The position numbers and the translations under genes are program-made. Positions 1 through 51,951 of a DNA stretch of 51,951 nt are shown piece after piece. Under the pieces are notes generated by a model that had not been told where the DNA came from, searched no databases, and worked only from the letters and a program-made list of their open reading frames with translations. The DNA lies in contig CACWOZ010000010.1 in assembly GCA_902762655.1 (NCBI GenBank), positions 1-51,951 on the forward strand. Direction: 5' to 3'. Source of the stretch: an uncultured Bacteroidia bacterium. GTDB lineage: Bacteria; Bacteroidota; Bacteroidia; Bacteroidales; UBA932. The first letter of the stretch is position 1; every line of letters begins with the position of its first letter.

Positions 1-82
1 GCACGGTTAAACATATATACTGACAAGAACTGCCGTCATCTCATAGTGAGGTGGCGGCGGTTTTGAATATGCTATGGATAGT

Positions 83-117
83 GGGCTAAAAAGGTGAAAA
101 AAAACGGTTTTTAGCCC
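83..117. repeat. Inverted repeat (hairpin) in the left flank
   Basis: A perfect 10-bp inverted repeat, gggctaaaaa / tttttagccc, with a 15-nt A-rich loop. It lies in the roughly 300-base stretch left of tRNA-Phe, where no convincing gene is seen. It could be a terminator for something left of the window or part of a mobile-element end. The sequence does not decide. Confidence 0.5.
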
Positions 118-131
118 GTTATACGAGAAGA

Positions 132-177
132 TGGTCCCAGTTTTGGTCCCAGTTTTCTGGGCTCAAAAAACTGGGAC
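132..177. repeat. Tandem 12-mer plus inverted copy
   Basis: tggtcccagttt occurs twice head to tail (132-143, 144-155). An inverted copy, aaaactgggac, follows at 167-177, so gtcccagtttt can pair with it across a short loop. Repeat clusters of this kind next to a tRNA 3' end are common at integrase-proximal ends of Bacteroidota mobile elements. No integrase is visible in the window, so that origin is inference. Confidence 0.5.
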
Positions 178-246
178 TTTTGCTTCTCAGCTCTAGTGTC
201 AAAAAAGGCATTAGAGGGCATTAAAATGGAGTTTAATTTCCCAAAA

Positions 247-271
247 AGTGTGAACAAAAGTGTGAACAAAA
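247..271. repeat. Two direct repeats of AGTGTGAACAAAA
   Basis: The 13-base unit agtgtgaacaaaa occurs twice with a 12-base period (247-259 and 259-271). It lies just beyond the tRNA-Phe terminator. It may be an arm-type integrase site or an attachment-site remnant. No other function can be read from it. Confidence 0.45.
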
Positions 272-299
272 AATAAAACCCGCTCGGTCTGAGCGGGTT
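266..299 (-). terminator. Intrinsic terminator of tRNA-Phe
   Basis: On the minus strand the 9-bp stem aacccgctc / gagcgggtt closes a 5-base loop and runs directly into a T-rich tract. It begins a few bases after the tRNA 3' end, as expected for a rho-independent tRNA terminator. Confidence 0.75.
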
Positions 300-303
300 A
301 CAG

Positions 304-376
304 TGGTGCTGGGAAGAATCGAACTGCCGACACAAGGATTTTCAGTCCTTTGCTCTACCATCTGAGCTACAGCACC
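304..376 (-). tRNA. tRNA-Phe (GAA)
   Basis: A 73-nt cloverleaf on the minus strand. Acceptor stem GGTGCTG pairs with CAGCACC. The D-arm has agctcag and ggtagagc. The anticodon loop reads CTGAAAA, giving anticodon GAA. The T-arm carries the usual ttcgatt. The 3' CCA is not encoded: the bases after the discriminator A are CT. It is followed by an intrinsic terminator and preceded by a TATCTTTG promoter. Confidence 0.93.
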
Positions 377-394
377 ATTTTGCTTTTGGGATTG

Positions 395-402
395 CAAAGA
401 TA
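395..402 (-). promoter_or_regulatory. -7 box (TATCTTTG) of tRNA-Phe
   Basis: TATCTTTG on the minus strand matches the Bacteroidota -7 consensus TAnnTTTG and lies 18 nt before the tRNA. The bases just after it read GCAATCCCAAA. The same block follows the box at the other two tRNA promoters of the window. Confidence 0.65.
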
Positions 403-536
403 TATAAATTTGGCGAAGTCGCAAAAAAAAATTTATCTTTCTTTTTGCTTGTTGCAAATTCTCGCAATAATGATTATTATTGCATAATGAAATAATGATT
501 GCAATCGTATCAAACCAATAAATTATTATTAAAGTT

Positions 537-1214
537 ATGAAAAAGATTCTTGCATTTGCACTCTGCGGAGCTCTCATCTTCTCCAGCTGCTCATCCATGA
601 ACAAGGCCGGTAAGGGCACTCTGTTCGGAGCTGGCGGCGGCGCAATCGCCGGTGCAGCCCTCGGTTATCTCATCGGCGGCGACCTCAAGTCCGCAGCCAT
701 CGGTGCAACCGCAGGCACTGCAGTAGGTGCCACCACCGGTGCCGTCATCGGCCAGAAGATGGACAAGAAGGCAGAAGAACTCGCTGCCCTGAACGCCAAG
801 GTTGAGACTTTCGAGATCAACGGTCTCGAGGCAATCCGCGTCACCTTCGACAACGGAATCCTCTTCAACACCAACAGCACCACCCTCAGCCCTGAGGCTC
901 AGAAGTCCATCGAGCAGTTCGCCGCTGCAATGGTAGACCTTCCCGACACCGACATCACCATCTGGGGCCACACCGACAACACCGGCACCGCAGCTGTCAA
1001 CGAGCGCATCTCCAAGCAGCGCGCAGCAGCCGTCGAGAAGTGCCTCGCACAGGCAGGCCTCAAGAACAAGATCGTCGCTGAAGGCAAGTCCTACGATCTT
1101 CCCGTTGCAAGCAACGATACCGCTGAAGGCCGCGCCCAGAACCGCCGCGTCGAGGTTTATGTGACCGCCAACGAGGCCATGATCAAGGCAGCTGAAGCAG
1201 GCACCCTCAAGTAA
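537..1214 (+). CDS. OmpA-family lipoprotein with glycine-zipper segment
   Basis: A 225-residue outer-membrane lipoprotein predicted to tie the envelope to peptidoglycan. Residues 1-19 form a lipoprotein signal whose lipobox ends at Cys18 or 19 (IFSSCSS). Residues about 25-75 are Gly/Ala-rich glycine-zipper helices (GAGGGAIAGAALG and similar). Residues about 100-215 are an OmpA_C peptidoglycan-binding domain: ILFNTNSTTL, then IWGHTDNTG, then the NRRVEVY end. The Asp/Arg pair that binds diaminopimelate is visible as TDNTG and NRRVEV. The ATG at 537 is the only start that gives the signal peptide. The PriA-like gene begins two bases after the stop, so the two are probably co-transcribed. Porin-like channel function is not expected for this short form. 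Confidence 0.9.
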   Translation: MKKILAFALCGALIFSSCSSMNKAGKGTLFGAGGGAIAGAALGYLIGGDLKSAAIGATAGTAVGATTGAVIGQKMDKKAEELAALNAKVETFEINGLEAIRVTFDNGILFNTNSTTLSPEAQKSIEQFAAAMVDLPDTDITIWGHTDNTGTAAVNERISKQRAAAVEKCLAQAGLKNKIVAEGKSYDLPVASNDTAEGRAQNRRVEVYVTANEAMIKAAEAGTLK

Positions 1215-1216
1215 CA

Positions 1217-2998
1217 GTGTCCGCACAGCACTATATCAAGGTAATACTCCCACTCCGCCTGGAGTGGGAGCCTTGTTATATTACGGACGCTGACCTCCGG
1301 GCCGGGGACCGCGTAGCTGTAATTTTTGCTGGCAGAAGAGTCATTGGTGTGGTTTCTGAAGTTGATGTCACCCCTGATATCGCCATCTCCCGCATCCGGC
1401 CCATTCTTTCCGTTGAAACAGGACTGGACCGTATCACTCCTGAGGAAATCAGCCTATGGAGGTTCATTGCGGAGTATTATCTCTGCACCATAGGCGAAGT
1501 TTACAAAGCAGCCTATCCCGGACTGAAGACTGCGTCGGAAGAAACCAAGGTCCGCGTCTCCCGACAAAAAGCGATGCTGGAAGAACGGACGATAGCCGTC
1601 TGGCAACAGCGCATAAAGCGTCTTAAAGAAAGGCTTGACGTCAAGGATGCAGATCTTGCAAAGAAACACGGTATCACTGTGTTGAGGAGGTTGGAAGAAC
1701 AGCGCAAGGCCATCGCTTCGGCATTGCAGGAAGCAGAGGCCCGCCTCGCATCTCTAAGTGAGCGACTCTCTATTGCCGAAGGTGACTATTCCTCTCTGCT
1801 GCAACATCTTCCCCATATCTCCATCTCTCCCCTTTTCCAGCAGGTTCTGGCAAACGGGAAACCGGTTCTCTTTAAATCTGCTGCCAGAGAAGAGATGTAT
1901 CTGTGCGCATGCACCGGACAACTGCGTAAGAACCGCAATGTGTGCATTCTGGTTAATGAGATAGAACTTGCCGGCAGGCTCCGGGACAGATTGGAAGGGG
2001 CTTTCGGAGAATTGCTGCTGGTACATCACTCTCAGATGACACGTGGCGCGCAGCGGCGCATTATGGATGATATCCGCTCAGGAAGACCCTACGTGCTTAT
2101 AGGCACACGTTCTGCTGTTTTCCTGCCGCATCGCGAACTCGGCCTGATAATCGTCGATAATGAAGAATCCCCCTTCTATAAACAAAGCGACACGGCCCCG
2201 CGTTACAATGCCAGGGACTGTGCCGTACAACTCGCCCGCATCCATAATTGTAATATAATTCTGGGCACCTGCTCCCCTTCCCTGGAATCCACCTTGAATG
2301 TCCGCTCCGGCAAATACTGCCTGTTCGACCAGACTTCGGACGGAAGGGAGTTGCATCCTGGATGCCGTTACACCCTGGTTGATATCCGGGCTGAAAGAAA
2401 GAAAAACGGCATGCAGGGTCCGGTGTCCCGCATTTTGTTGGCCGCAATGGCCAGGAGCCGAAAATGCGCCCTGATACGCGGTTTCGAGAAACCGGAGGAA
2501 CTGGAAGGGCTGCAAGCCGACATCTTCACAATTCCCCAGGCTGCGAAATCGGAACTCAGTGACTATGACCTGGTTGCCATGCTGAATGCGGATGCCCTTT
2601 TCGATGCAGGAGATTTCCGTTCCGACGAACATGCTTTCCAATATCTGGAGAGACTTCGCCACATCTGTCCTTCGGTCATCATACAAAGCGCTCAGGCCGC
2701 TCATCAGGTGTATCACATGACTTCTTCAGAAAGCTTGCTGGAAGAGCGCAGGGAGTTTGGTCTTCCTCCCTATTCGAGACTTGTCGACCTGAGATTGAAA
2801 GCCATCGCATCCGCTTCCACACTCTGTGAGTCGATAGTCTCTTCCGGATTCCGATCCATGGAGCTGGCTGATTCTGTCCGTGTGGTTCTACCTCGCGACA
2901 AGCAGCTCCAGGCCAATAAAAAGAAACTCCGGAAAATCGTGGAGACTTTCCGGAGCAAATCTAAATCAGACGTCATTATCGACGTCGATCCGCTATAA
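1217..2998 (+). CDS. Degenerate PriA-like (primosomal protein N') homologue without helicase motifs
   Basis: A 593-residue protein that aligns by eye with PriA from end to end but is about 150-200 residues shorter. The N-terminal 3'-DNA-binding region (1-105) is recognisable. A predicted coiled coil lies at about 110-195. The helicase core keeps the LIGTRSAVFLPHRELGLIIVD and YKQSDTAPRYNARD blocks. However, the Walker A lysine segment is replaced around residues 216-230, with no GKT. The Walker B DEEH reads DNEE (314-317). The eight zinc-binding cysteines of the helicase insert are absent. The C-terminal domain with EFGLPPYSRL is kept. From family knowledge it should not hydrolyse ATP or unwind DNA. 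A structural role in loading DnaB at forks is possible but inferred. The start is GTG at 1217, two bases after the OmpA stop. Confidence 0.8.
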   Translation: MSAQHYIKVILPLRLEWEPCYITDADLRAGDRVAVIFAGRRVIGVVSEVDVTPDIAISRIRPILSVETGLDRITPEEISLWRFIAEYYLCTIGEVYKAAYPGLKTASEETKVRVSRQKAMLEERTIAVWQQRIKRLKERLDVKDADLAKKHGITVLRRLEEQRKAIASALQEAEARLASLSERLSIAEGDYSSLLQHLPHISISPLFQQVLANGKPVLFKSAAREEMYLCACTGQLRKNRNVCILVNEIELAGRLRDRLEGAFGELLLVHHSQMTRGAQRRIMDDIRSGRPYVLIGTRSAVFLPHRELGLIIVDNEESPFYKQSDTAPRYNARDCAVQLARIHNCNIILGTCSPSLESTLNVRSGKYCLFDQTSDGRELHPGCRYTLVDIRAERKKNGMQGPVSRILLAAMARSRKCALIRGFEKPEELEGLQADIFTIPQAAKSELSDYDLVAMLNADALFDAGDFRSDEHAFQYLERLRHICPSVIIQSAQAAHQVYHMTSSESLLEERREFGLPPYSRLVDLRLKAIASASTLCESIVSSGFRSMELADSVRVVLPRDKQLQANKKKLRKIVETFRSKSKSDVIIDVDPL

Positions 2999-2999
2999 T

Positions 3000-3809
3000 T
3001 TAGTTGGCAAGTTTGTAGATAACAGGGAAGGTGTAAGAAACTGCTACAGGTTCGCCGTTCTGCTGACCAGGGGTCCATGCAGGAGAAGATGAAACAACGC
3101 GTACAGCCTCTGCATCGAGTTCAGGATCAACGCTCTTGATAACCTTGACGTTCTGAACGGTGCCATCTTTGCCGACCTTGAATTTGAGAACTACGCGGCC
3201 TTCGGTTCCGGCAGCCTTTGCAGCCTCGGGATAAACGATCTGGCTGTTGACCCACTTTGTGAAAGCAGCAGCGTCACCACCCTCGAAACCGGGCTTCTGC
3301 TGAACGAGGATGAAGGGGATTTCCTCTTCCTCTACAACTTCTTCGACTGCTTCCTGAGCGGCAGCTGCAGCGTCAGCAGCCTTCTGGGCAGCCTCTTCGG
3401 TAATCTGCTCGGCAGCGGCATCTACGATTTCTTCAGCCTTGTCTGCGGTTTCAGCAGCAGCTTCATCTACAGCAGCTTTGGCAAGAACAGGAAGTTCAAT
3501 GCCACGGAGTTTGAGGAGAGCATCGATTTCTTCCTCATCAACACCATTGTCCTCAAGGGCAACATCGAAAGCATCGGTAAAGATGGAATCCAGTTCGTCC
3601 CCGTCTTCGATTTTCAAGGTCTTGAGAACGGCTTCCTTGTTAGCGAGAGCTTCCTTGATAGCTGCATCGTCACCGGATGCAACGGCCTGGACAAGGGCAT
3701 TAGCTGCCTTTGCAGCCTCTGCAGAAACGGTTTCAGCGGAAGGCTTCTTTGTGTTGCATGCTACGAGAACAAGCGCAGCAATTGCAAGCAATGAAAAGAT
3801 TTTCTTCAT
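3000..3809 (-). CDS. Lipoprotein with TonB C-terminal domain
   Basis: A 269-residue lipoprotein. The signal peptide ends in LVAC at residue 18. Residues about 20-100 hold a helical segment of repeated Ala/Glu/Asp. Residues 100-165 form a low-complexity Ala/Glu linker (AAAAAQEAVEEVVEEEE) suited to spanning the periplasm. Residues about 170-269 are a TonB_C fold: GGDAAAFTKWVNSQIVYPEAA, then GRVVLKFKVGKDGTV, then PAWTPGQQNGEPV. Unlike true TonB it has a lipobox rather than an N-terminal transmembrane anchor, and no ExbB/ExbD genes are near. A scaffolding or peptidoglycan-linked role is as likely as energy transduction. Its stop lies one base from the stop of the convergent PriA-like gene. Confidence 0.8.
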   Translation of the reverse strand: MKKIFSLLAIAALVLVACNTKKPSAETVSAEAAKAANALVQAVASGDDAAIKEALANKEAVLKTLKIEDGDELDSIFTDAFDVALEDNGVDEEEIDALLKLRGIELPVLAKAAVDEAAAETADKAEEIVDAAAEQITEEAAQKAADAAAAAQEAVEEVVEEEEIPFILVQQKPGFEGGDAAAFTKWVNSQIVYPEAAKAAGTEGRVVLKFKVGKDGTVQNVKVIKSVDPELDAEAVRVVSSSPAWTPGQQNGEPVAVSYTFPVIYKLAN

Positions 3810-3850
3810 GATAAAATAGTTTATAAATAATAAGGTTTCATTCGATTTTG

Positions 3851-3858
3851 CAAAAATA
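3851..3858 (-). promoter_or_regulatory. -7 box (TATTTTTG) of the TonB-tail lipoprotein gene
   Basis: TATTTTTG on the minus strand lies about 40 nt before the ATG at 3809. No TTTG is seen at the expected upstream spacing. Confidence 0.45.
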
Positions 3859-3879
3859 TCAAATAATTCTTTAAGTTAT

Positions 3880-4938
3880 TCACTTAATCCGCACAGGTTG
3901 TTCATCATAAAGCAAAAAACGTTTTGCCTTGCGAATCCATTTCTGCTCTTCGCTCTTTACATGCTCCTCGACTATATCGAATGTGATACCGCCCTTCAGG
4001 TACTCCGTCATTACAGGATCGGCAAGTCTTCCGTACAGGCTATCCGAAATACGGAACTGGGAATATCGCCCGGAAAGGAAGTGCATCAGCCTGATACTGT
4101 GGAGCAAGGAGTGATAGTGAGCGCCCGGGGTCAGTATGAACTGCCATCCGAAGCAGGTCTCACCCTCATATATGCCGGATAACGGGATGAAAGAGCAAGG
4201 TCTGGCCAGTACACCGTCCGGCACGGGCACTTCATTGCCGTCAGTCTTGATGAAGGGGGCACCAATCATCTCGTAGGGACGCACGGTACCGAGACCGGGA
4301 TTCACATTGGTGTCAGTCCACAGTTTGCCTCCGCAATAGAAATACGGAGTGAACACCCCGGCGAAATCGGATGCTGGCGGAATCATCCACGGAAGCAGGG
4401 TCCTTGCGGTAGATGCGACGTCAGCGGATATAACATGCATGGCTATCTTCGCTCCGGTGTCGCTGACATACATCTGAGCCAACTCCCCGAGCGTCAGGCC
4501 ATGCCTGTGCACAGCGGCAGGTGTCCATATATCCGTGTCTCCCGCGGGAAGAGTGCCTTCTACCTCCCTGCCTGCGGGATTCGGATGGTCCAGGATATAG
4601 AGGGCAGGAGGATTCTCGAGTGAATCCAGAGTAGAAATCAGACGCAGGACATCAATCGTAAAGGGGAAATACCTTGAACCAGCGTCCTGAATCTCCACGA
4701 CCAATGCATCCAGGCCCTTGATTTCTTCGATATCGAAGGAGATATGGGCGGTGCCGGGAACGGATTCATCCCCGGGCAGGAATATGCGTTCCAGATTGCC
4801 TCGGCTGCGGAAGACGTCATAAAGGTAGACAGATTTCTCCGCATCCCAGCAGGCCTGGGTGCAGAAAACACCGACCCTGCCTTCCAGCAGGGCCCTGTCC
4901 AGTTGGTCAACTATGGGTGTTGTGCGGAACGAAAACAT
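3880..4938 (-). CDS. DUF1343 protein, exo-beta-N-acetylmuramidase (NamZ family)
   Basis: A 352-residue protein of the DUF1343 family, whose characterised members (NamZ) release terminal MurNAc from peptidoglycan glycans. Family landmarks are seen in order: VVEIQDAGSRYFPFTIDVLRL near 80-100, ILDHPNPAGREVEGTLP near 113-130, HRHGLTLGELAQMY near 140, LWTDTNVNPGLGTVRPYEMIGAPF near 205-228. No signal peptide is present from the ATG at 4938, whereas many homologues are exported, so a cytoplasmic salvage role or a missed upstream start is possible. The start overlaps the stop of glmM as TGATG, which indicates translational coupling with a gene of the amino-sugar pathway and fits wall recycling. Confidence 0.85.
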   Translation of the reverse strand: MFSFRTTPIVDQLDRALLEGRVGVFCTQACWDAEKSVYLYDVFRSRGNLERIFLPGDESVPGTAHISFDIEEIKGLDALVVEIQDAGSRYFPFTIDVLRLISTLDSLENPPALYILDHPNPAGREVEGTLPAGDTDIWTPAAVHRHGLTLGELAQMYVSDTGAKIAMHVISADVASTARTLLPWMIPPASDFAGVFTPYFYCGGKLWTDTNVNPGLGTVRPYEMIGAPFIKTDGNEVPVPDGVLARPCSFIPLSGIYEGETCFGWQFILTPGAHYHSLLHSIRLMHFLSGRYSQFRISDSLYGRLADPVMTEYLKGGITFDIVEEHVKSEEQKWIRKAKRFLLYDEQPVRIK

Positions 4939-6350
4939 CAGCCTATGATCTTTTTGGCCAGAGCCACCACTTCGTTACCAAGCGCTTCGGCCCTTTCGGC
5001 CGTGGGAGCTTCGGAATAGACACGGATGATGGGTTCTGTATTGGAACGGCGCAGGTGCACCCATTCGCGGGAAGCCTCGAAATCTACCTTGACGCCGTCA
5101 ATGGTATTCACCTTCTCATTCTTGAAGGTCTCCTTCATCGCACCCAGAATCTTGTCTATCAATGCGCTGTCGCTTAGATCGATGCGGTTCTTGGCTATGA
5201 AATATTGTGGCAGAGTTTTCTTATACTCGCTGACTTTCAGCCCGTTATGGGCAAGTTTACTCAGGAATAAGGCAACCCCCACCATGGCATCGCGTCCGCA
5301 ATGACTGGCAGGATAGATGACTCCCCCGTTGCCTTCCCCGCCTATCAGGGCATCCACCTCATGCATCTTTGTGGTAACGTTAACCTCTCCCACGGCCGAC
5401 GCATAATAAGTGCCCCCATGAGCCTCCGTCACATCGCGCAGGGCGCGGCTGGAAGAAAGATTGGATACGGTTGCCAGATTCTTGCGTCCTTTCTTCACTG
5501 CCTCGTCAAGCAGGTAGTCGGCAACAGCAACAAGGGTATACTCCTCGACGAAAGGTTCCCCGTTTTCGCAGATGAAGGCAAGACGGTCCACGTCCGGATC
5601 GACGCTGATGCCTAAGTCAGCCTTTTCACGAACGACGGTTTCGCTCAATTCGACAAGGTTCTTGGGGAGAGGCTCAGGGTTATGGGCAAAGTCTCCCGTA
5701 GGTTCTCCGTTAAGCGTAATGCACTCTACCCCAAGTTTTTCCAATAGCCTGGGCATAATTATGCCACCGACCGAATTGATGGAATCCAGCACTACCTTGA
5801 AGCCGGCCTTGCGCACCGCCCCGGCATCTACTGCCTCGAGAGCGAGCACGGCGGCAATGTGTTCGTCGGTAAAGTCATGTTCTTCTATTTTGCCGAGGTC
5901 ATCGACTTCCGCAAAATCGAAATCTCCCTTCTCGGCGCAGTCGAGAATGGCCTGTCCCTGTGCTGCCGTGAGGAACTCCCCTTCTTCGTTAAGGAGTTTG
6001 AGGGCATTCCACTGGCGCGGATTGTGGGATGCAGTGAGGATTATACCCCCGTCCGCATTTGAGAAACGCACTGCAAGTTCGGTGGTGGGGGTGGATGCGA
6101 AACCGCATTTCACTACATCCACACCGCATGCGACAAGAGTTCCGCACACGAGATTCTCGACCATCACGCCGCTGAGGCGGGCGTCACGGCCGACAACGAC
6201 TTTGTATCTGGCTGCATTAGGTGCTTTGCGCTTACGCAATTCACTGCAATATGCATATGTAAACTTAACGATGTCTACAGGGGTGAGGGCCTCGCCGGGC
6301 GCGCCTCCTATGGTACCCCTGATTCCGGAAATAGATTTGATAAGTGTCAT
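4938..6350 (-). CDS. glmM: Phosphoglucosamine mutase / phosphohexomutase
   Basis: A 470-residue alpha-D-phosphohexomutase converting GlcN-6-P to GlcN-1-P for UDP-GlcNAc and wall synthesis. The active serine lies in TASHNPRQWNALKL, the metal loop in DPDVDRLAF, the sugar-binding loop in GGEGNGGVIYP, and the phosphate-binding end in RRSNTEPIIRVYSEA. The N-terminal SGIRGTIGG is typical. A phosphomannomutase activity cannot be excluded from sequence alone. The ATG at 6350 is chosen over the in-frame GTG at 6356, because that GTG overlaps the -7 promoter box. It is the first gene of an operon with the NamZ-family gene. Confidence 0.88.
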   Translation of the reverse strand: MTLIKSISGIRGTIGGAPGEALTPVDIVKFTYAYCSELRKRKAPNAARYKVVVGRDARLSGVMVENLVCGTLVACGVDVVKCGFASTPTTELAVRFSNADGGIILTASHNPRQWNALKLLNEEGEFLTAAQGQAILDCAEKGDFDFAEVDDLGKIEEHDFTDEHIAAVLALEAVDAGAVRKAGFKVVLDSINSVGGIIMPRLLEKLGVECITLNGEPTGDFAHNPEPLPKNLVELSETVVREKADLGISVDPDVDRLAFICENGEPFVEEYTLVAVADYLLDEAVKKGRKNLATVSNLSSSRALRDVTEAHGGTYYASAVGEVNVTTKMHEVDALIGGEGNGGVIYPASHCGRDAMVGVALFLSKLAHNGLKVSEYKKTLPQYFIAKNRIDLSDSALIDKILGAMKETFKNEKVNTIDGVKVDFEASREWVHLRRSNTEPIIRVYSEAPTAERAEALGNEVVALAKKIIG

Positions 6351-6355
6351 AAGCA

Positions 6356-6363
6356 CAAATATA
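6356..6363 (-). promoter_or_regulatory. -7 box (TATATTTG) of glmM, five bases from the ATG
   Basis: TATATTTG on the minus strand ends five bases before the glmM ATG. The transcript would therefore be leaderless or nearly so. It lies directly after the T-tract of the rpmE2 terminator. Confidence 0.6.
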
Positions 6364-6364
6364 C

Positions 6365-6396
6365 AAAAAAAGCGATGACCTTGTCACCGCTTTTCG
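6365..6396 (-). terminator. Terminator of the tRNA-Glu-rpmE2 unit
   Basis: On the minus strand aaagcggtgac / gtcatcgcttt forms an 11-bp stem with one G-T pair and a 3-base loop, followed by seven T. It sits between the rpmE2 stop and the glmM promoter. Confidence 0.75.
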
Positions 6397-6412
6397 TTTA
6401 TCCTGTAAAGAA

Positions 6413-6664
6413 TTACTTCTTTCTAGCCTTGTATCTCTGATAGAACATATCAACACGGCCGGCGGTGTCGACGATCTTGGTCTTGCCGGTGTAGAACGGA
6501 TGAGAGGTGTTGGAGATCTCAACCTTCACGAGGGGATACTCGACTCCGTCAACAGTGATGGTCTCCTTGGTGGTGGCGCAACTCCTGGTGATGAAGATGT
6601 CCTCGTTTGACATATCCTTGAAAACTACAAGACGGTAGGATTCGGGATGGATTCCTTTCTTCAT
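6413..6664 (-). CDS. rpmE2: Ribosomal protein bL31 type B
   Basis: An 83-residue large-subunit ribosomal protein with the type B signature: [16 protein letters not shown] at the start, then [20 protein letters not shown] and [15 protein letters not shown]. It lacks the CxxC zinc motif of type A, and type B members are zinc-independent. The gene lies 24 bases downstream of tRNA-Glu on the same strand with no promoter or terminator between them, so it is probably processed from the tRNA transcript. Confidence 0.95.
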
Positions 6665-6688
6665 TTTACTAGTAATTTAATAGAAATC

Positions 6689-6763
6689 TGGTAGTGGGTA
6701 GGAGAATCGAACTCCTATTGCGAGATTGAGAATCTCGAGTACTAACCGTTATACGAACCCACC
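6689..6763 (-). tRNA. tRNA-Glu (CTC)
   Basis: A minus-strand cloverleaf: acceptor GGTGGGT / ACCCACT (terminal G-U pair), anticodon stem CGAGA / TCTCG around loop TTCTCAA giving anticodon CTC, and T-arm AGGAG TTCGATT CTCCT. The discriminator A is followed by an encoded CCA (6689-6691). The D-arm pattern TTCGTATAACGGTTAGTAC is that of glutamate tRNAs. Confidence 0.9.
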
Positions 6764-6780
6764 GTTAGCATTTGGGACTG

Positions 6781-6788
6781 CAAAGATA
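6781..6788 (-). promoter_or_regulatory. -7 box (TATCTTTG) of tRNA-Glu
   Basis: TATCTTTG on the minus strand, 17 nt before the tRNA. It is followed by GCAGTCCCAAA, the block shared with the tRNA-Phe and tRNA-Lys promoters. Confidence 0.65.
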
Positions 6789-6820
6789 GACATTTTTAGA
6801 ATACCTGCAAATTTTTTTAT

Positions 6821-6828
6821 TATTTTTG
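6821..6828 (+). promoter_or_regulatory. -7 box (TATTTTTG), five bases from the ATG at 6834
   Basis: TATTTTTG followed by taaat and then the ATG. The spacing predicts a leaderless or almost leaderless mRNA for the small membrane protein and the peptidase genes behind it. Confidence 0.6.
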
Positions 6829-6833
6829 TAAAT

Positions 6834-7286
6834 ATGAAAACTGTTAAAAAGATTCTTGTTATTACCCTTGTAGTACTGCTGCTGGCAGTCGGGGTTTGGG
6901 TATTCATCCATTTCTTCTGGGTATTCGGCACCGGAGTCAAAGCCGGAGAGCTTAATCAGGTAGTTTATAAAGGCTGGGTATGGAAGACCTATGAAGGCCG
7001 CCTGATCATGAGCGGCTTCAAGAATGACAAAAAAGGGTCCGGCCTGCAGAGCAACGAATTCACGTTCTCGGTAGACAAACATGCCGAAGGGCGTAAGGCG
7101 AACGGAGCGGTTTATTCAGTGGCCGATTCCCTGATGCGCTGCAGTGGCAAAATGGTACAGGTCAAGTATAAGGAGTACCGGGGCGCACTACCATGGCGAG
7201 GCATACAGAAATTCGTGGTGTTCGATATCCTAAGCGTCACGGACCCGGCCAGGGTAAATACCATCCCCATAGCAGCCGACGAATAA
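6834..7286 (+). CDS. Small membrane-anchored protein of unknown function
   Basis: A 150-residue protein with one N-terminal transmembrane helix (about residues 6-30, ILVITLVVLLLAVGVWVF) and a periplasmic remainder. The soluble part has GVKAGELNQVVYKGWVWKTYEG and YKEYRGALPWRGIQKFVV. From memory, this resembles a conserved Bacteroidota family that databases often mislabel 6-phosphogluconate dehydrogenase; no nucleotide-binding motif is present to support that label. The ATG at 6834 is used because longer frames start inside the antisense of tRNA-Glu. The stop overlaps the next start as TAATG, so it is coupled to the DPP-IV-type gene. Function unknown. Confidence 0.75.
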   Translation: MKTVKKILVITLVVLLLAVGVWVFIHFFWVFGTGVKAGELNQVVYKGWVWKTYEGRLIMSGFKNDKKGSGLQSNEFTFSVDKHAEGRKANGAVYSVADSLMRCSGKMVQVKYKEYRGALPWRGIQKFVVFDILSVTDPARVNTIPIAADE

Positions 7287-9136
7287 TGACAACGCTGTTT
7301 CTGGCAGTTCTGCTGCAAATCCTTGCCTCCCGTCCGGCACAGACAGATGGCAAGGTCATAACTATGCATGACGCCGTACTGGGAGGACGTCTTTATCCCG
7401 CAGGTAAGGCCTGGCATTGGGAAGGGAATGAACTTAAGGAGGGCCGCGGGCGACTTGAAAACAAGACCTGGACACTTCCGAAAGAAGACGGGGATGGCAT
7501 AGTAATAGGCGAAAGCGTGTCCCGCAACGAATTCGGAATAAGCGGAGGAGTCTTTCCATCCCCTTCCGGCAGATTCCTGGCGGTATATCGCAAAGATGAG
7601 AGCGCTGTGACGCAATTTCCTCTCCTTGATATCACCACACGCACGGGAAGCCTCGAACAAATCCGCTATCCTATGAATGGAATGGCCTCCGAGCATATCT
7701 CCCTGCTTGTATGCGATACTCTCGGGAACGTGCTTTCTACCATCACCCCTACCGAATTCACGGAGGAGCGCTATCTAACCTGCGTCACCTGGGGCCCGGA
7801 CGATAAGAACATCTTCATACAGGTACTCGACCGCGAACAGCATCACATGGTGCTTAACCAGTACAGGGCTTCAGACGGCTCCTACGTGCGCACCATTCTC
7901 TCGGAAGAGAACCTGGCCTGGGTAGAGCCGCAGGAGCCCCTGCACTTTATCAAGGGCCGTTACGAGTTCCTCTATGACACCGACAACCGCGACGGCTTCC
8001 GCAATATGTATCTCTGCGATACCCTGGGAAACATCCGCAGGCTTGCCACTGCAAGTGCAGACCAGCACTACGTTGCCAACGACGGCCGCTGGGTATACTA
8101 CACTTCGGCGGAAGTCTCCCCTATCGAGAATCATCTGTTCCGTATAGACTTGGGCAAGTACCGTTCGGTGAAAAAGGCGAGGTTCGGAAAGCCACAGCGC
8201 CTTACCTTTGAGGAAGGATGGCACAGGGTGAGTCTTTCAGACGACTGCAGCCGCTTCATAGACAGCTGGAGTTCCTTTAACGTTCCAGGAAAGGTGGCGG
8301 TCCGCACTACCGACGGCAAGTCCTCCGAACTACTGTATGAGGCGCCGGATCCTCTCTCGGACTATTCCAGTTGCGAGGTAGAACTTGGAGCTACGCCTTC
8401 TGCCGACGGCAAGTTCCTCAACTACTACCGCCTCTACAAACCTCTGAACTTCGATCCTGCAAAGAAGTATCCTGTAGTCGTATACGTGTACGGAGGTCCT
8501 CATTCGCAGATGGTGCAGGATACCTGGCTCGGAGGAGTGCGGATGTGGGAGATGCTGATGGCACAGAAGGGATATGTGGTGTATGTGCAGGACAACCGTG
8601 GGACCTCAAACCGAGGGGCGGCCTTCGAGAAGGCCATCAACCGACAGTGCGGACAGGCCGAAATGGCTGACCAGATGGCAGGGCTTCGCGAACTTTTGAA
8701 GCAGCCATGGGTTGACACGGACCGCATAGGCGTTCACGGCTGGAGTTATGGCGGCTTCATGACCATCTCACTTCTTACCAACTACCCTGATATCTTCAAA
8801 GTCGGCGTAGCCGGTGGCCCGGTCATCGACTGGAAATGGTACGAAGTTATGTATGGCGAACGCTATATGGACACCCAGGCCACCAACCCTGAGGGCTTCG
8901 CAAAGACCTCCCTTATAGGCAGGGCCGCTTCGCTCAAGGGCAAGCTTCTGATATGCCAGGGTGCTATCGACAATACAGTGGTGTGGCAGCACAGCCTCAG
9001 TTTCGTGCAGGAATGCATTGCTAACGGAGTGCAATTGGACTATTTCCCCTATCCACGTTCAGAGCACAACGTTCGCGGCATCTGGAGGGTACATCTTATG
9101 GATAAAGTAACTGATTATTTCGACCTATATTTATGA
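7286..9136 (+). CDS. Prolyl oligopeptidase family S9 (DPP-IV-like) peptidase
   Basis: A 616-residue serine peptidase expected to remove short N-terminal peptides after proline in the periplasm or at the outer membrane. A short hydrophobic N-terminus (TLFLAVLLQILAS) fits a signal peptide. Residues about 30-370 are the beta-propeller, including NLAWVEPQEPLHFI, typical of bacterial DPP-IV relatives. The hydrolase domain has Ser487 in GWSYGG, Asp562 in QGAIDNTV and His594 in SEHNVRG, so the triad is complete. It is about 100 residues shorter than typical DPP-IV. The ATG at 7286 overlaps the previous stop, and the stop overlaps the M20 start as ATGA. Dipeptidyl versus tripeptidyl specificity is not decided here. 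Confidence 0.88.
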   Translation: MTTLFLAVLLQILASRPAQTDGKVITMHDAVLGGRLYPAGKAWHWEGNELKEGRGRLENKTWTLPKEDGDGIVIGESVSRNEFGISGGVFPSPSGRFLAVYRKDESAVTQFPLLDITTRTGSLEQIRYPMNGMASEHISLLVCDTLGNVLSTITPTEFTEERYLTCVTWGPDDKNIFIQVLDREQHHMVLNQYRASDGSYVRTILSEENLAWVEPQEPLHFIKGRYEFLYDTDNRDGFRNMYLCDTLGNIRRLATASADQHYVANDGRWVYYTSAEVSPIENHLFRIDLGKYRSVKKARFGKPQRLTFEEGWHRVSLSDDCSRFIDSWSSFNVPGKVAVRTTDGKSSELLYEAPDPLSDYSSCEVELGATPSADGKFLNYYRLYKPLNFDPAKKYPVVVYVYGGPHSQMVQDTWLGGVRMWEMLMAQKGYVVYVQDNRGTSNRGAAFEKAINRQCGQAEMADQMAGLRELLKQPWVDTDRIGVHGWSYGGFMTISLLTNYPDIFKVGVAGGPVIDWKWYEVMYGERYMDTQATNPEGFAKTSLIGRAASLKGKLLICQGAIDNTVVWQHSLSFVQECIANGVQLDYFPYPRSEHNVRGIWRVHLMDKVTDYFDLYL

Positions 9137-10497
9137 AAGAATATATCGAGCAGAACAAGGAACGCTTCTTCGAAGAACTGTTTTCCGTATTGAGGATTCC
9201 GTCTATCAGCGCAAAAGCTGCGCACAAAGACGATATGCGCCGCTGCGCGGAGAAACTCGCCGTGCTGCTGGTGGAGGCCGGGGCCGACGAGGCCCAGGTG
9301 CTCTCCACAGACGGCAATCCGGTGGTCTTCGGCAGCAAGATCATCGACCCAAAGGCAAAGACAGTGCTCGTATACGGGCATTATGACGTTCAGCCGCCGG
9401 AGCCACTCGAACTCTGGCGCACAAATCCCTTCGAACCGGTAATCGGACCGGATCCCGCCACCGGCAAGGACGCCATCTGGGGGCGCGGGGCAAACGATGA
9501 CAAAGGCCAGCTGTTCATGCACATCAAGGCCTTCGAATACCTGCTTGCCAGCGGCAAGCTCAGGCACAACGTCAAATTCCTCTTCGAAGGTGAAGAAGAG
9601 ATAGGTTCCCCTTCGCTTCCCGCCTGGATGAAAGAGAACAAGGCGCTGCTCAAGGCCGATATCTGCCTGGTTTCCGACACCACGATGATTTCGGACAAGG
9701 TGCCTTCCATCAACTGCGGGATGCGCGGCCTGAGTTATCTGGAAGTCAAGGTCACAGGCCCTGACAAGGACCTGCACTCCGGGCACTACGGCGGTGCTGT
9801 GGCCAACCCGATTACCACGCTCTGCGAAATGATAGCCACCCTGCACGACGAAGACGGACGCGTAGCGGTTCCCGGTTTCTATGACAAGGTGGTAGAACTC
9901 TCGAAGGAAGACCGCGCCCAGCTCGCGCGCGCGCCCTTCAATCTTGAAGAATACAAGGCCTTCCTCGATATCGCCGAGGTTAAAGGCGAGAAGGGATACA
10001 CTACCCTCGAGCGCACCGGAATCCGGCCCTGTCTTGACGTCTGCGGCATCTGGGGCGGATATACCGGTGAAGGAGCTAAGACCGTACTCCCTTCAGAGGC
10101 ACACGCCAAGATCTCTATGCGTCTGGTTCCGAATCAGCGGAGCGCAGAAATCACCAAACTCTTCGCAAAGCACTTCAAGGCGATAGCTCCAAAATACGTA
10201 AAGGTAGAGGTCAAGGAGTGCGAAGGCGGCGACGGTTTCCTCATACCCATCAGTTCCGATGCCTATAAGGCCGCATCTAAAGCAATGGCTGAAGTTTACG
10301 GAATCGAGCCGGTTCCCGCACGCGGAGGCGGCAGCATAGCAGTGCTTGCCGAAATGCAGAAGATCCTGGGCATAGATCCGCTCCTGATGGGATTCGGCCT
10401 CGAACGAGACACCATCCACTCCCCCAACGAAAGCTATCTTCTCAGTCAGTTCTTCGCCGGCATGGAGTCGATAGCAAAGTTTTACGAATACTATTAA
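9133..10497 (+). CDS. M20-family metallodipeptidase
   Basis: A 454-residue zinc dipeptidase of the CNDP/PepV-like branch. Metal ligands are visible: His83 and Asp85 in GHYDVQPPEP, Asp in GRGANDDKGQ, the Glu pair in FEGEEEIGSPS, and the late His in DTIHSPNE. The dimerisation or lid domain occupies about residues 200-330 and contains the LHSGHYGG segment. No signal peptide is seen, so it is likely cytoplasmic. The ATGA overlap with the DPP-IV-type gene suggests that di- and tripeptides released outside are finished off inside. The GH31 gene starts six bases after the stop. Confidence 0.9.
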   Translation: MKEYIEQNKERFFEELFSVLRIPSISAKAAHKDDMRRCAEKLAVLLVEAGADEAQVLSTDGNPVVFGSKIIDPKAKTVLVYGHYDVQPPEPLELWRTNPFEPVIGPDPATGKDAIWGRGANDDKGQLFMHIKAFEYLLASGKLRHNVKFLFEGEEEIGSPSLPAWMKENKALLKADICLVSDTTMISDKVPSINCGMRGLSYLEVKVTGPDKDLHSGHYGGAVANPITTLCEMIATLHDEDGRVAVPGFYDKVVELSKEDRAQLARAPFNLEEYKAFLDIAEVKGEKGYTTLERTGIRPCLDVCGIWGGYTGEGAKTVLPSEAHAKISMRLVPNQRSAEITKLFAKHFKAIAPKYVKVEVKECEGGDGFLIPISSDAYKAASKAMAEVYGIEPVPARGGGSIAVLAEMQKILGIDPLLMGFGLERDTIHSPNESYLLSQFFAGMESIAKFYEYY

Positions 10498-10503
10498 TAA
10501 AGT

Positions 10504-13221
10504 ATGAAAATCCATCGAATTCTGCTTGCAGGCCTTGCCTGCTGCCTGATTTCTTTCGGCGCCCAAGCGCAGGAAGAATTTCACCCTATTGCAAACAAGG
10601 ACGCCCAGGTGGTGGCGGGGAACGCCCGCTTCACCATCCTTACACCAAGATTGATACGTATGGAATGGGCGGAAGACGGCATCTTCGAAGACAGGGCGAC
10701 TCTCGGAATTGTCAACCGAGACCTTCCTGTACCGTCATTCAAGGTGCGTCAAAGCGCAAAGCGCACCGTAATCACCACGGATGCCGTAACCATCACCTAC
10801 ACAGGATCCGGCAAGTTCGATGAAAAAAACCTCACGGTAGATTTCAAGATGGCAGGCCCCACCGACAGGAAAGGTCGCCCGACCACGCTGAAAAAGAGCT
10901 GGCACCCCGGAATGGACGATTCCGGCAATCTCCTCGGAACAGCCCGCACCCTGGACGGCTTCGATTACATACGGCCCAGGGAATCCGGACAGTATACCAG
11001 GGATCCCTTCGACAAGGGGGTGGCATCCCGCGACGGCTGGGCACTCATCGACGAAAGCACACGCCATCTTTACGAAAAAACCGATTCAGATTGGAAATAC
11101 TGGGTCGCAGAGCGTCCGGAAGGCGACCGCATCGACTGGTATCTGTTCACTTACGGGCACGATTACATGGCCGCAGTCAGCGACTTCACCAAGGTGGCCG
11201 GCAAAATTCCGCTTCCGCCCAAATACGCATTGGGATACTGGTGGTGCCGTTATTGGCTCTATTCCGACTACGAACTGGTAGATCTCGCCAGACATTTCCG
11301 GGATTTCAGCATTCCCGCCGACGTTATGATAATCGATATGGACTGGCATGAGACCTGGAAGATGGGAGGACGTCCAAAAAGCGAAAACAGGGACTATGCG
11401 GGCGAGAGCAAGGGTTGGACGGGATATACATGGAAAAAGGAACTCTTCCCCAACCCGGCACACCTGCTGGAAGAGCTTCATCTTTATGGATTCAAGACAT
11501 CCCTTAACCTGCACCCGGCATCTGGTATCCAGAACTTCGAAGAGCCCTACAGACGTTTCGTAAGGGATTATCTTTCAAGGACTGACGACCACGACATCGT
11601 GGAGCCCTACTCCCCCTTCCGCATCGATCAGGAAGCATGGGCGGACGCATATTTCAACTCCGTTCTCCACCCTATGGAGAAGATGGGTGTGGATTTCTGG
11701 TGGCTGGACTGGCAGCAGTACCGCAACAGCAAATATATCAAGGGCCTGAGCAATACCTTCTGGCTTAACTACACCTTCTGGAACGACATTGCAAGACGCA
11801 GCGCCTCACTCGGAAAAGATGCCCCAAGACCCATCATCTACCACCGCTGGGGAGGCATCGGAAGCCATCGCTACCAATTGGGCTTCTCCGGCGACACCTA
11901 CGCCACCTGGAAAGTGCTCAGTTATCTTCCCTATTTTACGTCGACCGCGGCTAATGTAGGTTATGGATACTGGGGACACGACATCGGAGGCCACATGCAG
12001 CCCAAAGGTGTACATGAAACCGATCCTGAACTCTACACACGCTGGCTTCAGAACGGAGTGTTCATGCCGATATTCAAAACACATTCCACCAAGGACATGA
12101 GCATGGAGAAGCGTTTCTGGGTTTTCCCGGACCATTTCGACCCCATGCGCGATGCAATACGCCTTCGCTACACGCTTTCCCCTTATATCTATAACGCCGC
12201 GCGCCAGGCATACGATTCTGGCATCTCCATATGCCGTCCCCTCTATTATTATTATCCTGAAGATGATAGGGCCTATACATGCAGGGAAGAGTACTTCTTC
12301 GGGGATGATATCATCGCCACCGTCCTTTGCGAAGCAGCTGACAGAAAGACAGGTCTCACAGCCCGCAAGCTCTGGTTCCCGGAAGGCAACGACTGGTACG
12401 ATGTTTCCACCGGCAAGATGTATGAAGGTGGCACGGAGACCACCGCGCACTACACCATACACGAGAATCCCTGGTACGTACGAGCAGGGGCCATTATCCC
12501 TATGGCATCTCCGAAGATAGCTTCTCTTCAGGAACCCAGCAACGAGAACTGGTATCTGCTGGTGCCCGGAAAAGGTTCTTCCAAAGCTATTCTCTACGAA
12601 GATGACGGAAAGAGTCAGGCCTATGATTCAGACTACGCCACTACAGCAATCAGCCGTGACGATGCTGACGGACGTCTGATGGTGCAGATTGCTCCACGCC
12701 AGGGCAATTACAAAGGCATCTCCCCCACCCGCAAGGTACGCATAGTTCTGGATGGGGCGACCGCTCCCGAATACGTTAAAGTCAACGGCAAGCAACTGCC
12801 ATACGAGAGACATGCTGCCGTCAAGGCCGCTTCCGGCAAATATGCCTGCTGGGGATACGATGGAGAGGAACTCCGCGTGACCATCTACCTCTCGGAAGCT
12901 CCTGCAAGTTCTCAGGTCAGTATAGAATGCGACAGCCGATTCGCCTTTACAGGTGGCCAGAAAGGGCTTCTTAAGAGGATGCGCCGAATCACTCCGGAGG
13001 CAAAGACCATCTTCGCGACAGCCATCAGCAGCAATCTCCAGCTTACCCCGGAACTGCTCCGCTTTGCAGGCACCGCAAGCTACATCACCGAAGACCCGAA
13101 GAATGCCGAAAAGTATCTCGGGGAACTGTCAAAAGAAGCCCTGCAGGCAGATCTTGCACAGTACAAGTTGCCGCAGGACTTCCTCGATAAGCTCTTCGCC
13201 TGGACAGGCGTAACGGATTAG
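10504..13221 (+). CDS. Glycoside hydrolase family 31 (alpha-glucosidase/alpha-xylosidase type)
   Basis: A 905-residue secreted glycosidase. A signal peptide covers residues 1-22 (ending AQAQ). An N-terminal beta-sandwich extends to about 230. The TIM barrel follows with ALGYWWCRYWLYSD and MIIDMDWH. The nucleophile is Asp402 in DFWWLDWQQ and the acid/base is Asp464 in GFSGDTYATW. GYGYWGHDIGGH and the C-terminal sheets including WFPEGNDWYDVSTG are typical of GH31. A tail of about 85 residues after the last beta domain (QKGLLKRMRR onward) is unusual and of unknown role. Substrate specificity cannot be read safely. The stop overlaps the convergent pgi stop through the shared TTAG. Confidence 0.92.
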   Translation: MKIHRILLAGLACCLISFGAQAQEEFHPIANKDAQVVAGNARFTILTPRLIRMEWAEDGIFEDRATLGIVNRDLPVPSFKVRQSAKRTVITTDAVTITYTGSGKFDEKNLTVDFKMAGPTDRKGRPTTLKKSWHPGMDDSGNLLGTARTLDGFDYIRPRESGQYTRDPFDKGVASRDGWALIDESTRHLYEKTDSDWKYWVAERPEGDRIDWYLFTYGHDYMAAVSDFTKVAGKIPLPPKYALGYWWCRYWLYSDYELVDLARHFRDFSIPADVMIIDMDWHETWKMGGRPKSENRDYAGESKGWTGYTWKKELFPNPAHLLEELHLYGFKTSLNLHPASGIQNFEEPYRRFVRDYLSRTDDHDIVEPYSPFRIDQEAWADAYFNSVLHPMEKMGVDFWWLDWQQYRNSKYIKGLSNTFWLNYTFWNDIARRSASLGKDAPRPIIYHRWGGIGSHRYQLGFSGDTYATWKVLSYLPYFTSTAANVGYGYWGHDIGGHMQPKGVHETDPELYTRWLQNGVFMPIFKTHSTKDMSMEKRFWVFPDHFDPMRDAIRLRYTLSPYIYNAARQAYDSGISICRPLYYYYPEDDRAYTCREEYFFGDDIIATVLCEAADRKTGLTARKLWFPEGNDWYDVSTGKMYEGGTETTAHYTIHENPWYVRAGAIIPMASPKIASLQEPSNENWYLLVPGKGSSKAILYEDDGKSQAYDSDYATTAISRDDADGRLMVQIAPRQGNYKGISPTRKVRIVLDGATAPEYVKVNGKQLPYERHAAVKAASGKYACWGYDGEELRVTIYLSEAPASSQVSIECDSRFAFTGGQKGLLKRMRRITPEAKTIFATAISSNLQLTPELLRFAGTASYITEDPKNAEKYLGELSKEALQADLAQYKLPQDFLDKLFAWTGVTD

Positions 13222-14546
13222 ATCCGCTTGAGTATTTCTTCTGTCTGTGCTTCGTAACCCGGTTTACGGAGCAGGGCGAACATATTCTTCTTGTAGGCCT
13301 CCACACCGGGCTGGTTGAAAGGATTCACACCAAGCAGATATGCGGAAACGCCGCAGGCGAACTCAAAGAAATAGAAGATTGCACCGAGGTTGTACTCATC
13401 GATCTTCTCGACCGAAACCTCCAGCTGCGGAACTCCGCCGTCGATATGGGCGAGTTTGGTGCCAAGTGCCGCCATTGCATTGCAGTGCTCGACGTGCTGG
13501 CCTGCAAGGTAATTCAGCTGGTCGAGGTTCTGGGCGTCGCTTCCGATTACCACGCTGCGCTGAGCCTTCTCGACTTTGACAACGGTCTCGAACATCACGC
13601 GGTCACCTTCCTGGATGAACTGTCCCACGGAATGAAGGTCGGTGGTATTGTTTACAGATGCAGGGAAGATACCCTTCAGGTCCTTACCTTCGGATTCTCC
13701 GTAAAGCTGCTTCCACCACTCGCCCAGATACTGGAACTTGGGATTGTAGTTCACGAGGACCTCGATCTTCTTGCCGAGCTCGGAATACAGGAGGTTGCGC
13801 ATTGCGGCATACTCGACTGCTGCGTTCTTCTCCCCTTTCTTGAGGAGCTCGGCACGCTCATCGGCTGCGCCTTTAAGCATTGCACGCATATCGAAGCCTG
13901 CTAGAACAATTGGAAGGATGCCTACGGGAGTAAGCACTGAAAAACGGCCTCCTACATTGTCGGGGACAACGAAAGTGCGATATCCTTCCTGGGTGGCAAG
14001 TGTCTTGAGTGCGCCTTTCTTCGCATCGGTGATAGCCACGGTGCGGGCAGCGGCCTCAGCCTTGCCGTATTTATTCTCGAGATATTCCTTCACGATGCGG
14101 AAAGCGACTGCAGGTTCGGTGGTGGTGCCGGATTTGGAAATGACCACGCATGCGGCATTGCTCTTTTCCACAAGATCCATAAGTTCAGCAAGATAATCCT
14201 CGCTGAGGTTGTTGCCTGCAAATACGACGCGAATCTGTCCTTCAGGGCGTACGAACTGATGCGACAGGGCCTCTATTGCACAGCGGGCGCCTAGATAACT
14301 GCCGCCGATACCGATAACGACCGCAAGGTCGACGCCACGTGCCTTCCAGTCTTCCTTGATGGCTTCGCAGTCTGCGATCAGGCTTTCGGGAGTATCTACG
14401 GGGAGTGTCTTCCATCCGAGGAAGTCGTTTCCTGCACCCTTTTCGGATTCAAGTACATCGAAAGCATCGAGGGCTTTCTTTACATATTCTTTGTAAACAG
14501 ATTCTTTTACGAAGGAGCCACAGCCCCCCAATTCTACTTTTACCAT
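13218..14546 (-). CDS. pgi: Glucose-6-phosphate isomerase
   Basis: A 442-residue glycolytic isomerase of the shorter bacterial type. Landmarks are GIGGSYLGARCAIEAL near 82-97, VVISKSGTTTEPAVAFR near 135-150, GGRFSVLTPVG near 200, GEWWKQLYGESEGKD near 275, the catalytic His in DLHSVGQFIQEG, and the late Lys in NPFNQPGVEAYKK. A TAATTTTG box about 33 nt upstream is the likely promoter. It is a single gene with a divergent GDPD lipoprotein gene at its 5' end and GH31 converging on its 3' end. Confidence 0.95.
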   Translation of the reverse strand: MVKVELGGCGSFVKESVYKEYVKKALDAFDVLESEKGAGNDFLGWKTLPVDTPESLIADCEAIKEDWKARGVDLAVVIGIGGSYLGARCAIEALSHQFVRPEGQIRVVFAGNNLSEDYLAELMDLVEKSNAACVVISKSGTTTEPAVAFRIVKEYLENKYGKAEAAARTVAITDAKKGALKTLATQEGYRTFVVPDNVGGRFSVLTPVGILPIVLAGFDMRAMLKGAADERAELLKKGEKNAAVEYAAMRNLLYSELGKKIEVLVNYNPKFQYLGEWWKQLYGESEGKDLKGIFPASVNNTTDLHSVGQFIQEGDRVMFETVVKVEKAQRSVVIGSDAQNLDQLNYLAGQHVEHCNAMAALGTKLAHIDGGVPQLEVSVEKIDEYNLGAIFYFFEFACGVSAYLLGVNPFNQPGVEAYKKNMFALLRKPGYEAQTEEILKRI

Positions 14547-14578
14547 ATAATAAGTGTTTAATTTTCAACGAACGGGCA

Positions 14579-14586
14579 CAAAATTA
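14579..14586 (-). promoter_or_regulatory. -7 box (TAATTTTG) of pgi
   Basis: TAATTTTG on the minus strand gives a leader of about 25 nt. It lies 13 bases from the -7 box of the divergent GDPD gene, so the two polymerase sites overlap. Confidence 0.55.
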
Positions 14587-14599
14587 CTAAAAATCTTCT

Positions 14600-14607
14600 T
14601 ACTTTTG
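14600..14607 (+). promoter_or_regulatory. -7 box (TACTTTTG), five bases from the GDPD ATG
   Basis: TACTTTTG, then tagat, then the ATG at 14613. The spacing is the same as at 6821, 15772, 45222 and, on the minus strand, 6356. Confidence 0.6.
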
Positions 14608-14612
14608 TAGAT

Positions 14613-15440
14613 ATGACACTGAAAAACATCTCCGTCATCGCAGCAGCAGCGCTGCTGGCCCTGACATCATGCGCCGGCGGCAAGACCGGCTTCCCTAAGA
14701 TCGATCAGAAAGGCAAAACCGCAATCGTCGCACACAGAGGATACTGGAACTGCGAGGCTGCCGGCTTTGCCGAAAACTCCATCGCATCACTCAAGGCTGC
14801 ACAGGACAATGGATTCTGGGGTAGCGAGTTCGATGTGCACATCACTACCGATGACGTCATCCTTGTTTTCCATAACAACGACGTGGAAGGCGTCCGCATC
14901 GATACCAGCGAATATGCCGCTTTTGCGGAGCACCGCCTGGCCAACGGAGAGCCCATCCCTACTCTCGACGATTATCTCACCCAGGGTGAAAAGTCCGACA
15001 AGACCATCCTGGTTCTCGAACTGAAGGAAGAGATTACATTGGAGAGGGAAGACGCCCTGCTGGACCTTAGCGTAGAAGCCCTCAAGGCTCACAATCTTTT
15101 CGATCCCAAGCGCGTGGTATTCATCAGTTTCAGCAAGTACATGTGCGACCGCATCGCTGCTGAATATCCCGAGTTCATCAACCAGTACCTGGAAGGCGAC
15201 TTTAGCCCCGAAGAACTTGCTGAATGCGGAATCAATGGTTTCGACTACAATTCGAAGGCTGTGTTGAAAGACTCTACGATCGTTGAACGCGCTCATGCCC
15301 TCGGAATGAGCACAAACGTGTGGACGGTGAACAAGCCCGAGAAGATGCAGAAATTCATCGATCTCGGTATAGACGCTATCACCACCAATGAACCGCTTGT
15401 GCTGCGTGAACTCCTTGGCGAAAAGGAATACAAACTGTAG
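14613..15440 (+). CDS. Glycerophosphodiester phosphodiesterase-family lipoprotein
   Basis: A 275-residue lipoprotein (lipobox LTSCAGG, Cys about 20) with a GDPD TIM barrel. Motifs are VAHRGYWN, then the metal Glu in FAENSIASL, then SEFDVHITTDDVILVFHN. The usual HD dipeptide after VVFH reads HNN (FHNNDVEGV), so one expected catalytic or metal residue is shifted or substituted. The late barrel has STNVWTVNKPEKMQKFIDLGIDAITTNEP. Glycerophosphodiesters from phospholipid turnover are the likely substrate. An intrinsic terminator follows immediately. Confidence 0.88.
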   Translation: MTLKNISVIAAAALLALTSCAGGKTGFPKIDQKGKTAIVAHRGYWNCEAAGFAENSIASLKAAQDNGFWGSEFDVHITTDDVILVFHNNDVEGVRIDTSEYAAFAEHRLANGEPIPTLDDYLTQGEKSDKTILVLELKEEITLEREDALLDLSVEALKAHNLFDPKRVVFISFSKYMCDRIAAEYPEFINQYLEGDFSPEELAECGINGFDYNSKAVLKDSTIVERAHALGMSTNVWTVNKPEKMQKFIDLGIDAITTNEPLVLRELLGEKEYKL

Positions 15441-15455
15441 CAAGTTTTCTTTACA

Positions 15456-15489
15456 AATAAGCCGGCACCCGTTTGGATGCCGGCTTATT
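15456..15489. terminator. Bidirectional terminator between GDPD and PspC genes
   Basis: A perfect 12-bp stem, aataagccggca / tgccggcttatt, with a 10-base loop between two convergent genes. T-rich tracts are weak on both sides, but the stem is strong. Confidence 0.75.
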
Positions 15490-15491
15490 GT

Positions 15492-15692
15492 TTACTGATG
15501 AAGCAGTTCAGGTTCCTCCGGTACGATCAGCCAGGCAAGAATGTAGGCAAAAAGGCCGCCACCTGCAAAGAACAAGGCAACTACCCATGCCAGACGGATA
15601 ATGGTAGGGTCTATATCAAAATAATTACCGAGTCCGCCGCAAATGCCGGCAAGCTTCTTGTCGGTTTTGCTTCTGTAAAGTCTTTTTGTCAT
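15492..15692 (-). CDS. PspC-domain membrane protein
   Basis: A 66-residue protein: KRLYRSKTDKKLAGICGGLGNYFDIDPTIIR... then a transmembrane helix (about 30-55) and a short tail. This is a single PspC domain, a family linked to envelope-stress responses. No PspA or PspF partner is present nearby. The ATG at 15692 is preferred to the one at 15722 because the latter lies within ten bases of the TATCTTTG promoter box and would not be on the transcript with any leader. Confidence 0.88.
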   Translation of the reverse strand: MTKRLYRSKTDKKLAGICGGLGNYFDIDPTIIRLAWVVALFFAGGGLFAYILAWLIVPEEPELLHQ

Positions 15693-15724
15693 ATTATTTG
15701 GTGTATTAGTATCATAGTACACTG

Positions 15725-15732
15725 CAAAGATA
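15725..15732 (-). promoter_or_regulatory. -7 box (TATCTTTG) of the PspC gene
   Basis: TATCTTTG on the minus strand, about 32 nt before the chosen ATG. Confidence 0.55.
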
Positions 15733-15771
15733 TATATTATTTCTGAAGTTGCAAATATTTTTCGGTATAAT

Positions 15772-15779
15772 TATCTTTG
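15772..15779 (+). promoter_or_regulatory. -7 box (TATCTTTG), five bases from the GH106-like ATG
   Basis: TATCTTTG, then tatct, then the ATG at 15785. This supports the start that also yields the signal peptide. Confidence 0.6.
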
Positions 15780-15784
15780 TATCT

Positions 15785-18607
15785 ATGAAACGCACCCTGA
15801 TAACCATTCTATTGTGCCTGTTTGCCGTTTCGTCCCAGGCCAAATCCAATAAAGTATCAGCAAAAAAGATAGACAGGCTGTTCAACTGCCCTGAAATGCA
15901 GTACAGGCCCTATGTGAGATGGTGGTGGAACGGCGACCGCGTGGAGCCCTCCGAGATTATCAGGGAACTCGGCGTCATGCACGACGCCGGCATAGGCGGC
16001 GTGGAAATCAGCCCGATAGAGTTCCCATCCGGAGCGGATACGGTTGGCAGGAAGGCGCTGGACTACCTGAGCGATGAATGGCTGGAATGCCTGCAGACCG
16101 CTTTCGATGAAACCCGTCGGCTTGGAATGGGCTGCGACCTTCTGGTAGGTTCCGGATGGCCATTTGGAGCGGAAAGCCTGCCGAAAGAAGACAGGGCTTC
16201 TGTGCTCATTACGACTGCCGATTCCTTAACTGTCAGGCATCTGGAAATATCGGAATTCGCCCTCATCAAACAGGCGGATCCCCTCACCACTGTAACCAAC
16301 CCGAGGCGCACGGCGGAGATAATGAAGGTGATGCTGGTGCCCCAAGGCATAGGATCTCTCGGTGATGCCATCGACGTTACCGGCAGTTTCCGTTCAGGAG
16401 TTCTGGATATCGACATTCCGGAAGGTGTATGGTGGCTCTACAGCCTGATCCGTTTCGATTCTTTCGCCAGCGTGATCAATGGTGCACCGGGAGCTGCCGG
16501 CAGCCAGATAGACTATATGAACGCAGGTGCCATCCGGCGTTACCTCGACAATATGGCAGGCACCATTGAGACGAAGACAGGCCCCCTCAGCGGGCATCTG
16601 CGCGCATTCTTCGTCGACAATATGGAACTCGAAGGATGCAACTGGACCTCCGACTTCGCGGAAGAGTTTCTAAAGCGCAGGGGCTACGACATCATGCCCT
16701 GGTTCCCCTACATAATGTTCAAGATGGGCAGGCTGGGAGATGTGTCCGAGTACCGTTTCGGTGCGGAGAAGACCCCGGCATTCGAGAATCTGGTTCAACG
16801 TGCACGCTACGATTTCGAGATCACCCGTATGGAACTCAACTATGAGCGCTACACCCGCACCTTCCTTGCCTGGTGCAAGGAGAAGGGCGTGAAAGCCAGA
16901 GCACAGGCCTACGGACGCGGTTTCTGGCCTCTCGACTCATCCCTCGGCTACGACATTCCGGAAGGTGAATCCTGGACTACGAACTGGCTCAGGCACCGCC
17001 TGGGCGAAGAGATGGGCGACGATGACTACCGCCGCGGCCGGGGTTATACGATGGTGAACAAGTATGTGAGTTCGGCTGCTCACCTCGCCGGGAAGCGGAT
17101 TGTCAGCTCAGAAGAGATGACCAACACCTACAAAGTGTTCAACGTGCCACTGGAATTCATAAAAGTCGGTTCCGATATGGCCGCTTTCTCAGGCATCACC
17201 CACTCCGTCTGGCACGGATTCAACTACTCCCCCCTCGACGCACCATTCCCGGGCTGGGTACAATACGGAACCTTCCACAATGAAAGGAACACCTGGTGGC
17301 CGTTCGTGAAGAATCTGAACGACTACAGGGCACGCCTGAGCGCAATCCTGCAGAATACCGACATGGTAACCAACATTGCGATACTGCCCGCTAACGGAGA
17401 CCTCTGGAGCGAACTCGGCGCCCAGAACGAGCCCTTCCCGGTGGAACTCAACACCCCTTATACTTCCATGATATGGGAGGCCGTGCACAAGAACGGGGGT
17501 GGCGCCGACTATGTCAGCGAAGGGATACTCCGCGATGCCACAGTAAAGGACGGACGGCTCTGCTACGGGCCTAAGGCCTACAGGGAACTTTTCATCGTGG
17601 AAAACAAGGGAATTGACGAGGGCGCCCTTGCCAGGATAGAATCATTCGTCCGGGACGGAGGCAGGGTGTTCTGCATAGGTTGCCTGCCGCACAAGAGTCT
17701 GGGGCTCAAGGATTTCAGTACCAGGGACGAGGATGTAAAATCAAGGGTGCTGGCTCTTCAAGGTGCATTCCCGGAGAGATTTGTCCTTCTGCCCAAAGCA
17801 GAGAACAACGCCTGGCTCGAGTGGTATACCGATGTCCAGAGCCGTTATGGACTTCCCCACTCCGTCAGCATATCCAATCCGGACAGATTCCTGCTCCAAA
17901 ACCATTACAAGGCCGATGACGGCTCGCACTGGTTCCTGTTTGCAAACGCCAGTTTCTCCGCCAGGCAGAGCACTCTGCTGGAATTCGACCCTGCAATATG
18001 CAAAGGGAAAAAGGCCTGGGTTTACAATCCTGCAGACGGCAGGAAGTATGCTCTCAAAATGGACGGCAACAAGGTGCAACTGGAATTAGGGCCGTCCGAA
18101 ACCATAGTCATATCTTTCAACAAACTGGGCGGTAAGGCCCAGGAATGGAAACATCTTCCTCTCCGCGATGGATCCGGCACCAATGTGGACTCCTGGACCG
18201 TAGAATTGCGTAATCCGCAGGTTGATACGCTGATACGTTTCGAATGTGACACTCTCTCCGACCTCAAGGACAGCCATCCATCTTTCATGGGTACAGCCAC
18301 CTACAGGACAGTCATCCATCTGGAGGGGACACTTCCATCCTGCATCGACCTGGGCAAGGTCTGCGACATAGCCGAACTGCGCATCAACGGGCAGGACGCA
18401 GGCCTGCGCTGGTGGGGTGATTCCATCTTCGAAACCGGCGGACTTCTGCATGAAGGGGACAATACCATCGAAATCCGTGTAACGACGATGATGGGCAACT
18501 ACGTCCGCTCTCTAGGTAACGACAATTCCGCCGCCAGACGTTTCATCCTTAAAAGAAATCATCCTCTGGTGTCCGCAGGTCTCCTCGGCCCGGTAGTGTT
18601 ATATTAA
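15785..18607 (+). CDS. GH106-like (alpha-L-rhamnosidase-type) secreted glycoside hydrolase
   Basis: A 940-residue exported protein with a signal peptide ending in SSQAK at about 20. The opening YRPYVRWWWNGDRVEPSEI and the LGVMHDAGIGGVEISPIEF block are characteristic of GH106 and related rhamnosidase-type enzymes. The catalytic region continues through FFVDNMELEGCNWTSDF and RIVSSEEMTNTYKVFN, where candidate acidic residues lie, and HSVWHGFNYSP. The C-terminal 200 residues form a galactose-binding-like beta-sandwich (IDLGKVCDIAELRINGQDAG, EGDNTIEIRVTTMMGNYVRSL). Family-level substrate is inferred. It is a single gene whose stop shares TTAA with the convergent M28-like gene. Confidence 0.85.
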   Translation: MKRTLITILLCLFAVSSQAKSNKVSAKKIDRLFNCPEMQYRPYVRWWWNGDRVEPSEIIRELGVMHDAGIGGVEISPIEFPSGADTVGRKALDYLSDEWLECLQTAFDETRRLGMGCDLLVGSGWPFGAESLPKEDRASVLITTADSLTVRHLEISEFALIKQADPLTTVTNPRRTAEIMKVMLVPQGIGSLGDAIDVTGSFRSGVLDIDIPEGVWWLYSLIRFDSFASVINGAPGAAGSQIDYMNAGAIRRYLDNMAGTIETKTGPLSGHLRAFFVDNMELEGCNWTSDFAEEFLKRRGYDIMPWFPYIMFKMGRLGDVSEYRFGAEKTPAFENLVQRARYDFEITRMELNYERYTRTFLAWCKEKGVKARAQAYGRGFWPLDSSLGYDIPEGESWTTNWLRHRLGEEMGDDDYRRGRGYTMVNKYVSSAAHLAGKRIVSSEEMTNTYKVFNVPLEFIKVGSDMAAFSGITHSVWHGFNYSPLDAPFPGWVQYGTFHNERNTWWPFVKNLNDYRARLSAILQNTDMVTNIAILPANGDLWSELGAQNEPFPVELNTPYTSMIWEAVHKNGGGADYVSEGILRDATVKDGRLCYGPKAYRELFIVENKGIDEGALARIESFVRDGGRVFCIGCLPHKSLGLKDFSTRDEDVKSRVLALQGAFPERFVLLPKAENNAWLEWYTDVQSRYGLPHSVSISNPDRFLLQNHYKADDGSHWFLFANASFSARQSTLLEFDPAICKGKKAWVYNPADGRKYALKMDGNKVQLELGPSETIVISFNKLGGKAQEWKHLPLRDGSGTNVDSWTVELRNPQVDTLIRFECDTLSDLKDSHPSFMGTATYRTVIHLEGTLPSCIDLGKVCDIAELRINGQDAGLRWWGDSIFETGGLLHEGDNTIEIRVTTMMGNYVRSLGNDNSAARRFILKRNHPLVSAGLLGPVVLY

Positions 18608-19488
18608 AGCGCTTGCAGCCAGCGAGTTATAAGGCTCACCCTATCCGCAAAAACCGGATAGTCGAGTGTTTCGCATGTATCTCCCTCACGGTTGGTATTC
18701 AGGGTGATCCCGGAAGTGAACATCAGCACCGGCACTCCCCTGTCGAAGAAGACCTTATGGTCGCTGACCTTGCGATAGAAGAGATCCGTAAAAGAACGGC
18801 TTCCGTAGTAATTATAGTAGAGGTGGAGGGCTTTGTCCGAGTTTAGTCGGTCGAAACTCTGCTGATATGGAGCCCCGCCGAGTATAATCAGATAATTCTT
18901 CCAGAATTTGTCCGGCGGAGCCAGGGTACTGCCGAGAATGTCGAGATTCACGACCATCCTGAGCCGCAGCTTCGCAGTCGCCATTTTCAAGGTCTCTGCC
19001 CCAGCCATATTGGCATTGTGTCCATCCACAAAGGCAAAAATGACATCGTTCCTGTCCTTAAGACTTTCCGCGAGTGAAAGCAAGGCTGCAACCCCGGAAG
19101 CATTGCTGTCGGCACCTGGATAAAGACGGGAGCCTATCTTGCCGAGTCCGTCGTAATAAGCCATAATGAGCACGGCTGCCTTGTTTCCTGAAAGGGACCC
19201 GGCAATCAGGTTCCTCCCTATTGTACCCGCGGGAGTCTCGAAACTGTTGACAGTCACATCGTAACCCATATATTCCAGGCGGTGGATGATATAGAAAGTT
19301 GCTGCGCTTGCACCCACACTGCCTGTCTTGCGGCCGGCGCACAGCGTGTCGGAAAGGAACTCCACATCCATCTTCAAGCCGGATTCCAGCAAGTCATTCC
19401 TTTCCGGTGCCGCTGAAAAAGCAGTCAGCCCCACAAAAAGCAGGAAGAGAAAGCAAAATAATTTTGCACCGCGTGCTGAAACAGGCAT
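18604..19488 (-). CDS. M28-peptidase-like protein with lost metal ligands (probable pseudoenzyme)
   Basis: A 294-residue exported protein (signal-like helix at residues 8-25) with the fold pattern of M28 zinc aminopeptidases. Several family ligands are changed. The first His of AHYD is Tyr111 (AYYDGLG). The Glu-Glu pair of DGEE is His157-Asn158 (VDGHNANMAG). The terminal His of the YHTxxDT motif is not present (LNTNREGDT). The two Asp ligands remain: Asp127 in PGADSNASG and Asp183 in NLDIL. An SDH motif near the end also remains. The reading frame is intact and well conserved otherwise, so this looks like a maintained non-catalytic protein rather than a pseudogene. The start at 19488 gives the signal peptide. 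Confidence 0.75.
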   Translation of the reverse strand: MPVSARGAKLFCFLFLLFVGLTAFSAAPERNDLLESGLKMDVEFLSDTLCAGRKTGSVGASAATFYIIHRLEYMGYDVTVNSFETPAGTIGRNLIAGSLSGNKAAVLIMAYYDGLGKIGSRLYPGADSNASGVAALLSLAESLKDRNDVIFAFVDGHNANMAGAETLKMATAKLRLRMVVNLDILGSTLAPPDKFWKNYLIILGGAPYQQSFDRLNSDKALHLYYNYYGSRSFTDLFYRKVSDHKVFFDRGVPVLMFTSGITLNTNREGDTCETLDYPVFADRVSLITRWLQAL

Positions 19489-19497
19489 AATAAATGT

Positions 19498-19505
19498 TAT
19501 ATTTG
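19498..19505 (+). promoter_or_regulatory. -7 box (TATATTTG) upstream of the TPR gene
   Basis: TATATTTG, 30 nt before the ATG at 19536. It is only nine bases from the divergent M28-like start codon. Confidence 0.5.
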
Positions 19506-19535
19506 CTAGACTGTGAACAAAGCAGTGCAAAATTA

Positions 19536-21587
19536 ATGAAAAAGTTCGGGCTGGCAATACTCTTTTTAATCTGTCTGGCATCATGCCCGGCAGGCATGCT
19601 GCATGCGCAGTACGACAAAGATGTCTTTTTCCTACGCGGCAGGCAGGCCTTCTCGGACGGCAAATACGCCCTGGCCATCGAAAATTTCAACGTGCTGGCC
19701 AGGCTGGATACGACAGACTACTGGAACTTTTTCTTCCGCGGTATCTCGAAATACAACCTGGGAGACATCCGCGGAGCACAACAGGATTTCGACCGTTCTG
19801 TGCGTCTGAATCCTGTTTTTACCAATGGATACCATTATCGCGGCATAACCAAGAGCCGTCAGGGCCAGTACGAAGAAGGCCTCGAGGACCTCAACAAGGC
19901 GATAGAACTGCGTCCCGGATTTGTCGGACTTTACTACAGCCGTGGCGTCACCTACTTCCTCGCCCAGCGATTCGACGAAGCGGTCACCGATTTTGACCGC
20001 TATATCAAGAAGGAGCCCAAGGATCCAGGTGCCTACCTCAACCGGGGTGCCTGTTATCTTTTCCAGAAAGACACAGTGAAGGCCCTTGCAGACTATAACA
20101 GGGCCATCAAACTGGACCGTTACGACCCTGAAGCATATATACGGCGTGGCCGCCTGAATGCGGCAAGGCAGAATTTCGACCTTGCGATTGAAGATCTCGA
20201 CCATGCGATCAGGCTTGACACCACAAACACTTTCGCCTATTTCAACCGGGCCTTGATGCACGCGGAAAACAATAATCCGAAGGGTGCGATGGCCGACCTG
20301 GACCGCGTGCTGAAAGAAGAGCCGGGCAATGCCCTGACACTTTACAACAGGAGCCTGCTGAAGGCCCAGGTCGGGGATTACGAAGGTGCGCTGGACGACA
20401 TGGACCACGTCATCGGCATCAACCCGGGCAATGTCCTCGCCTACTTCAACCGGGCCGGATTCTTTATTGAGATGGGACGCTGGCAGGATGCTCTCGAAGA
20501 TTACAACATGGCTATCGCGCTATATCCGGATTTCGCAAAGGCCTACATGAACCGTTCCTACGTCGAGAACATGATGGGGCGCTACAAGGCCTCCAAGGCA
20601 GACTACGACATCGCTCGCAGGAAAGTCGCCGAATATGAGAGCAAGAATGCCCACGGACAGGCCGACTTTGCCGACACCACCAGGAAATACAGCTCCCTGC
20701 TTGCACTGGACGCAGATTTTGCGAAGAAGGATTTTGACAACGAACTCCTGCAGCACAGGGATATAGACATACGGCTGAAGCCTCTGTATAAGTTCAAGAT
20801 TACGGGTGACGAGAACGGTTATTCCACACCTCTTCGAAGGGAGTTCGATAGTCCCCTCATAGAGCGCTTCACTTCGATGGTGCCCATCCCGGTTTCCATC
20901 ACTAACGAAGAGATACAGGCGGTCGCGCTTAAACGCAGTCTCGGCAGCATCCTGGCAGGCGACACCAGCAGTGGTGCGACAGGCACCAGGCTGACTCCTT
21001 CCGAAGTCAGTTTCATCCAGGGCATCAACGAGGTACGGAACAAACAGTACAATGCTGCGCTGACATGCTTCGACAATGCCGTCAAGCAGGCGGAAACCGA
21101 CGTCTTCCGGGATAGATACATACGCTTCTACAAGGCCTTCTACCTGATGAACCGCGGAGTGCTGAGGGCCGAGATGATAGACTTCATCGCCAGCATGGAG
21201 CGCAACGTGCAGACTCTCACCATGGACGATCAGGGCACTATCAGAGCCCGCGTCAGCGACCGAGTAGACCGCAATTACGACTATTCCGAGGCCATTGCAG
21301 ACATGCAGGAGGCCATCAGCATTCTTCCGGACATCCCCTATCTGTTCTACAATCTGGGGAATCTCTACTGCCTGTCCAGCCAGATGGTGGAAGCAATTGA
21401 CAATTACGGAAAAGCCCTCAGCATCTACCCATACATGGGTGATGCCTATTTCAACCGGGGGCTTGCCCTCATATTCATCAAAGATAAGGAAAAAGGATGC
21501 ATAGACCTTTCCCGCGCCGGGGAACTTGGCGTGGCCGATGCCTACAGCGTCATCTCTAAATACTGCAAAGAGGATGATCAGCAATAA
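19536..21587 (+). CDS. Exported tetratricopeptide-repeat protein
   Basis: A 683-residue protein with a signal sequence (residues 4-24). The LASC motif may be a lipobox, with an alternative signal peptidase I site after HAQ. From about 27 to 385 it consists of about ten consecutive TPRs. The repeat phase is visible in AYLNRGACYLFQKDTVKALADYNRAIKL and neighbouring units (A.YFNRA and AL.D.. positions). A non-repetitive segment at about 385-500 is followed by more TPRs to the C-terminus (IPYLFYNLGNLYCLSSQ). It is a probable scaffold in the periplasm; no partner can be named. Its stop overlaps the start of the MBL gene by 14 nt. Confidence 0.85.
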   Translation: MKKFGLAILFLICLASCPAGMLHAQYDKDVFFLRGRQAFSDGKYALAIENFNVLARLDTTDYWNFFFRGISKYNLGDIRGAQQDFDRSVRLNPVFTNGYHYRGITKSRQGQYEEGLEDLNKAIELRPGFVGLYYSRGVTYFLAQRFDEAVTDFDRYIKKEPKDPGAYLNRGACYLFQKDTVKALADYNRAIKLDRYDPEAYIRRGRLNAARQNFDLAIEDLDHAIRLDTTNTFAYFNRALMHAENNNPKGAMADLDRVLKEEPGNALTLYNRSLLKAQVGDYEGALDDMDHVIGINPGNVLAYFNRAGFFIEMGRWQDALEDYNMAIALYPDFAKAYMNRSYVENMMGRYKASKADYDIARRKVAEYESKNAHGQADFADTTRKYSSLLALDADFAKKDFDNELLQHRDIDIRLKPLYKFKITGDENGYSTPLRREFDSPLIERFTSMVPIPVSITNEEIQAVALKRSLGSILAGDTSSGATGTRLTPSEVSFIQGINEVRNKQYNAALTCFDNAVKQAETDVFRDRYIRFYKAFYLMNRGVLRAEMIDFIASMERNVQTLTMDDQGTIRARVSDRVDRNYDYSEAIADMQEAISILPDIPYLFYNLGNLYCLSSQMVEAIDNYGKALSIYPYMGDAYFNRGLALIFIKDKEKGCIDLSRAGELGVADAYSVISKYCKEDDQQ

Positions 21588-22383
21588 AATAGTATTCCAG
21601 TCCCTGTCCAGCGGGAGTTGCGGCAACTGTTACTTCCTGCACATGGATGACGGCGAAGGAGGGGCCGGAGTCATCATTGATGCCGGGGTCAGCATGCGCC
21701 GGCTCAAACAGGAACTGATGAAAAATGGTTTTACCTACGATGATATCGACGCAATACTGATCACACACGACCACATGGACCATATCCACAATCTGGGTCC
21801 CTACTGCAAGCGGCTCCTGAAACCTGTATGGATGACAAGGAAACTTCGCAATTCCCTTGCAACCCATTGGATGACAGGAGAATACCTCGGGCCTGTGGTT
21901 AAGAATCTCAAGGATGGCGACTGGTCGGAGATCGTGCCGGGGAAAATCCGAGCCAAGTATTTCATTGTCCCCCACGACGCTACCCAGACGGTTGGATACT
22001 GCATAGATATCAAGGGATACATCTTCGTGATTATGACGGATATAGGCCGTATGACGGACGAGGCTCTCAGTTATGCGTCGCAGGCATCCACGGTAGTGAT
22101 AGAATCCAACTACGACCTTGATATGCTTCGCGGAGGTTCATATCCGGTTGAACTGCAGAACCGCATCTGCGGAGGTCACGGCCACCTGTCTAACGAGGAA
22201 TGCGCAGACGCTATACGGGATTTCATGCATCAGGGGCTGTCGAACGTATTCCTCTGCCATCTAAGCGAGAACAACAATAATCCCCATAAAGCCTATGAAG
22301 CCAGCGCCACCGCTGTTGAAGGCACAGGAGTAAGGCTCATCGCACTTCCCAGGCAAAGTGCCTCTCCTATGTTCATATTGTAA
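21574..22383 (+). CDS. MBL-fold metallohydrolase (YycJ/WalJ-like)
   Basis: A 269-residue cytoplasmic metallo-beta-lactamase-fold protein. The opening FQSLSSGSCGNCYFL is typical of the YycJ branch. The zinc motif is THDHMDHIHNL (HxHxDH). Later ligands are His in IVPHDATQTVGY, Asp in MTDIGR, and His residues in GGHGHLSNEE and LCHLSENNNNP. Members of this branch are tied to wall metabolism or DNA repair in other bacteria; the exact substrate is unknown. The ATG at 21574 is the start that gives the canonical N-terminus. Confidence 0.85.
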   Translation: MISNKIVFQSLSSGSCGNCYFLHMDDGEGGAGVIIDAGVSMRRLKQELMKNGFTYDDIDAILITHDHMDHIHNLGPYCKRLLKPVWMTRKLRNSLATHWMTGEYLGPVVKNLKDGDWSEIVPGKIRAKYFIVPHDATQTVGYCIDIKGYIFVIMTDIGRMTDEALSYASQASTVVIESNYDLDMLRGGSYPVELQNRICGGHGHLSNEECADAIRDFMHQGLSNVFLCHLSENNNNPHKAYEASATAVEGTGVRLIALPRQSASPMFIL

Positions 22384-22390
22384 TTTTGAT

Positions 22391-22398
22391 TATCTTTG
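22391..22398 (+). promoter_or_regulatory. -7 box (TATCTTTG) of the ABC exporter operon
   Basis: TATCTTTG, 11 nt before the ATG at 22410. A second match, TAATTTTG, lies at 22381-22388. Confidence 0.5.
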
Positions 22399-22409
22399 TA
22401 AGATAATAT

Positions 22410-24239
22410 ATGAAAGCATTCTGGAACATGCTGAGGCGCTACGTAAGTCCCTACAGCAAATATCTCGGAGGATCGGTGCTGATGAACGTGCTCAGCGCCG
22501 TATTCAATATATTCTCCTTCACCCTGATCATTCCGGTCCTCAAAATCATCTTCCAAATGGAAGAGTCTGTCTATGAGTTTATTCCATGGGGTACAGGGGA
22601 TTTCAAGGAAACACTTATCAATAATTTCTACTGGTACGTTTCCCAGTACATGGCCTCGAACGGCCCCATCGTCACCCTCCTTGTACTGGCAGCGCTCCTG
22701 ATAGTCATGACGGCGCTCAAGACTTCCTGCTATTTTGGATCGACGGCGGTCATGGTACCTCTGCGCACCGGCATCGTGAAAGACCTCAGGATGCAGATCT
22801 ACAATAAGATAATAGAACTGCCGCTGGGCTTCTTCTCTCAGGAAAGGAAAGGAGACATAATCGCGAGGATGAGCGGGGATGTGCAGGAAGTCGAAAACTC
22901 CATCACCGGGTCGCTCGACATGCTCATAAAGAACCCCATCCTCATCATTTTCTACCTTGGCACCCTGATCTTCATATCCTGGAAACTCACGTTGTTCGTG
23001 CTTGTTTTCGCCCCTCTTATGATGTGGCTGATGGGAGTAATCGGACGCAACCTCAAAAAGAAATCCACTGAGGCACAGGCCCTCTGGAGCGACACCATGA
23101 GTCAGGTGGAGGAGACTCTCGGCGGTCTGCGGGTAATCAAGGCTTTCCTGGCGGAGAAAAAAATGTCTGCACGCTTCGACAAGGTTACCGGCTTAATGCG
23201 GAAGAAGAATGCCAGGGTGGCCACCAGACAGGCACTGGCCCACCCTGTAAGCGAGTTCCTGGGCACAATGATGATTGCCATAGTTCTTTGTTTCGGAGGC
23301 TTTCTCATAATCAAGGACGAGTCTTTCATCGACGCCCCTACCTTCATCTTCTACATGGTCATCCTCTACAGTGTCATCCAGCCTATCAAGGATTTCTCCA
23401 AGGCGGCATACAACATCCCCAAGGGCCTTGCTTCGATGGAGCGTATCGACAAGATACTGGGCGCACGCAACGACATCAAGGAAAGCGAGGGAGACAAGAG
23501 CATAGACAAGTTTGAGGGAAGCATTCGTTTCGAAGGTGTCAGCTTCAGTTACGATGCATCCAGGCAGATACTTCACGATATCGACCTGGAAATTCCCAAG
23601 GGCTGGACGGTGGCTATCGTCGGCGCTTCCGGTGGCGGAAAGTCCACTCTGGTCGACCTGATCCCACGTTTTTACGATGTTGATTCCGGCAGGATAACCA
23701 TCGACGGCACCGACATACGCGAATTCAAACTGGACGGCTTGCGTTCCCTTATGGGCAACGTCAATCAGGAGCCTATCCTCTTCAATGACACGATCTTCAA
23801 CAACATAGCCTTCGGGGTCGAAGGCGCGACCGAAAAGCAGGTGATTGAAGCGGCGAAGATCGCAAACGCCCATGAGTTCATCATGGAGAAGGAAGAAGGC
23901 TACCAGACCAACGTGGGTGACCGCGGATGCAAACTCAGCGGCGGACAACGCCAACGCATAAGCATCGCCCGAGCCATACTTAAGAACCCGCCCATACTCA
24001 TTTTGGACGAGGCTACCGCCGCCCTGGACACAGAGAGCGAAAGGGCTGTGCAGGAGGCTTTGGAGCGCTTGATGAGCAACAGGACCACTATTGCTATCGC
24101 CCACAGGCTCAGCACCATTAAAGATGCCGACGAAATCATCGTCATTGATGACGGACATATTGTCGAACGCGGAAAGCACGATGATCTTATCGCATTGAAC
24201 GGTTATTACCGCAAACTTCACGACATGCAGGCCCTATGA
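22410..24239 (+). CDS. ABC exporter, fused transmembrane and ATPase (MsbA-like)
   Basis: A 609-residue half-transporter expected to flip a lipid, such as lipid A, across the inner membrane. Six transmembrane helices lie at about 15-330, with the coupling segment LPLGFFSQERKGDIIARMSGDV. The ATPase has Walker A GASGGGKST, Q-loop NVNQEPILFNDTI, signature LSGGQRQR, Walker B ILILDEATAALD and H-loop IAHRLST, all intact. The following VanZ gene overlaps by ATGA. Substrate is inferred from family and not from context. Confidence 0.9.
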   Translation: MKAFWNMLRRYVSPYSKYLGGSVLMNVLSAVFNIFSFTLIIPVLKIIFQMEESVYEFIPWGTGDFKETLINNFYWYVSQYMASNGPIVTLLVLAALLIVMTALKTSCYFGSTAVMVPLRTGIVKDLRMQIYNKIIELPLGFFSQERKGDIIARMSGDVQEVENSITGSLDMLIKNPILIIFYLGTLIFISWKLTLFVLVFAPLMMWLMGVIGRNLKKKSTEAQALWSDTMSQVEETLGGLRVIKAFLAEKKMSARFDKVTGLMRKKNARVATRQALAHPVSEFLGTMMIAIVLCFGGFLIIKDESFIDAPTFIFYMVILYSVIQPIKDFSKAAYNIPKGLASMERIDKILGARNDIKESEGDKSIDKFEGSIRFEGVSFSYDASRQILHDIDLEIPKGWTVAIVGASGGGKSTLVDLIPRFYDVDSGRITIDGTDIREFKLDGLRSLMGNVNQEPILFNDTIFNNIAFGVEGATEKQVIEAAKIANAHEFIMEKEEGYQTNVGDRGCKLSGGQRQRISIARAILKNPPILILDEATAALDTESERAVQEALERLMSNRTTIAIAHRLSTIKDADEIIVIDDGHIVERGKHDDLIALNGYYRKLHDMQAL

Positions 24240-24643
24240 CGACTCCTAAAACCATATTGGCACGAATCCTTTTCTTCCTATATCTTGCAGCCGTCGCCTT
24301 TCTGTGTTTCATGCATGTGGACAAGCTTCCTGAAGTGCAGAAGTTCATCTTTGGCATCCCTACTGACAAAGTGGCTCATTTCCTGATGTTTTTACCATTC
24401 CCCATCCTTGCTTACCTTGCATACGACCATCTCACCAACAAACTGAGTCACGCCGCATTGTTTGCAATAGGAACGCTCATCCTTGGATCTTTGCTCGCAT
24501 ACGGGACCGAATACATACAGGGGAAACTCCCATACAGGTCGATGGACTTGAACGATTTCAAGGCGGATCTCCTGGCTCTCGCAATCAGTTGCGTATTTGT
24601 TTTCATCATCGACATCACCCATCTGAAAGTCAGAAAGAACTAG
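24236..24643 (+). CDS. VanZ-family membrane protein
   Basis: A 135-residue integral membrane protein with four hydrophobic segments. The family signature is seen as DKVAHFLMFLPFPILAYLA, TEYIQGKLPYRSMDLNDFKAD and the last helix. It overlaps the ABC exporter gene by four bases, so the two are translationally coupled. The role of VanZ-like proteins outside teicoplanin resistance is unknown. Confidence 0.88.
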   Translation: MTTPKTILARILFFLYLAAVAFLCFMHVDKLPEVQKFIFGIPTDKVAHFLMFLPFPILAYLAYDHLTNKLSHAALFAIGTLILGSLLAYGTEYIQGKLPYRSMDLNDFKADLLALAISCVFVFIIDITHLKVRKN

Positions 24644-24650
24644 CCGCTCT

Positions 24651-27584
24651 ATGTACCGCAGACTGATACTGATTGCCGCCACGATTCTCGCAGGACTTTC
24701 TGCAAACGCCCAGAAAGCAATTCTGGATGCCTTCAAGCCCGCAACCGACTCGATTACCGTGCTGGCAAAGGAGCATTTCAGGGTCAAATCCTTCATCAAA
24801 CTGAACAAGGCGATGAAGCGGGGGAACAATCTGGACCTGTATTTCACCAAGGAACTCGGGGACTATCCGTGGCGCAAGGCCGACCTCGCCTGGTTCAAGG
24901 CAAGGCTGCGCGAGCAATGGCCGGATGAAGTACGGTCTTATCAACTGGGCGGAATCTGGTGCGAATCCGTTGACTTGGAGGATCTTGCGGTACCTGCTCT
25001 GAATAACAGCGGCATACCTGTGGATTATCGTTTCCGGCCGAAGAGCATACCCGCTCGCTCACAGTTCATCGAGCAGGTGGGTCAACGCCCCTTCGATGCC
25101 GGGCTTCAGGGGCGCAATATTGCCCTCTGGCAGAGTCATGGCCGCTTTTTCGACAACGGGATGGGTTCCTGGAGCTGGCAGCGTTCCCCGAACTGGCGCA
25201 CGACAGAAGATCTTTTCACACAGAGTTACGTCCTCCCCTACCTGATTCCCATGCTGGAAAGGGCCGGAGCCTATGTGCTGACTCCACGCGAAAGGGATAC
25301 AGGCTACACGGAAGTAATCTGTGATAACAACGCCCATTTCCACTCCCCCGGCTTTCCTGTCCGCACTCACGGCAATTATAAGGAAAAAGGGCCGTGGAAA
25401 GATGCAGGAGAGGGTTTTGCCGACAAGAAAGAACATTACGTCAAGGATGACAATCCGTTCACCATGGGCAGCGCCAGGCAGATAGCCGCGGTTTCCGGCA
25501 AGGGCAATGCCAACGTGCGATGGAGTCCCAAGCTCGAGCGAAACGGCCGCCATTGCATATACATCTCGTACAAAAGCCTCCCAAACAGCAGCCGAAGTGC
25601 CCATTACACGGTATCACACCTTGGAGGTACCAGCGAATTCATAGTCAACCAGAGAATGGGAGGAGGCACCTGGATTTATCTTGGAGAATTCGACCTTGGC
25701 CCTGATTCCTACATAATGCTGGACAACGGTACACCTGCCGGACGCAGTTTCGAGAGAGGGACCGTGATTACGGCAGATGCCGTCAAGGTTGGCGGCGGCA
25801 TAGGCAAGATCGCCCGCGGCAAAGGCAGCGACAGTTCAGATTGGCAGATATCCGATGTGCCCGCATATCTGGAGGGGGCAATGTATTGGGAGCAATGGGC
25901 CGGTATGCCATACGACCGCATCTATCAGTGGAACACGGACTACACCTGCGACTATGCTTCGCGCGGAGAATGGGTGAAGATGATGAAAGACGACAAAGGC
26001 ATCCCATTCGATGTCTCGCTTGCCTTCCACACCGATGCCGGAGTCACGCCTAACGACTCTATTGTCGGCACTCTGGCAATCTATACCCTCAAGGCTGACG
26101 GCATACGGAAATTTAAGAACGGCGATGACAGGTCCGCCTGCCGGCTCCTCACGGATTTCGTCCAGACGCAGATTACCGATGACCTCCGTTCGGACTTCGA
26201 CTCCCTCTGGACAAGGCGCCAGATCTGGAACAGGTCCTACTCAGAATCACGCACCACCGACGTGCCGGGGATGCTGCTCGAACTACTTGCACACCAGAAC
26301 TTTGCAGATATGAAATTCGGCCTGGACCCGAGTTTCCGCTTCGCAGCCTGCAGGGCCGTTTACAAAGGCATCCTGAAGTTCCTGAGCACTTATTACGGGC
26401 AAAACTACACAGTCGCCCCCCTGCCTGTCAACAGTTTCGCTGTCACCTTGGGAGAAGACAGCAAGGCAGAACTCAGCTGGGAGCCGACCGAAGATGAGAA
26501 AGAACCTACGGCCATCCCCGACAGTTACATAGTCTACACCCGCATCGACGACGGAGCATTCGACAGCGGCAGAGTTGTGAAGGGTTGCAACACACGCATC
26601 CCTATCAGCGCCGGCCACCTTTATTCTTTCAAGGTTGAAGCCTGCAACCGTGGCGGAAGGAGTTTTCCGTCAGAGATTCTGAGTTGTGGCATTTCTTCAG
26701 GTGAAGCCAGGGAAATCCTCATTGTCAACAACTTCGACAGAGTCAGCGCCCCTGCCTGGTTCGATTCGGACAAATACGCCGGATTCGATTCCAGGATGGA
26801 CGGCGGTGTTCCTTATATGAAAGACATCTCCTATGGCGGAGAGAGCTACGAATACAGGAGGGACAAGGCTTATATCAACAATACTGCCCCGGGATTCGGC
26901 GCAACGGAAATAGATATGGCCGGCTTCCAGCCTGCAGGCAACAGTTTCGACTACCCTGCCGTTCACGGAAAGGCCCTGCTTGAGCTCGGGTACAATTTCT
27001 CGTCCGTCAGCAGCAGAGCATTCTCAAAAGCCCAGGCAAGGCCTTGTTTCGCATTGGACATTATCTGCGGCAAACAGATAAGCACCCTGATCGGGAATTC
27101 CCGCAAGGCGGCACGTTTCCAGGTGTTCCCTTCCGCATTCCGCAAGGCCATCAGGGCTTCAGCCGCCGCGGGTTGCAATATACTCATCTCCGGCGCATAC
27201 ATCGCAACCGATGCGTGGGATGAGATTTATCCCATCGGTGATGCGGTATATCAGGAAGAGGCACGCTATTTCATAGAGAACAACCTCGGATACCGCTGGT
27301 CGACATCGCGCGGTTCAGTCAACGGCAAGGTCACATTCGACGGGGAAAGCTTTAGTTTCCGGCACGAACTGAACGAAGATACTTACTGTGTTGAGATGGC
27401 CGGAGGCATTCGCCCTTCCTCCGGAGGCAAGATTATCGCCAATTACACCAACCGCACCGGAGCAGGAGTCTACCACCCCTTCGAAGGATACAAAGTGGTG
27501 GCCTGGAGTTTTCCCCTGGAGCTCACAGAAGGCAAAGATAAACTTAAGACAATAATAGACAAATCATTGAAATACTTTGAATAA
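24651..27584 (+). CDS. Exported amidase-like protein with golvesin-type domain
   Basis: A 977-residue secreted protein (signal peptide 1-20, ANAQ). It belongs to the large Bacteroidales proteins often labelled xanthan lyase or golvesin C-terminal-like. The fold pattern of a zinc N-acetylmuramoyl-L-alanine amidase (Amidase_3) can be traced: His163 in [10 protein letters not shown], an acidic residue in [28 protein letters not shown]-like strand, His460 in AFHTDAG, and Glu544 in [12 protein letters not shown] golvesin-like beta domain is inserted at about 290-375 ([21 protein letters not shown]). A fibronectin-III-like unit lies at about 600-680. A C-terminal Rossmann-like region follows. It sits eight bases behind VanZ, so a wall-remodelling role is a reasonable inference. 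Confidence 0.75.
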
Positions 27585-27588
27585 CACT

Positions 27589-28995
27589 ATGGAACAAACA
27601 AAATTCAGACTTGAGTCAGACCTGATTGGCGAACTTGAAGTACCTGCCGATGCCTACTATGGCGTACAGACACAGAGGGCCATCAACAACTACAAGATTT
27701 CCAACACTCACATGAGTGACTATCCGGAGTACATCATTGCAATGGCCTTTGTAAAATGGGCTGCCGCTTCGGCCAATGCAGAACTCGGAGCTCTCGACCC
27801 TAAGATTGCAGATGCCATCTGCAAGGCCTGCGAGGAAATCGTGGGTGGAAAATTCCACGACCAGTTCCCCGTCGATATGATGCAGGGCGGCGCCGGAACA
27901 TCCGTCAATATGAATGCGAACGAAGTGATTGCCAACCGCGCCCTGGAGATTATGGGACACAAGAAGGGCGAGTACCAGTTCTGCTCCCCTAATGACCACG
28001 TAAACTGCGCACAATCAACGAACGACGCTTATCCTACGGCTTTCCGTTACACCTTCGTCCGTATGAACAAGCATCTTGTAAAGGCCCTGACCGACCTGAT
28101 CGACGCTTTCCGCGCTAAGGGTGAAGAGTTCAAGGATATACTCAAGATGGGGCGTACCCAGCTTCAGGATGCAGTTCCTATGACCTCCGGACAGGAGTTC
28201 ATCGCATTCGCGGACAATCTTGAAGAAGAACTTGCGAACCTCGAGCGCAATGCAGTGCTGCTCAAGGAGATAAATATGGGAGGAACAGCTATCGGAACCG
28301 GCCTGAATGCAGTTCCCGGATTTGCAGAACTCTGCACAAAGAGGATGAGCGAACTTTGCGGAGACGAACTTATTTCGGCCCCCGACCTCGTTGAAGCCAC
28401 TCCTGATACAGGTGCCTATGTGAGTTATTCAGCAGCTCTGAAGCGCCTCGCAATCAAACTCAGCAAGACCTGCAACGACCTCCGCCTGCTCGCCTCCGGT
28501 CCCCGCTGCGGCCTCCATGAGATCAATCTTCCTCCTATGGCTCCCGGTTCCTCAATCATGCCCGGAAAGGTTAACCCTGTTATCCCCGAAGTCACCAATC
28601 AGGTGTGTTTCAAGGTAATAGGCAATGACACAACCGTAGCGTTCGCCGCTGAAGCAGGCCAGTTGCAGTTGAATGTCATGGAACCTGTTATTGCAGAATC
28701 CATTCTCGAAAGCATCACCTGGCTCACCAATGCAATGAACACCCTTCGTGAGAAGTGCATCGTAGGCATCACCGTGAACAGGGAACACTGCTACAATATG
28801 GTGAAGAACTCCATAGGAATCGTTACGGCACTCAATCCTTATATCGGATACAAGAATTCCACCAAGGTCGCCAAAGAGGCTCTTGAAACAGGCGGGAGCG
28901 TGTACGATATAGTGCTCGAGAAGGGACTGATGACAAAAGAAGCACTCGACGAAGCTCTGGATCCGTCGAGAATGATTGCCTCTCACAAATTGTAG
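27589..28995 (+). CDS. aspA: Aspartate ammonia-lyase
   Basis: A 468-residue enzyme that deaminates aspartate to fumarate. It carries the fumarase/aspartase signature [15 protein letters not shown], the [12 protein letters not shown] segment, [17 protein letters not shown], and the aspartase-type N-terminus [20 protein letters not shown]. The aspartase rather than fumarase assignment rests on overall similarity. The ATG at 27589 is preferred to the in-frame TTG at 27577, which overlaps the previous gene. A terminator hairpin lies inside the 3' end of the convergent manC gene. Confidence 0.92.
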
Positions 28996-29004
28996 AAGTT
29001 GAAT

Positions 29005-29937
29005 CTACTTGTTTTTAAGGCGCTGGTATTCTTCCTGCGCCTTTTTTATTTCATCGGGGACGGGACGTCCTGTGACTTTTTCGATGGAAGCGAAACTCCC
29101 AAGGTCGTCCCACGGCCAGTCTGCGAGGATGCACCATACATGGGGAGATTTCTCCATCACCGCATAGTCGATAGAAATCTTCTCGCAAGTCGGGAAAAGT
29201 TCAGCAAGTGCGGCCTCTTCGGACGGGGTATAAAACGAGGGTTCCAGGGCATCCATAACCTCTGCGATCCGGGGAGCATGGGCACGTATCTCAGACTCTA
29301 CAGTAAGGGTGTTCCAGACGAAAATACCGGCATTCCAAAAGTAATTTCCAGCCTCGAGATAGCGCTTTGCCGTTTCAACGTCAGGTTTTTCACGAAAAGA
29401 CTTAACCTTTATAATATCTGGCTCATTATCAATTGTTTGCATTTCGTCAAGTGACGAAATTTCAATATATCCATAACCAGTGTTAGGGTTAGATGGCTTA
29501 ATGCCCACACACACAACAGACGGCTTGCCAGAACTCGTAAATTTAAGGGCCTTTTTTATCGTAACTGCAAATAAATCAATTGATGAAACAAATGCGTCAG
29601 ATGGGCTAACAACTATGTTACATTGACCAAAGCGAGCCTTTATCTTCCAAATTGCATAAGAAATGCATGGAGCGGTGTTTCTGGGCACAGGTTCAGCAAG
29701 TATCTGGTCGTCCGGAATCGAAGGTAACTGCTCCTTTATCCAATGAATATAATCCCTTGAAGTCACCACCCAGAAATACCCTTCCGGATCGACAGCCTTG
29801 AAGCGCTCGTAAGTCATTTGGATAAGCGTCTTCCCTGTCCCCAGAAGGTCAAGAAACTGCTTAGGTTTCTTGGCGGTGCTCAGAGGATAGAGCCTGGTCC
29901 CCTGCCCTCCTGCCATTATAACGAAATGATTGGTCAT
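29005..29937 (-). CDS. manC: Mannose-1-phosphate guanylyltransferase, short form
   Basis: A 310-residue nucleotidyltransferase making GDP-mannose. The N-terminus has MAGGQGTRLYPLS and KPKQFLDLLG. EPVPRNTAP, NTGYGYIE and FREKPDVETAKRYLEAGNYFWNAGIFVW follow. It ends soon after DWPWDDLGSF, about 40 residues earlier than common family members, so the C-terminal sheet is short. The coding segment at about 29400-29700 is much richer in A+T than the rest of the gene, which hints at recombination. No other GDP-sugar gene is beside it. Confidence 0.88.
   Translation of the reverse strand: MTNHFVIMAGGQGTRLYPLSTAKKPKQFLDLLGTGKTLIQMTYERFKAVDPEGYFWVVTSRDYIHWIKEQLPSIPDDQILAEPVPRNTAPCISYAIWKIKARFGQCNIVVSPSDAFVSSIDLFAVTIKKALKFTSSGKPSVVCVGIKPSNPNTGYGYIEISSLDEMQTIDNEPDIIKVKSFREKPDVETAKRYLEAGNYFWNAGIFVWNTLTVESEIRAHAPRIAEVMDALEPSFYTPSEEAALAELFPTCEKISIDYAVMEKSPHVWCILADWPWDDLGSFASIEKVTGRPVPDEIKKAQEEYQRLKNK
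29017..29052 (+). terminator. aspA terminator embedded in manC 3' end
   Basis: Stem AAGGCGC / GCGCCTT with a 13-base loop and TTTTATTT behind it on the plus strand. It lies inside the last codons of manC on the other strand. Confidence 0.6.
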
Positions 29938-29998
29938 AGTCTATTATTTATTCTGCTAATATACGGAGTTTTTCTGAACGAAAAAAAGTGAAAAAATA

Positions 29999-30030
29999 TT
30001 TGGATTATTAAAGGTAAAGTTATACCTTTG
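29999..30030 (+). promoter_or_regulatory. Promoter of the tRNA-Lys pair (TTTG-N20-TACCTTTG)
   Basis: TTTG at 29999-30002 and TACCTTTG at 30023-30030, separated by 20 nt, match the full Bacteroidota housekeeping consensus. The first tRNA begins 15 nt downstream. GCAATCCCAAA follows the -7 box as at the other tRNA promoters. Confidence 0.8.
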
Positions 30031-30045
30031 CAATCCCAAATCGGG

Positions 30046-30118
30046 GACTCGTTAGCTCAGTTGGTAGAGCACAACACTTTTAATGTTGGGGTCTCGGGTT
30101 CGAGCCCCGAACGGGTCA
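30046..30118 (+). tRNA. tRNA-Lys (TTT)
   Basis: A 73-nt cloverleaf: acceptor GACTCGT / ACGGGTC, D-arm AGCTCAGTTGGTAGAGC, anticodon stem CAACA / TGTTG around CTTTTAA (anticodon TTT), T-arm with GGTTCGAGCC. The 3' CCA is not encoded. Confidence 0.95.
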
Positions 30119-30136
30119 CAACTCTTTGAAAAGCAT

Positions 30137-30212
30137 GCACCCTTAGCTCAGTTGGTAGAGCAACTGACTCTTAATCAGTGGGTCCAGGGTTCGAATCCCT
30201 GAGGGTGTACCA
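30137..30212 (+). tRNA. tRNA-Lys (CTT)
   Basis: Acceptor GCACCCT / AGGGTGT (terminal G-U pair), anticodon stem ACTGA / TCAGT with loop CTCTTAA giving anticodon CTT, T-arm CAGGGTTCGAATCCCTG. The encoded CCA occupies 30210-30212. It lies 18 bases after tRNA-Lys(TTT) and is followed at once by a terminator, so the two form one transcript. Confidence 0.94.
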
Positions 30213-30243
30213 AAAAAGAGTGGCATTTCTGCCACTCTTTTTT
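30212..30243 (+). terminator. Terminator of the tRNA-Lys pair
   Basis: aaaaaagagtggca / tgccactctttttt forms a perfect stem with a 4-base loop ending in a T-run. It may also act in reverse for the convergent nadE gene, whose stop is at 30264. Confidence 0.85.
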
Positions 30244-30263
30244 GTTTTCATATCTTTTAAGTA

Positions 30264-32198
30264 CTAATCTGTACCTTCCAGCCAAAGATTAGCGTAAGCA
30301 TCGCTGGGCATACGCCAGTCCCCTCTCGGAGACAGTGAAACACTTCCAACCTTCGGGCCGTCCGGCAGACAGCTGCGCTTGAACTGCTGGCTAAAGAAAC
30401 GCTTGCAGAAAACCTTTAGCCACTTTGTAATAACTTGCTCGCTATAAGCATTTTCAAATGCCTTGCATGCAAGGAATAGAACTTTATCCGGAGTGAATCC
30501 CCAACGCATTATATTATATAGGAAGAAATCGTGGAGTTCATAAGGGCCGACCACATCTTCGGTCACCTGGAGAATGGTGCCGTCCGAAGCGGCAGGCAGC
30601 AGTTCCGGCGAAATTGGAGTGTCGATGATGTCGGAGAGCACATCCTGGGCGCCACCGAAGTGTTCGGAAGCAGCGAAGGTTACAAGCGCCCTGACAAGGG
30701 TCTTGGGCACCGAAGCATTTACGCCGTACATTGCCATATGGTCTCCATTGTAGGTACACCAGCCGAGGGCGAGTTCTGAAAGGTCGCCCGTGCCTACCAC
30801 GATGCCTCCTTCCTGCCCGGCCACGTCCATCAGTATCTGGGTACGCTCGCGAGCCTGGGCATTTTCGTATGTAGTGTCATGACTTTCAAGCGGATGGCCG
30901 ATATCGGAGAGATGTTGTGTTACGGAAGGCACTATGGATATCTCCTTCGAAGTAATTCCCAGTTTCTCCATAAGGATTTCCGCATTCCCCTTTGTGCGCC
31001 CGGTAGTGCCGAAGCCGGGCATGGTGATGCCTACAATCCCCTTCCGGTCTATACCAAGTTTATCGAAGGCCAGAACCGTTACCAAAAGAGCCAAAGTTGA
31101 ATCTAATCCTCCGGAAATGCCAATTACGGCCTTTTTGCAGCCTATATGTTCAAGCCTGGTGCAAAGCCCGAGCACCTGGATGGAAAGAATCTCCTTGCAA
31201 CGATCTTTCAGAGCTTCGCCTGACGGCACGAAGGGGTGGGTCTCCAGCCTCCTCAGGAGAGTTTTTCCAAAATCTGTCGCGCAGGCCTCTCCTGCCTGGA
31301 CAACGCTGAAGGTATCCGACCTTCTGGACAGAGCATCCCGGAAATTGGGGCTCTTCGCCCTGATGGTATCGAGCCTTTCTACATCGACATCGGCATAAAT
31401 GGCCGAAGACTCCATCTTGAACCTTTCATTCTCTGCAAGAAGGACTCCGCATTCATAAATGACGGAAGACCCCGCCCACACAAGGTCTGTAGTAGATTCG
31501 CCGTAACCGCAACTACAGTATACATAAGCAGCATCAAGCCTTGCAGATGTGGAAGATACGAGCATCTTCCTATAGTCGTTCTTGAGAAGTGATTCATTGG
31601 AAGCAGAAAGGTTTACGATAATGTTCGCACCTGCGAGGGCGGCATGACTGCAGGGAGGCACAGGCACCCACAAGTCCTGGCAGATTTCCACCCCAACCAC
31701 AGCCTTGCCAACAGCAAATAACTGCCTGGCAGATAATCTTGTAGACTGTCCTGCATAAACTATTTCTTTATCTACTGTGGCTCCGCTCTCAAACCATCTC
31801 ATCTCATAGAACTCGGCCGAATTCGGGAGATAAATTTTGGGCACCAAACCCAGAATCCTGCCGCCTTTGATCAGGACGGCGCAGTTGTAGAGGCGACCCG
31901 AGCAGAATACCGGGGCGCCGACTGCTATCAGCAGTCCTGAAGGGAGCCCGGCTCCTGCAATATCGGCGACAGCCTTCTCCGCCCCTTCCAGAAGTTTCTT
32001 CTGGCCAAAGAGATCGGCACAACTGTAGCCAGTCGTACACAATTCGGGGAAAACCACTATCGAGGCCTCCTTGGAGGCAGCCTCCTCTGCCAGGCGGATT
32101 ATTTCCGCACTGTTCCTGACTGTATCTGCAAGATAAACTCTGGGCGTGACAGCAGCCACACGGACAAATCCATAGTCTTTTTGGTCAAGGGCTTTCAT
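30264..32198 (-). CDS. nadE: Glutamine-dependent NAD+ synthetase
   Basis: A 644-residue two-domain enzyme for the last step of NAD+ synthesis. The N-terminal nitrilase-type glutaminase (1-290) has Glu in VFPELCTTGY, Lys in VPKIYLPNSAEFYE and Cys in GVEICQDLWVP. The C-terminal ATP-pyrophosphatase synthetase has the P-loop GISGGLDSTLALL, then TKGNAEIL and GTGDLSELALGWCTYNGDHM. The ATG at 32198 is chosen over GTG at 32216, which lies beside the promoter box. Single gene, divergent from fabZ. Confidence 0.95.
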   Translation of the reverse strand: MKALDQKDYGFVRVAAVTPRVYLADTVRNSAEIIRLAEEAASKEASIVVFPELCTTGYSCADLFGQKKLLEGAEKAVADIAGAGLPSGLLIAVGAPVFCSGRLYNCAVLIKGGRILGLVPKIYLPNSAEFYEMRWFESGATVDKEIVYAGQSTRLSARQLFAVGKAVVGVEICQDLWVPVPPCSHAALAGANIIVNLSASNESLLKNDYRKMLVSSTSARLDAAYVYCSCGYGESTTDLVWAGSSVIYECGVLLAENERFKMESSAIYADVDVERLDTIRAKSPNFRDALSRRSDTFSVVQAGEACATDFGKTLLRRLETHPFVPSGEALKDRCKEILSIQVLGLCTRLEHIGCKKAVIGISGGLDSTLALLVTVLAFDKLGIDRKGIVGITMPGFGTTGRTKGNAEILMEKLGITSKEISIVPSVTQHLSDIGHPLESHDTTYENAQARERTQILMDVAGQEGGIVVGTGDLSELALGWCTYNGDHMAMYGVNASVPKTLVRALVTFAASEHFGGAQDVLSDIIDTPISPELLPAASDGTILQVTEDVVGPYELHDFFLYNIMRWGFTPDKVLFLACKAFENAYSEQVITKWLKVFCKRFFSQQFKRSCLPDGPKVGSVSLSPRGDWRMPSDAYANLWLEGTD

Positions 32199-32217
32199 AA
32201 AAACTTCTTTAATCACA

Positions 32218-32225
32218 CAAATTTA
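32218..32225 (-). promoter_or_regulatory. -7 box (TAAATTTG) of nadE
   Basis: TAAATTTG on the minus strand, 19 nt before the ATG. It is two bases from the divergent fabZ box. Confidence 0.5.
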
Positions 32226-32227
32226 AT

Positions 32228-32235
32228 TATTTTTG
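32228..32235 (+). promoter_or_regulatory. -7 box (TATTTTTG) of fabZ
   Basis: TATTTTTG, about 26 nt before the ATG at 32262. It lies back to back with the nadE promoter. Confidence 0.5.
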
Positions 32236-32261
32236 TACACTTAACGAAAAAACCTGAACCA

Positions 32262-32702
32262 ATGAACAGAGAAGAAATAAAGACAATCATTCCCCACCGG
32301 GCTCCGATGCTCCTCGTGGATGAGACCAATCTTTTCGAAGACGGACACGTAGAATCCAAATACACAATCCCCCAGGACGCATGGTTCGTGCAAGGGCATT
32401 TCCCCGGATATCCAGTAGTTCCCGGAGTCATCATGTGCGAAATCATGGCACAAGGCAGTGTGCTGCTGATTCCCAGGGAGATGCTGGCAGTGAACACCGC
32501 AATGTATGCAGGTCTGGATGGCATCAAATTCAAGAATTCCGCCTTCCCCGGCGACACCGTGGAGGTCAGTGCCAAATTGGTCGACCTGCGCCCCCCGCTC
32601 GTGGTTGTAGATGCCCAGGCAAAAGTGAACGGAAAACTATGTACCAAAGGTACGCTCAAGTTCTTCCTCGTTCCAAAAGAAAACCTGAAAGGCATTGAAT
32701 AA
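32262..32702 (+). CDS. fabZ: 3-hydroxyacyl-ACP dehydratase
   Basis: A 146-residue hot-dog-fold dehydratase of fatty-acid elongation. The opening is IPHRAPMLLVDE. The active-site block GHFPGYPVVPGVIMCEIMAQ has the catalytic His and Glu. FPGDTVEVSAKLV and the C-terminal strand are typical. The next gene, an acyl-ACP thioesterase, starts one base after its stop, so the pair may release free fatty acids from ACP. Confidence 0.92.
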   Translation: MNREEIKTIIPHRAPMLLVDETNLFEDGHVESKYTIPQDAWFVQGHFPGYPVVPGVIMCEIMAQGSVLLIPREMLAVNTAMYAGLDGIKFKNSAFPGDTVEVSAKLVDLRPPLVVVDAQAKVNGKLCTKGTLKFFLVPKENLKGIE

Positions 32703-32703
32703 G

Positions 32704-33429
32704 ATGAGCGCCCCCATAGTAGAACAGCACCTGCGCATCAACAGCTACGAAACCGACTTGAATGCAAATATCAAGGCGAAGAGTCTGCAGAATCTGCTGC
32801 AGGAAGTGGCATACAGAGGGTCTGAATTCTGCCAGTGCGGCCCATCGGTAATGAAAGACAGGGGCATTTTCTGGGCCCTCAACCGCATTCATTTTCACAT
32901 TTACGATTATCCAAAATGGGGTGATGACGTGGTGCTGCAAACCTGGTCACGCGGCCAGGTCGGGCCTCTCTGGCACAGGAATTTCCGTATGCTCAAAGGT
33001 GGCTCTGCAGCCGTACTTGGAACCTCGGCGTGGACAGTCGTAGACCTGAAGGAACGTAGCATCTACCGTGGAGACCTTGGCTTCGACCCTTCGTTCCATT
33101 ATCCCGAAGATACTCTCCCCTTCTGCAGTAAGATTATCGTTCCGCGCGAAATCGAGCAAGTGAGCGGAGGGACCCATAAGGTTCAATGGTCCGATCTGGA
33201 CACAAACGGGCACGCCAACAACTGTGCATACACACAGTGGGCCCTGGACCTGCTACCCATTGAGTATGTCAAAACCCATCTTCTTCGGGATGTCCAGGTC
33301 AATTATCACCGCGAGGCGCACTACGGTGAGCAGGTAGACTTATTCCTCTCACACGACGAAGACAAATGGTTCATAACAGGCAAGACGGGAGAGCTCACCT
33401 GTTTCGTGGAGTGTCTGGAATTCGATTAG
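32704..33429 (+). CDS. Acyl-ACP thioesterase (FatA/FatB type)
   Basis: A 241-residue double hot-dog thioesterase. The first half contains LNRIHFHIYDYPKWGDDV and TWSRGQVGPLWHRNF. The second half contains the catalytic DxNxH triad in DLDTNGHANNCAYTQWALD. It hydrolyses acyl-ACP to free fatty acid. The ATG at 32704 is preferred to the TTG at 32695, which overlaps fabZ. Its stop overlaps the glpC stop through the shared TTAG. Confidence 0.9.
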   Translation: MSAPIVEQHLRINSYETDLNANIKAKSLQNLLQEVAYRGSEFCQCGPSVMKDRGIFWALNRIHFHIYDYPKWGDDVVLQTWSRGQVGPLWHRNFRMLKGGSAAVLGTSAWTVVDLKERSIYRGDLGFDPSFHYPEDTLPFCSKIIVPREIEQVSGGTHKVQWSDLDTNGHANNCAYTQWALDLLPIEYVKTHLLRDVQVNYHREAHYGEQVDLFLSHDEDKWFITGKTGELTCFVECLEFD

Positions 33430-34637
33430 AATTCTACCGCCTTTGCAAGTATTTCGACAGGATTGAGCACAGTCTTCCCCGTGCTCATTTCTATTTGCCA
33501 CTTGCAAGTCTCGCAGTCAGTAGCAACGATATCCGCTCCGGAATCCTCCACATCGGCAAATAGTTTGGATCCTATAGCCTGGGAATAACCGTAGTTCTCC
33601 TTTTTGAAACCGAAGGTGCCTGCAATTCCGCAGCAGTTCTGGTCGAGAACGGTCAAATCCAGTCCTGGAATCATCTGCAGCAAGGCGATGGAGTAAATCT
33701 GCCAGCCCATCTTCTGCATATGGCAGGCGGTATGGTAAACGACCTTCATCTTGAAGTCTTTGCGGAAATTCAGATGAATCTCACCTGCAGAGAGTTTGGT
33801 ATAGAGCCATTTGGTAGCGAGCATCAGGGAATCGCGAATCTCCGAATTGTCGAGCCCGAGAACATCGGGATACTCGTCCCTCATGGTAAAAGTGCATGTC
33901 GAAGATGTGGTCAGCACCTGTTCTCCGGCCGAAACAGCCTTGCGCATAGAATCCAGATTGACCGTCCCCTGCTTGCGGGCCTTATCGGCGAATCCATTGC
34001 TCATCAGGGCCACACCGCAACATTTCTCCTTATTAAGCAAATGCACTCCATATCCGGCTGCATTCATAAGACGGACGAAGTCCTTGCCGAGGTCAGGATA
34101 GTTGTAGTTCACATAGCAACCGTGGAAATATGTTACGAACCTGTCGAATGCGGACTGGTCCTGCTTGCGAAACCAACTTACGAACTTCTGGCGGGAATAC
34201 TTTGGGAAGGTCCTGTGCTTGTCTACTGCCAGCACTGCGTCCATCACGGCTTTGACCGGCCTGGTGCCCAGTACGCCGTTTACAAGGGGTGCAACAGGGC
34301 TGGAGACAGTCCCCACGAGGTCGGTGGATGCTAGGGTCCAGTCCCTAAGACCGCGCAGGCCCTTCTTCTTTGCCTGCGAACCGTATTTTATACGTGCAGA
34401 CTGTATCATATCGCCAATATGCACGTCTGACGGGCATGCGACCTCGCAGCGCTTGCAATTCAGGCAATACTTGAGTGCATAATCGAAGAATGCCGGATCC
34501 TTCAGCCTGTACCTTTCTCCGTCCGGACCGGCCTTCTTTGGGCCGGGATAATCCGGATTCACCTCCATCATCGGGCATACCAGCGTGCACAGATTGCACT
34601 TCAGGCATTGTTCGAGATTAACCGATCCTGTGCTCAT
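33426..34637 (-). CDS. glpC: Anaerobic glycerol-3-phosphate dehydrogenase, iron-sulfur subunit C
   Basis: A 403-residue membrane-associated electron-transfer subunit. Two ferredoxin-like clusters are seen at the N-terminus: CLKCNLCTLVCP and CLNCKRCEVACP. Two CCG domains follow, with KEKCCGVALMSNG and DQNCCGIAGTFGF. It passes electrons from the GlpA flavin to quinone. It overlaps glpB by 20 nt. The N-terminal methionine at 34637 begins MSTGSVNLEQCLKC, directly ahead of the first cluster. Confidence 0.92.
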   Translation of the reverse strand: MSTGSVNLEQCLKCNLCTLVCPMMEVNPDYPGPKKAGPDGERYRLKDPAFFDYALKYCLNCKRCEVACPSDVHIGDMIQSARIKYGSQAKKKGLRGLRDWTLASTDLVGTVSSPVAPLVNGVLGTRPVKAVMDAVLAVDKHRTFPKYSRQKFVSWFRKQDQSAFDRFVTYFHGCYVNYNYPDLGKDFVRLMNAAGYGVHLLNKEKCCGVALMSNGFADKARKQGTVNLDSMRKAVSAGEQVLTTSSTCTFTMRDEYPDVLGLDNSEIRDSLMLATKWLYTKLSAGEIHLNFRKDFKMKVVYHTACHMQKMGWQIYSIALLQMIPGLDLTVLDQNCCGIAGTFGFKKENYGYSQAIGSKLFADVEDSGADIVATDCETCKWQIEMSTGKTVLNPVEILAKAVEF

Positions 34638-35199
34638 ATTCCTCTATAAAACTGTCAATGTCAAACTCTTTGCTCCCTGCAGACAAGATTTCTCCGGCTG
34701 CGTAAAGATTTACCACGCTATTCCCTCCTGCGAGTACGTGCCCGGCTTCATCCGTCAACACCCCGAAGTCCATGAACGGCTGATGGGCGAAAAATTCGGA
34801 GTCGGCCCATTTAGTCCGGTCGGCGTCGTAACTCACATCCGCACCGAACACCGGTTCCCAGATATGGTTCATATCGGAAAGCAGGCCGCGTGAGAAGAAC
34901 TTTCCCGTTGCCAACACGAAGACATCGGCCTTCAGGACGGTATCCTTGCCCAGATTACGTGTAATAACGCCAGTCGCCTTGCTTCCGGTAATGATGCCCT
35001 TAATGGCCCGGTCTCCGCGGAGTACGGTTACCCCTCTCTGCTGAAGTGCCGCAAGGTGGGAGTAAGGTGCATTATTCCCGGCAACTGCGAGCGAAAGCCC
35101 CTCCGAGACAATGCATACTTTCATGCCTGCCAAGGCCAGCCGGTCCGCAACACTGCGTCCGGCCCATCCTCCACCAATTATAATAACATCAAATTTCAT
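34618..35199 (-). CDS. glpB: Anaerobic G3P dehydrogenase subunit B, very short form
   Basis: Only 193 residues, about half the usual GlpB length of about 420. The N-terminal FAD loop MKFDVIIIGGGWAGRSVADRL is present. The C-terminal part matches GlpB: VLATGKFFSRGL, EPVFGADV, FFAHQPFMDFGVLTDE, VNLYAAGEIL. The central 200 or so residues that lie between these blocks in E. coli GlpB are absent, and the Gly-rich end is short. The frame is clean and overlaps both neighbours (20 nt with glpC, 11 nt with glpA), so it appears to be a compact functional form rather than a decaying gene. Confidence 0.85.
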   Translation of the reverse strand: MKFDVIIIGGGWAGRSVADRLALAGMKVCIVSEGLSLAVAGNNAPYSHLAALQQRGVTVLRGDRAIKGIITGSKATGVITRNLGKDTVLKADVFVLATGKFFSRGLLSDMNHIWEPVFGADVSYDADRTKWADSEFFAHQPFMDFGVLTDEAGHVLAGGNSVVNLYAAGEILSAGSKEFDIDSFIEEYEHRIG

Positions 35200-36727
35200 T
35201 CCGGTTGACCTTTTGCATATACTCCGCTTCCCTCAGGGTATCTCCCCACAACACGGGTGTAATCCCCTTCCAGCGTTCCTGTAGATAATCGTGCACAAGT
35301 CCCTCGGGATCAACACCGAGTTCCCCCGCAAGGACCTCTGCCACTTTCTTTATGCAGAACGAGCCCTGGCAGGTTCCCATGCCAATTCTCGTGTGCCTGC
35401 GCAAGTCGGATACATTCCTTACGCCGAACTCCTTGACAGCATACGCGATTTCGGCTCTCGTGACATGCTCACACTCGCATACTATCTCTCCGCCGTTGTC
35501 GAAATCCATCCTGGCCACCTCTTCGCCATGACGGCCTATGGCTGCACGGATATTGAACGGGTCAATAAATCGCGGTTTACGGCCTTCGGAACCAGGAAGA
35601 TGGCGTGCAGCGGTCTCGCAGCGGGCCTTGGAGCCGATTTTTTCGCAGACAAGATCCGTCGCCATCTCCGCCATAAGGCGGGCGGTGGTGAGTTTCCCCC
35701 CGGTGATGGTTATGAGTCCCGGGACCCCGTCTCGTGTCTCATGGTCGAGCAGGACTATGCCGCGACTGACATTACGTCCGTCTCCAGCAGGATCAGCAAC
35801 CACCAGCGGACGTACGCCGGCGTAGGCACGTATGATTCTGGTATGGGCAAGGCTCGGGACCAGCTGCTCGCCTTCGCGCAGCAGCAGTTCTACCTCCTGC
35901 GGTGTGGCATGCATATCGTCGCATGTCTCGATAGGAACTTTGTCCGATGTCGTGCCAAGGACGCTGACAACATCTCCTGGAACAAGTATATCAGCGTTGG
36001 CAGGCTTGCGGCAACGGTTGATGACATGCCCCGCGACCCTGTGTCCGAAGATGATCAAGGAGCCTTTACTGGGCATCATGCTTATGTTTACGCCCGCTTC
36101 GCGGGCAAGCCCCGCTGTCCATATGCCTGCCGCCAGGACGACTTCCCTCGCCCGAAAGACATCTCCCTTCGACGTACGGACACCGATTACACGGCCGTTC
36201 TCCTTTACCAAGCCGGTGACAGCGGTAAATTTCAGGATGTCCGCCCCGTGGCGTCTGGCGTCCAGGATATTGGCATCCACCAGACGGAAAGGATCCACGG
36301 CTGCATCAGGCACTTTGACAGCCCCGATTATCCGGGGATTGATCGCAGGCTCCATCCTCAGCGCCTCGGCCGGATCGATTGCCTGGGCGTCGATTCCGGC
36401 TTCGCGGCATTTCTGAATGAAGTTCGCCTGATAGTCCAGACCATCTTCGGGAAGCGATATGAAAAGCCCTTCGGTAGGCTCTACGCAGTTGGAAGCTATC
36501 CTGCGCAGGATGCGGTTTTCACGTATGCATTCCTCGGCACCTTCCCTGTCGGTAACAGCATAGCGTGCTCCGCTGTGAAGCAGACCGTGATTCCTGCCGG
36601 ACGCACCGTCGCAGATGTCTCCCCTCTCTATCAGAAGTGACGAGAGACCGCGCAGCGCACAGTCTCTCAAAGTGGCTGCGCCAGTGATGCCGCCTCCTAT
36701 TATTATTACATCATATTCTTTCTGCAT
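35189..36727 (-). CDS. glpA: Anaerobic glycerol-3-phosphate dehydrogenase, catalytic subunit A
   Basis: A 512-residue FAD enzyme oxidising glycerol-3-phosphate to DHAP. The FAD loop is IIIGGGITGAATLRDCALRG. GRNHGLLHSGARYAV, APGIWT-type AAGIWTAGLA, and ITITGGKLTTARLMAE follow. The C-terminal BFD-like [2Fe-2S] domain has CECEHVT and CQGSFCIKKV. The ATG at 36727 is chosen since longer starts overlap the rfbB stop. It starts four bases after rfbB, so the two are probably one transcript. Confidence 0.93.
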   Translation of the reverse strand: MQKEYDVIIIGGGITGAATLRDCALRGLSSLLIERGDICDGASGRNHGLLHSGARYAVTDREGAEECIRENRILRRIASNCVEPTEGLFISLPEDGLDYQANFIQKCREAGIDAQAIDPAEALRMEPAINPRIIGAVKVPDAAVDPFRLVDANILDARRHGADILKFTAVTGLVKENGRVIGVRTSKGDVFRAREVVLAAGIWTAGLAREAGVNISMMPSKGSLIIFGHRVAGHVINRCRKPANADILVPGDVVSVLGTTSDKVPIETCDDMHATPQEVELLLREGEQLVPSLAHTRIIRAYAGVRPLVVADPAGDGRNVSRGIVLLDHETRDGVPGLITITGGKLTTARLMAEMATDLVCEKIGSKARCETAARHLPGSEGRKPRFIDPFNIRAAIGRHGEEVARMDFDNGGEIVCECEHVTRAEIAYAVKEFGVRNVSDLRRHTRIGMGTCQGSFCIKKVAEVLAGELGVDPEGLVHDYLQERWKGITPVLWGDTLREAEYMQKVNRNEI

Positions 36728-36731
36728 CCGT

Positions 36732-37871
36732 CTATCTCCCCTTGTACATATCGTCATAGTACTTCTGGTAGTCTCCGGAAGTCACATTATCCATCCACTC
36801 CTGATTGTCCAGATACCAGCGCACGGTCTTCTCTATGCCCTCTTCGAACTGGAGGCTGGGCTCCCATCCGAGTTCTCTCTGAAGTTTGGAAGAATCGATA
36901 GCATAACGGAGATCGTGGCCGGCACGGTCCGTCACATAGGTTATGAGGTCCATATCGGCACCTTCCGGACGCCCGAGCAGACGGTCTACCGTGGCGATCA
37001 GGACCTTGATGATGTCGATATTCTTCCACTCGTTGAAACCGCCGATATTGTAGGTATCTCCCACCTTTCCCTCATTAAAAATAAGGTCGATGGCGCGGGC
37101 GTGGTCTTCGACATAGAGCCAGTCACGCACATTCTCGCCCTTTCCATATACCGGAAGAGGCTTACGATGACGTATATTGTTGATAAAGAGAGGGATAAGC
37201 TTCTCAGGAAATTGATAAGGGCCGTAATTGTTCGAGCAGTTGGTTACGATCGTCGGCATGCCGTAGGTGTCGTGGAATGCACGCACGAAATGGTCGCTGC
37301 CGGCTTTCGCTGCGCTGTACGGGCTGTGAGGCTGGTACTTAAGGTCTTCCGTGAAGAACTTCTCGCCGTATGCAAGATGGTGCTTGCCGGAAGATGCTTT
37401 GGTAGTGAAAGGAGGCTCCAGTCCTTCAGGATGAGTCATTTCAAGTGCGCCGTACACTTCGTCCGTAGATATATGGTAGAAGCGCTTGCCCTCGAACTTT
37501 TCAGGAAGGCTTTCCCAATATAGTTTCGCGGCCTGGAGCATGCTGAGGGTACCCATCACGTTCGTGCGTGCGAAAGTAAAGGGGTCCTTGATGCTGCGGT
37601 CTACGTGGCTCTCGGCTGCAAGATGGATTACTCCGTCAACCTTTTCCTCCTGCATCAGGGCGCAAATGGCATCGAAGTCGCAGATATCCGCCTTCACGAA
37701 GCGATAATTGGGAGCATTCTCGATATCTTTCAGATTGGCCAGATTACCTGCGTATGTCAGTTTGTCGACGTTGATTATCCTGCAATCCGGATACTTGTTC
37801 ACGAACAGGCGCACTACATGGCTTCCGATGAAACCGGCACCGCCTGTAATGATTATTGCTTTATGATTCAT
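36732..37871 (-). CDS. rfbB: dTDP-glucose 4,6-dehydratase
   Basis: A 379-residue extended SDR enzyme. The NAD motif is GGAGFIGSHVV, the DEVYG loop is STDEVYGALE, and the catalytic YxxxK is in SPYSAAKAGSD. The NNYGPYQFPEKLIPLFINN block is diagnostic of RmlB. It makes dTDP-4-keto-6-deoxyglucose for rhamnose and related sugars. The rest of the rml pathway is not in the window. It heads the glpABC transcript. Confidence 0.94.
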   Translation of the reverse strand: MNHKAIIITGGAGFIGSHVVRLFVNKYPDCRIINVDKLTYAGNLANLKDIENAPNYRFVKADICDFDAICALMQEEKVDGVIHLAAESHVDRSIKDPFTFARTNVMGTLSMLQAAKLYWESLPEKFEGKRFYHISTDEVYGALEMTHPEGLEPPFTTKASSGKHHLAYGEKFFTEDLKYQPHSPYSAAKAGSDHFVRAFHDTYGMPTIVTNCSNNYGPYQFPEKLIPLFINNIRHRKPLPVYGKGENVRDWLYVEDHARAIDLIFNEGKVGDTYNIGGFNEWKNIDIIKVLIATVDRLLGRPEGADMDLITYVTDRAGHDLRYAIDSSKLQRELGWEPSLQFEEGIEKTVRWYLDNQEWMDNVTSGDYQKYYDDMYKGR

Positions 37872-37892
37872 TCTGAATGTGATATATTTCTA

Positions 37893-37900
37893 CAAATATA
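37893..37900 (-). promoter_or_regulatory. -7 box (TATATTTG) of rfbB-glpABC
   Basis: TATATTTG on the minus strand, 21 nt before the rfbB ATG, placed just behind the stop of the SBF transporter gene. Confidence 0.55.
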
Positions 37901-37901
37901 G

Positions 37902-38858
37902 TCAATTATTTTGTTTCCTTCTCATGTACAATTCATAGGAATTCACGAGATTATGCCAGATGGCGTACAGCCCGCCCGCCACAGATGTTACTGGCGTCAT
38001 ATAATTGAGTCCAAGCCAGATAATGAATCCGGTGTTTTTCTGCCCCAGGGCCTGGCCGGCCGTAATGGACTCCACATGGCCATAATGCCTTGCCACATTG
38101 CGTCCAAGCCAGAACTGGAAAAGGCAGCAGACGAGCGACACTGCGGCTATGCCGAACACCACCGCCACGCTTATGCCGCTTGTTACAAGAGCCCCTGTAG
38201 CCAGTGAAATGGCCAGGACCAGCCCCATCGCCCAGACATAAAAAGCCCATCCGGCATAACGGGCAAGCCAGCGCTGGAGGCCCGGGAGGAAATACCGGAT
38301 AAACCAGGCGAGCAGGCAGGGCAGGACAAGGATAGAGAATACTTTCCTTATAATAACAAAGAAATATGAAAGGAAACCTGTTCCCACAGTAGGGTGCACA
38401 AGCGGAATCATCAGTGGAATCAGCAGGGATGCCAGCAGGTCCGCCAGCACTGTGTATGTCATAATCCCCGGCAGACTGCCTCCTATTTTGGAAGTGATTA
38501 CCCCGGCGGCCGCAGCAGTAGGGCAAATAAAACAGAGCATCGCGCACTCGGTCAGTATACGGATCCCTCCATCCGCCAGTTCAGTAGCCATGAACGCGAA
38601 AGCGGCAAAAAGCACAGCCTGCACCGCTATCAGCTCGAAATGCCATTTGTGAAACTTCAGGTCCGACGGCGCTACCACATTCAACTGCAGGAAAAGCATT
38701 ATACTGACGAGAACGGGCTGCAGTTTCTTCGAAACCGCCATATAGCCGTCTTCACTGAAAGACGGAACGAAATGAAGTATAAGATAAATTGCCGCCCCGG
38801 TCGTCATCGCGATGGGCAGCATCCAGTCCTTTAAGAATGTCTTTTCTCTCTCCAGCAT
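37902..38858 (-). CDS. SBF-like (bile acid:Na+ symporter family) transporter
   Basis: A 318-residue inner-membrane protein with nine or ten hydrophobic segments. The family hallmark is FICPTAAAAGVITSKIGG (crossover helix) and the late HVESITAGQALGQKNTGF. Substrates of this branch in Bacteroidota are not known; bile acid uptake should not be assumed. The promoter box is eight bases from the ATG. Confidence 0.85.
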   Translation of the reverse strand: MLEREKTFLKDWMLPIAMTTGAAIYLILHFVPSFSEDGYMAVSKKLQPVLVSIMLFLQLNVVAPSDLKFHKWHFELIAVQAVLFAAFAFMATELADGGIRILTECAMLCFICPTAAAAGVITSKIGGSLPGIMTYTVLADLLASLLIPLMIPLVHPTVGTGFLSYFFVIIRKVFSILVLPCLLAWFIRYFLPGLQRWLARYAGWAFYVWAMGLVLAISLATGALVTSGISVAVVFGIAAVSLVCCLFQFWLGRNVARHYGHVESITAGQALGQKNTGFIIWLGLNYMTPVTSVAGGLYAIWHNLVNSYELYMRRKQNN

Positions 38859-38866
38859 AATTCTTG

Positions 38867-38874
38867 CAAAAATA
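38867..38874 (-). promoter_or_regulatory. -7 box (TATTTTTG) of the SBF transporter gene
   Basis: TATTTTTG on the minus strand, eight bases before the ATG, again predicting a minimal leader. Confidence 0.5.
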
Positions 38875-38903
38875 ATGAATAATATACATTTCTTGGATTA
38901 ATA

Positions 38904-38934
38904 TTTGCAATAATGGAAATATTATTTACCTTTG
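38904..38934 (+). promoter_or_regulatory. Promoter (TTTG-N19-TACCTTTG) of the TonB receptor gene
   Basis: TTTG at 38904-38907 and TACCTTTG at 38927-38934 with 19 nt between them match the full consensus. The ATG follows 35 nt later. Confidence 0.75.
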
Positions 38935-38969
38935 CAGTGTAATAGTGGACTAATACACTATGTGAAACG

Positions 38970-41462
38970 ATGATGAAAAAGATATTTTTACTTATTGCAC
39001 TTACTTATTTTACGGTTTTTGCCGTATCCGCCCAGAACAGGATCGTGGGCAAAATCGCTGATTCCCAGACGCACTCCCCCGAACCTGGTGCGGTAGTCCA
39101 GCTGTTCGCAGGCCCTGCGGAGAACGAGAACATGAAAGGTTACGCAATCAGCGATTCCCTCGGCATTTTCAGCATATCATTCGGAAACATCATCCCGGAT
39201 ACCGATTATACAGTCCAGGTAGTCAATATGGGGAGGAAGGCGGAAACACGGACCTTCCGGCCGGAAGGAGCTCTGACAGATCTGGGCACCATCGCACTCG
39301 AAGATGATGTCCAGGCCATTCAGAGTTCAAAAGTAACAGCCGCCAAGCCCCTTATCAAAATGGAAGCCGACAAGATTGGATACGATGTCGAAAGCGATCC
39401 GGATTCCAAGGCCAGCACCGTTCTCGATATGCTCCGCAAAGTGCCCATGGTCACCGTCGACGGCCAGGACAACATCACGGTGAACGGCAGCAGTTCCTTC
39501 AAGGTTTATGTGGACGGGAAACCCAACCAGATGCTGAGTTCCAATCCTTCAAAGATTTTCAAGGTAATGCCGGCATCTTCCGTTAAAAATATAGAAGTAA
39601 TTACAAACCCCGGCGCGAAATATGATGCGGAAGGCACGGGTGGCGTCCTCAATCTGATTACGGCCACCACTGAAGCCGGCGGCAGCGCCATTCCAGATGG
39701 TATCAACGGCAGCATCAGCGCCGGGACAGACAGCGATAGGAGATACAGCGGAGGGCTCTATCTGAACGCAAAGAAAGGGAAATTCACCATTGGCGGCAAT
39801 CTTTATGCAGGCGTTCAGAACCATAAAGATATATCTCAAACCACGACTCAGCACCTGGATGGAGGCATGGACATCACCAGTGGTGGAGATAATATCGAAC
39901 AGCACAATCCCTACCTCTTTGGCGACATCAATGCAAGTTACGAACTCGACACCCTCAACCTGTTCTCAGCATCGCTGGGATTACGCAGCTGGGCATACGA
40001 CCAGCAGGCTTACGCTTATGCCGAGGCCTTGTCTGGAGGTTCTTCAATCTACAACTACTCTGGCACCAATAATGCTTCCGGAGGTTCCGCCGGCATGGAT
40101 GCCAGTTTCGACTGGCAGCACAATTCTGCCAGGATCAAGGAAAGGATGATAACACTCTCCTACCGCTTTTCAGGAGATCCGGAAAGATCATTCTCGGAAT
40201 CCGTCTATGACAAGATGACCGGCACGACAGTATATAATCGCAGGGTGAACAGCAGGAACGTCTCGCAGGAACACACCCTCCAGGCCGACTACACCACTCC
40301 GATCGGCAAGGGGCAGACGCTCAGCAGCGGTCTCAAGTATATCTTCCGGAATAATCATTCCGACGACGAATACTATCTTGATATGGGTTCGGGCTATGTG
40401 CTTCAAAGCGTGCCTGATTCCAAGTATCAGCATTACAACAACATAGCCGCCATCTACTCAGAATACGCCGCTTCGCTCGGGATGTTTTCATTCAAGGCTG
40501 GACTGCGTTATGAATACACCTGGCTCGATGTGAAATATGCCGACGGCACATCCTACGACGGACATTACGACAATCTGGTCCCGAATCTGAGCCTGCAGTA
40601 CAATCTCGGCCAGACTTCGAATCTCGGCCTTACCTACAATATGCGCATCAGCAGGCCGGGCATAAGCTATCTGAATCCTTTCATAGACAGGTCCGGCACC
40701 ACCCAGATCTCTTATGGCAATCCCGACATCAATCCGGAAAAGACCCACAGTTTTGCACTCAAATACAACTTCTTCTCTCCCAAGATAATGCTGAGTGCAG
40801 GAGCGTCGTACCGCTTTGGCGACGGAGGAATTGCAGGCTACCAGAAATTTGCCCCGGATCCAGAAGATGCTTCCGTAATGATAATGCATTCCACCTTCGG
40901 CAACATTGTTGACAACAGCACGCTTGGTTTCAACTACTTCATTAATTGGAACCCGCTCAAAGACACAAGGATATATTCCAGTTCAAACTTCGGATACAAT
41001 GTTATCTCGAGCGACATCCTGGGACAACGCAACAGTGGTTGGAACGGGCAATTTATGATTGGTGGCCAACAGACGGTTTTCTGGGATATGCGACTTAGTG
41101 CCAACTTCTTCGCCAACACTCGCAGATACTCTCTCCAGGGTTGGAACAGCGGTTTCAGCGGAGTTGCCTTAGGCCTTAGCAAGAGTTTCCTTGAAGAAAA
41201 ACTCAATCTTACAATCCAGGGCTTCTCCAATCTCAGCGGCGGGAAAAAAGCCCGTTTCGAGGGTCACAGCTCCGGAGACGGTTTTACAGTGGACAACCAG
41301 TTCGCAATTCCCATCCGCAGCATAGGGCTGGAAATCACCTACAACTTCGGGAAGAACAATTTCCAGGTGAAGAAAGCAAGCAGGACAATCACCAACGACG
41401 ATGTGGTGAATGCCCAGAATGCAATGCAGCAGCAAAATGCACAGACAAACATGCAGCAATAA
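38970..41462 (+). CDS. TonB-dependent outer-membrane receptor (OMP_b-brl type)
   Basis: An 830-residue outer-membrane protein. A signal peptide (1-21, SAQ) is followed by a CarboxypepD_reg-like sandwich (23-110). The plug has VLDMLRKVPMVTVDGQDNITVNGSSSFKVYVDGKPN and NIEVITNPGAKYDAEGTGGVLNL. About 600 residues of beta-barrel follow with alternating aromatic strands. The last barrel strand is ITYNFGKNNFQVKKA, followed by a Gln/Asn-rich tail (NAMQQQNAQTNMQQ). No SusD partner is adjacent, so polysaccharide import is not implied. ATG at 38970 or 38973. The HAD lipoprotein gene starts one base after its stop. Confidence 0.88.
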   Translation: MMKKIFLLIALTYFTVFAVSAQNRIVGKIADSQTHSPEPGAVVQLFAGPAENENMKGYAISDSLGIFSISFGNIIPDTDYTVQVVNMGRKAETRTFRPEGALTDLGTIALEDDVQAIQSSKVTAAKPLIKMEADKIGYDVESDPDSKASTVLDMLRKVPMVTVDGQDNITVNGSSSFKVYVDGKPNQMLSSNPSKIFKVMPASSVKNIEVITNPGAKYDAEGTGGVLNLITATTEAGGSAIPDGINGSISAGTDSDRRYSGGLYLNAKKGKFTIGGNLYAGVQNHKDISQTTTQHLDGGMDITSGGDNIEQHNPYLFGDINASYELDTLNLFSASLGLRSWAYDQQAYAYAEALSGGSSIYNYSGTNNASGGSAGMDASFDWQHNSARIKERMITLSYRFSGDPERSFSESVYDKMTGTTVYNRRVNSRNVSQEHTLQADYTTPIGKGQTLSSGLKYIFRNNHSDDEYYLDMGSGYVLQSVPDSKYQHYNNIAAIYSEYAASLGMFSFKAGLRYEYTWLDVKYADGTSYDGHYDNLVPNLSLQYNLGQTSNLGLTYNMRISRPGISYLNPFIDRSGTTQISYGNPDINPEKTHSFALKYNFFSPKIMLSAGASYRFGDGGIAGYQKFAPDPEDASVMIMHSTFGNIVDNSTLGFNYFINWNPLKDTRIYSSSNFGYNVISSDILGQRNSGWNGQFMIGGQQTVFWDMRLSANFFANTRRYSLQGWNSGFSGVALGLSKSFLEEKLNLTIQGFSNLSGGKKARFEGHSSGDGFTVDNQFAIPIRSIGLEITYNFGKNNFQVKKASRTITNDDVVNAQNAMQQQNAQTNMQQ

Positions 41463-41463
41463 C

Positions 41464-42663
41464 ATGACAAAAACTATCAAATTCCTTCTGGCTGCTGCGG
41501 TCGCCCTCGGGACGGTCGCATGCAACGCCCCCATGCCCAGGGGCAACTGGAGCAAGGCTCCCTACGATGCACTATGCAAATTGATGAAAGAATGCAAAGT
41601 TGAAGCCGATGCGGCAGGACACAATGTCAACTATGCGGTTTTTGACTACGACAACACCACTGTGATGCAGGACGTCGAACTCGCAGCCATGAGTTGGCAA
41701 CTCGAGAATCTCCGCGTCAGGTTCACTCCGGACGAAGTCTGGAGCATCTTCACCACCCACATCCCGGACCTGGATTCGGTATTGGTGGAGGCCGGGGCCG
41801 AAGGCATCACTTCCAGAATGCTTATAACTGATATAGATAACGATTACCGCGCCATGATGCTTAAGGCCGGTGTCAATTGCGGCGATGACCTCAACGCCGG
41901 GCAGCTTGCTGTTATACAGCAGATGCCCGAGTATCTGGACTTCCGCGTCAAGTTATGGGCTTTGTACGAAGGAGTTTACCATACATTCGACTACAGGGAA
42001 GGATTCTTTACCATTGCCGCCCTGTTCCACGGTTTCACCTATCCGGAGGTGGACGCCCTCGTAAAAGAGGGTGTTGCCGCACAGGTGGCCAAGAAGTGCA
42101 TAAAAGATATTGTATGGGAGAGCCCGGAGATGGGCGCCGCCGGCAAAGTATCCTATGTCATCCCGGACGGTCTGGCTCTCAGCGATGAGATGCGAAGCCT
42201 CTACAAGGCCCTCCAGGCAAACGGTGTCGACGTGTATGTATTCTCCGCATCCCTCGAGGCCGCCGTTGAGGCTATGGCGTGCGACCCTAAGTATCTCGGG
42301 CTGGATACGTCCCGGGTATTCGCCCTCCGCTTGCAACGCGACGATACCGACCTGGTGCTTCAGGAATACAAATCCGGTTACGTACGCCCTTACAAAGACG
42401 GCAAGGCCAAGGCCATACGCGCCTATGTCACACCTTTGTATGACGGCAGGGACCCTGTCCTGATCGGCGGCGACAGCATCGGGGACTACTGGATGCTTAC
42501 CGAATTCCCCGGAATGCGAGTCGGGCTCATCATCGATAAGAATCAGAAAGGGCCTCTTGGCGAACTCAGGCAGCAGGCCCTGGATGCAGAGGCCGGCGGA
42601 GCGCCTTCACGGTATGTGCTTCAACGGCGCGGGGATCCTGAACCCAGATTCAGCAGGAAGTAA
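41464..42663 (+). CDS. HAD-superfamily phosphatase-like lipoprotein
   Basis: A 399-residue lipoprotein (lipobox GTVAC, Cys about 19) with a haloacid-dehalogenase fold. Motif I is FDYDNTTVMQD (DxDxT-like). Motif II is probably YVFSASLEA (Ser). The distal motif is LIGGDSIGDYWML (GDSxxD). The long helical cap between them covers about residues 70-240. It resembles membrane-anchored HAD proteins annotated as phosphoserine phosphatase-like; the substrate is unknown. It is cotranscribed with the TonB receptor upstream (one-base gap). Confidence 0.82.
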   Translation: MTKTIKFLLAAAVALGTVACNAPMPRGNWSKAPYDALCKLMKECKVEADAAGHNVNYAVFDYDNTTVMQDVELAAMSWQLENLRVRFTPDEVWSIFTTHIPDLDSVLVEAGAEGITSRMLITDIDNDYRAMMLKAGVNCGDDLNAGQLAVIQQMPEYLDFRVKLWALYEGVYHTFDYREGFFTIAALFHGFTYPEVDALVKEGVAAQVAKKCIKDIVWESPEMGAAGKVSYVIPDGLALSDEMRSLYKALQANGVDVYVFSASLEAAVEAMACDPKYLGLDTSRVFALRLQRDDTDLVLQEYKSGYVRPYKDGKAKAIRAYVTPLYDGRDPVLIGGDSIGDYWMLTEFPGMRVGLIIDKNQKGPLGELRQQALDAEAGGAPSRYVLQRRGDPEPRFSRK

Positions 42664-42694
42664 AAAATGAGGGCGCTCAAGCGAGCGTCCTCAT
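42662..42694 (-). terminator. Terminator of the P-type ATPase gene
   Basis: On the minus strand atgaggacgct / agcgccctcat forms an 11-bp stem (one mismatch) with a 6-base loop and six T after it. The stem includes the last four codons of the ATPase gene. Confidence 0.75.
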
Positions 42695-44593
42695 TGCATT
42701 CAGCACTGCCAGGACCGTTACACCCACATCTGCGAATACCGCCAGCCACATGGGAGCAAGGCCGAATGCGGCCAGCACCAGCACCGCGAGTTTTACCGCG
42801 ATAGCGAACCAGATGTTCTGCCTTGCTATGCCGACGGTCTTGCGCGCTATTCCTACAGCTGTACATATCTTCTTAGGATCATCATCCATCAACACCACAT
42901 CGGCCGCCTCTATCGCAGCGTCCGAGCCAAGTGCGCCCATCGCAATGCCGACATCCGCACGTGCCAGCACCGGCGCGTCGTTGATGCCATCCCCCACGAA
43001 GGCAACGCTCTCTCCCGACTTCTTTTCGGAGAGAATCTTCTCTAGACCGGCGACCTTACCGCCAGGCAGAAGTTCTGCCTCGAAGGCATCCAGTCCCAAT
43101 TCGGAAGCAACTTCTTCTGCCACGCCGCGTGCATCTCCAGTCAACATGACACTCTTCTGCACTCCCGATTTACGGAGTGCGGATATCGCTTCCGCCGCCC
43201 CTTCCTTGACCTTGTCCGAAATGACGATGTGCCCGGCATAGACGCCGTCAATTGCAACGTGAACCACAGTTCCCGTGTGCTTGCACTTTCCACACTCGTG
43301 GATCTCTATCTGCAATTCGTCCATCAACCTGGCGTTGCCTGCGCAAACCGTCCTGCCGTTGACCTCGGCTTTCACACCTTTTCCGGCGATCTCCGTAATT
43401 CCGGAAACCTCGCAGTCGTCTTTTTCCGCAGAATATGCCCTACGCAGAGCTTCTGCGATAGGATGCGTGGAAAGGCTCTCGACATGGGCGGCAAGATGCA
43501 GGAGTTCCTCCTCTCCAATCAACTCAGGATGGACGGCCGTCACCTGGAACACACCTTCGGTAAGGGTTCCTGTCTTATCGAACACGACAGTATGCAGGCG
43601 TGATAGTTCTTCCAGGAAATTAGAGCCCTTTACCAGTATACCCTTGCGGGAGGCCCCGCCGATTCCGCCGAAGAAACTGAGAGGAACAGATATCACCAGG
43701 GCACAGGGGCAACTCACGATAAGGAAGGTCAGCGCCCTGTAGAGCCAGGTAGCGAACACCCCGCCAAAAAAGATGGGAGGGATGATTGCAAGAAGCACGG
43801 CTGCTCCTACCACTATCGGGGTATATACCTTTGCGAAACGCGTGATGAAAGATTCGCTGGAGGACTTGCTCTCGGAAGCATGCTCCACAAGTTCGAGTAT
43901 CTGGCTGGCTGTGGATTCACCGAAGAGCTTTTCTACCCTTACGCGAAGTGCCCCGCTCAGATTGATGCAGCCCGAAGCGATATTATCACCTTTGGTGACA
44001 CCCCTTGGCACGCTCTCGCCAGTAAGTGCACGGGTGTCGAGCGAGGACTCCCCTTCCAGCACGGTGCCGTCCAGCGGGACCTTCTCTCCCGGCTTGACAA
44101 CGATAGTGTCTCCTACGGAGATTTCATCCGGATGAACCACCTTGAGACCATCAGGAGTTTCAAGGTTGGCGCTGTCCGGACGTATGTCCATAAGAGCCTC
44201 GATGCTTCGGCGGCTGCGCCCCTCGGCAATCCCCTCGAATAGTTCTCCCAACTGGAAGAACAGCATTACGAAAACGGCCTCCGGGAACTGGCTCTGCGCA
44301 CCTGGCAAGAATCCTATTGCCAGAGCACCGATTGTCGCTACACCCATGAGGAAATCCTCGTCGAGAGCCTCCCCTTCCAGGAGTTTCTCTGCCCCTTCAC
44401 TTAGTGTTTCCCATCCGACTATAAGATAAGGAATCAGGTAGAGAAGAAGGTACTGCCAGGTTTTCCAGGCAGTGTTTTTTTCGATCAAGACCGCCACAAC
44501 GAGAAGTACTGCGGCAAGTGTGATTCTTATGACACTCTCACGGATTCCGCCTTCTTCGTGGCTGTGTTCATGTTCATGATGATCGTGTGACAT
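42677..44593 (-). CDS. Heavy-metal P1B-type ATPase (Zn/Cd/Pb class)
   Basis: A 638-residue metal exporter. The N-terminus (2-15) is a His/Glu-rich stretch, [15 protein letters not shown], and there is no HMA domain. Membrane helices, then the actuator TGESVP, the ion-binding CPC in [11 protein letters not shown], the phosphorylation site DKTGTLTEG, the SHP-type motif STHPIAEAL, and the hinge [16 protein letters not shown] are all present. CPC with the His-rich tail points to zinc or cadmium. The ATG at 44593 begins at the His tail; the longer frame upstream lacks support. No metal regulator gene is nearby. Confidence 0.92.
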
Positions 44594-44717
44594 ATTCTTG
44601 TTATTATTGTTTTCTGAGTGCGAAAATAACGGATTCCTCCATAGCAGAGAACGGCACTCACAACAAATGATGACTACACATATGGGTGAGGACTGTTTGA
44701 TGATTGATAAATAAATG

Positions 44718-44747
44718 TTTGGAATTACAAAAAAAAACATATATTTG
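44718..44747 (+). promoter_or_regulatory. Promoter (TTTG-N18-TATATTTG) of the DUF2795 gene
   Basis: TTTG at 44718-44721 and TATATTTG at 44740-44747. The ATG lies 23 nt downstream. Confidence 0.6.
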
Positions 44748-44770
44748 CGCGGAATTTAAAAGAAAGTATT

Positions 44771-44992
44771 ATGTTCTGGACACTCGAACTAGCCGGCAGC
44801 CTGGACGATGCTCCATGGCCGGCAACAAAAGAAGAACTCATAGACTACGCCAACCGCTCCGGTGCCCCCGAAGAGGTCATCGAAAACCTGCAGGAACTCG
44901 AGGACGACGGTGAAATATACGAAACCATCGAAGATATCTGGCCCGACTACCCCACTAAAGACGACTTTTTCTTTAATGAGGAAGAGTATTAA
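44771..44992 (+). CDS. DUF2795 small acidic protein
   Basis: A 73-residue, strongly acidic protein: WTLELAGSLDDAPWPATKEELIDYANRSGAP, then EEVIENLQELEDDGE, ending DDFFFNEEEY. This is a DUF2795 protein of unknown function. A second copy of its 3' end, decayed, lies about 850 bases downstream (45795-45848). Confidence 0.88.
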   Translation: MFWTLELAGSLDDAPWPATKEELIDYANRSGAPEEVIENLQELEDDGEIYETIEDIWPDYPTKDDFFFNEEEY

Positions 44993-45038
44993 GAGACTAT
45001 AATTGATAAATAAGACATTATCAATTAGTTACGAATAG

Positions 45039-45066
45039 ACCAGGGATAGCTCCCTGGTTTTTTTAT
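45039..45066 (+). terminator. Terminator of the DUF2795 gene
   Basis: accaggga / tccctggt stem with a tagc loop and seven T, 45 bases after the stop. An additional weak inverted repeat (attgataa ... ttatcaat) lies between the stop and the terminator. Confidence 0.85.
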
Positions 45067-45197
45067 GCCTAAAAATGAAGCAAAAACAGGCCGAAAATGG
45101 CAGTTTTTGGATATTCACTACCCTTGGGACTATCCTTGAAAAGAAGAAATCCTCCTGAAAAGGTAATAGTAAGCTAAAAAGAGGAGGAATAGTAAAA

Positions 45198-45229
45198 TTT
45201 GGGGATGAGAAGGATAATGTATATCTTTG
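45198..45229 (+). promoter_or_regulatory. Promoter (TTTG-N20-TATCTTTG) of the four-helix membrane protein
   Basis: TTTG at 45198-45201 and TATCTTTG at 45222-45229 with 20 nt between. The ATG at 45235 follows after five bases, so the mRNA is probably leaderless. This fixes the start downstream of two other ATG codons. Confidence 0.7.
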
Positions 45230-45234
45230 TGGAA

Positions 45235-45696
45235 ATGATTGATAAAAGAGCATATAGCATTGTTTTGTCTGTATGTACCACATTGCTGTGGGGCTTACCG
45301 GCACTGTATGTTTTAGTATTAGAGTTTATCTCTCTTGGTCGGTTTTTTTCCCACTGGTCACAATACAGTCAGCCTTTCAGCTATATTGGTGTCGATTTAA
45401 TCTTTATACTGTTTGCTCTTCTTGTATTGTTGGCCGTTGTCTGTGTATGGATAGGTAATCGAAAGTTGAAACTGGCAAGTAGTGTTTTCTTTTTTGCTTT
45501 GTCATTATTGCTGATACCCATATCATTAGTCTCGGCTTGGTATGGTTCCTTTATGAATGGCTGGATGGGGGAAAACGTTGCCTTTCAGTACTCCTCATTG
45601 GCAACTATATTTGCCTTTCCTTTAGCTGGGATACTGTTATCAATTCTCTCTTTCATCAAGTATTACCGAGAGAAGAAAACAGCCCACCTTGGATAA
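45235..45696 (+). CDS. Four-helix membrane protein of unknown function in an AT-rich insert
   Basis: A 153-residue protein with four hydrophobic segments at about 8-35, 50-75, 80-105 and 120-145 and a Lys-rich C-terminus (KYYREKKTAHLG). No family was recognised. The gene and its flanks (about 45060-45870) are much richer in A+T than the surrounding genes. It is bracketed by the intact DUF2795 gene and a degraded copy of that gene's 3' end. It has its own promoter. It was probably acquired together with the duplication. Confidence 0.7.
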   Translation: MIDKRAYSIVLSVCTTLLWGLPALYVLVLEFISLGRFFSHWSQYSQPFSYIGVDLIFILFALLVLLAVVCVWIGNRKLKLASSVFFFALSLLLIPISLVSAWYGSFMNGWMGENVAFQYSSLATIFAFPLAGILLSILSFIKYYREKKTAHLG

Positions 45697-45794
45697 TCTA
45701 CAAGAATTATTGTTGTCAACTATTGGTCTCTCAGCCAGTCTAGGACTTTCCCTGTGACTAACCTTGGTATTTGAACATAGATATAAGTAGTTGA

Positions 45795-45848
45795 TTACAA
45801 ATCCATTACCCCGAAACACGCCAAATCTTTAACGAGGAAGAATATTGA
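45795..45848 (+). pseudogene. Remnant of a second DUF2795 gene (C-terminal end only)
   Basis: In frame this stretch reads LQIHYPETRQIFNEEEY and a stop. The intact gene ends IWPDYPTKDDFFFNEEEY. The DNA shares tctttaa(t/c)gaggaaga(g/a)tatt. Similarity continues past the stop (gataa...atcaa(t/a)tagtta). An in-frame stop lies just upstream and no start is present, so only about 17 codons remain. Confidence 0.65.
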
Positions 45849-45873
45849 TTTGATAATCAAATAGTTAGCCTTT

Positions 45874-45908
45874 TAGCCCGTTTCTTATTGAGCGGGCTAT
45901 TTATTTTA
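45874..45908 (+). terminator. Terminator-like hairpin after the DUF2795 remnant
   Basis: tagcccg / cgggcta with a 12-base loop, followed by tttattttat. It holds the same relative position to the remnant as the 45039 terminator does to the intact gene. Confidence 0.6.
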
Positions 45909-45940
45909 TATCAAGGTTCTTCGGCAAGTACCCAGCAAGT

Positions 45941-46408
45941 AAAATCACAGAGGTAATCCTTATCCTTGGGTAGGCATGCTCCGGAATCGGCCTTGCACAG
46001 GCCCCGGATACGCTTTTTATCTCCACCTCGCAGGTGGTGCATCTGCGTTTTGCCTCTGAACTGAAGTACGTGAATCTCGGCTCCCGGGACATTGTGGCCA
46101 AGATTGTGGACGGCAGCAAGGATTTCGTGGCCGTCAAGGCCCGGGAGACATTCGGGGAATGTACCTCGATGTCGTGTTTGGAGGCCAGCGGTGCGATGCA
46201 TACCTTCATTGTGGCCTATCTGGAACATCCGTCCAGGCTGGAAATTGATACGCAAAGCGCCCAGTCCTTACCTTCTTTTTCACCTTCCAACGCCGACGGC
46301 GGGCCGTCGGCACCGAGGTTTGCTGTGGAGAGCAAGCGGCGCACCAAGCGTGGGCTCCAGTATGAGAAGGCTGTTTTTCCTAAACAGTCATACGGGCTGG
46401 GGATGTGA
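45941..46408 (+). pseudogene. traN (DUF4138 conjugation protein) remnant
   Basis: The frame reads an apparent signal peptide interrupted by an in-frame TAG at 45971, then AQAPDTLFISTSQVVHLRF, then LKYVNLGSRDIVAKIVDGSKDF, then an ETFGECTSMSCLEASGAMHTF block and VAYLEHPSRLEIDT. This matches the N-terminal part of Bacteroidota conjugative-transposon TraN (pattern TxxVHxxFxxxxKYVxLGS, then VKA and a T-x-SxxxxxG-xHxF-V-Y core). After EIDT the frame no longer resembles TraN and ends KRRTKRGLQ to SYGLGM and a stop, perhaps a fusion to another gene tail. No start codon is available and no other tra gene is near. Confidence 0.7.
46292..46311. repeat. GC-rich inverted repeat
   Basis: gccgacgg / ccgtcggc, an 8-bp stem with a 4-base loop inside the traN remnant, close to where the TraN-like similarity ends. 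It may mark a recombination joint. The 116 bases from 46409 to 46524 hold nothing recognisable. Confidence 0.4.
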
Positions 46409-46524
46409 ATGGGGCTAGGAGGTTGAACTGAAGAATCATGTTCTACCAGGAAGATCCAAAGCCATCGGAAACTCGATTAATCAAGTCATCCTTCTGCAGT
46501 TTTGTTTGAGTTTGATATCCATAA

Positions 46525-48900
46525 TTACAAAGATATGCTTTTTCGGTCAGTAAAACAATATCGGACAAACTCTCCCGGGCTTTCCAGATACAGATTCCCG
46601 TAGGAGGCGGCGCCCACGATTTTTGCGTGCGAGCCAAGGGTATGGGCGGCGAGGTAGAGGAACAGATCCCGGAAATTGCATTCCGGATTCTCCGTCAGAT
46701 AATCTGTCAGACTGAGGGAGAACCTGTCGCACATCCAGATGCGCGCCGAGGAGTTCCAGTGCTCAGCCCACGACATTTCGTTGGCGCTTGCCCCGGAAAT
46801 GGCGAGGACTCCCCGGATTCCGTCAACATTGCGTATGACAGCCTCCCCGTAGCACGGTTCGGCGCATATCAGCAGCTTTCGGAAAGTCATCTTTTCCGCT
46901 GTCTCCTTGAGGAGCCCGGCGCCGAAGCCTTCGCCCGGGGGTTTGTCTCTCCAGCAGAATTCATCGGCTCCGTCGGTGGGCTGGCTGTGTCCGTGGCCGC
47001 TCCAATAAAGAAGGACATTCGCTCCGGCGTCCTGCGGCAGCACTATATGGAGCCGTCCGCTGCTCCTGCCCAGCAGGATGTCGGCTATATCGGCGGGGGA
47101 GAGGTCCTTGCTGTCGTAATCCATGACGGCGGCGGGAAGGGCGTCTGTGCCTCCAAGAAGGTCGGGCCCGTCTTCCGCGTTCCTGACAATCCCCGGTTCG
47201 GGATTCATCTCGTCCGAAGCCATGTCCTTGTCCAGAACGAGGATGATATGGTCGTCCGGGAAACCGCGGCTGCGGAGCATCTGATACACGCCGAGCACAT
47301 CTGCCTGATGCCGGTAGTTGCTGAAACCGTTGCTGCCCTGCACGAGGACAGCATACTGGCAGTCGAGTTCGGGATAGCTGAAAACCGCGCCGCCCGAAGC
47401 CTGGGAGTCGAAATCGGACCTTGCCTGATGCTCGCTGTAGAGATATCGCCAGGCGGCGTTGGCATCGGCGGTACGGCCTCCGGATCCTCCGAAATAACCC
47501 CGGTGATGGATTTCACCGTCCAGAATCTGCCAGAGGACATAGGTGGTTGAAGTGGCCGCGGTGTAGGTCTGACTGTCGAAACTGATTTCTCCTGACGCAC
47601 CGATGAAGTGAAGCAGCCGCCCCTGCTCGAGTGCATTCAGATACACTTCCATGGATGTGGCGTTCCAGGCAGCTCCGCCGAGTTCCTCTCCGTCGGCGTT
47701 CATGGTGATGTCGATGATGGCCTGGTTGAAAGCCTTGTTGTCGGCATCCACGCCCGAATGTTCCACATGGCATGCGGCGAAACCGACGACCATGAGCGCA
47801 TCGTAAAACTTGCATTCGGCGAAGCCGGGTTTGGAACCGAAACGTACCTCGTAGCTGAGTTCGAAACCCGTGGAAGGGTCTGCGTAGGGCGAAAATCCTT
47901 CGTATCCCTGCAGGATATTCCATGAACGCGGCCCTATGGCATCCACATCTTCTTCATAAAAGCCAGGGATTGCAAAATATGTGTTGTACGCCGATTTGAA
48001 CAGCTGCCAGTCTTTGTCGTTGGCGGGGTCGTCGGGATCCGTGCTGTCGTGAAGCAGGCTCCAGAATTCATCGTTCATAACCGCTGCGCGGTTGGCGCGG
48101 GCCACCTCATACATCTGATTCGCCGTTTCCGCCACACAGAAAACAGCGGACTCCGCCACTCCCTGCCCGGTTGCAACCGCACGGTATTTGTCGAATATGG
48201 AAAGCAGTTCCTGCGTGTTGCCGTACTGCAGGTTCTGCTGGAGGATGATATTGTTCTGAAGTGAATAGAACGGAGCCCAGTAGTTGAATGTCATTCCGTA
48301 TGCATCCACCGGAGAGAAAAATGCGGCCTTCGGACTGCGTATGATGGTGTCGTAGTACTTGCTGACAGAAGCATAACGGGTCATCATCAGGCCGGTGAAT
48401 GAGACGTCACTTTCCGTCAGGGCCCATAGGAATGGCTCCTTGTTTATATTCAGGCCGCTCGTCGTAACTGCATACCGGCGTATAATGTCTTCGCTGGTCG
48501 CCGTCGGCGCCATGAGAGGCTTGAGCGTTCGTTTGCAGGCAGGAGCGAAGTCGGCGATGTTCTCGTTTCCGAAAGGCCCCACGACTGCAATCACATCTTC
48601 CCTTCCGGCCAGTTCGCGGCTCAGCTTCACAAGGTCTTCCGACAGTTCGTCGTACCATTCAAGTTTGAGGTCGATTGCGACGGCGTTGTGTCGCTGCGCT
48701 TCCCGAAAGTTGTCCAGGAACCATTTCGCCGTGCGCTCAAGCCGCTTTTTGGAAGTTTTGTCGCCAATGGGCGCCACGACGGCTACCGTGCGTTCTGTCC
48801 AGTGACGCTGGCTCTGATACACCGTCTCTTTATTCCCGCATGCCGTCAGGATCAGGCCCGCGGCGATGCACAGCAGGATACCAATCAGCCTTTTACTCAT
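46525..48900 (-). CDS. Lipoprotein fusing a periplasmic binding domain to a legumain-like (C13) protease
   Basis: A 791-residue protein. The lipobox is LILTAC with Cys21. Residues about 37-465 form a type I periplasmic binding domain of the LivJ/amino-acid kind (RTVAVVAPIGD, AVVGPFGNENIADFAPACKR, MAPTATSEDI; C-terminal lobe FYDALMVVGFAA and TYVLWQILDGEI). Residues about 515-765 are a legumain domain: YAVLVQGSNGFSNYRHQADV, then MNPEPGIVRNAEDGPDLLGG. Catalytic His636 lies in YWSGHGHS and Cys683 in AEPCYGEA. Residues matching the legumain P1-Asn pocket are also seen: Arg530, Glu681 and Asp725. So the protease appears active with asparaginyl specificity. It overlaps the upstream BMP gene by eight bases. 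No ABC transporter genes are near. Confidence 0.85.
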   Translation of the reverse strand: MSKRLIGILLCIAAGLILTACGNKETVYQSQRHWTERTVAVVAPIGDKTSKKRLERTAKWFLDNFREAQRHNAVAIDLKLEWYDELSEDLVKLSRELAGREDVIAVVGPFGNENIADFAPACKRTLKPLMAPTATSEDIIRRYAVTTSGLNINKEPFLWALTESDVSFTGLMMTRYASVSKYYDTIIRSPKAAFFSPVDAYGMTFNYWAPFYSLQNNIILQQNLQYGNTQELLSIFDKYRAVATGQGVAESAVFCVAETANQMYEVARANRAAVMNDEFWSLLHDSTDPDDPANDKDWQLFKSAYNTYFAIPGFYEEDVDAIGPRSWNILQGYEGFSPYADPSTGFELSYEVRFGSKPGFAECKFYDALMVVGFAACHVEHSGVDADNKAFNQAIIDITMNADGEELGGAAWNATSMEVYLNALEQGRLLHFIGASGEISFDSQTYTAATSTTYVLWQILDGEIHHRGYFGGSGGRTADANAAWRYLYSEHQARSDFDSQASGGAVFSYPELDCQYAVLVQGSNGFSNYRHQADVLGVYQMLRSRGFPDDHIILVLDKDMASDEMNPEPGIVRNAEDGPDLLGGTDALPAAVMDYDSKDLSPADIADILLGRSSGRLHIVLPQDAGANVLLYWSGHGHSQPTDGADEFCWRDKPPGEGFGAGLLKETAEKMTFRKLLICAEPCYGEAVIRNVDGIRGVLAISGASANEMSWAEHWNSSARIWMCDRFSLSLTDYLTENPECNFRDLFLYLAAHTLGSHAKIVGAASYGNLYLESPGEFVRYCFTDRKSISL

Positions 48901-49957
48901 TCCCGGCCTCCTTTTTCATGGCGTCTGCGTGTATGGTTTGGAGCAGATCTTCCGGCAGATAACGTTCAATGATGGCTTTCTGCAAATCGGTGTAGGGATG
49001 CAGGACGACTTCCGTCCATCCGTCGGCAAATGACAGGGTCTGGTGCTTTGGCATCCCCTCTGAAGACAGCCACTGGCCGACGCACAGATCAATGGCCCTG
49101 TCGATATGTTTGACTACGGAAAACGGGCAGTGGTTAGAGATGCTGACAACGTCGATGCCTATATAATCAAATCCTCCGAACAGGCCGCTCATGCGGTAGA
49201 ATGTGCCGGAAGCGCCCCCGCACACCGGAAATACGAGCTGGGCGATCGGGAGGGTTTCGGAGTCGTAGACTATGCGCATCGCGTCTTCGTCGTCAATCCT
49301 GAATCCGCCCCCTTCTTCATCGGAAATCCATTCCACCAGAAGCTCATGGTCATCCCCGGTCAGGACGTATTTTGCATTGAAGCCTTCTGTAAAACCTTCC
49401 ACGGACTCCCTTATGGCCGACGCCAGGGGATTCGCGGCAATCAAGAGCAAGTTGTCCGAGAACGCGGTTGCGACCGCTCCGGCCTCGTACATGGCGCTAT
49501 AATACGGCAGGCAGATGGTGGATCCTTTGCCGGGAAGCGGATCCTTCGTTTCAAGGTACAGCAGGTCAGCGCGCGGACATGCTCCCAGCTCATCGCTGTG
49601 CCGGCGGAGATAATCGTCGTATTCGCTCCCCGCCACTATGAGAAGTCTCCGCACCGTGTCCCGGAGCATTGACATCTGCTCGAAATAAGTCTGGAGGATT
49701 GCAAGGCCCTCCGCGCTTGTGGACGGTGAAAACTGCATTGTGCGCAGCCCGTTTGCGAGGGCGGTCCGCTCGACTCCGGCATAAATCAGATCGTTGTAGC
49801 TCCTGTCGCCCAAAGCGCCGGGATCGTACACGACTGTCACCAGAGCTTTGCCGGAGGGGACGTCGGCGGGGTCCGGTTCATAATGTGCCTTCCTGCACCC
49901 CATCGCCACCAGGGCAATTGCGGTCATCAGCAGATATTTTGCAGGCAGAGTATTCAT
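48893..49957 (-). CDS. BMP/PnrA-family substrate-binding lipoprotein
   Basis: A 354-residue lipoprotein (lipobox ALVAMGC, Cys about 21). After a short linker the domain begins VTVVYDPGALGDRSYNDLIYAGVERTA, matching the GDxSFN opening of basic membrane protein/PnrA-type nucleoside-binding proteins. Later parts are LPYYSAMYEAGAVATAFS, IRESVEGFTEGFNAKYVL and DYIGIDVVSISNHCPFSVVKHIDRA. The ligand is unknown. It is the first gene of a two-gene unit with the legumain fusion. The promoter box TAATTTTG lies 19 nt upstream. Confidence 0.78.
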   Translation of the reverse strand: MNTLPAKYLLMTAIALVAMGCRKAHYEPDPADVPSGKALVTVVYDPGALGDRSYNDLIYAGVERTALANGLRTMQFSPSTSAEGLAILQTYFEQMSMLRDTVRRLLIVAGSEYDDYLRRHSDELGACPRADLLYLETKDPLPGKGSTICLPYYSAMYEAGAVATAFSDNLLLIAANPLASAIRESVEGFTEGFNAKYVLTGDDHELLVEWISDEEGGGFRIDDEDAMRIVYDSETLPIAQLVFPVCGGASGTFYRMSGLFGGFDYIGIDVVSISNHCPFSVVKHIDRAIDLCVGQWLSSEGMPKHQTLSFADGWTEVVLHPYTDLQKAIIERYLPEDLLQTIHADAMKKEAGNE

Positions 49958-49976
49958 TTTGCATTCTCCTGTTCTG

Positions 49977-49984
49977 CAAAATTA
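49977..49984 (-). promoter_or_regulatory. -7 box (TAATTTTG) of the BMP-legumain unit
   Basis: TAATTTTG on the minus strand, 19 nt before the ATG at 49957, in the 79-base space shared with the divergent muramidase gene. Confidence 0.5.
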
Positions 49985-50036
49985 CCTTTTTTTTCGTAAT
50001 TTCGCGGCCAAGAATGAAATGATGAGAATAAGAATT

Positions 50037-50774
50037 ATGAAAAAGTTTAGTTTTATGCTTGCAGCTTTCTGCTGCTTCCTTGGTTTGTCGACAGTGGTGT
50101 CATGCAGTAAAGACGACGGAGAAGAGACAAGTGAACTTCAGCGTGTGCTGTACAGCGAACTCGGCTTGCCGGATGACGGATCCAATAGCTCGAAGTATGG
50201 AATCAGCGACGAAGACATCGAGACCCGCGCAAAGGGAATGGGTGTCGAGGCTGCCGCGCTGAAGGCAGTCTGGAAGGTGGATACCGGCGGTCACGGTGGT
50301 TTCCTGGCCAATGGCGATCCTATGATTCTTTTCCAGGGACATATCTTCTGGCAGCAGCTCAGGACGAGGGGCCTTAATCCTCAGAATTACGTGAAAGGTA
50401 ACGAGGATATTCTTCACCAGAGGCTGGACAAATCGAAGTTTGTCGGCGGAGTCGGTGAATGGGAACGTCTTGAGAGGGCCGTCGCGATTCATGAAGATGC
50501 CGCTCTCTCTTCTGCGAGCTGGGGCATGTTCCAGATAATGGGTTTCAATTACGGAAAGTGCGGCTGCAAGTCCGTGCAGGAGTTTGTTTCCAAGATGAAA
50601 GAAAGCGAGGTCGCTCAACTTGATTTGTTCGTGGCTTTCCTGAAATCGAATTCAAAGATGGTCGAGGCTCTCAAAAACCGCTCCTGGGTAGAGTTTGCCA
50701 AACTTTACTACGGCCCTACAGAGTACAATATCTACGCTGACAAGCTTTCCAAGGCATACGCAGCCCTCAAGTAG
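50037..50774 (+). CDS. DUF3380 N-acetylmuramidase lipoprotein
   Basis: A 245-residue lipoprotein (lipobox STVVSC, Cys about 23) with a DUF3380 peptidoglycan hydrolase domain. Motifs are the substrate groove ILFQGHIFWQQL, the catalytic block AIHEDAALSSASWGMFQIMGFNY with the candidate Glu/Asp, FVSKMKESEVAQLDLFVAFL, and the end SWVEFAKLYYGPTEYNIYADKL. Most relatives are phage endolysins or effectors. This one is tethered to a membrane. Upstream in-frame ATGs at 50019 and 50022 exist, but the lipoprotein signal starts best at 50037. It is divergent from the BMP-legumain unit, and a terminator follows. Confidence 0.85.
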   Translation: MKKFSFMLAAFCCFLGLSTVVSCSKDDGEETSELQRVLYSELGLPDDGSNSSKYGISDEDIETRAKGMGVEAAALKAVWKVDTGGHGGFLANGDPMILFQGHIFWQQLRTRGLNPQNYVKGNEDILHQRLDKSKFVGGVGEWERLERAVAIHEDAALSSASWGMFQIMGFNYGKCGCKSVQEFVSKMKESEVAQLDLFVAFLKSNSKMVEALKNRSWVEFAKLYYGPTEYNIYADKLSKAYAALK

Positions 50775-50798
50775 GATATAGCAAATTGCATTTTTCAG

Positions 50799-50835
50799 AT
50801 GCGCTTCTTTCCGGAAAAGGAGCGCATATTTTTTA
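50799..50835 (+). terminator. Terminator of the muramidase gene
   Basis: atgcgct / agcgcat stem, extended by further pairs with bulges, followed by atttttta, 25 bases after the stop. Confidence 0.75.
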
Positions 50836-50887
50836 CTTCAAGCAGCGATTGTGGCTGATACTCAATAACGACCGTTTTGTTATCGGA

Positions 50888-51036
50888 CTAGCGGATAAAG
50901 TGCATCGGCGCCCATGGCTCGTCTCCGCGGCCGGGTGCAGGCTTGCCGGCGATATTCGCGCCGTTGGAATAGAAGGACCGCTGTATGATGGACAGAAGCG
51001 CACCGTTGGGCTGCCCGTAATATACTGGAGATTCCG
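50888..51036 (-). pseudogene. Orphan 3' end of an unidentified protein gene
   Basis: One minus-strand frame reads ESPVYYGQPNGALLSIIQ, then RSFYSNGANIAGKPAPGRG and DEPWAPMHFIR before a TAG. The residue mix looks like real coding sequence. No start exists, and the frame runs straight into the ISAon1-type fragment in a different phase. Family not recognised. Confidence 0.4.
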
Positions 51037-51386
51037 TTGTCGCCGTCTACGTGGTAGGTGTTACCCAGGGAACGTGCAGTTACTGGCGTCGTATCCAAAT
51101 GTTTTTTCAAGAACCCGGCGAACTCTTCCGAGAACCGCGTCCCTTTTGCTACCAGACGGGGATATACATCCAGCACGCAACTGTTGCCATCCGGACGGAG
51201 CCAGCGCCTGCGACGGATGTGCAGGACCAACTTCTTGTCGCGTACGGGGAAGTCATTCAGGACTGTTTCCTCGGTGAACCCCTTCGGCGAGTAGTCCTGC
51301 GTCTCTTCAATGCGGTTGTCACGCTCATCAAAGTACAGATGAAGCGCCGGGACTTGGGCTTTGGGAGCGTTTCCATAATCCTGATT
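51037..51386 (-). pseudogene. ISAon1-type transposase N-terminal region, truncated
   Basis: The frame reads LHLYFDERDNRIEETQDYSP, then KGFTEETVLNDFPVRDKK, LVLHIRRRRWLRPDG, RLVAKGTRFSEEFAGFL and LGNTYHVDGD. The KGF-x-DFPxR-x-LHIRRRRW-x-GTRx-x-EFAxFLK pattern is that of the N-terminal region of ISAon1-family transposases of Bacteroidota. The catalytic (DDE) part is absent, and an in-frame TGA lies at 51387-51389. The left edge joins an unrelated gene tail and the right edge joins the kilA-N gene, so it is an IS scar. Confidence 0.65.
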
Positions 51387-51951
51387 TCAATTACATCGAA
51401 TTCGAGGCAATTGAGAGAGAGGCGGGCCTTAACAGTTTTGTCTTGACTCCTAAGAGATGGGTAGAACAAACCGCCGCCAAGGGGATTGTGACCAAACAGG
51501 GGCGCTATGCAGCGACTTTTGCTCACCAAGACATAGCGTTTGAGTTCGCTTCCTGGATTTCACCAGAATTTAAACTGTACATCGTAAAGGACTATCAGCG
51601 CTTAAAGTCGGAGGAGAATAGCCGTTTGTCCCTTGGATGGAATTTGAATCGAGAGCTGACCAAGATAAATTATAAAATCCATACGGATGCCATCAAGGAG
51701 CACCTGGTTCCAGAAGATATATCTACAAGGGCTCAGTTTTTCATCTACGCCAATGAGGCCGATGTATTAAATGTTGCGCTGTTTGGGAAGACTGCCAAAA
51801 TGTGGCGTGATGAGAATCCATCTTCTAAAGGGAACATTAGGGATGATGCTTCATTGAGAGAGCTTATTGTGCTCGTGAATCTGGAGAGTATGAATGCCGA
51901 ACTAATTAAACTCGGCCTTTCGCGTTCAGAACGTGCTATTCGCCTCAACAA
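51353..51951 (+). CDS. KilA-N domain protein, 5'-truncated and running off the window
   Basis: An open plus-strand frame without a start codon that continues past the window end. It reads LGLWERFHNPDFNYIEFEAI, then EAGLNSFVLTPKRW, KGIVTKQGRYAATFAHQDIA, FEFASWISPEFKLYIVKDYQ, RLKSEENSRLSLGWNLNREL, INYKIHTDAIKEHLVP and EADVLNVALFGKTAKMWRDE. This is the KilA-N domain of phage-derived and stand-alone Bacteroidota proteins, beginning at the LGLWE block. The first 50-60 residues are missing where the ISAon1-type fragment abuts (about 51350). It is probably inactive, unless an alternative start is used. Local composition is AT-richer than the core genes. Confidence 0.8.

What the first reader, a model, noticed from the sequence alone, without database searches (positions are those of the whole stretch)
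46525..48900. Periplasmic binding domain fused to an apparently active legumain-like endopeptidase on one lipoprotein
Seen: a lipobox, then a LivJ-type binding fold, then a C13 domain with His636, Cys683 and the P1-Asn pocket equivalents Arg530, Glu681 and Asp725. Known: legumains are mainly eukaryotic lysosomal or vacuolar proteases cutting after Asn/Asp, and bacterial C13 members are less studied. I do not know this domain pairing as a described architecture. Inference: the binding domain could sense or capture a ligand and gate or direct proteolysis at the cell surface.
Basis: partly seen in the sequence, partly recalled or inferred. Interest (0 to 1): 0.85.

Follow-up and report, generated by a model that had tools for sequence, protein, structure and literature searches.

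The report
Legumain-type surface protease of toxin-like operons
A gut-bacterial lipoprotein that joins a nutrient-sensor-like domain to a legumain-type protease belongs to a widespread gene cassette that, in many related bacteria, sits right next to perforin-like pore-forming genes, which hints at a protease-controlled lytic weapon.

Summary
ORF 46525-48900(-) is a 791-aa lipoprotein: LivJ-type binding domain plus C13 domain (Pfam 3.5e-33; closest solved structures by sequence are legumains). Across 87 places in related loci (some near-identical), Arg530 is kept in 87, His636 in 86, Cys683 in 86; residue 681 is Glu (80) or Asp (7). The architecture is a family: 89 of 89 C13 ORFs in the 87 loci plus window first scanned carry the LivJ-like domain. 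In 72 of 87 a PnrA/BMP-type lipoprotein gene lies just upstream, as in the window. New finding: in 86 C13-bearing genomes searched for MACPF, 50 of 66 MACPF places lie within 10 kb of the C13 gene, all on its strand, 49 upstream; 17 loci hold three MACPF ORFs. The window's own genome has no detected MACPF; its clade instead keeps an N-acetylmuramidase lipoprotein beside the pair. Best explanation: a surface protease that matures, releases or activates co-encoded lytic lipoproteins, as C11 proteases do for other Bacteroidales toxins, with the binding domains docking or gating it. The gene association is shown; substrate, ligand, surface location and activity are inferred. My text searches of an open-access library found no description of it.

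The parts
46525..48900 (-). PBP-C13 lipoprotein, 791 aa: signal peptide with Cys21, LivJ-type domain, C13 peptidase
47491..48798 (-). LivJ-type (ANF_receptor/Peripla_BP_6) domain, about residues 35-470
   Evidence: by relatives and profile; no Pfam hit for the window copy alone
46588..47358 (-). Peptidase_C13 domain, residues 515-771, with His636 (46993-46995) and Cys683 (46852-46854); only 20 residues follow, so no legumain-type C-terminal prodomain
48893..49957 (-). PnrA/BMP-type lipoprotein, 354 aa, overlaps the protease gene by 8 bases; conserved partner (72 of 87 places)
   Evidence: Pfam Bmp 0.055 for the window copy, below cut-off; above cut-off in 5 of 8 relatives (4e-19 to 2e-5); pairing
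49977..49984 (-). TAATTTTG, Bacteroidetes-type -7 box (motif recalled), 19 bases before the BMP start codon
   Evidence: 39 TANNTTTG boxes in the window on both strands, 19.7 expected
50037..50774 (+). N-acetylmuramidase (PF11860) lipoprotein, divergent; a relative lies beside the protease gene in L001-L007 and, distantly related, in L144

Best explanation
The protein is the catalytic half of a two-lipoprotein module (PnrA-like + LivJ-C13) of Bacteroidales. It most likely acts at the outer membrane as an Asn/Asp-specific processing protease that matures, releases or activates lytic lipoproteins encoded with it: MACPF proteins in many relatives, an N-acetylmuramidase in the window's clade. The LivJ-like domain and the PnrA-like partner would dock the substrate or gate the protease in response to a ligand from the surroundings or from a target cell. 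Shown: fold families, kept active site, gene order and association. Inferred: surface location, substrate, cleavage specificity, gating, antagonistic purpose.
For: C13 homology and active-site conservation. LivJ-C13 architecture in 89 of 89 C13 ORFs of 87 loci plus window and in 38 of 43 C13-HMM hits in the other 61 loci, the 5 exceptions being weak hits (3.2e-7 to 3.2e-4). BMP upstream in 72 of 87, 69 of those overlapping or within 20 bp. MACPF association: 50 of 66 Pfam MACPF places within 10 kb, 50 of 50 same strand, 49 of 50 upstream, in 24 of the 31 MACPF-bearing genomes; by chance I expect about 0.5 (own arithmetic: 20 kb of about 3 Mb, 66 places). Co-occurrence in one family: MACPF in 25 of 67 C13-positive versus 14 of 332 C13-negative genomes, Fisher p 1.6e-12. 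Other lytic-looking neighbours: PF11860 muramidase; one secretory-lipase-like protein, PF03583 2.5e-9. Partners are mostly lipoproteins (lipobox in PBP-C13 80/87, BMP 69/73, MACPF 57/59). Precedent: surface C11 lipoprotein proteases of the same order activate pore-forming CDCLs (PMC11169675, abstract and passages), BcpT (PMC9308784, passages) and, for fragipain, Fab1 (PMC8406203, passages); that C11 and C13 are both clan CD is recalled.
Against: The window's own genome has no MACPF at E 1e-3, and 44 of 70 C13 genomes and 12 of 18 show none, so MACPF is not obligatory. MACPF also occurs without the module (14 genomes; 16 of 66 places not near it). The muramidase link is mainly within one clade. 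No cleavage site was identified, no activity measured. Genome samples are related, so counts are not independent. In BSAP-1, substitutions at candidate C11 sites seem not to matter (PMC12853789, passage cut off), so MACPF toxins need not be proteolysed.
Confidence: 0.5

Rival explanations
1. The module protects the producer: the surface protease and the PnrA-like lipoprotein inactivate or block the MACPF and muramidase lipoproteins on the producer's own surface, as an immunity device.
For: Genes sit downstream of the MACPF genes (49 of 50; maps); the CDCL operon encodes a surface lipoprotein that blocks pore formation (PMC11169675).
Against: Many genomes have the protease without detectable MACPF (44 of 70); a catalytic dyad kept in 86 of 87 is more than a blocker needs.
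Confidence: 0.15
2. Peptide and nucleoside scavenging: the operon lyses other cells and the two binding proteins with a protease harvest amino acids and nucleosides.
For: LivJ and PnrA families bind amino acids and nucleosides (family knowledge, recalled); lytic-looking neighbours.
Against: None of the neighbours that I ran through Pfam is an ABC permease or ATPase; not every operon gene was scanned. A substrate-specific legumain is a poor feeding protease (inference).
Confidence: 0.12
3. The C13 domain is a transamidase or ligase (like GPI8 or plant ligases) that attaches or cross-links the large lipoproteins on the surface rather than cutting them.
For: GPI transamidase and asparaginyl ligases are among the PDB hits.
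Against: Lipid anchors are already predicted on most partners. I did not look for a conserved acceptor signal.
Confidence: 0.1
4. General surface protease with unrelated neighbours; the MACPF clustering reflects co-location on surface-lipoprotein islands.
For: Neighbours differ among clades and 17 of 87 places have none of the recurrent partner families.
Against: Strand and order are uniform (50 of 50, 49 of 50), and the MACPF label needs 7 changes on a quick tree, at least 5 of them forced, so it is not one hitch-hiking clade.
Confidence: 0.13

Closest known systems
Legumain / asparaginyl endopeptidase (MEROPS C13)
   Same: Sequence homology over the whole catalytic domain, His/Cys dyad, S1 Arg and Glu
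   Different: Bacterial lipoprotein with an N-terminal LivJ-type domain; no C-terminal prodomain; the S1 Asp is Asn in 51 of 87 places
Bacteroidales surface C11 proteases (fragipain, doripains DpnA/DpnB) that activate BFT, Fab1, BcpT, CDCLs
   Same: Lipoprotein proteases at the surface of Bacteroidales; linked to antibacterial toxins including pore-formers (passages)
   Different: C11, cut after Arg/Lys (passage); in the passages I read the protease gene is not said to be in the toxin operon, whereas here a C13 fusion lies beside the MACPF genes
BSAP MACPF toxins (some with a BACON domain, PMC12853789, passages)
   Same: MACPF lipoproteins of Bacteroidales, BACON N-domain in part
   Different: Here often three MACPF genes followed by the PnrA-like/LivJ-C13 pair; the MACPF genes of 14 C13-negative genomes of the same family occur without it
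Two-component CDCL toxins with BcdI (PMC11169675)
   Same: Multi-subunit pore-former plus lipoprotein partner gene, protease-activated, complement-like
   Different: Different pore-former branch; no C13 or legumain is mentioned in the text (find gave 0)

Membership tests
Peptidase C13 (legumain) | Homology over the catalytic domain | tested here: met
   PF01650 3.5e-33, 115.7 bits, cut-off 22.8; legumains best in PDB by sequence and by Foldseek
Peptidase C13 (legumain) | Catalytic His and Cys | tested here: met
   H636 86/87, C683 86/87; the exception L049 has lost both
Peptidase C13 (legumain) | S1 pocket Arg, Glu, Asp | tested here: met
   All three in the window; family-wide Arg 87/87, Glu 80/87, Asp 35/87
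Peptidase C13 (legumain) | Asn-specific endopeptidase activity | not testable with these tools
   needs a bench assay
Type I periplasmic binding protein, LivJ kind | Profile similarity to the family | tested here: met
   ANF_receptor in 14/19, Peripla_BP_6 in 5/19 members; PDB LivJ-type hits of the profile; the window protein alone gives no hit
Type I periplasmic binding protein, LivJ kind | Ligand binding | not testable with these tools
   no structure of sufficient quality
PnrA/BMP family (partner gene) | Pfam Bmp above cut-off | tested here: inconclusive
   window copy 12.9 bits, below 24.1; of 10 near relatives 4 hit weakly, best 0.01; of 8 further relatives 5 above cut-off, 1 below, 2 without a hit; L102 copy no Bmp hit
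BSAP-type MACPF toxin locus | MACPF gene present in the locus | tested here: not met
   none in the window's genome; met in 23 of the other scanned loci by own HMM

The most novel reading that the evidence does not exclude
A previously undescribed, complement-like bacterial weapon: several different MACPF lipoproteins form a hetero-oligomeric pore whose assembly is triggered by a dedicated surface legumain whose fused LivJ domain and PnrA-like partner sense the target or its leaked metabolites; in other clades, including the window's, the same sensor-protease controls a muramidase or another effector instead, so the sensor-protease is a swappable trigger for different lytic effectors.
Probability: 0.25. 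Interest if true: 0.92.

Novelty: new variant of a known kind. Interest (0 to 1): 0.78.

Why it matters
Bacteroidales are major gut bacteria and fight with pore-forming proteins. If the LivJ-C13 protein is their in-operon activator, it gives a function to bacterial legumains, supplies a sensor-controlled trigger for MACPF toxins, and makes a natural parallel to complement and caspase-gasdermin logic outside animals. It is directly testable: one protease mutant and one MACPF western blot would go far to decide.

Tried and rejected
Rejected: 'a one-off fusion'; 'dead protease'. No match in PLSDB plasmids by tblastn of the window protein, so a plasmid home is not supported; other mobile elements were not tested.

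Tried without result: AF2 of the protease (pLDDT 51.4) and of the recurrent large lipoprotein family called F4 (modelled on L008, pLDDT 41.3), both too poor to rest on. hhalign of F4, F2 and F3 with MACPF matched the signal peptide and N-terminal region, not the MACPF core, so I do not call F4 a pore-former. The profile of the BMP partner gave only antibody chains in PDB. I did not look for cleavage sites.

Errors of mine: the muramidase was translated in a wrong frame and its tblastn is void; redone (the Fisher test stands). In one search the text label F4 also caught DUF4421, so the F4 group of that tree is wrong (true F4 places: 14); the MACPF and muramidase groups are not affected. The tree is a quick one with many long branches. 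The cluster that I labelled lipase (5 proteins) has one member with a Pfam lipase hit (L089); a second (L139) had none, three were not scanned.

Counting base: one search scanned the window and 87 of the 148 loci (L001-L016, L047-L057, L089-L148); L056 (same place as L049) and L145 (same as L013) were dropped, which leaves 87 places with a C13 ORF. They include near-identical copies (window, L001, L002, L003). One search scanned the other 61 loci: 43 C13 hits, 38 with the LivJ domain. Several of those loci hold weak Pfam C13 matches that are above Pfam's cut-off but were not found by my HMM (for example L024, L025 and L028). Of the 80 C13 places, 62 were fetched with flanks. For G393-G397, G399-G401, G403 and G404 the C13 coordinates were not in the script; only G403 and G404 have MACPF, and their loci L014 and L016 show none by own HMM, so their three places count as 'elsewhere'. 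The 67/332 split assumes that searches drew the same 399 genomes.

Full report
Check of the observation. The ORF at 46525-48900(-) encodes 791 aa with a lipobox ending at Cys21. At its reported E limit of 1, Pfam finds one domain, Peptidase_C13, at 515-771 with E 3.5e-33. Sequence search of PDB returns legumains, asparaginyl ligases and GPI transamidase, best E 3.1e-21; the printed alignment puts His636, Glu681, Cys683, Arg530 and Asp725 on the legumain dyad and S1 pocket (numbering recalled). The LivJ-type part is invisible to Pfam in the window protein, but 14 of 19 family members match ANF_receptor and 5 of 19 Peripla_BP_6, and a profile of ten N-domains matches branched-chain amino-acid binding proteins in PDB. 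The AF2 model is poor; Foldseek still puts legumains first.

How common. A scan of species genomes gave 16 loci, by title mostly rumen or other gut Bacteroidales and Prevotella. The window's genome has one C13 match. Surveys with PF01650: order, 52 of 393 genomes at E 1e-3, of which 7 genomes including G000 (8 places) have a strong hit (E below 1e-30), the next best being 6.9e-15; class, 2 of 395 at 1e-12; the family of G402 (genome of L013, a Prevotella MAG), 67 of 399 at 1e-12; family of G326, 4 of 18; family of G108, 1 of 13. The two other genomes of the window's own genus in the order sample have no match, so it is patchy.

Family features. With HMMs of my own, all 89 C13 ORFs in 87 loci plus the window also carry the LivJ-like domain; in the other 61 loci, 38 of 43 C13 hits do, and the 5 others are weak (3.2e-7 or above). 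In 87 places Arg530 is invariant, His636 and Cys683 are kept in 86, residue 681 is Glu in 80 and Asp in 7, and 725 is Asp in 35, Asn in 51 and Thr in 1. The one copy that lost the dyad, L049, has no BMP partner and lies after a 944-aa ORF whose start looks like a TonB-dependent receptor (my reading, not scanned).

Partner gene. A PnrA/BMP-type lipoprotein gene precedes the protease gene in 72 of 87 places, in 69 of these overlapping or within 20 bp; of the 15 without, five begin at the edge of the fetched stretch (L054, L055, L057, L134, L148), so the gene may be cut off there. L007 looks rearranged, with a partial muramidase match overlapping the start of a shortened protease ORF. The window copy overlaps by 8 bases. 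The Bmp assignment is weak for the window copy (0.055) but firm for some relatives (4e-19, 3.4e-10, 1.6e-9, 8e-9), while others give no hit. A TAATTTTG box lies before the window's BMP gene.

MACPF neighbours. Pfam first showed MACPF in neighbours of four loci (L013, L047, L050, L053). I then searched PF01823 in C13-bearing genomes: 18 and 70, 85 distinct, plus the window's genome. MACPF occurs in 31 of these 86. Of 66 places, 50 in 24 genomes lie within 10 kb of the C13 hit on the same contig, all on the same strand, 49 upstream. Of the 16 others, two in G645 are 1.6 Mb away and the rest lie on other contigs. Own-HMM maps show 59 MACPF ORFs in 23 loci, 17 loci with three, 15 of the loci with three adjacent ones. 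A common order is MACPF, MACPF, MACPF, a 370-450 aa lipoprotein (family F2), BMP, PBP-C13. In the family of G402, MACPF is found in 25 of 67 C13-positive and 14 of 332 C13-negative genomes (Fisher p 1.6e-12). Related genomes make such p values optimistic, but a quick tree of 86 proteins needs 7 changes of the MACPF label, at least 5 forced by well-supported branches.

Other neighbours. Among 87 places, recurrent neighbours within 10 kb on the same strand are F2 lipoproteins (31), MACPF (25), F4 large lipoproteins (14), F3 small lipoproteins (14), DUF4421-like proteins (10); 17 have none of the families that I tracked (families, Pfam). The window clade L001-L007 keeps a PF11860 muramidase lipoprotein next to the protease locus, divergent in L001, L002, L003, L005 and L007 and on the same strand in L004 and L006, and a distant locus, L144, has a muramidase 52% identical over 190 residues, with one gene between it and its BMP gene.

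Mechanism. Shown are the fold families, the kept active site and the gene order. I infer a surface processing protease for the co-encoded lytic lipoproteins. Precedent in the same order: C11 lipoprotein proteases activate CDCL pore-formers, BcpT and Fab1 (PMC11169675 abstract, outline and passages; PMC9308784 passages; PMC8406203 passages), and caspase-like peptidases are proposed processing enzymes of polymorphic toxins (PMC3482391 passages). The catalytic domain ends 20 residues before the C-terminus, so the legumain C-terminal prodomain is absent and the N-terminal binding domain may take over control; this is inference.

Literature. Text searches: legumain with MACPF, bacteria and operon, 0 papers; legumain/Bacteroidetes/peptidase C13, 20 of 35 listed, none on topic by title; bacterial legumain or Parabacteroides distasonis, 8 of 2,748 listed, none with the legumain term; C13/legumain-like protease with Bacteroidales/Prevotella, 10 of 4,614 listed, none with a C13 term; three MACPF/BSAP searches (11 of 11, 8 of 16, 9 of 9 listed). 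In the five papers that I searched inside, 'legumain' occurs 0 times (PMC11169675, PMC9308784, PMC12853789, PMC8406203, and the held part of PMC3482391). Most subscription journals and preprints are not in that library, so novelty is provisional.

Verdict. Function is a hypothesis with good genetic support, not shown.

Noticed in passing
window 46034-46408 (+): Fragment matching DUF4138 (PF13595, 6.4e-11, profile 9-83 of 245), a family that I recall as conjugative-transposon TraN, just downstream of the protease gene; suggests past mobile-element activity.
   Followed up: partly
window 51380-51949 (+): KilA-N domain reading frame (1.3e-9) running off the window end, phage or mobile-element like.
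   Followed up: no
L049:7344-9557: LivJ-C13 paralogue that lost both His and Cys, no BMP partner, lies after a 944-aa ORF with a TonB-receptor-like start: possibly a binding-only derivative.
   Followed up: partly
L089: Two BMP/PBP-C13 pairs in tandem, with a MACPF gene upstream and a secretory-lipase-like protein downstream.
   Followed up: partly
L144:1809-7898: Muramidase with a peptidoglycan-binding domain and a DUF2589 protein upstream of a BMP/PBP-C13 pair.
   Followed up: partly
L105:6028-7173 and L008:5924-7360: Family F2 lipoproteins (36 members by blast clustering) shared by MACPF and non-MACPF loci; the few that I scanned reach no Pfam cut-off; possible immunity, adaptor or substrate.
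   Followed up: no
L136: LivJ and C13 parts on two separate ORFs (399 and 412 aa), apparently a broken copy; left as is.
   Followed up: no
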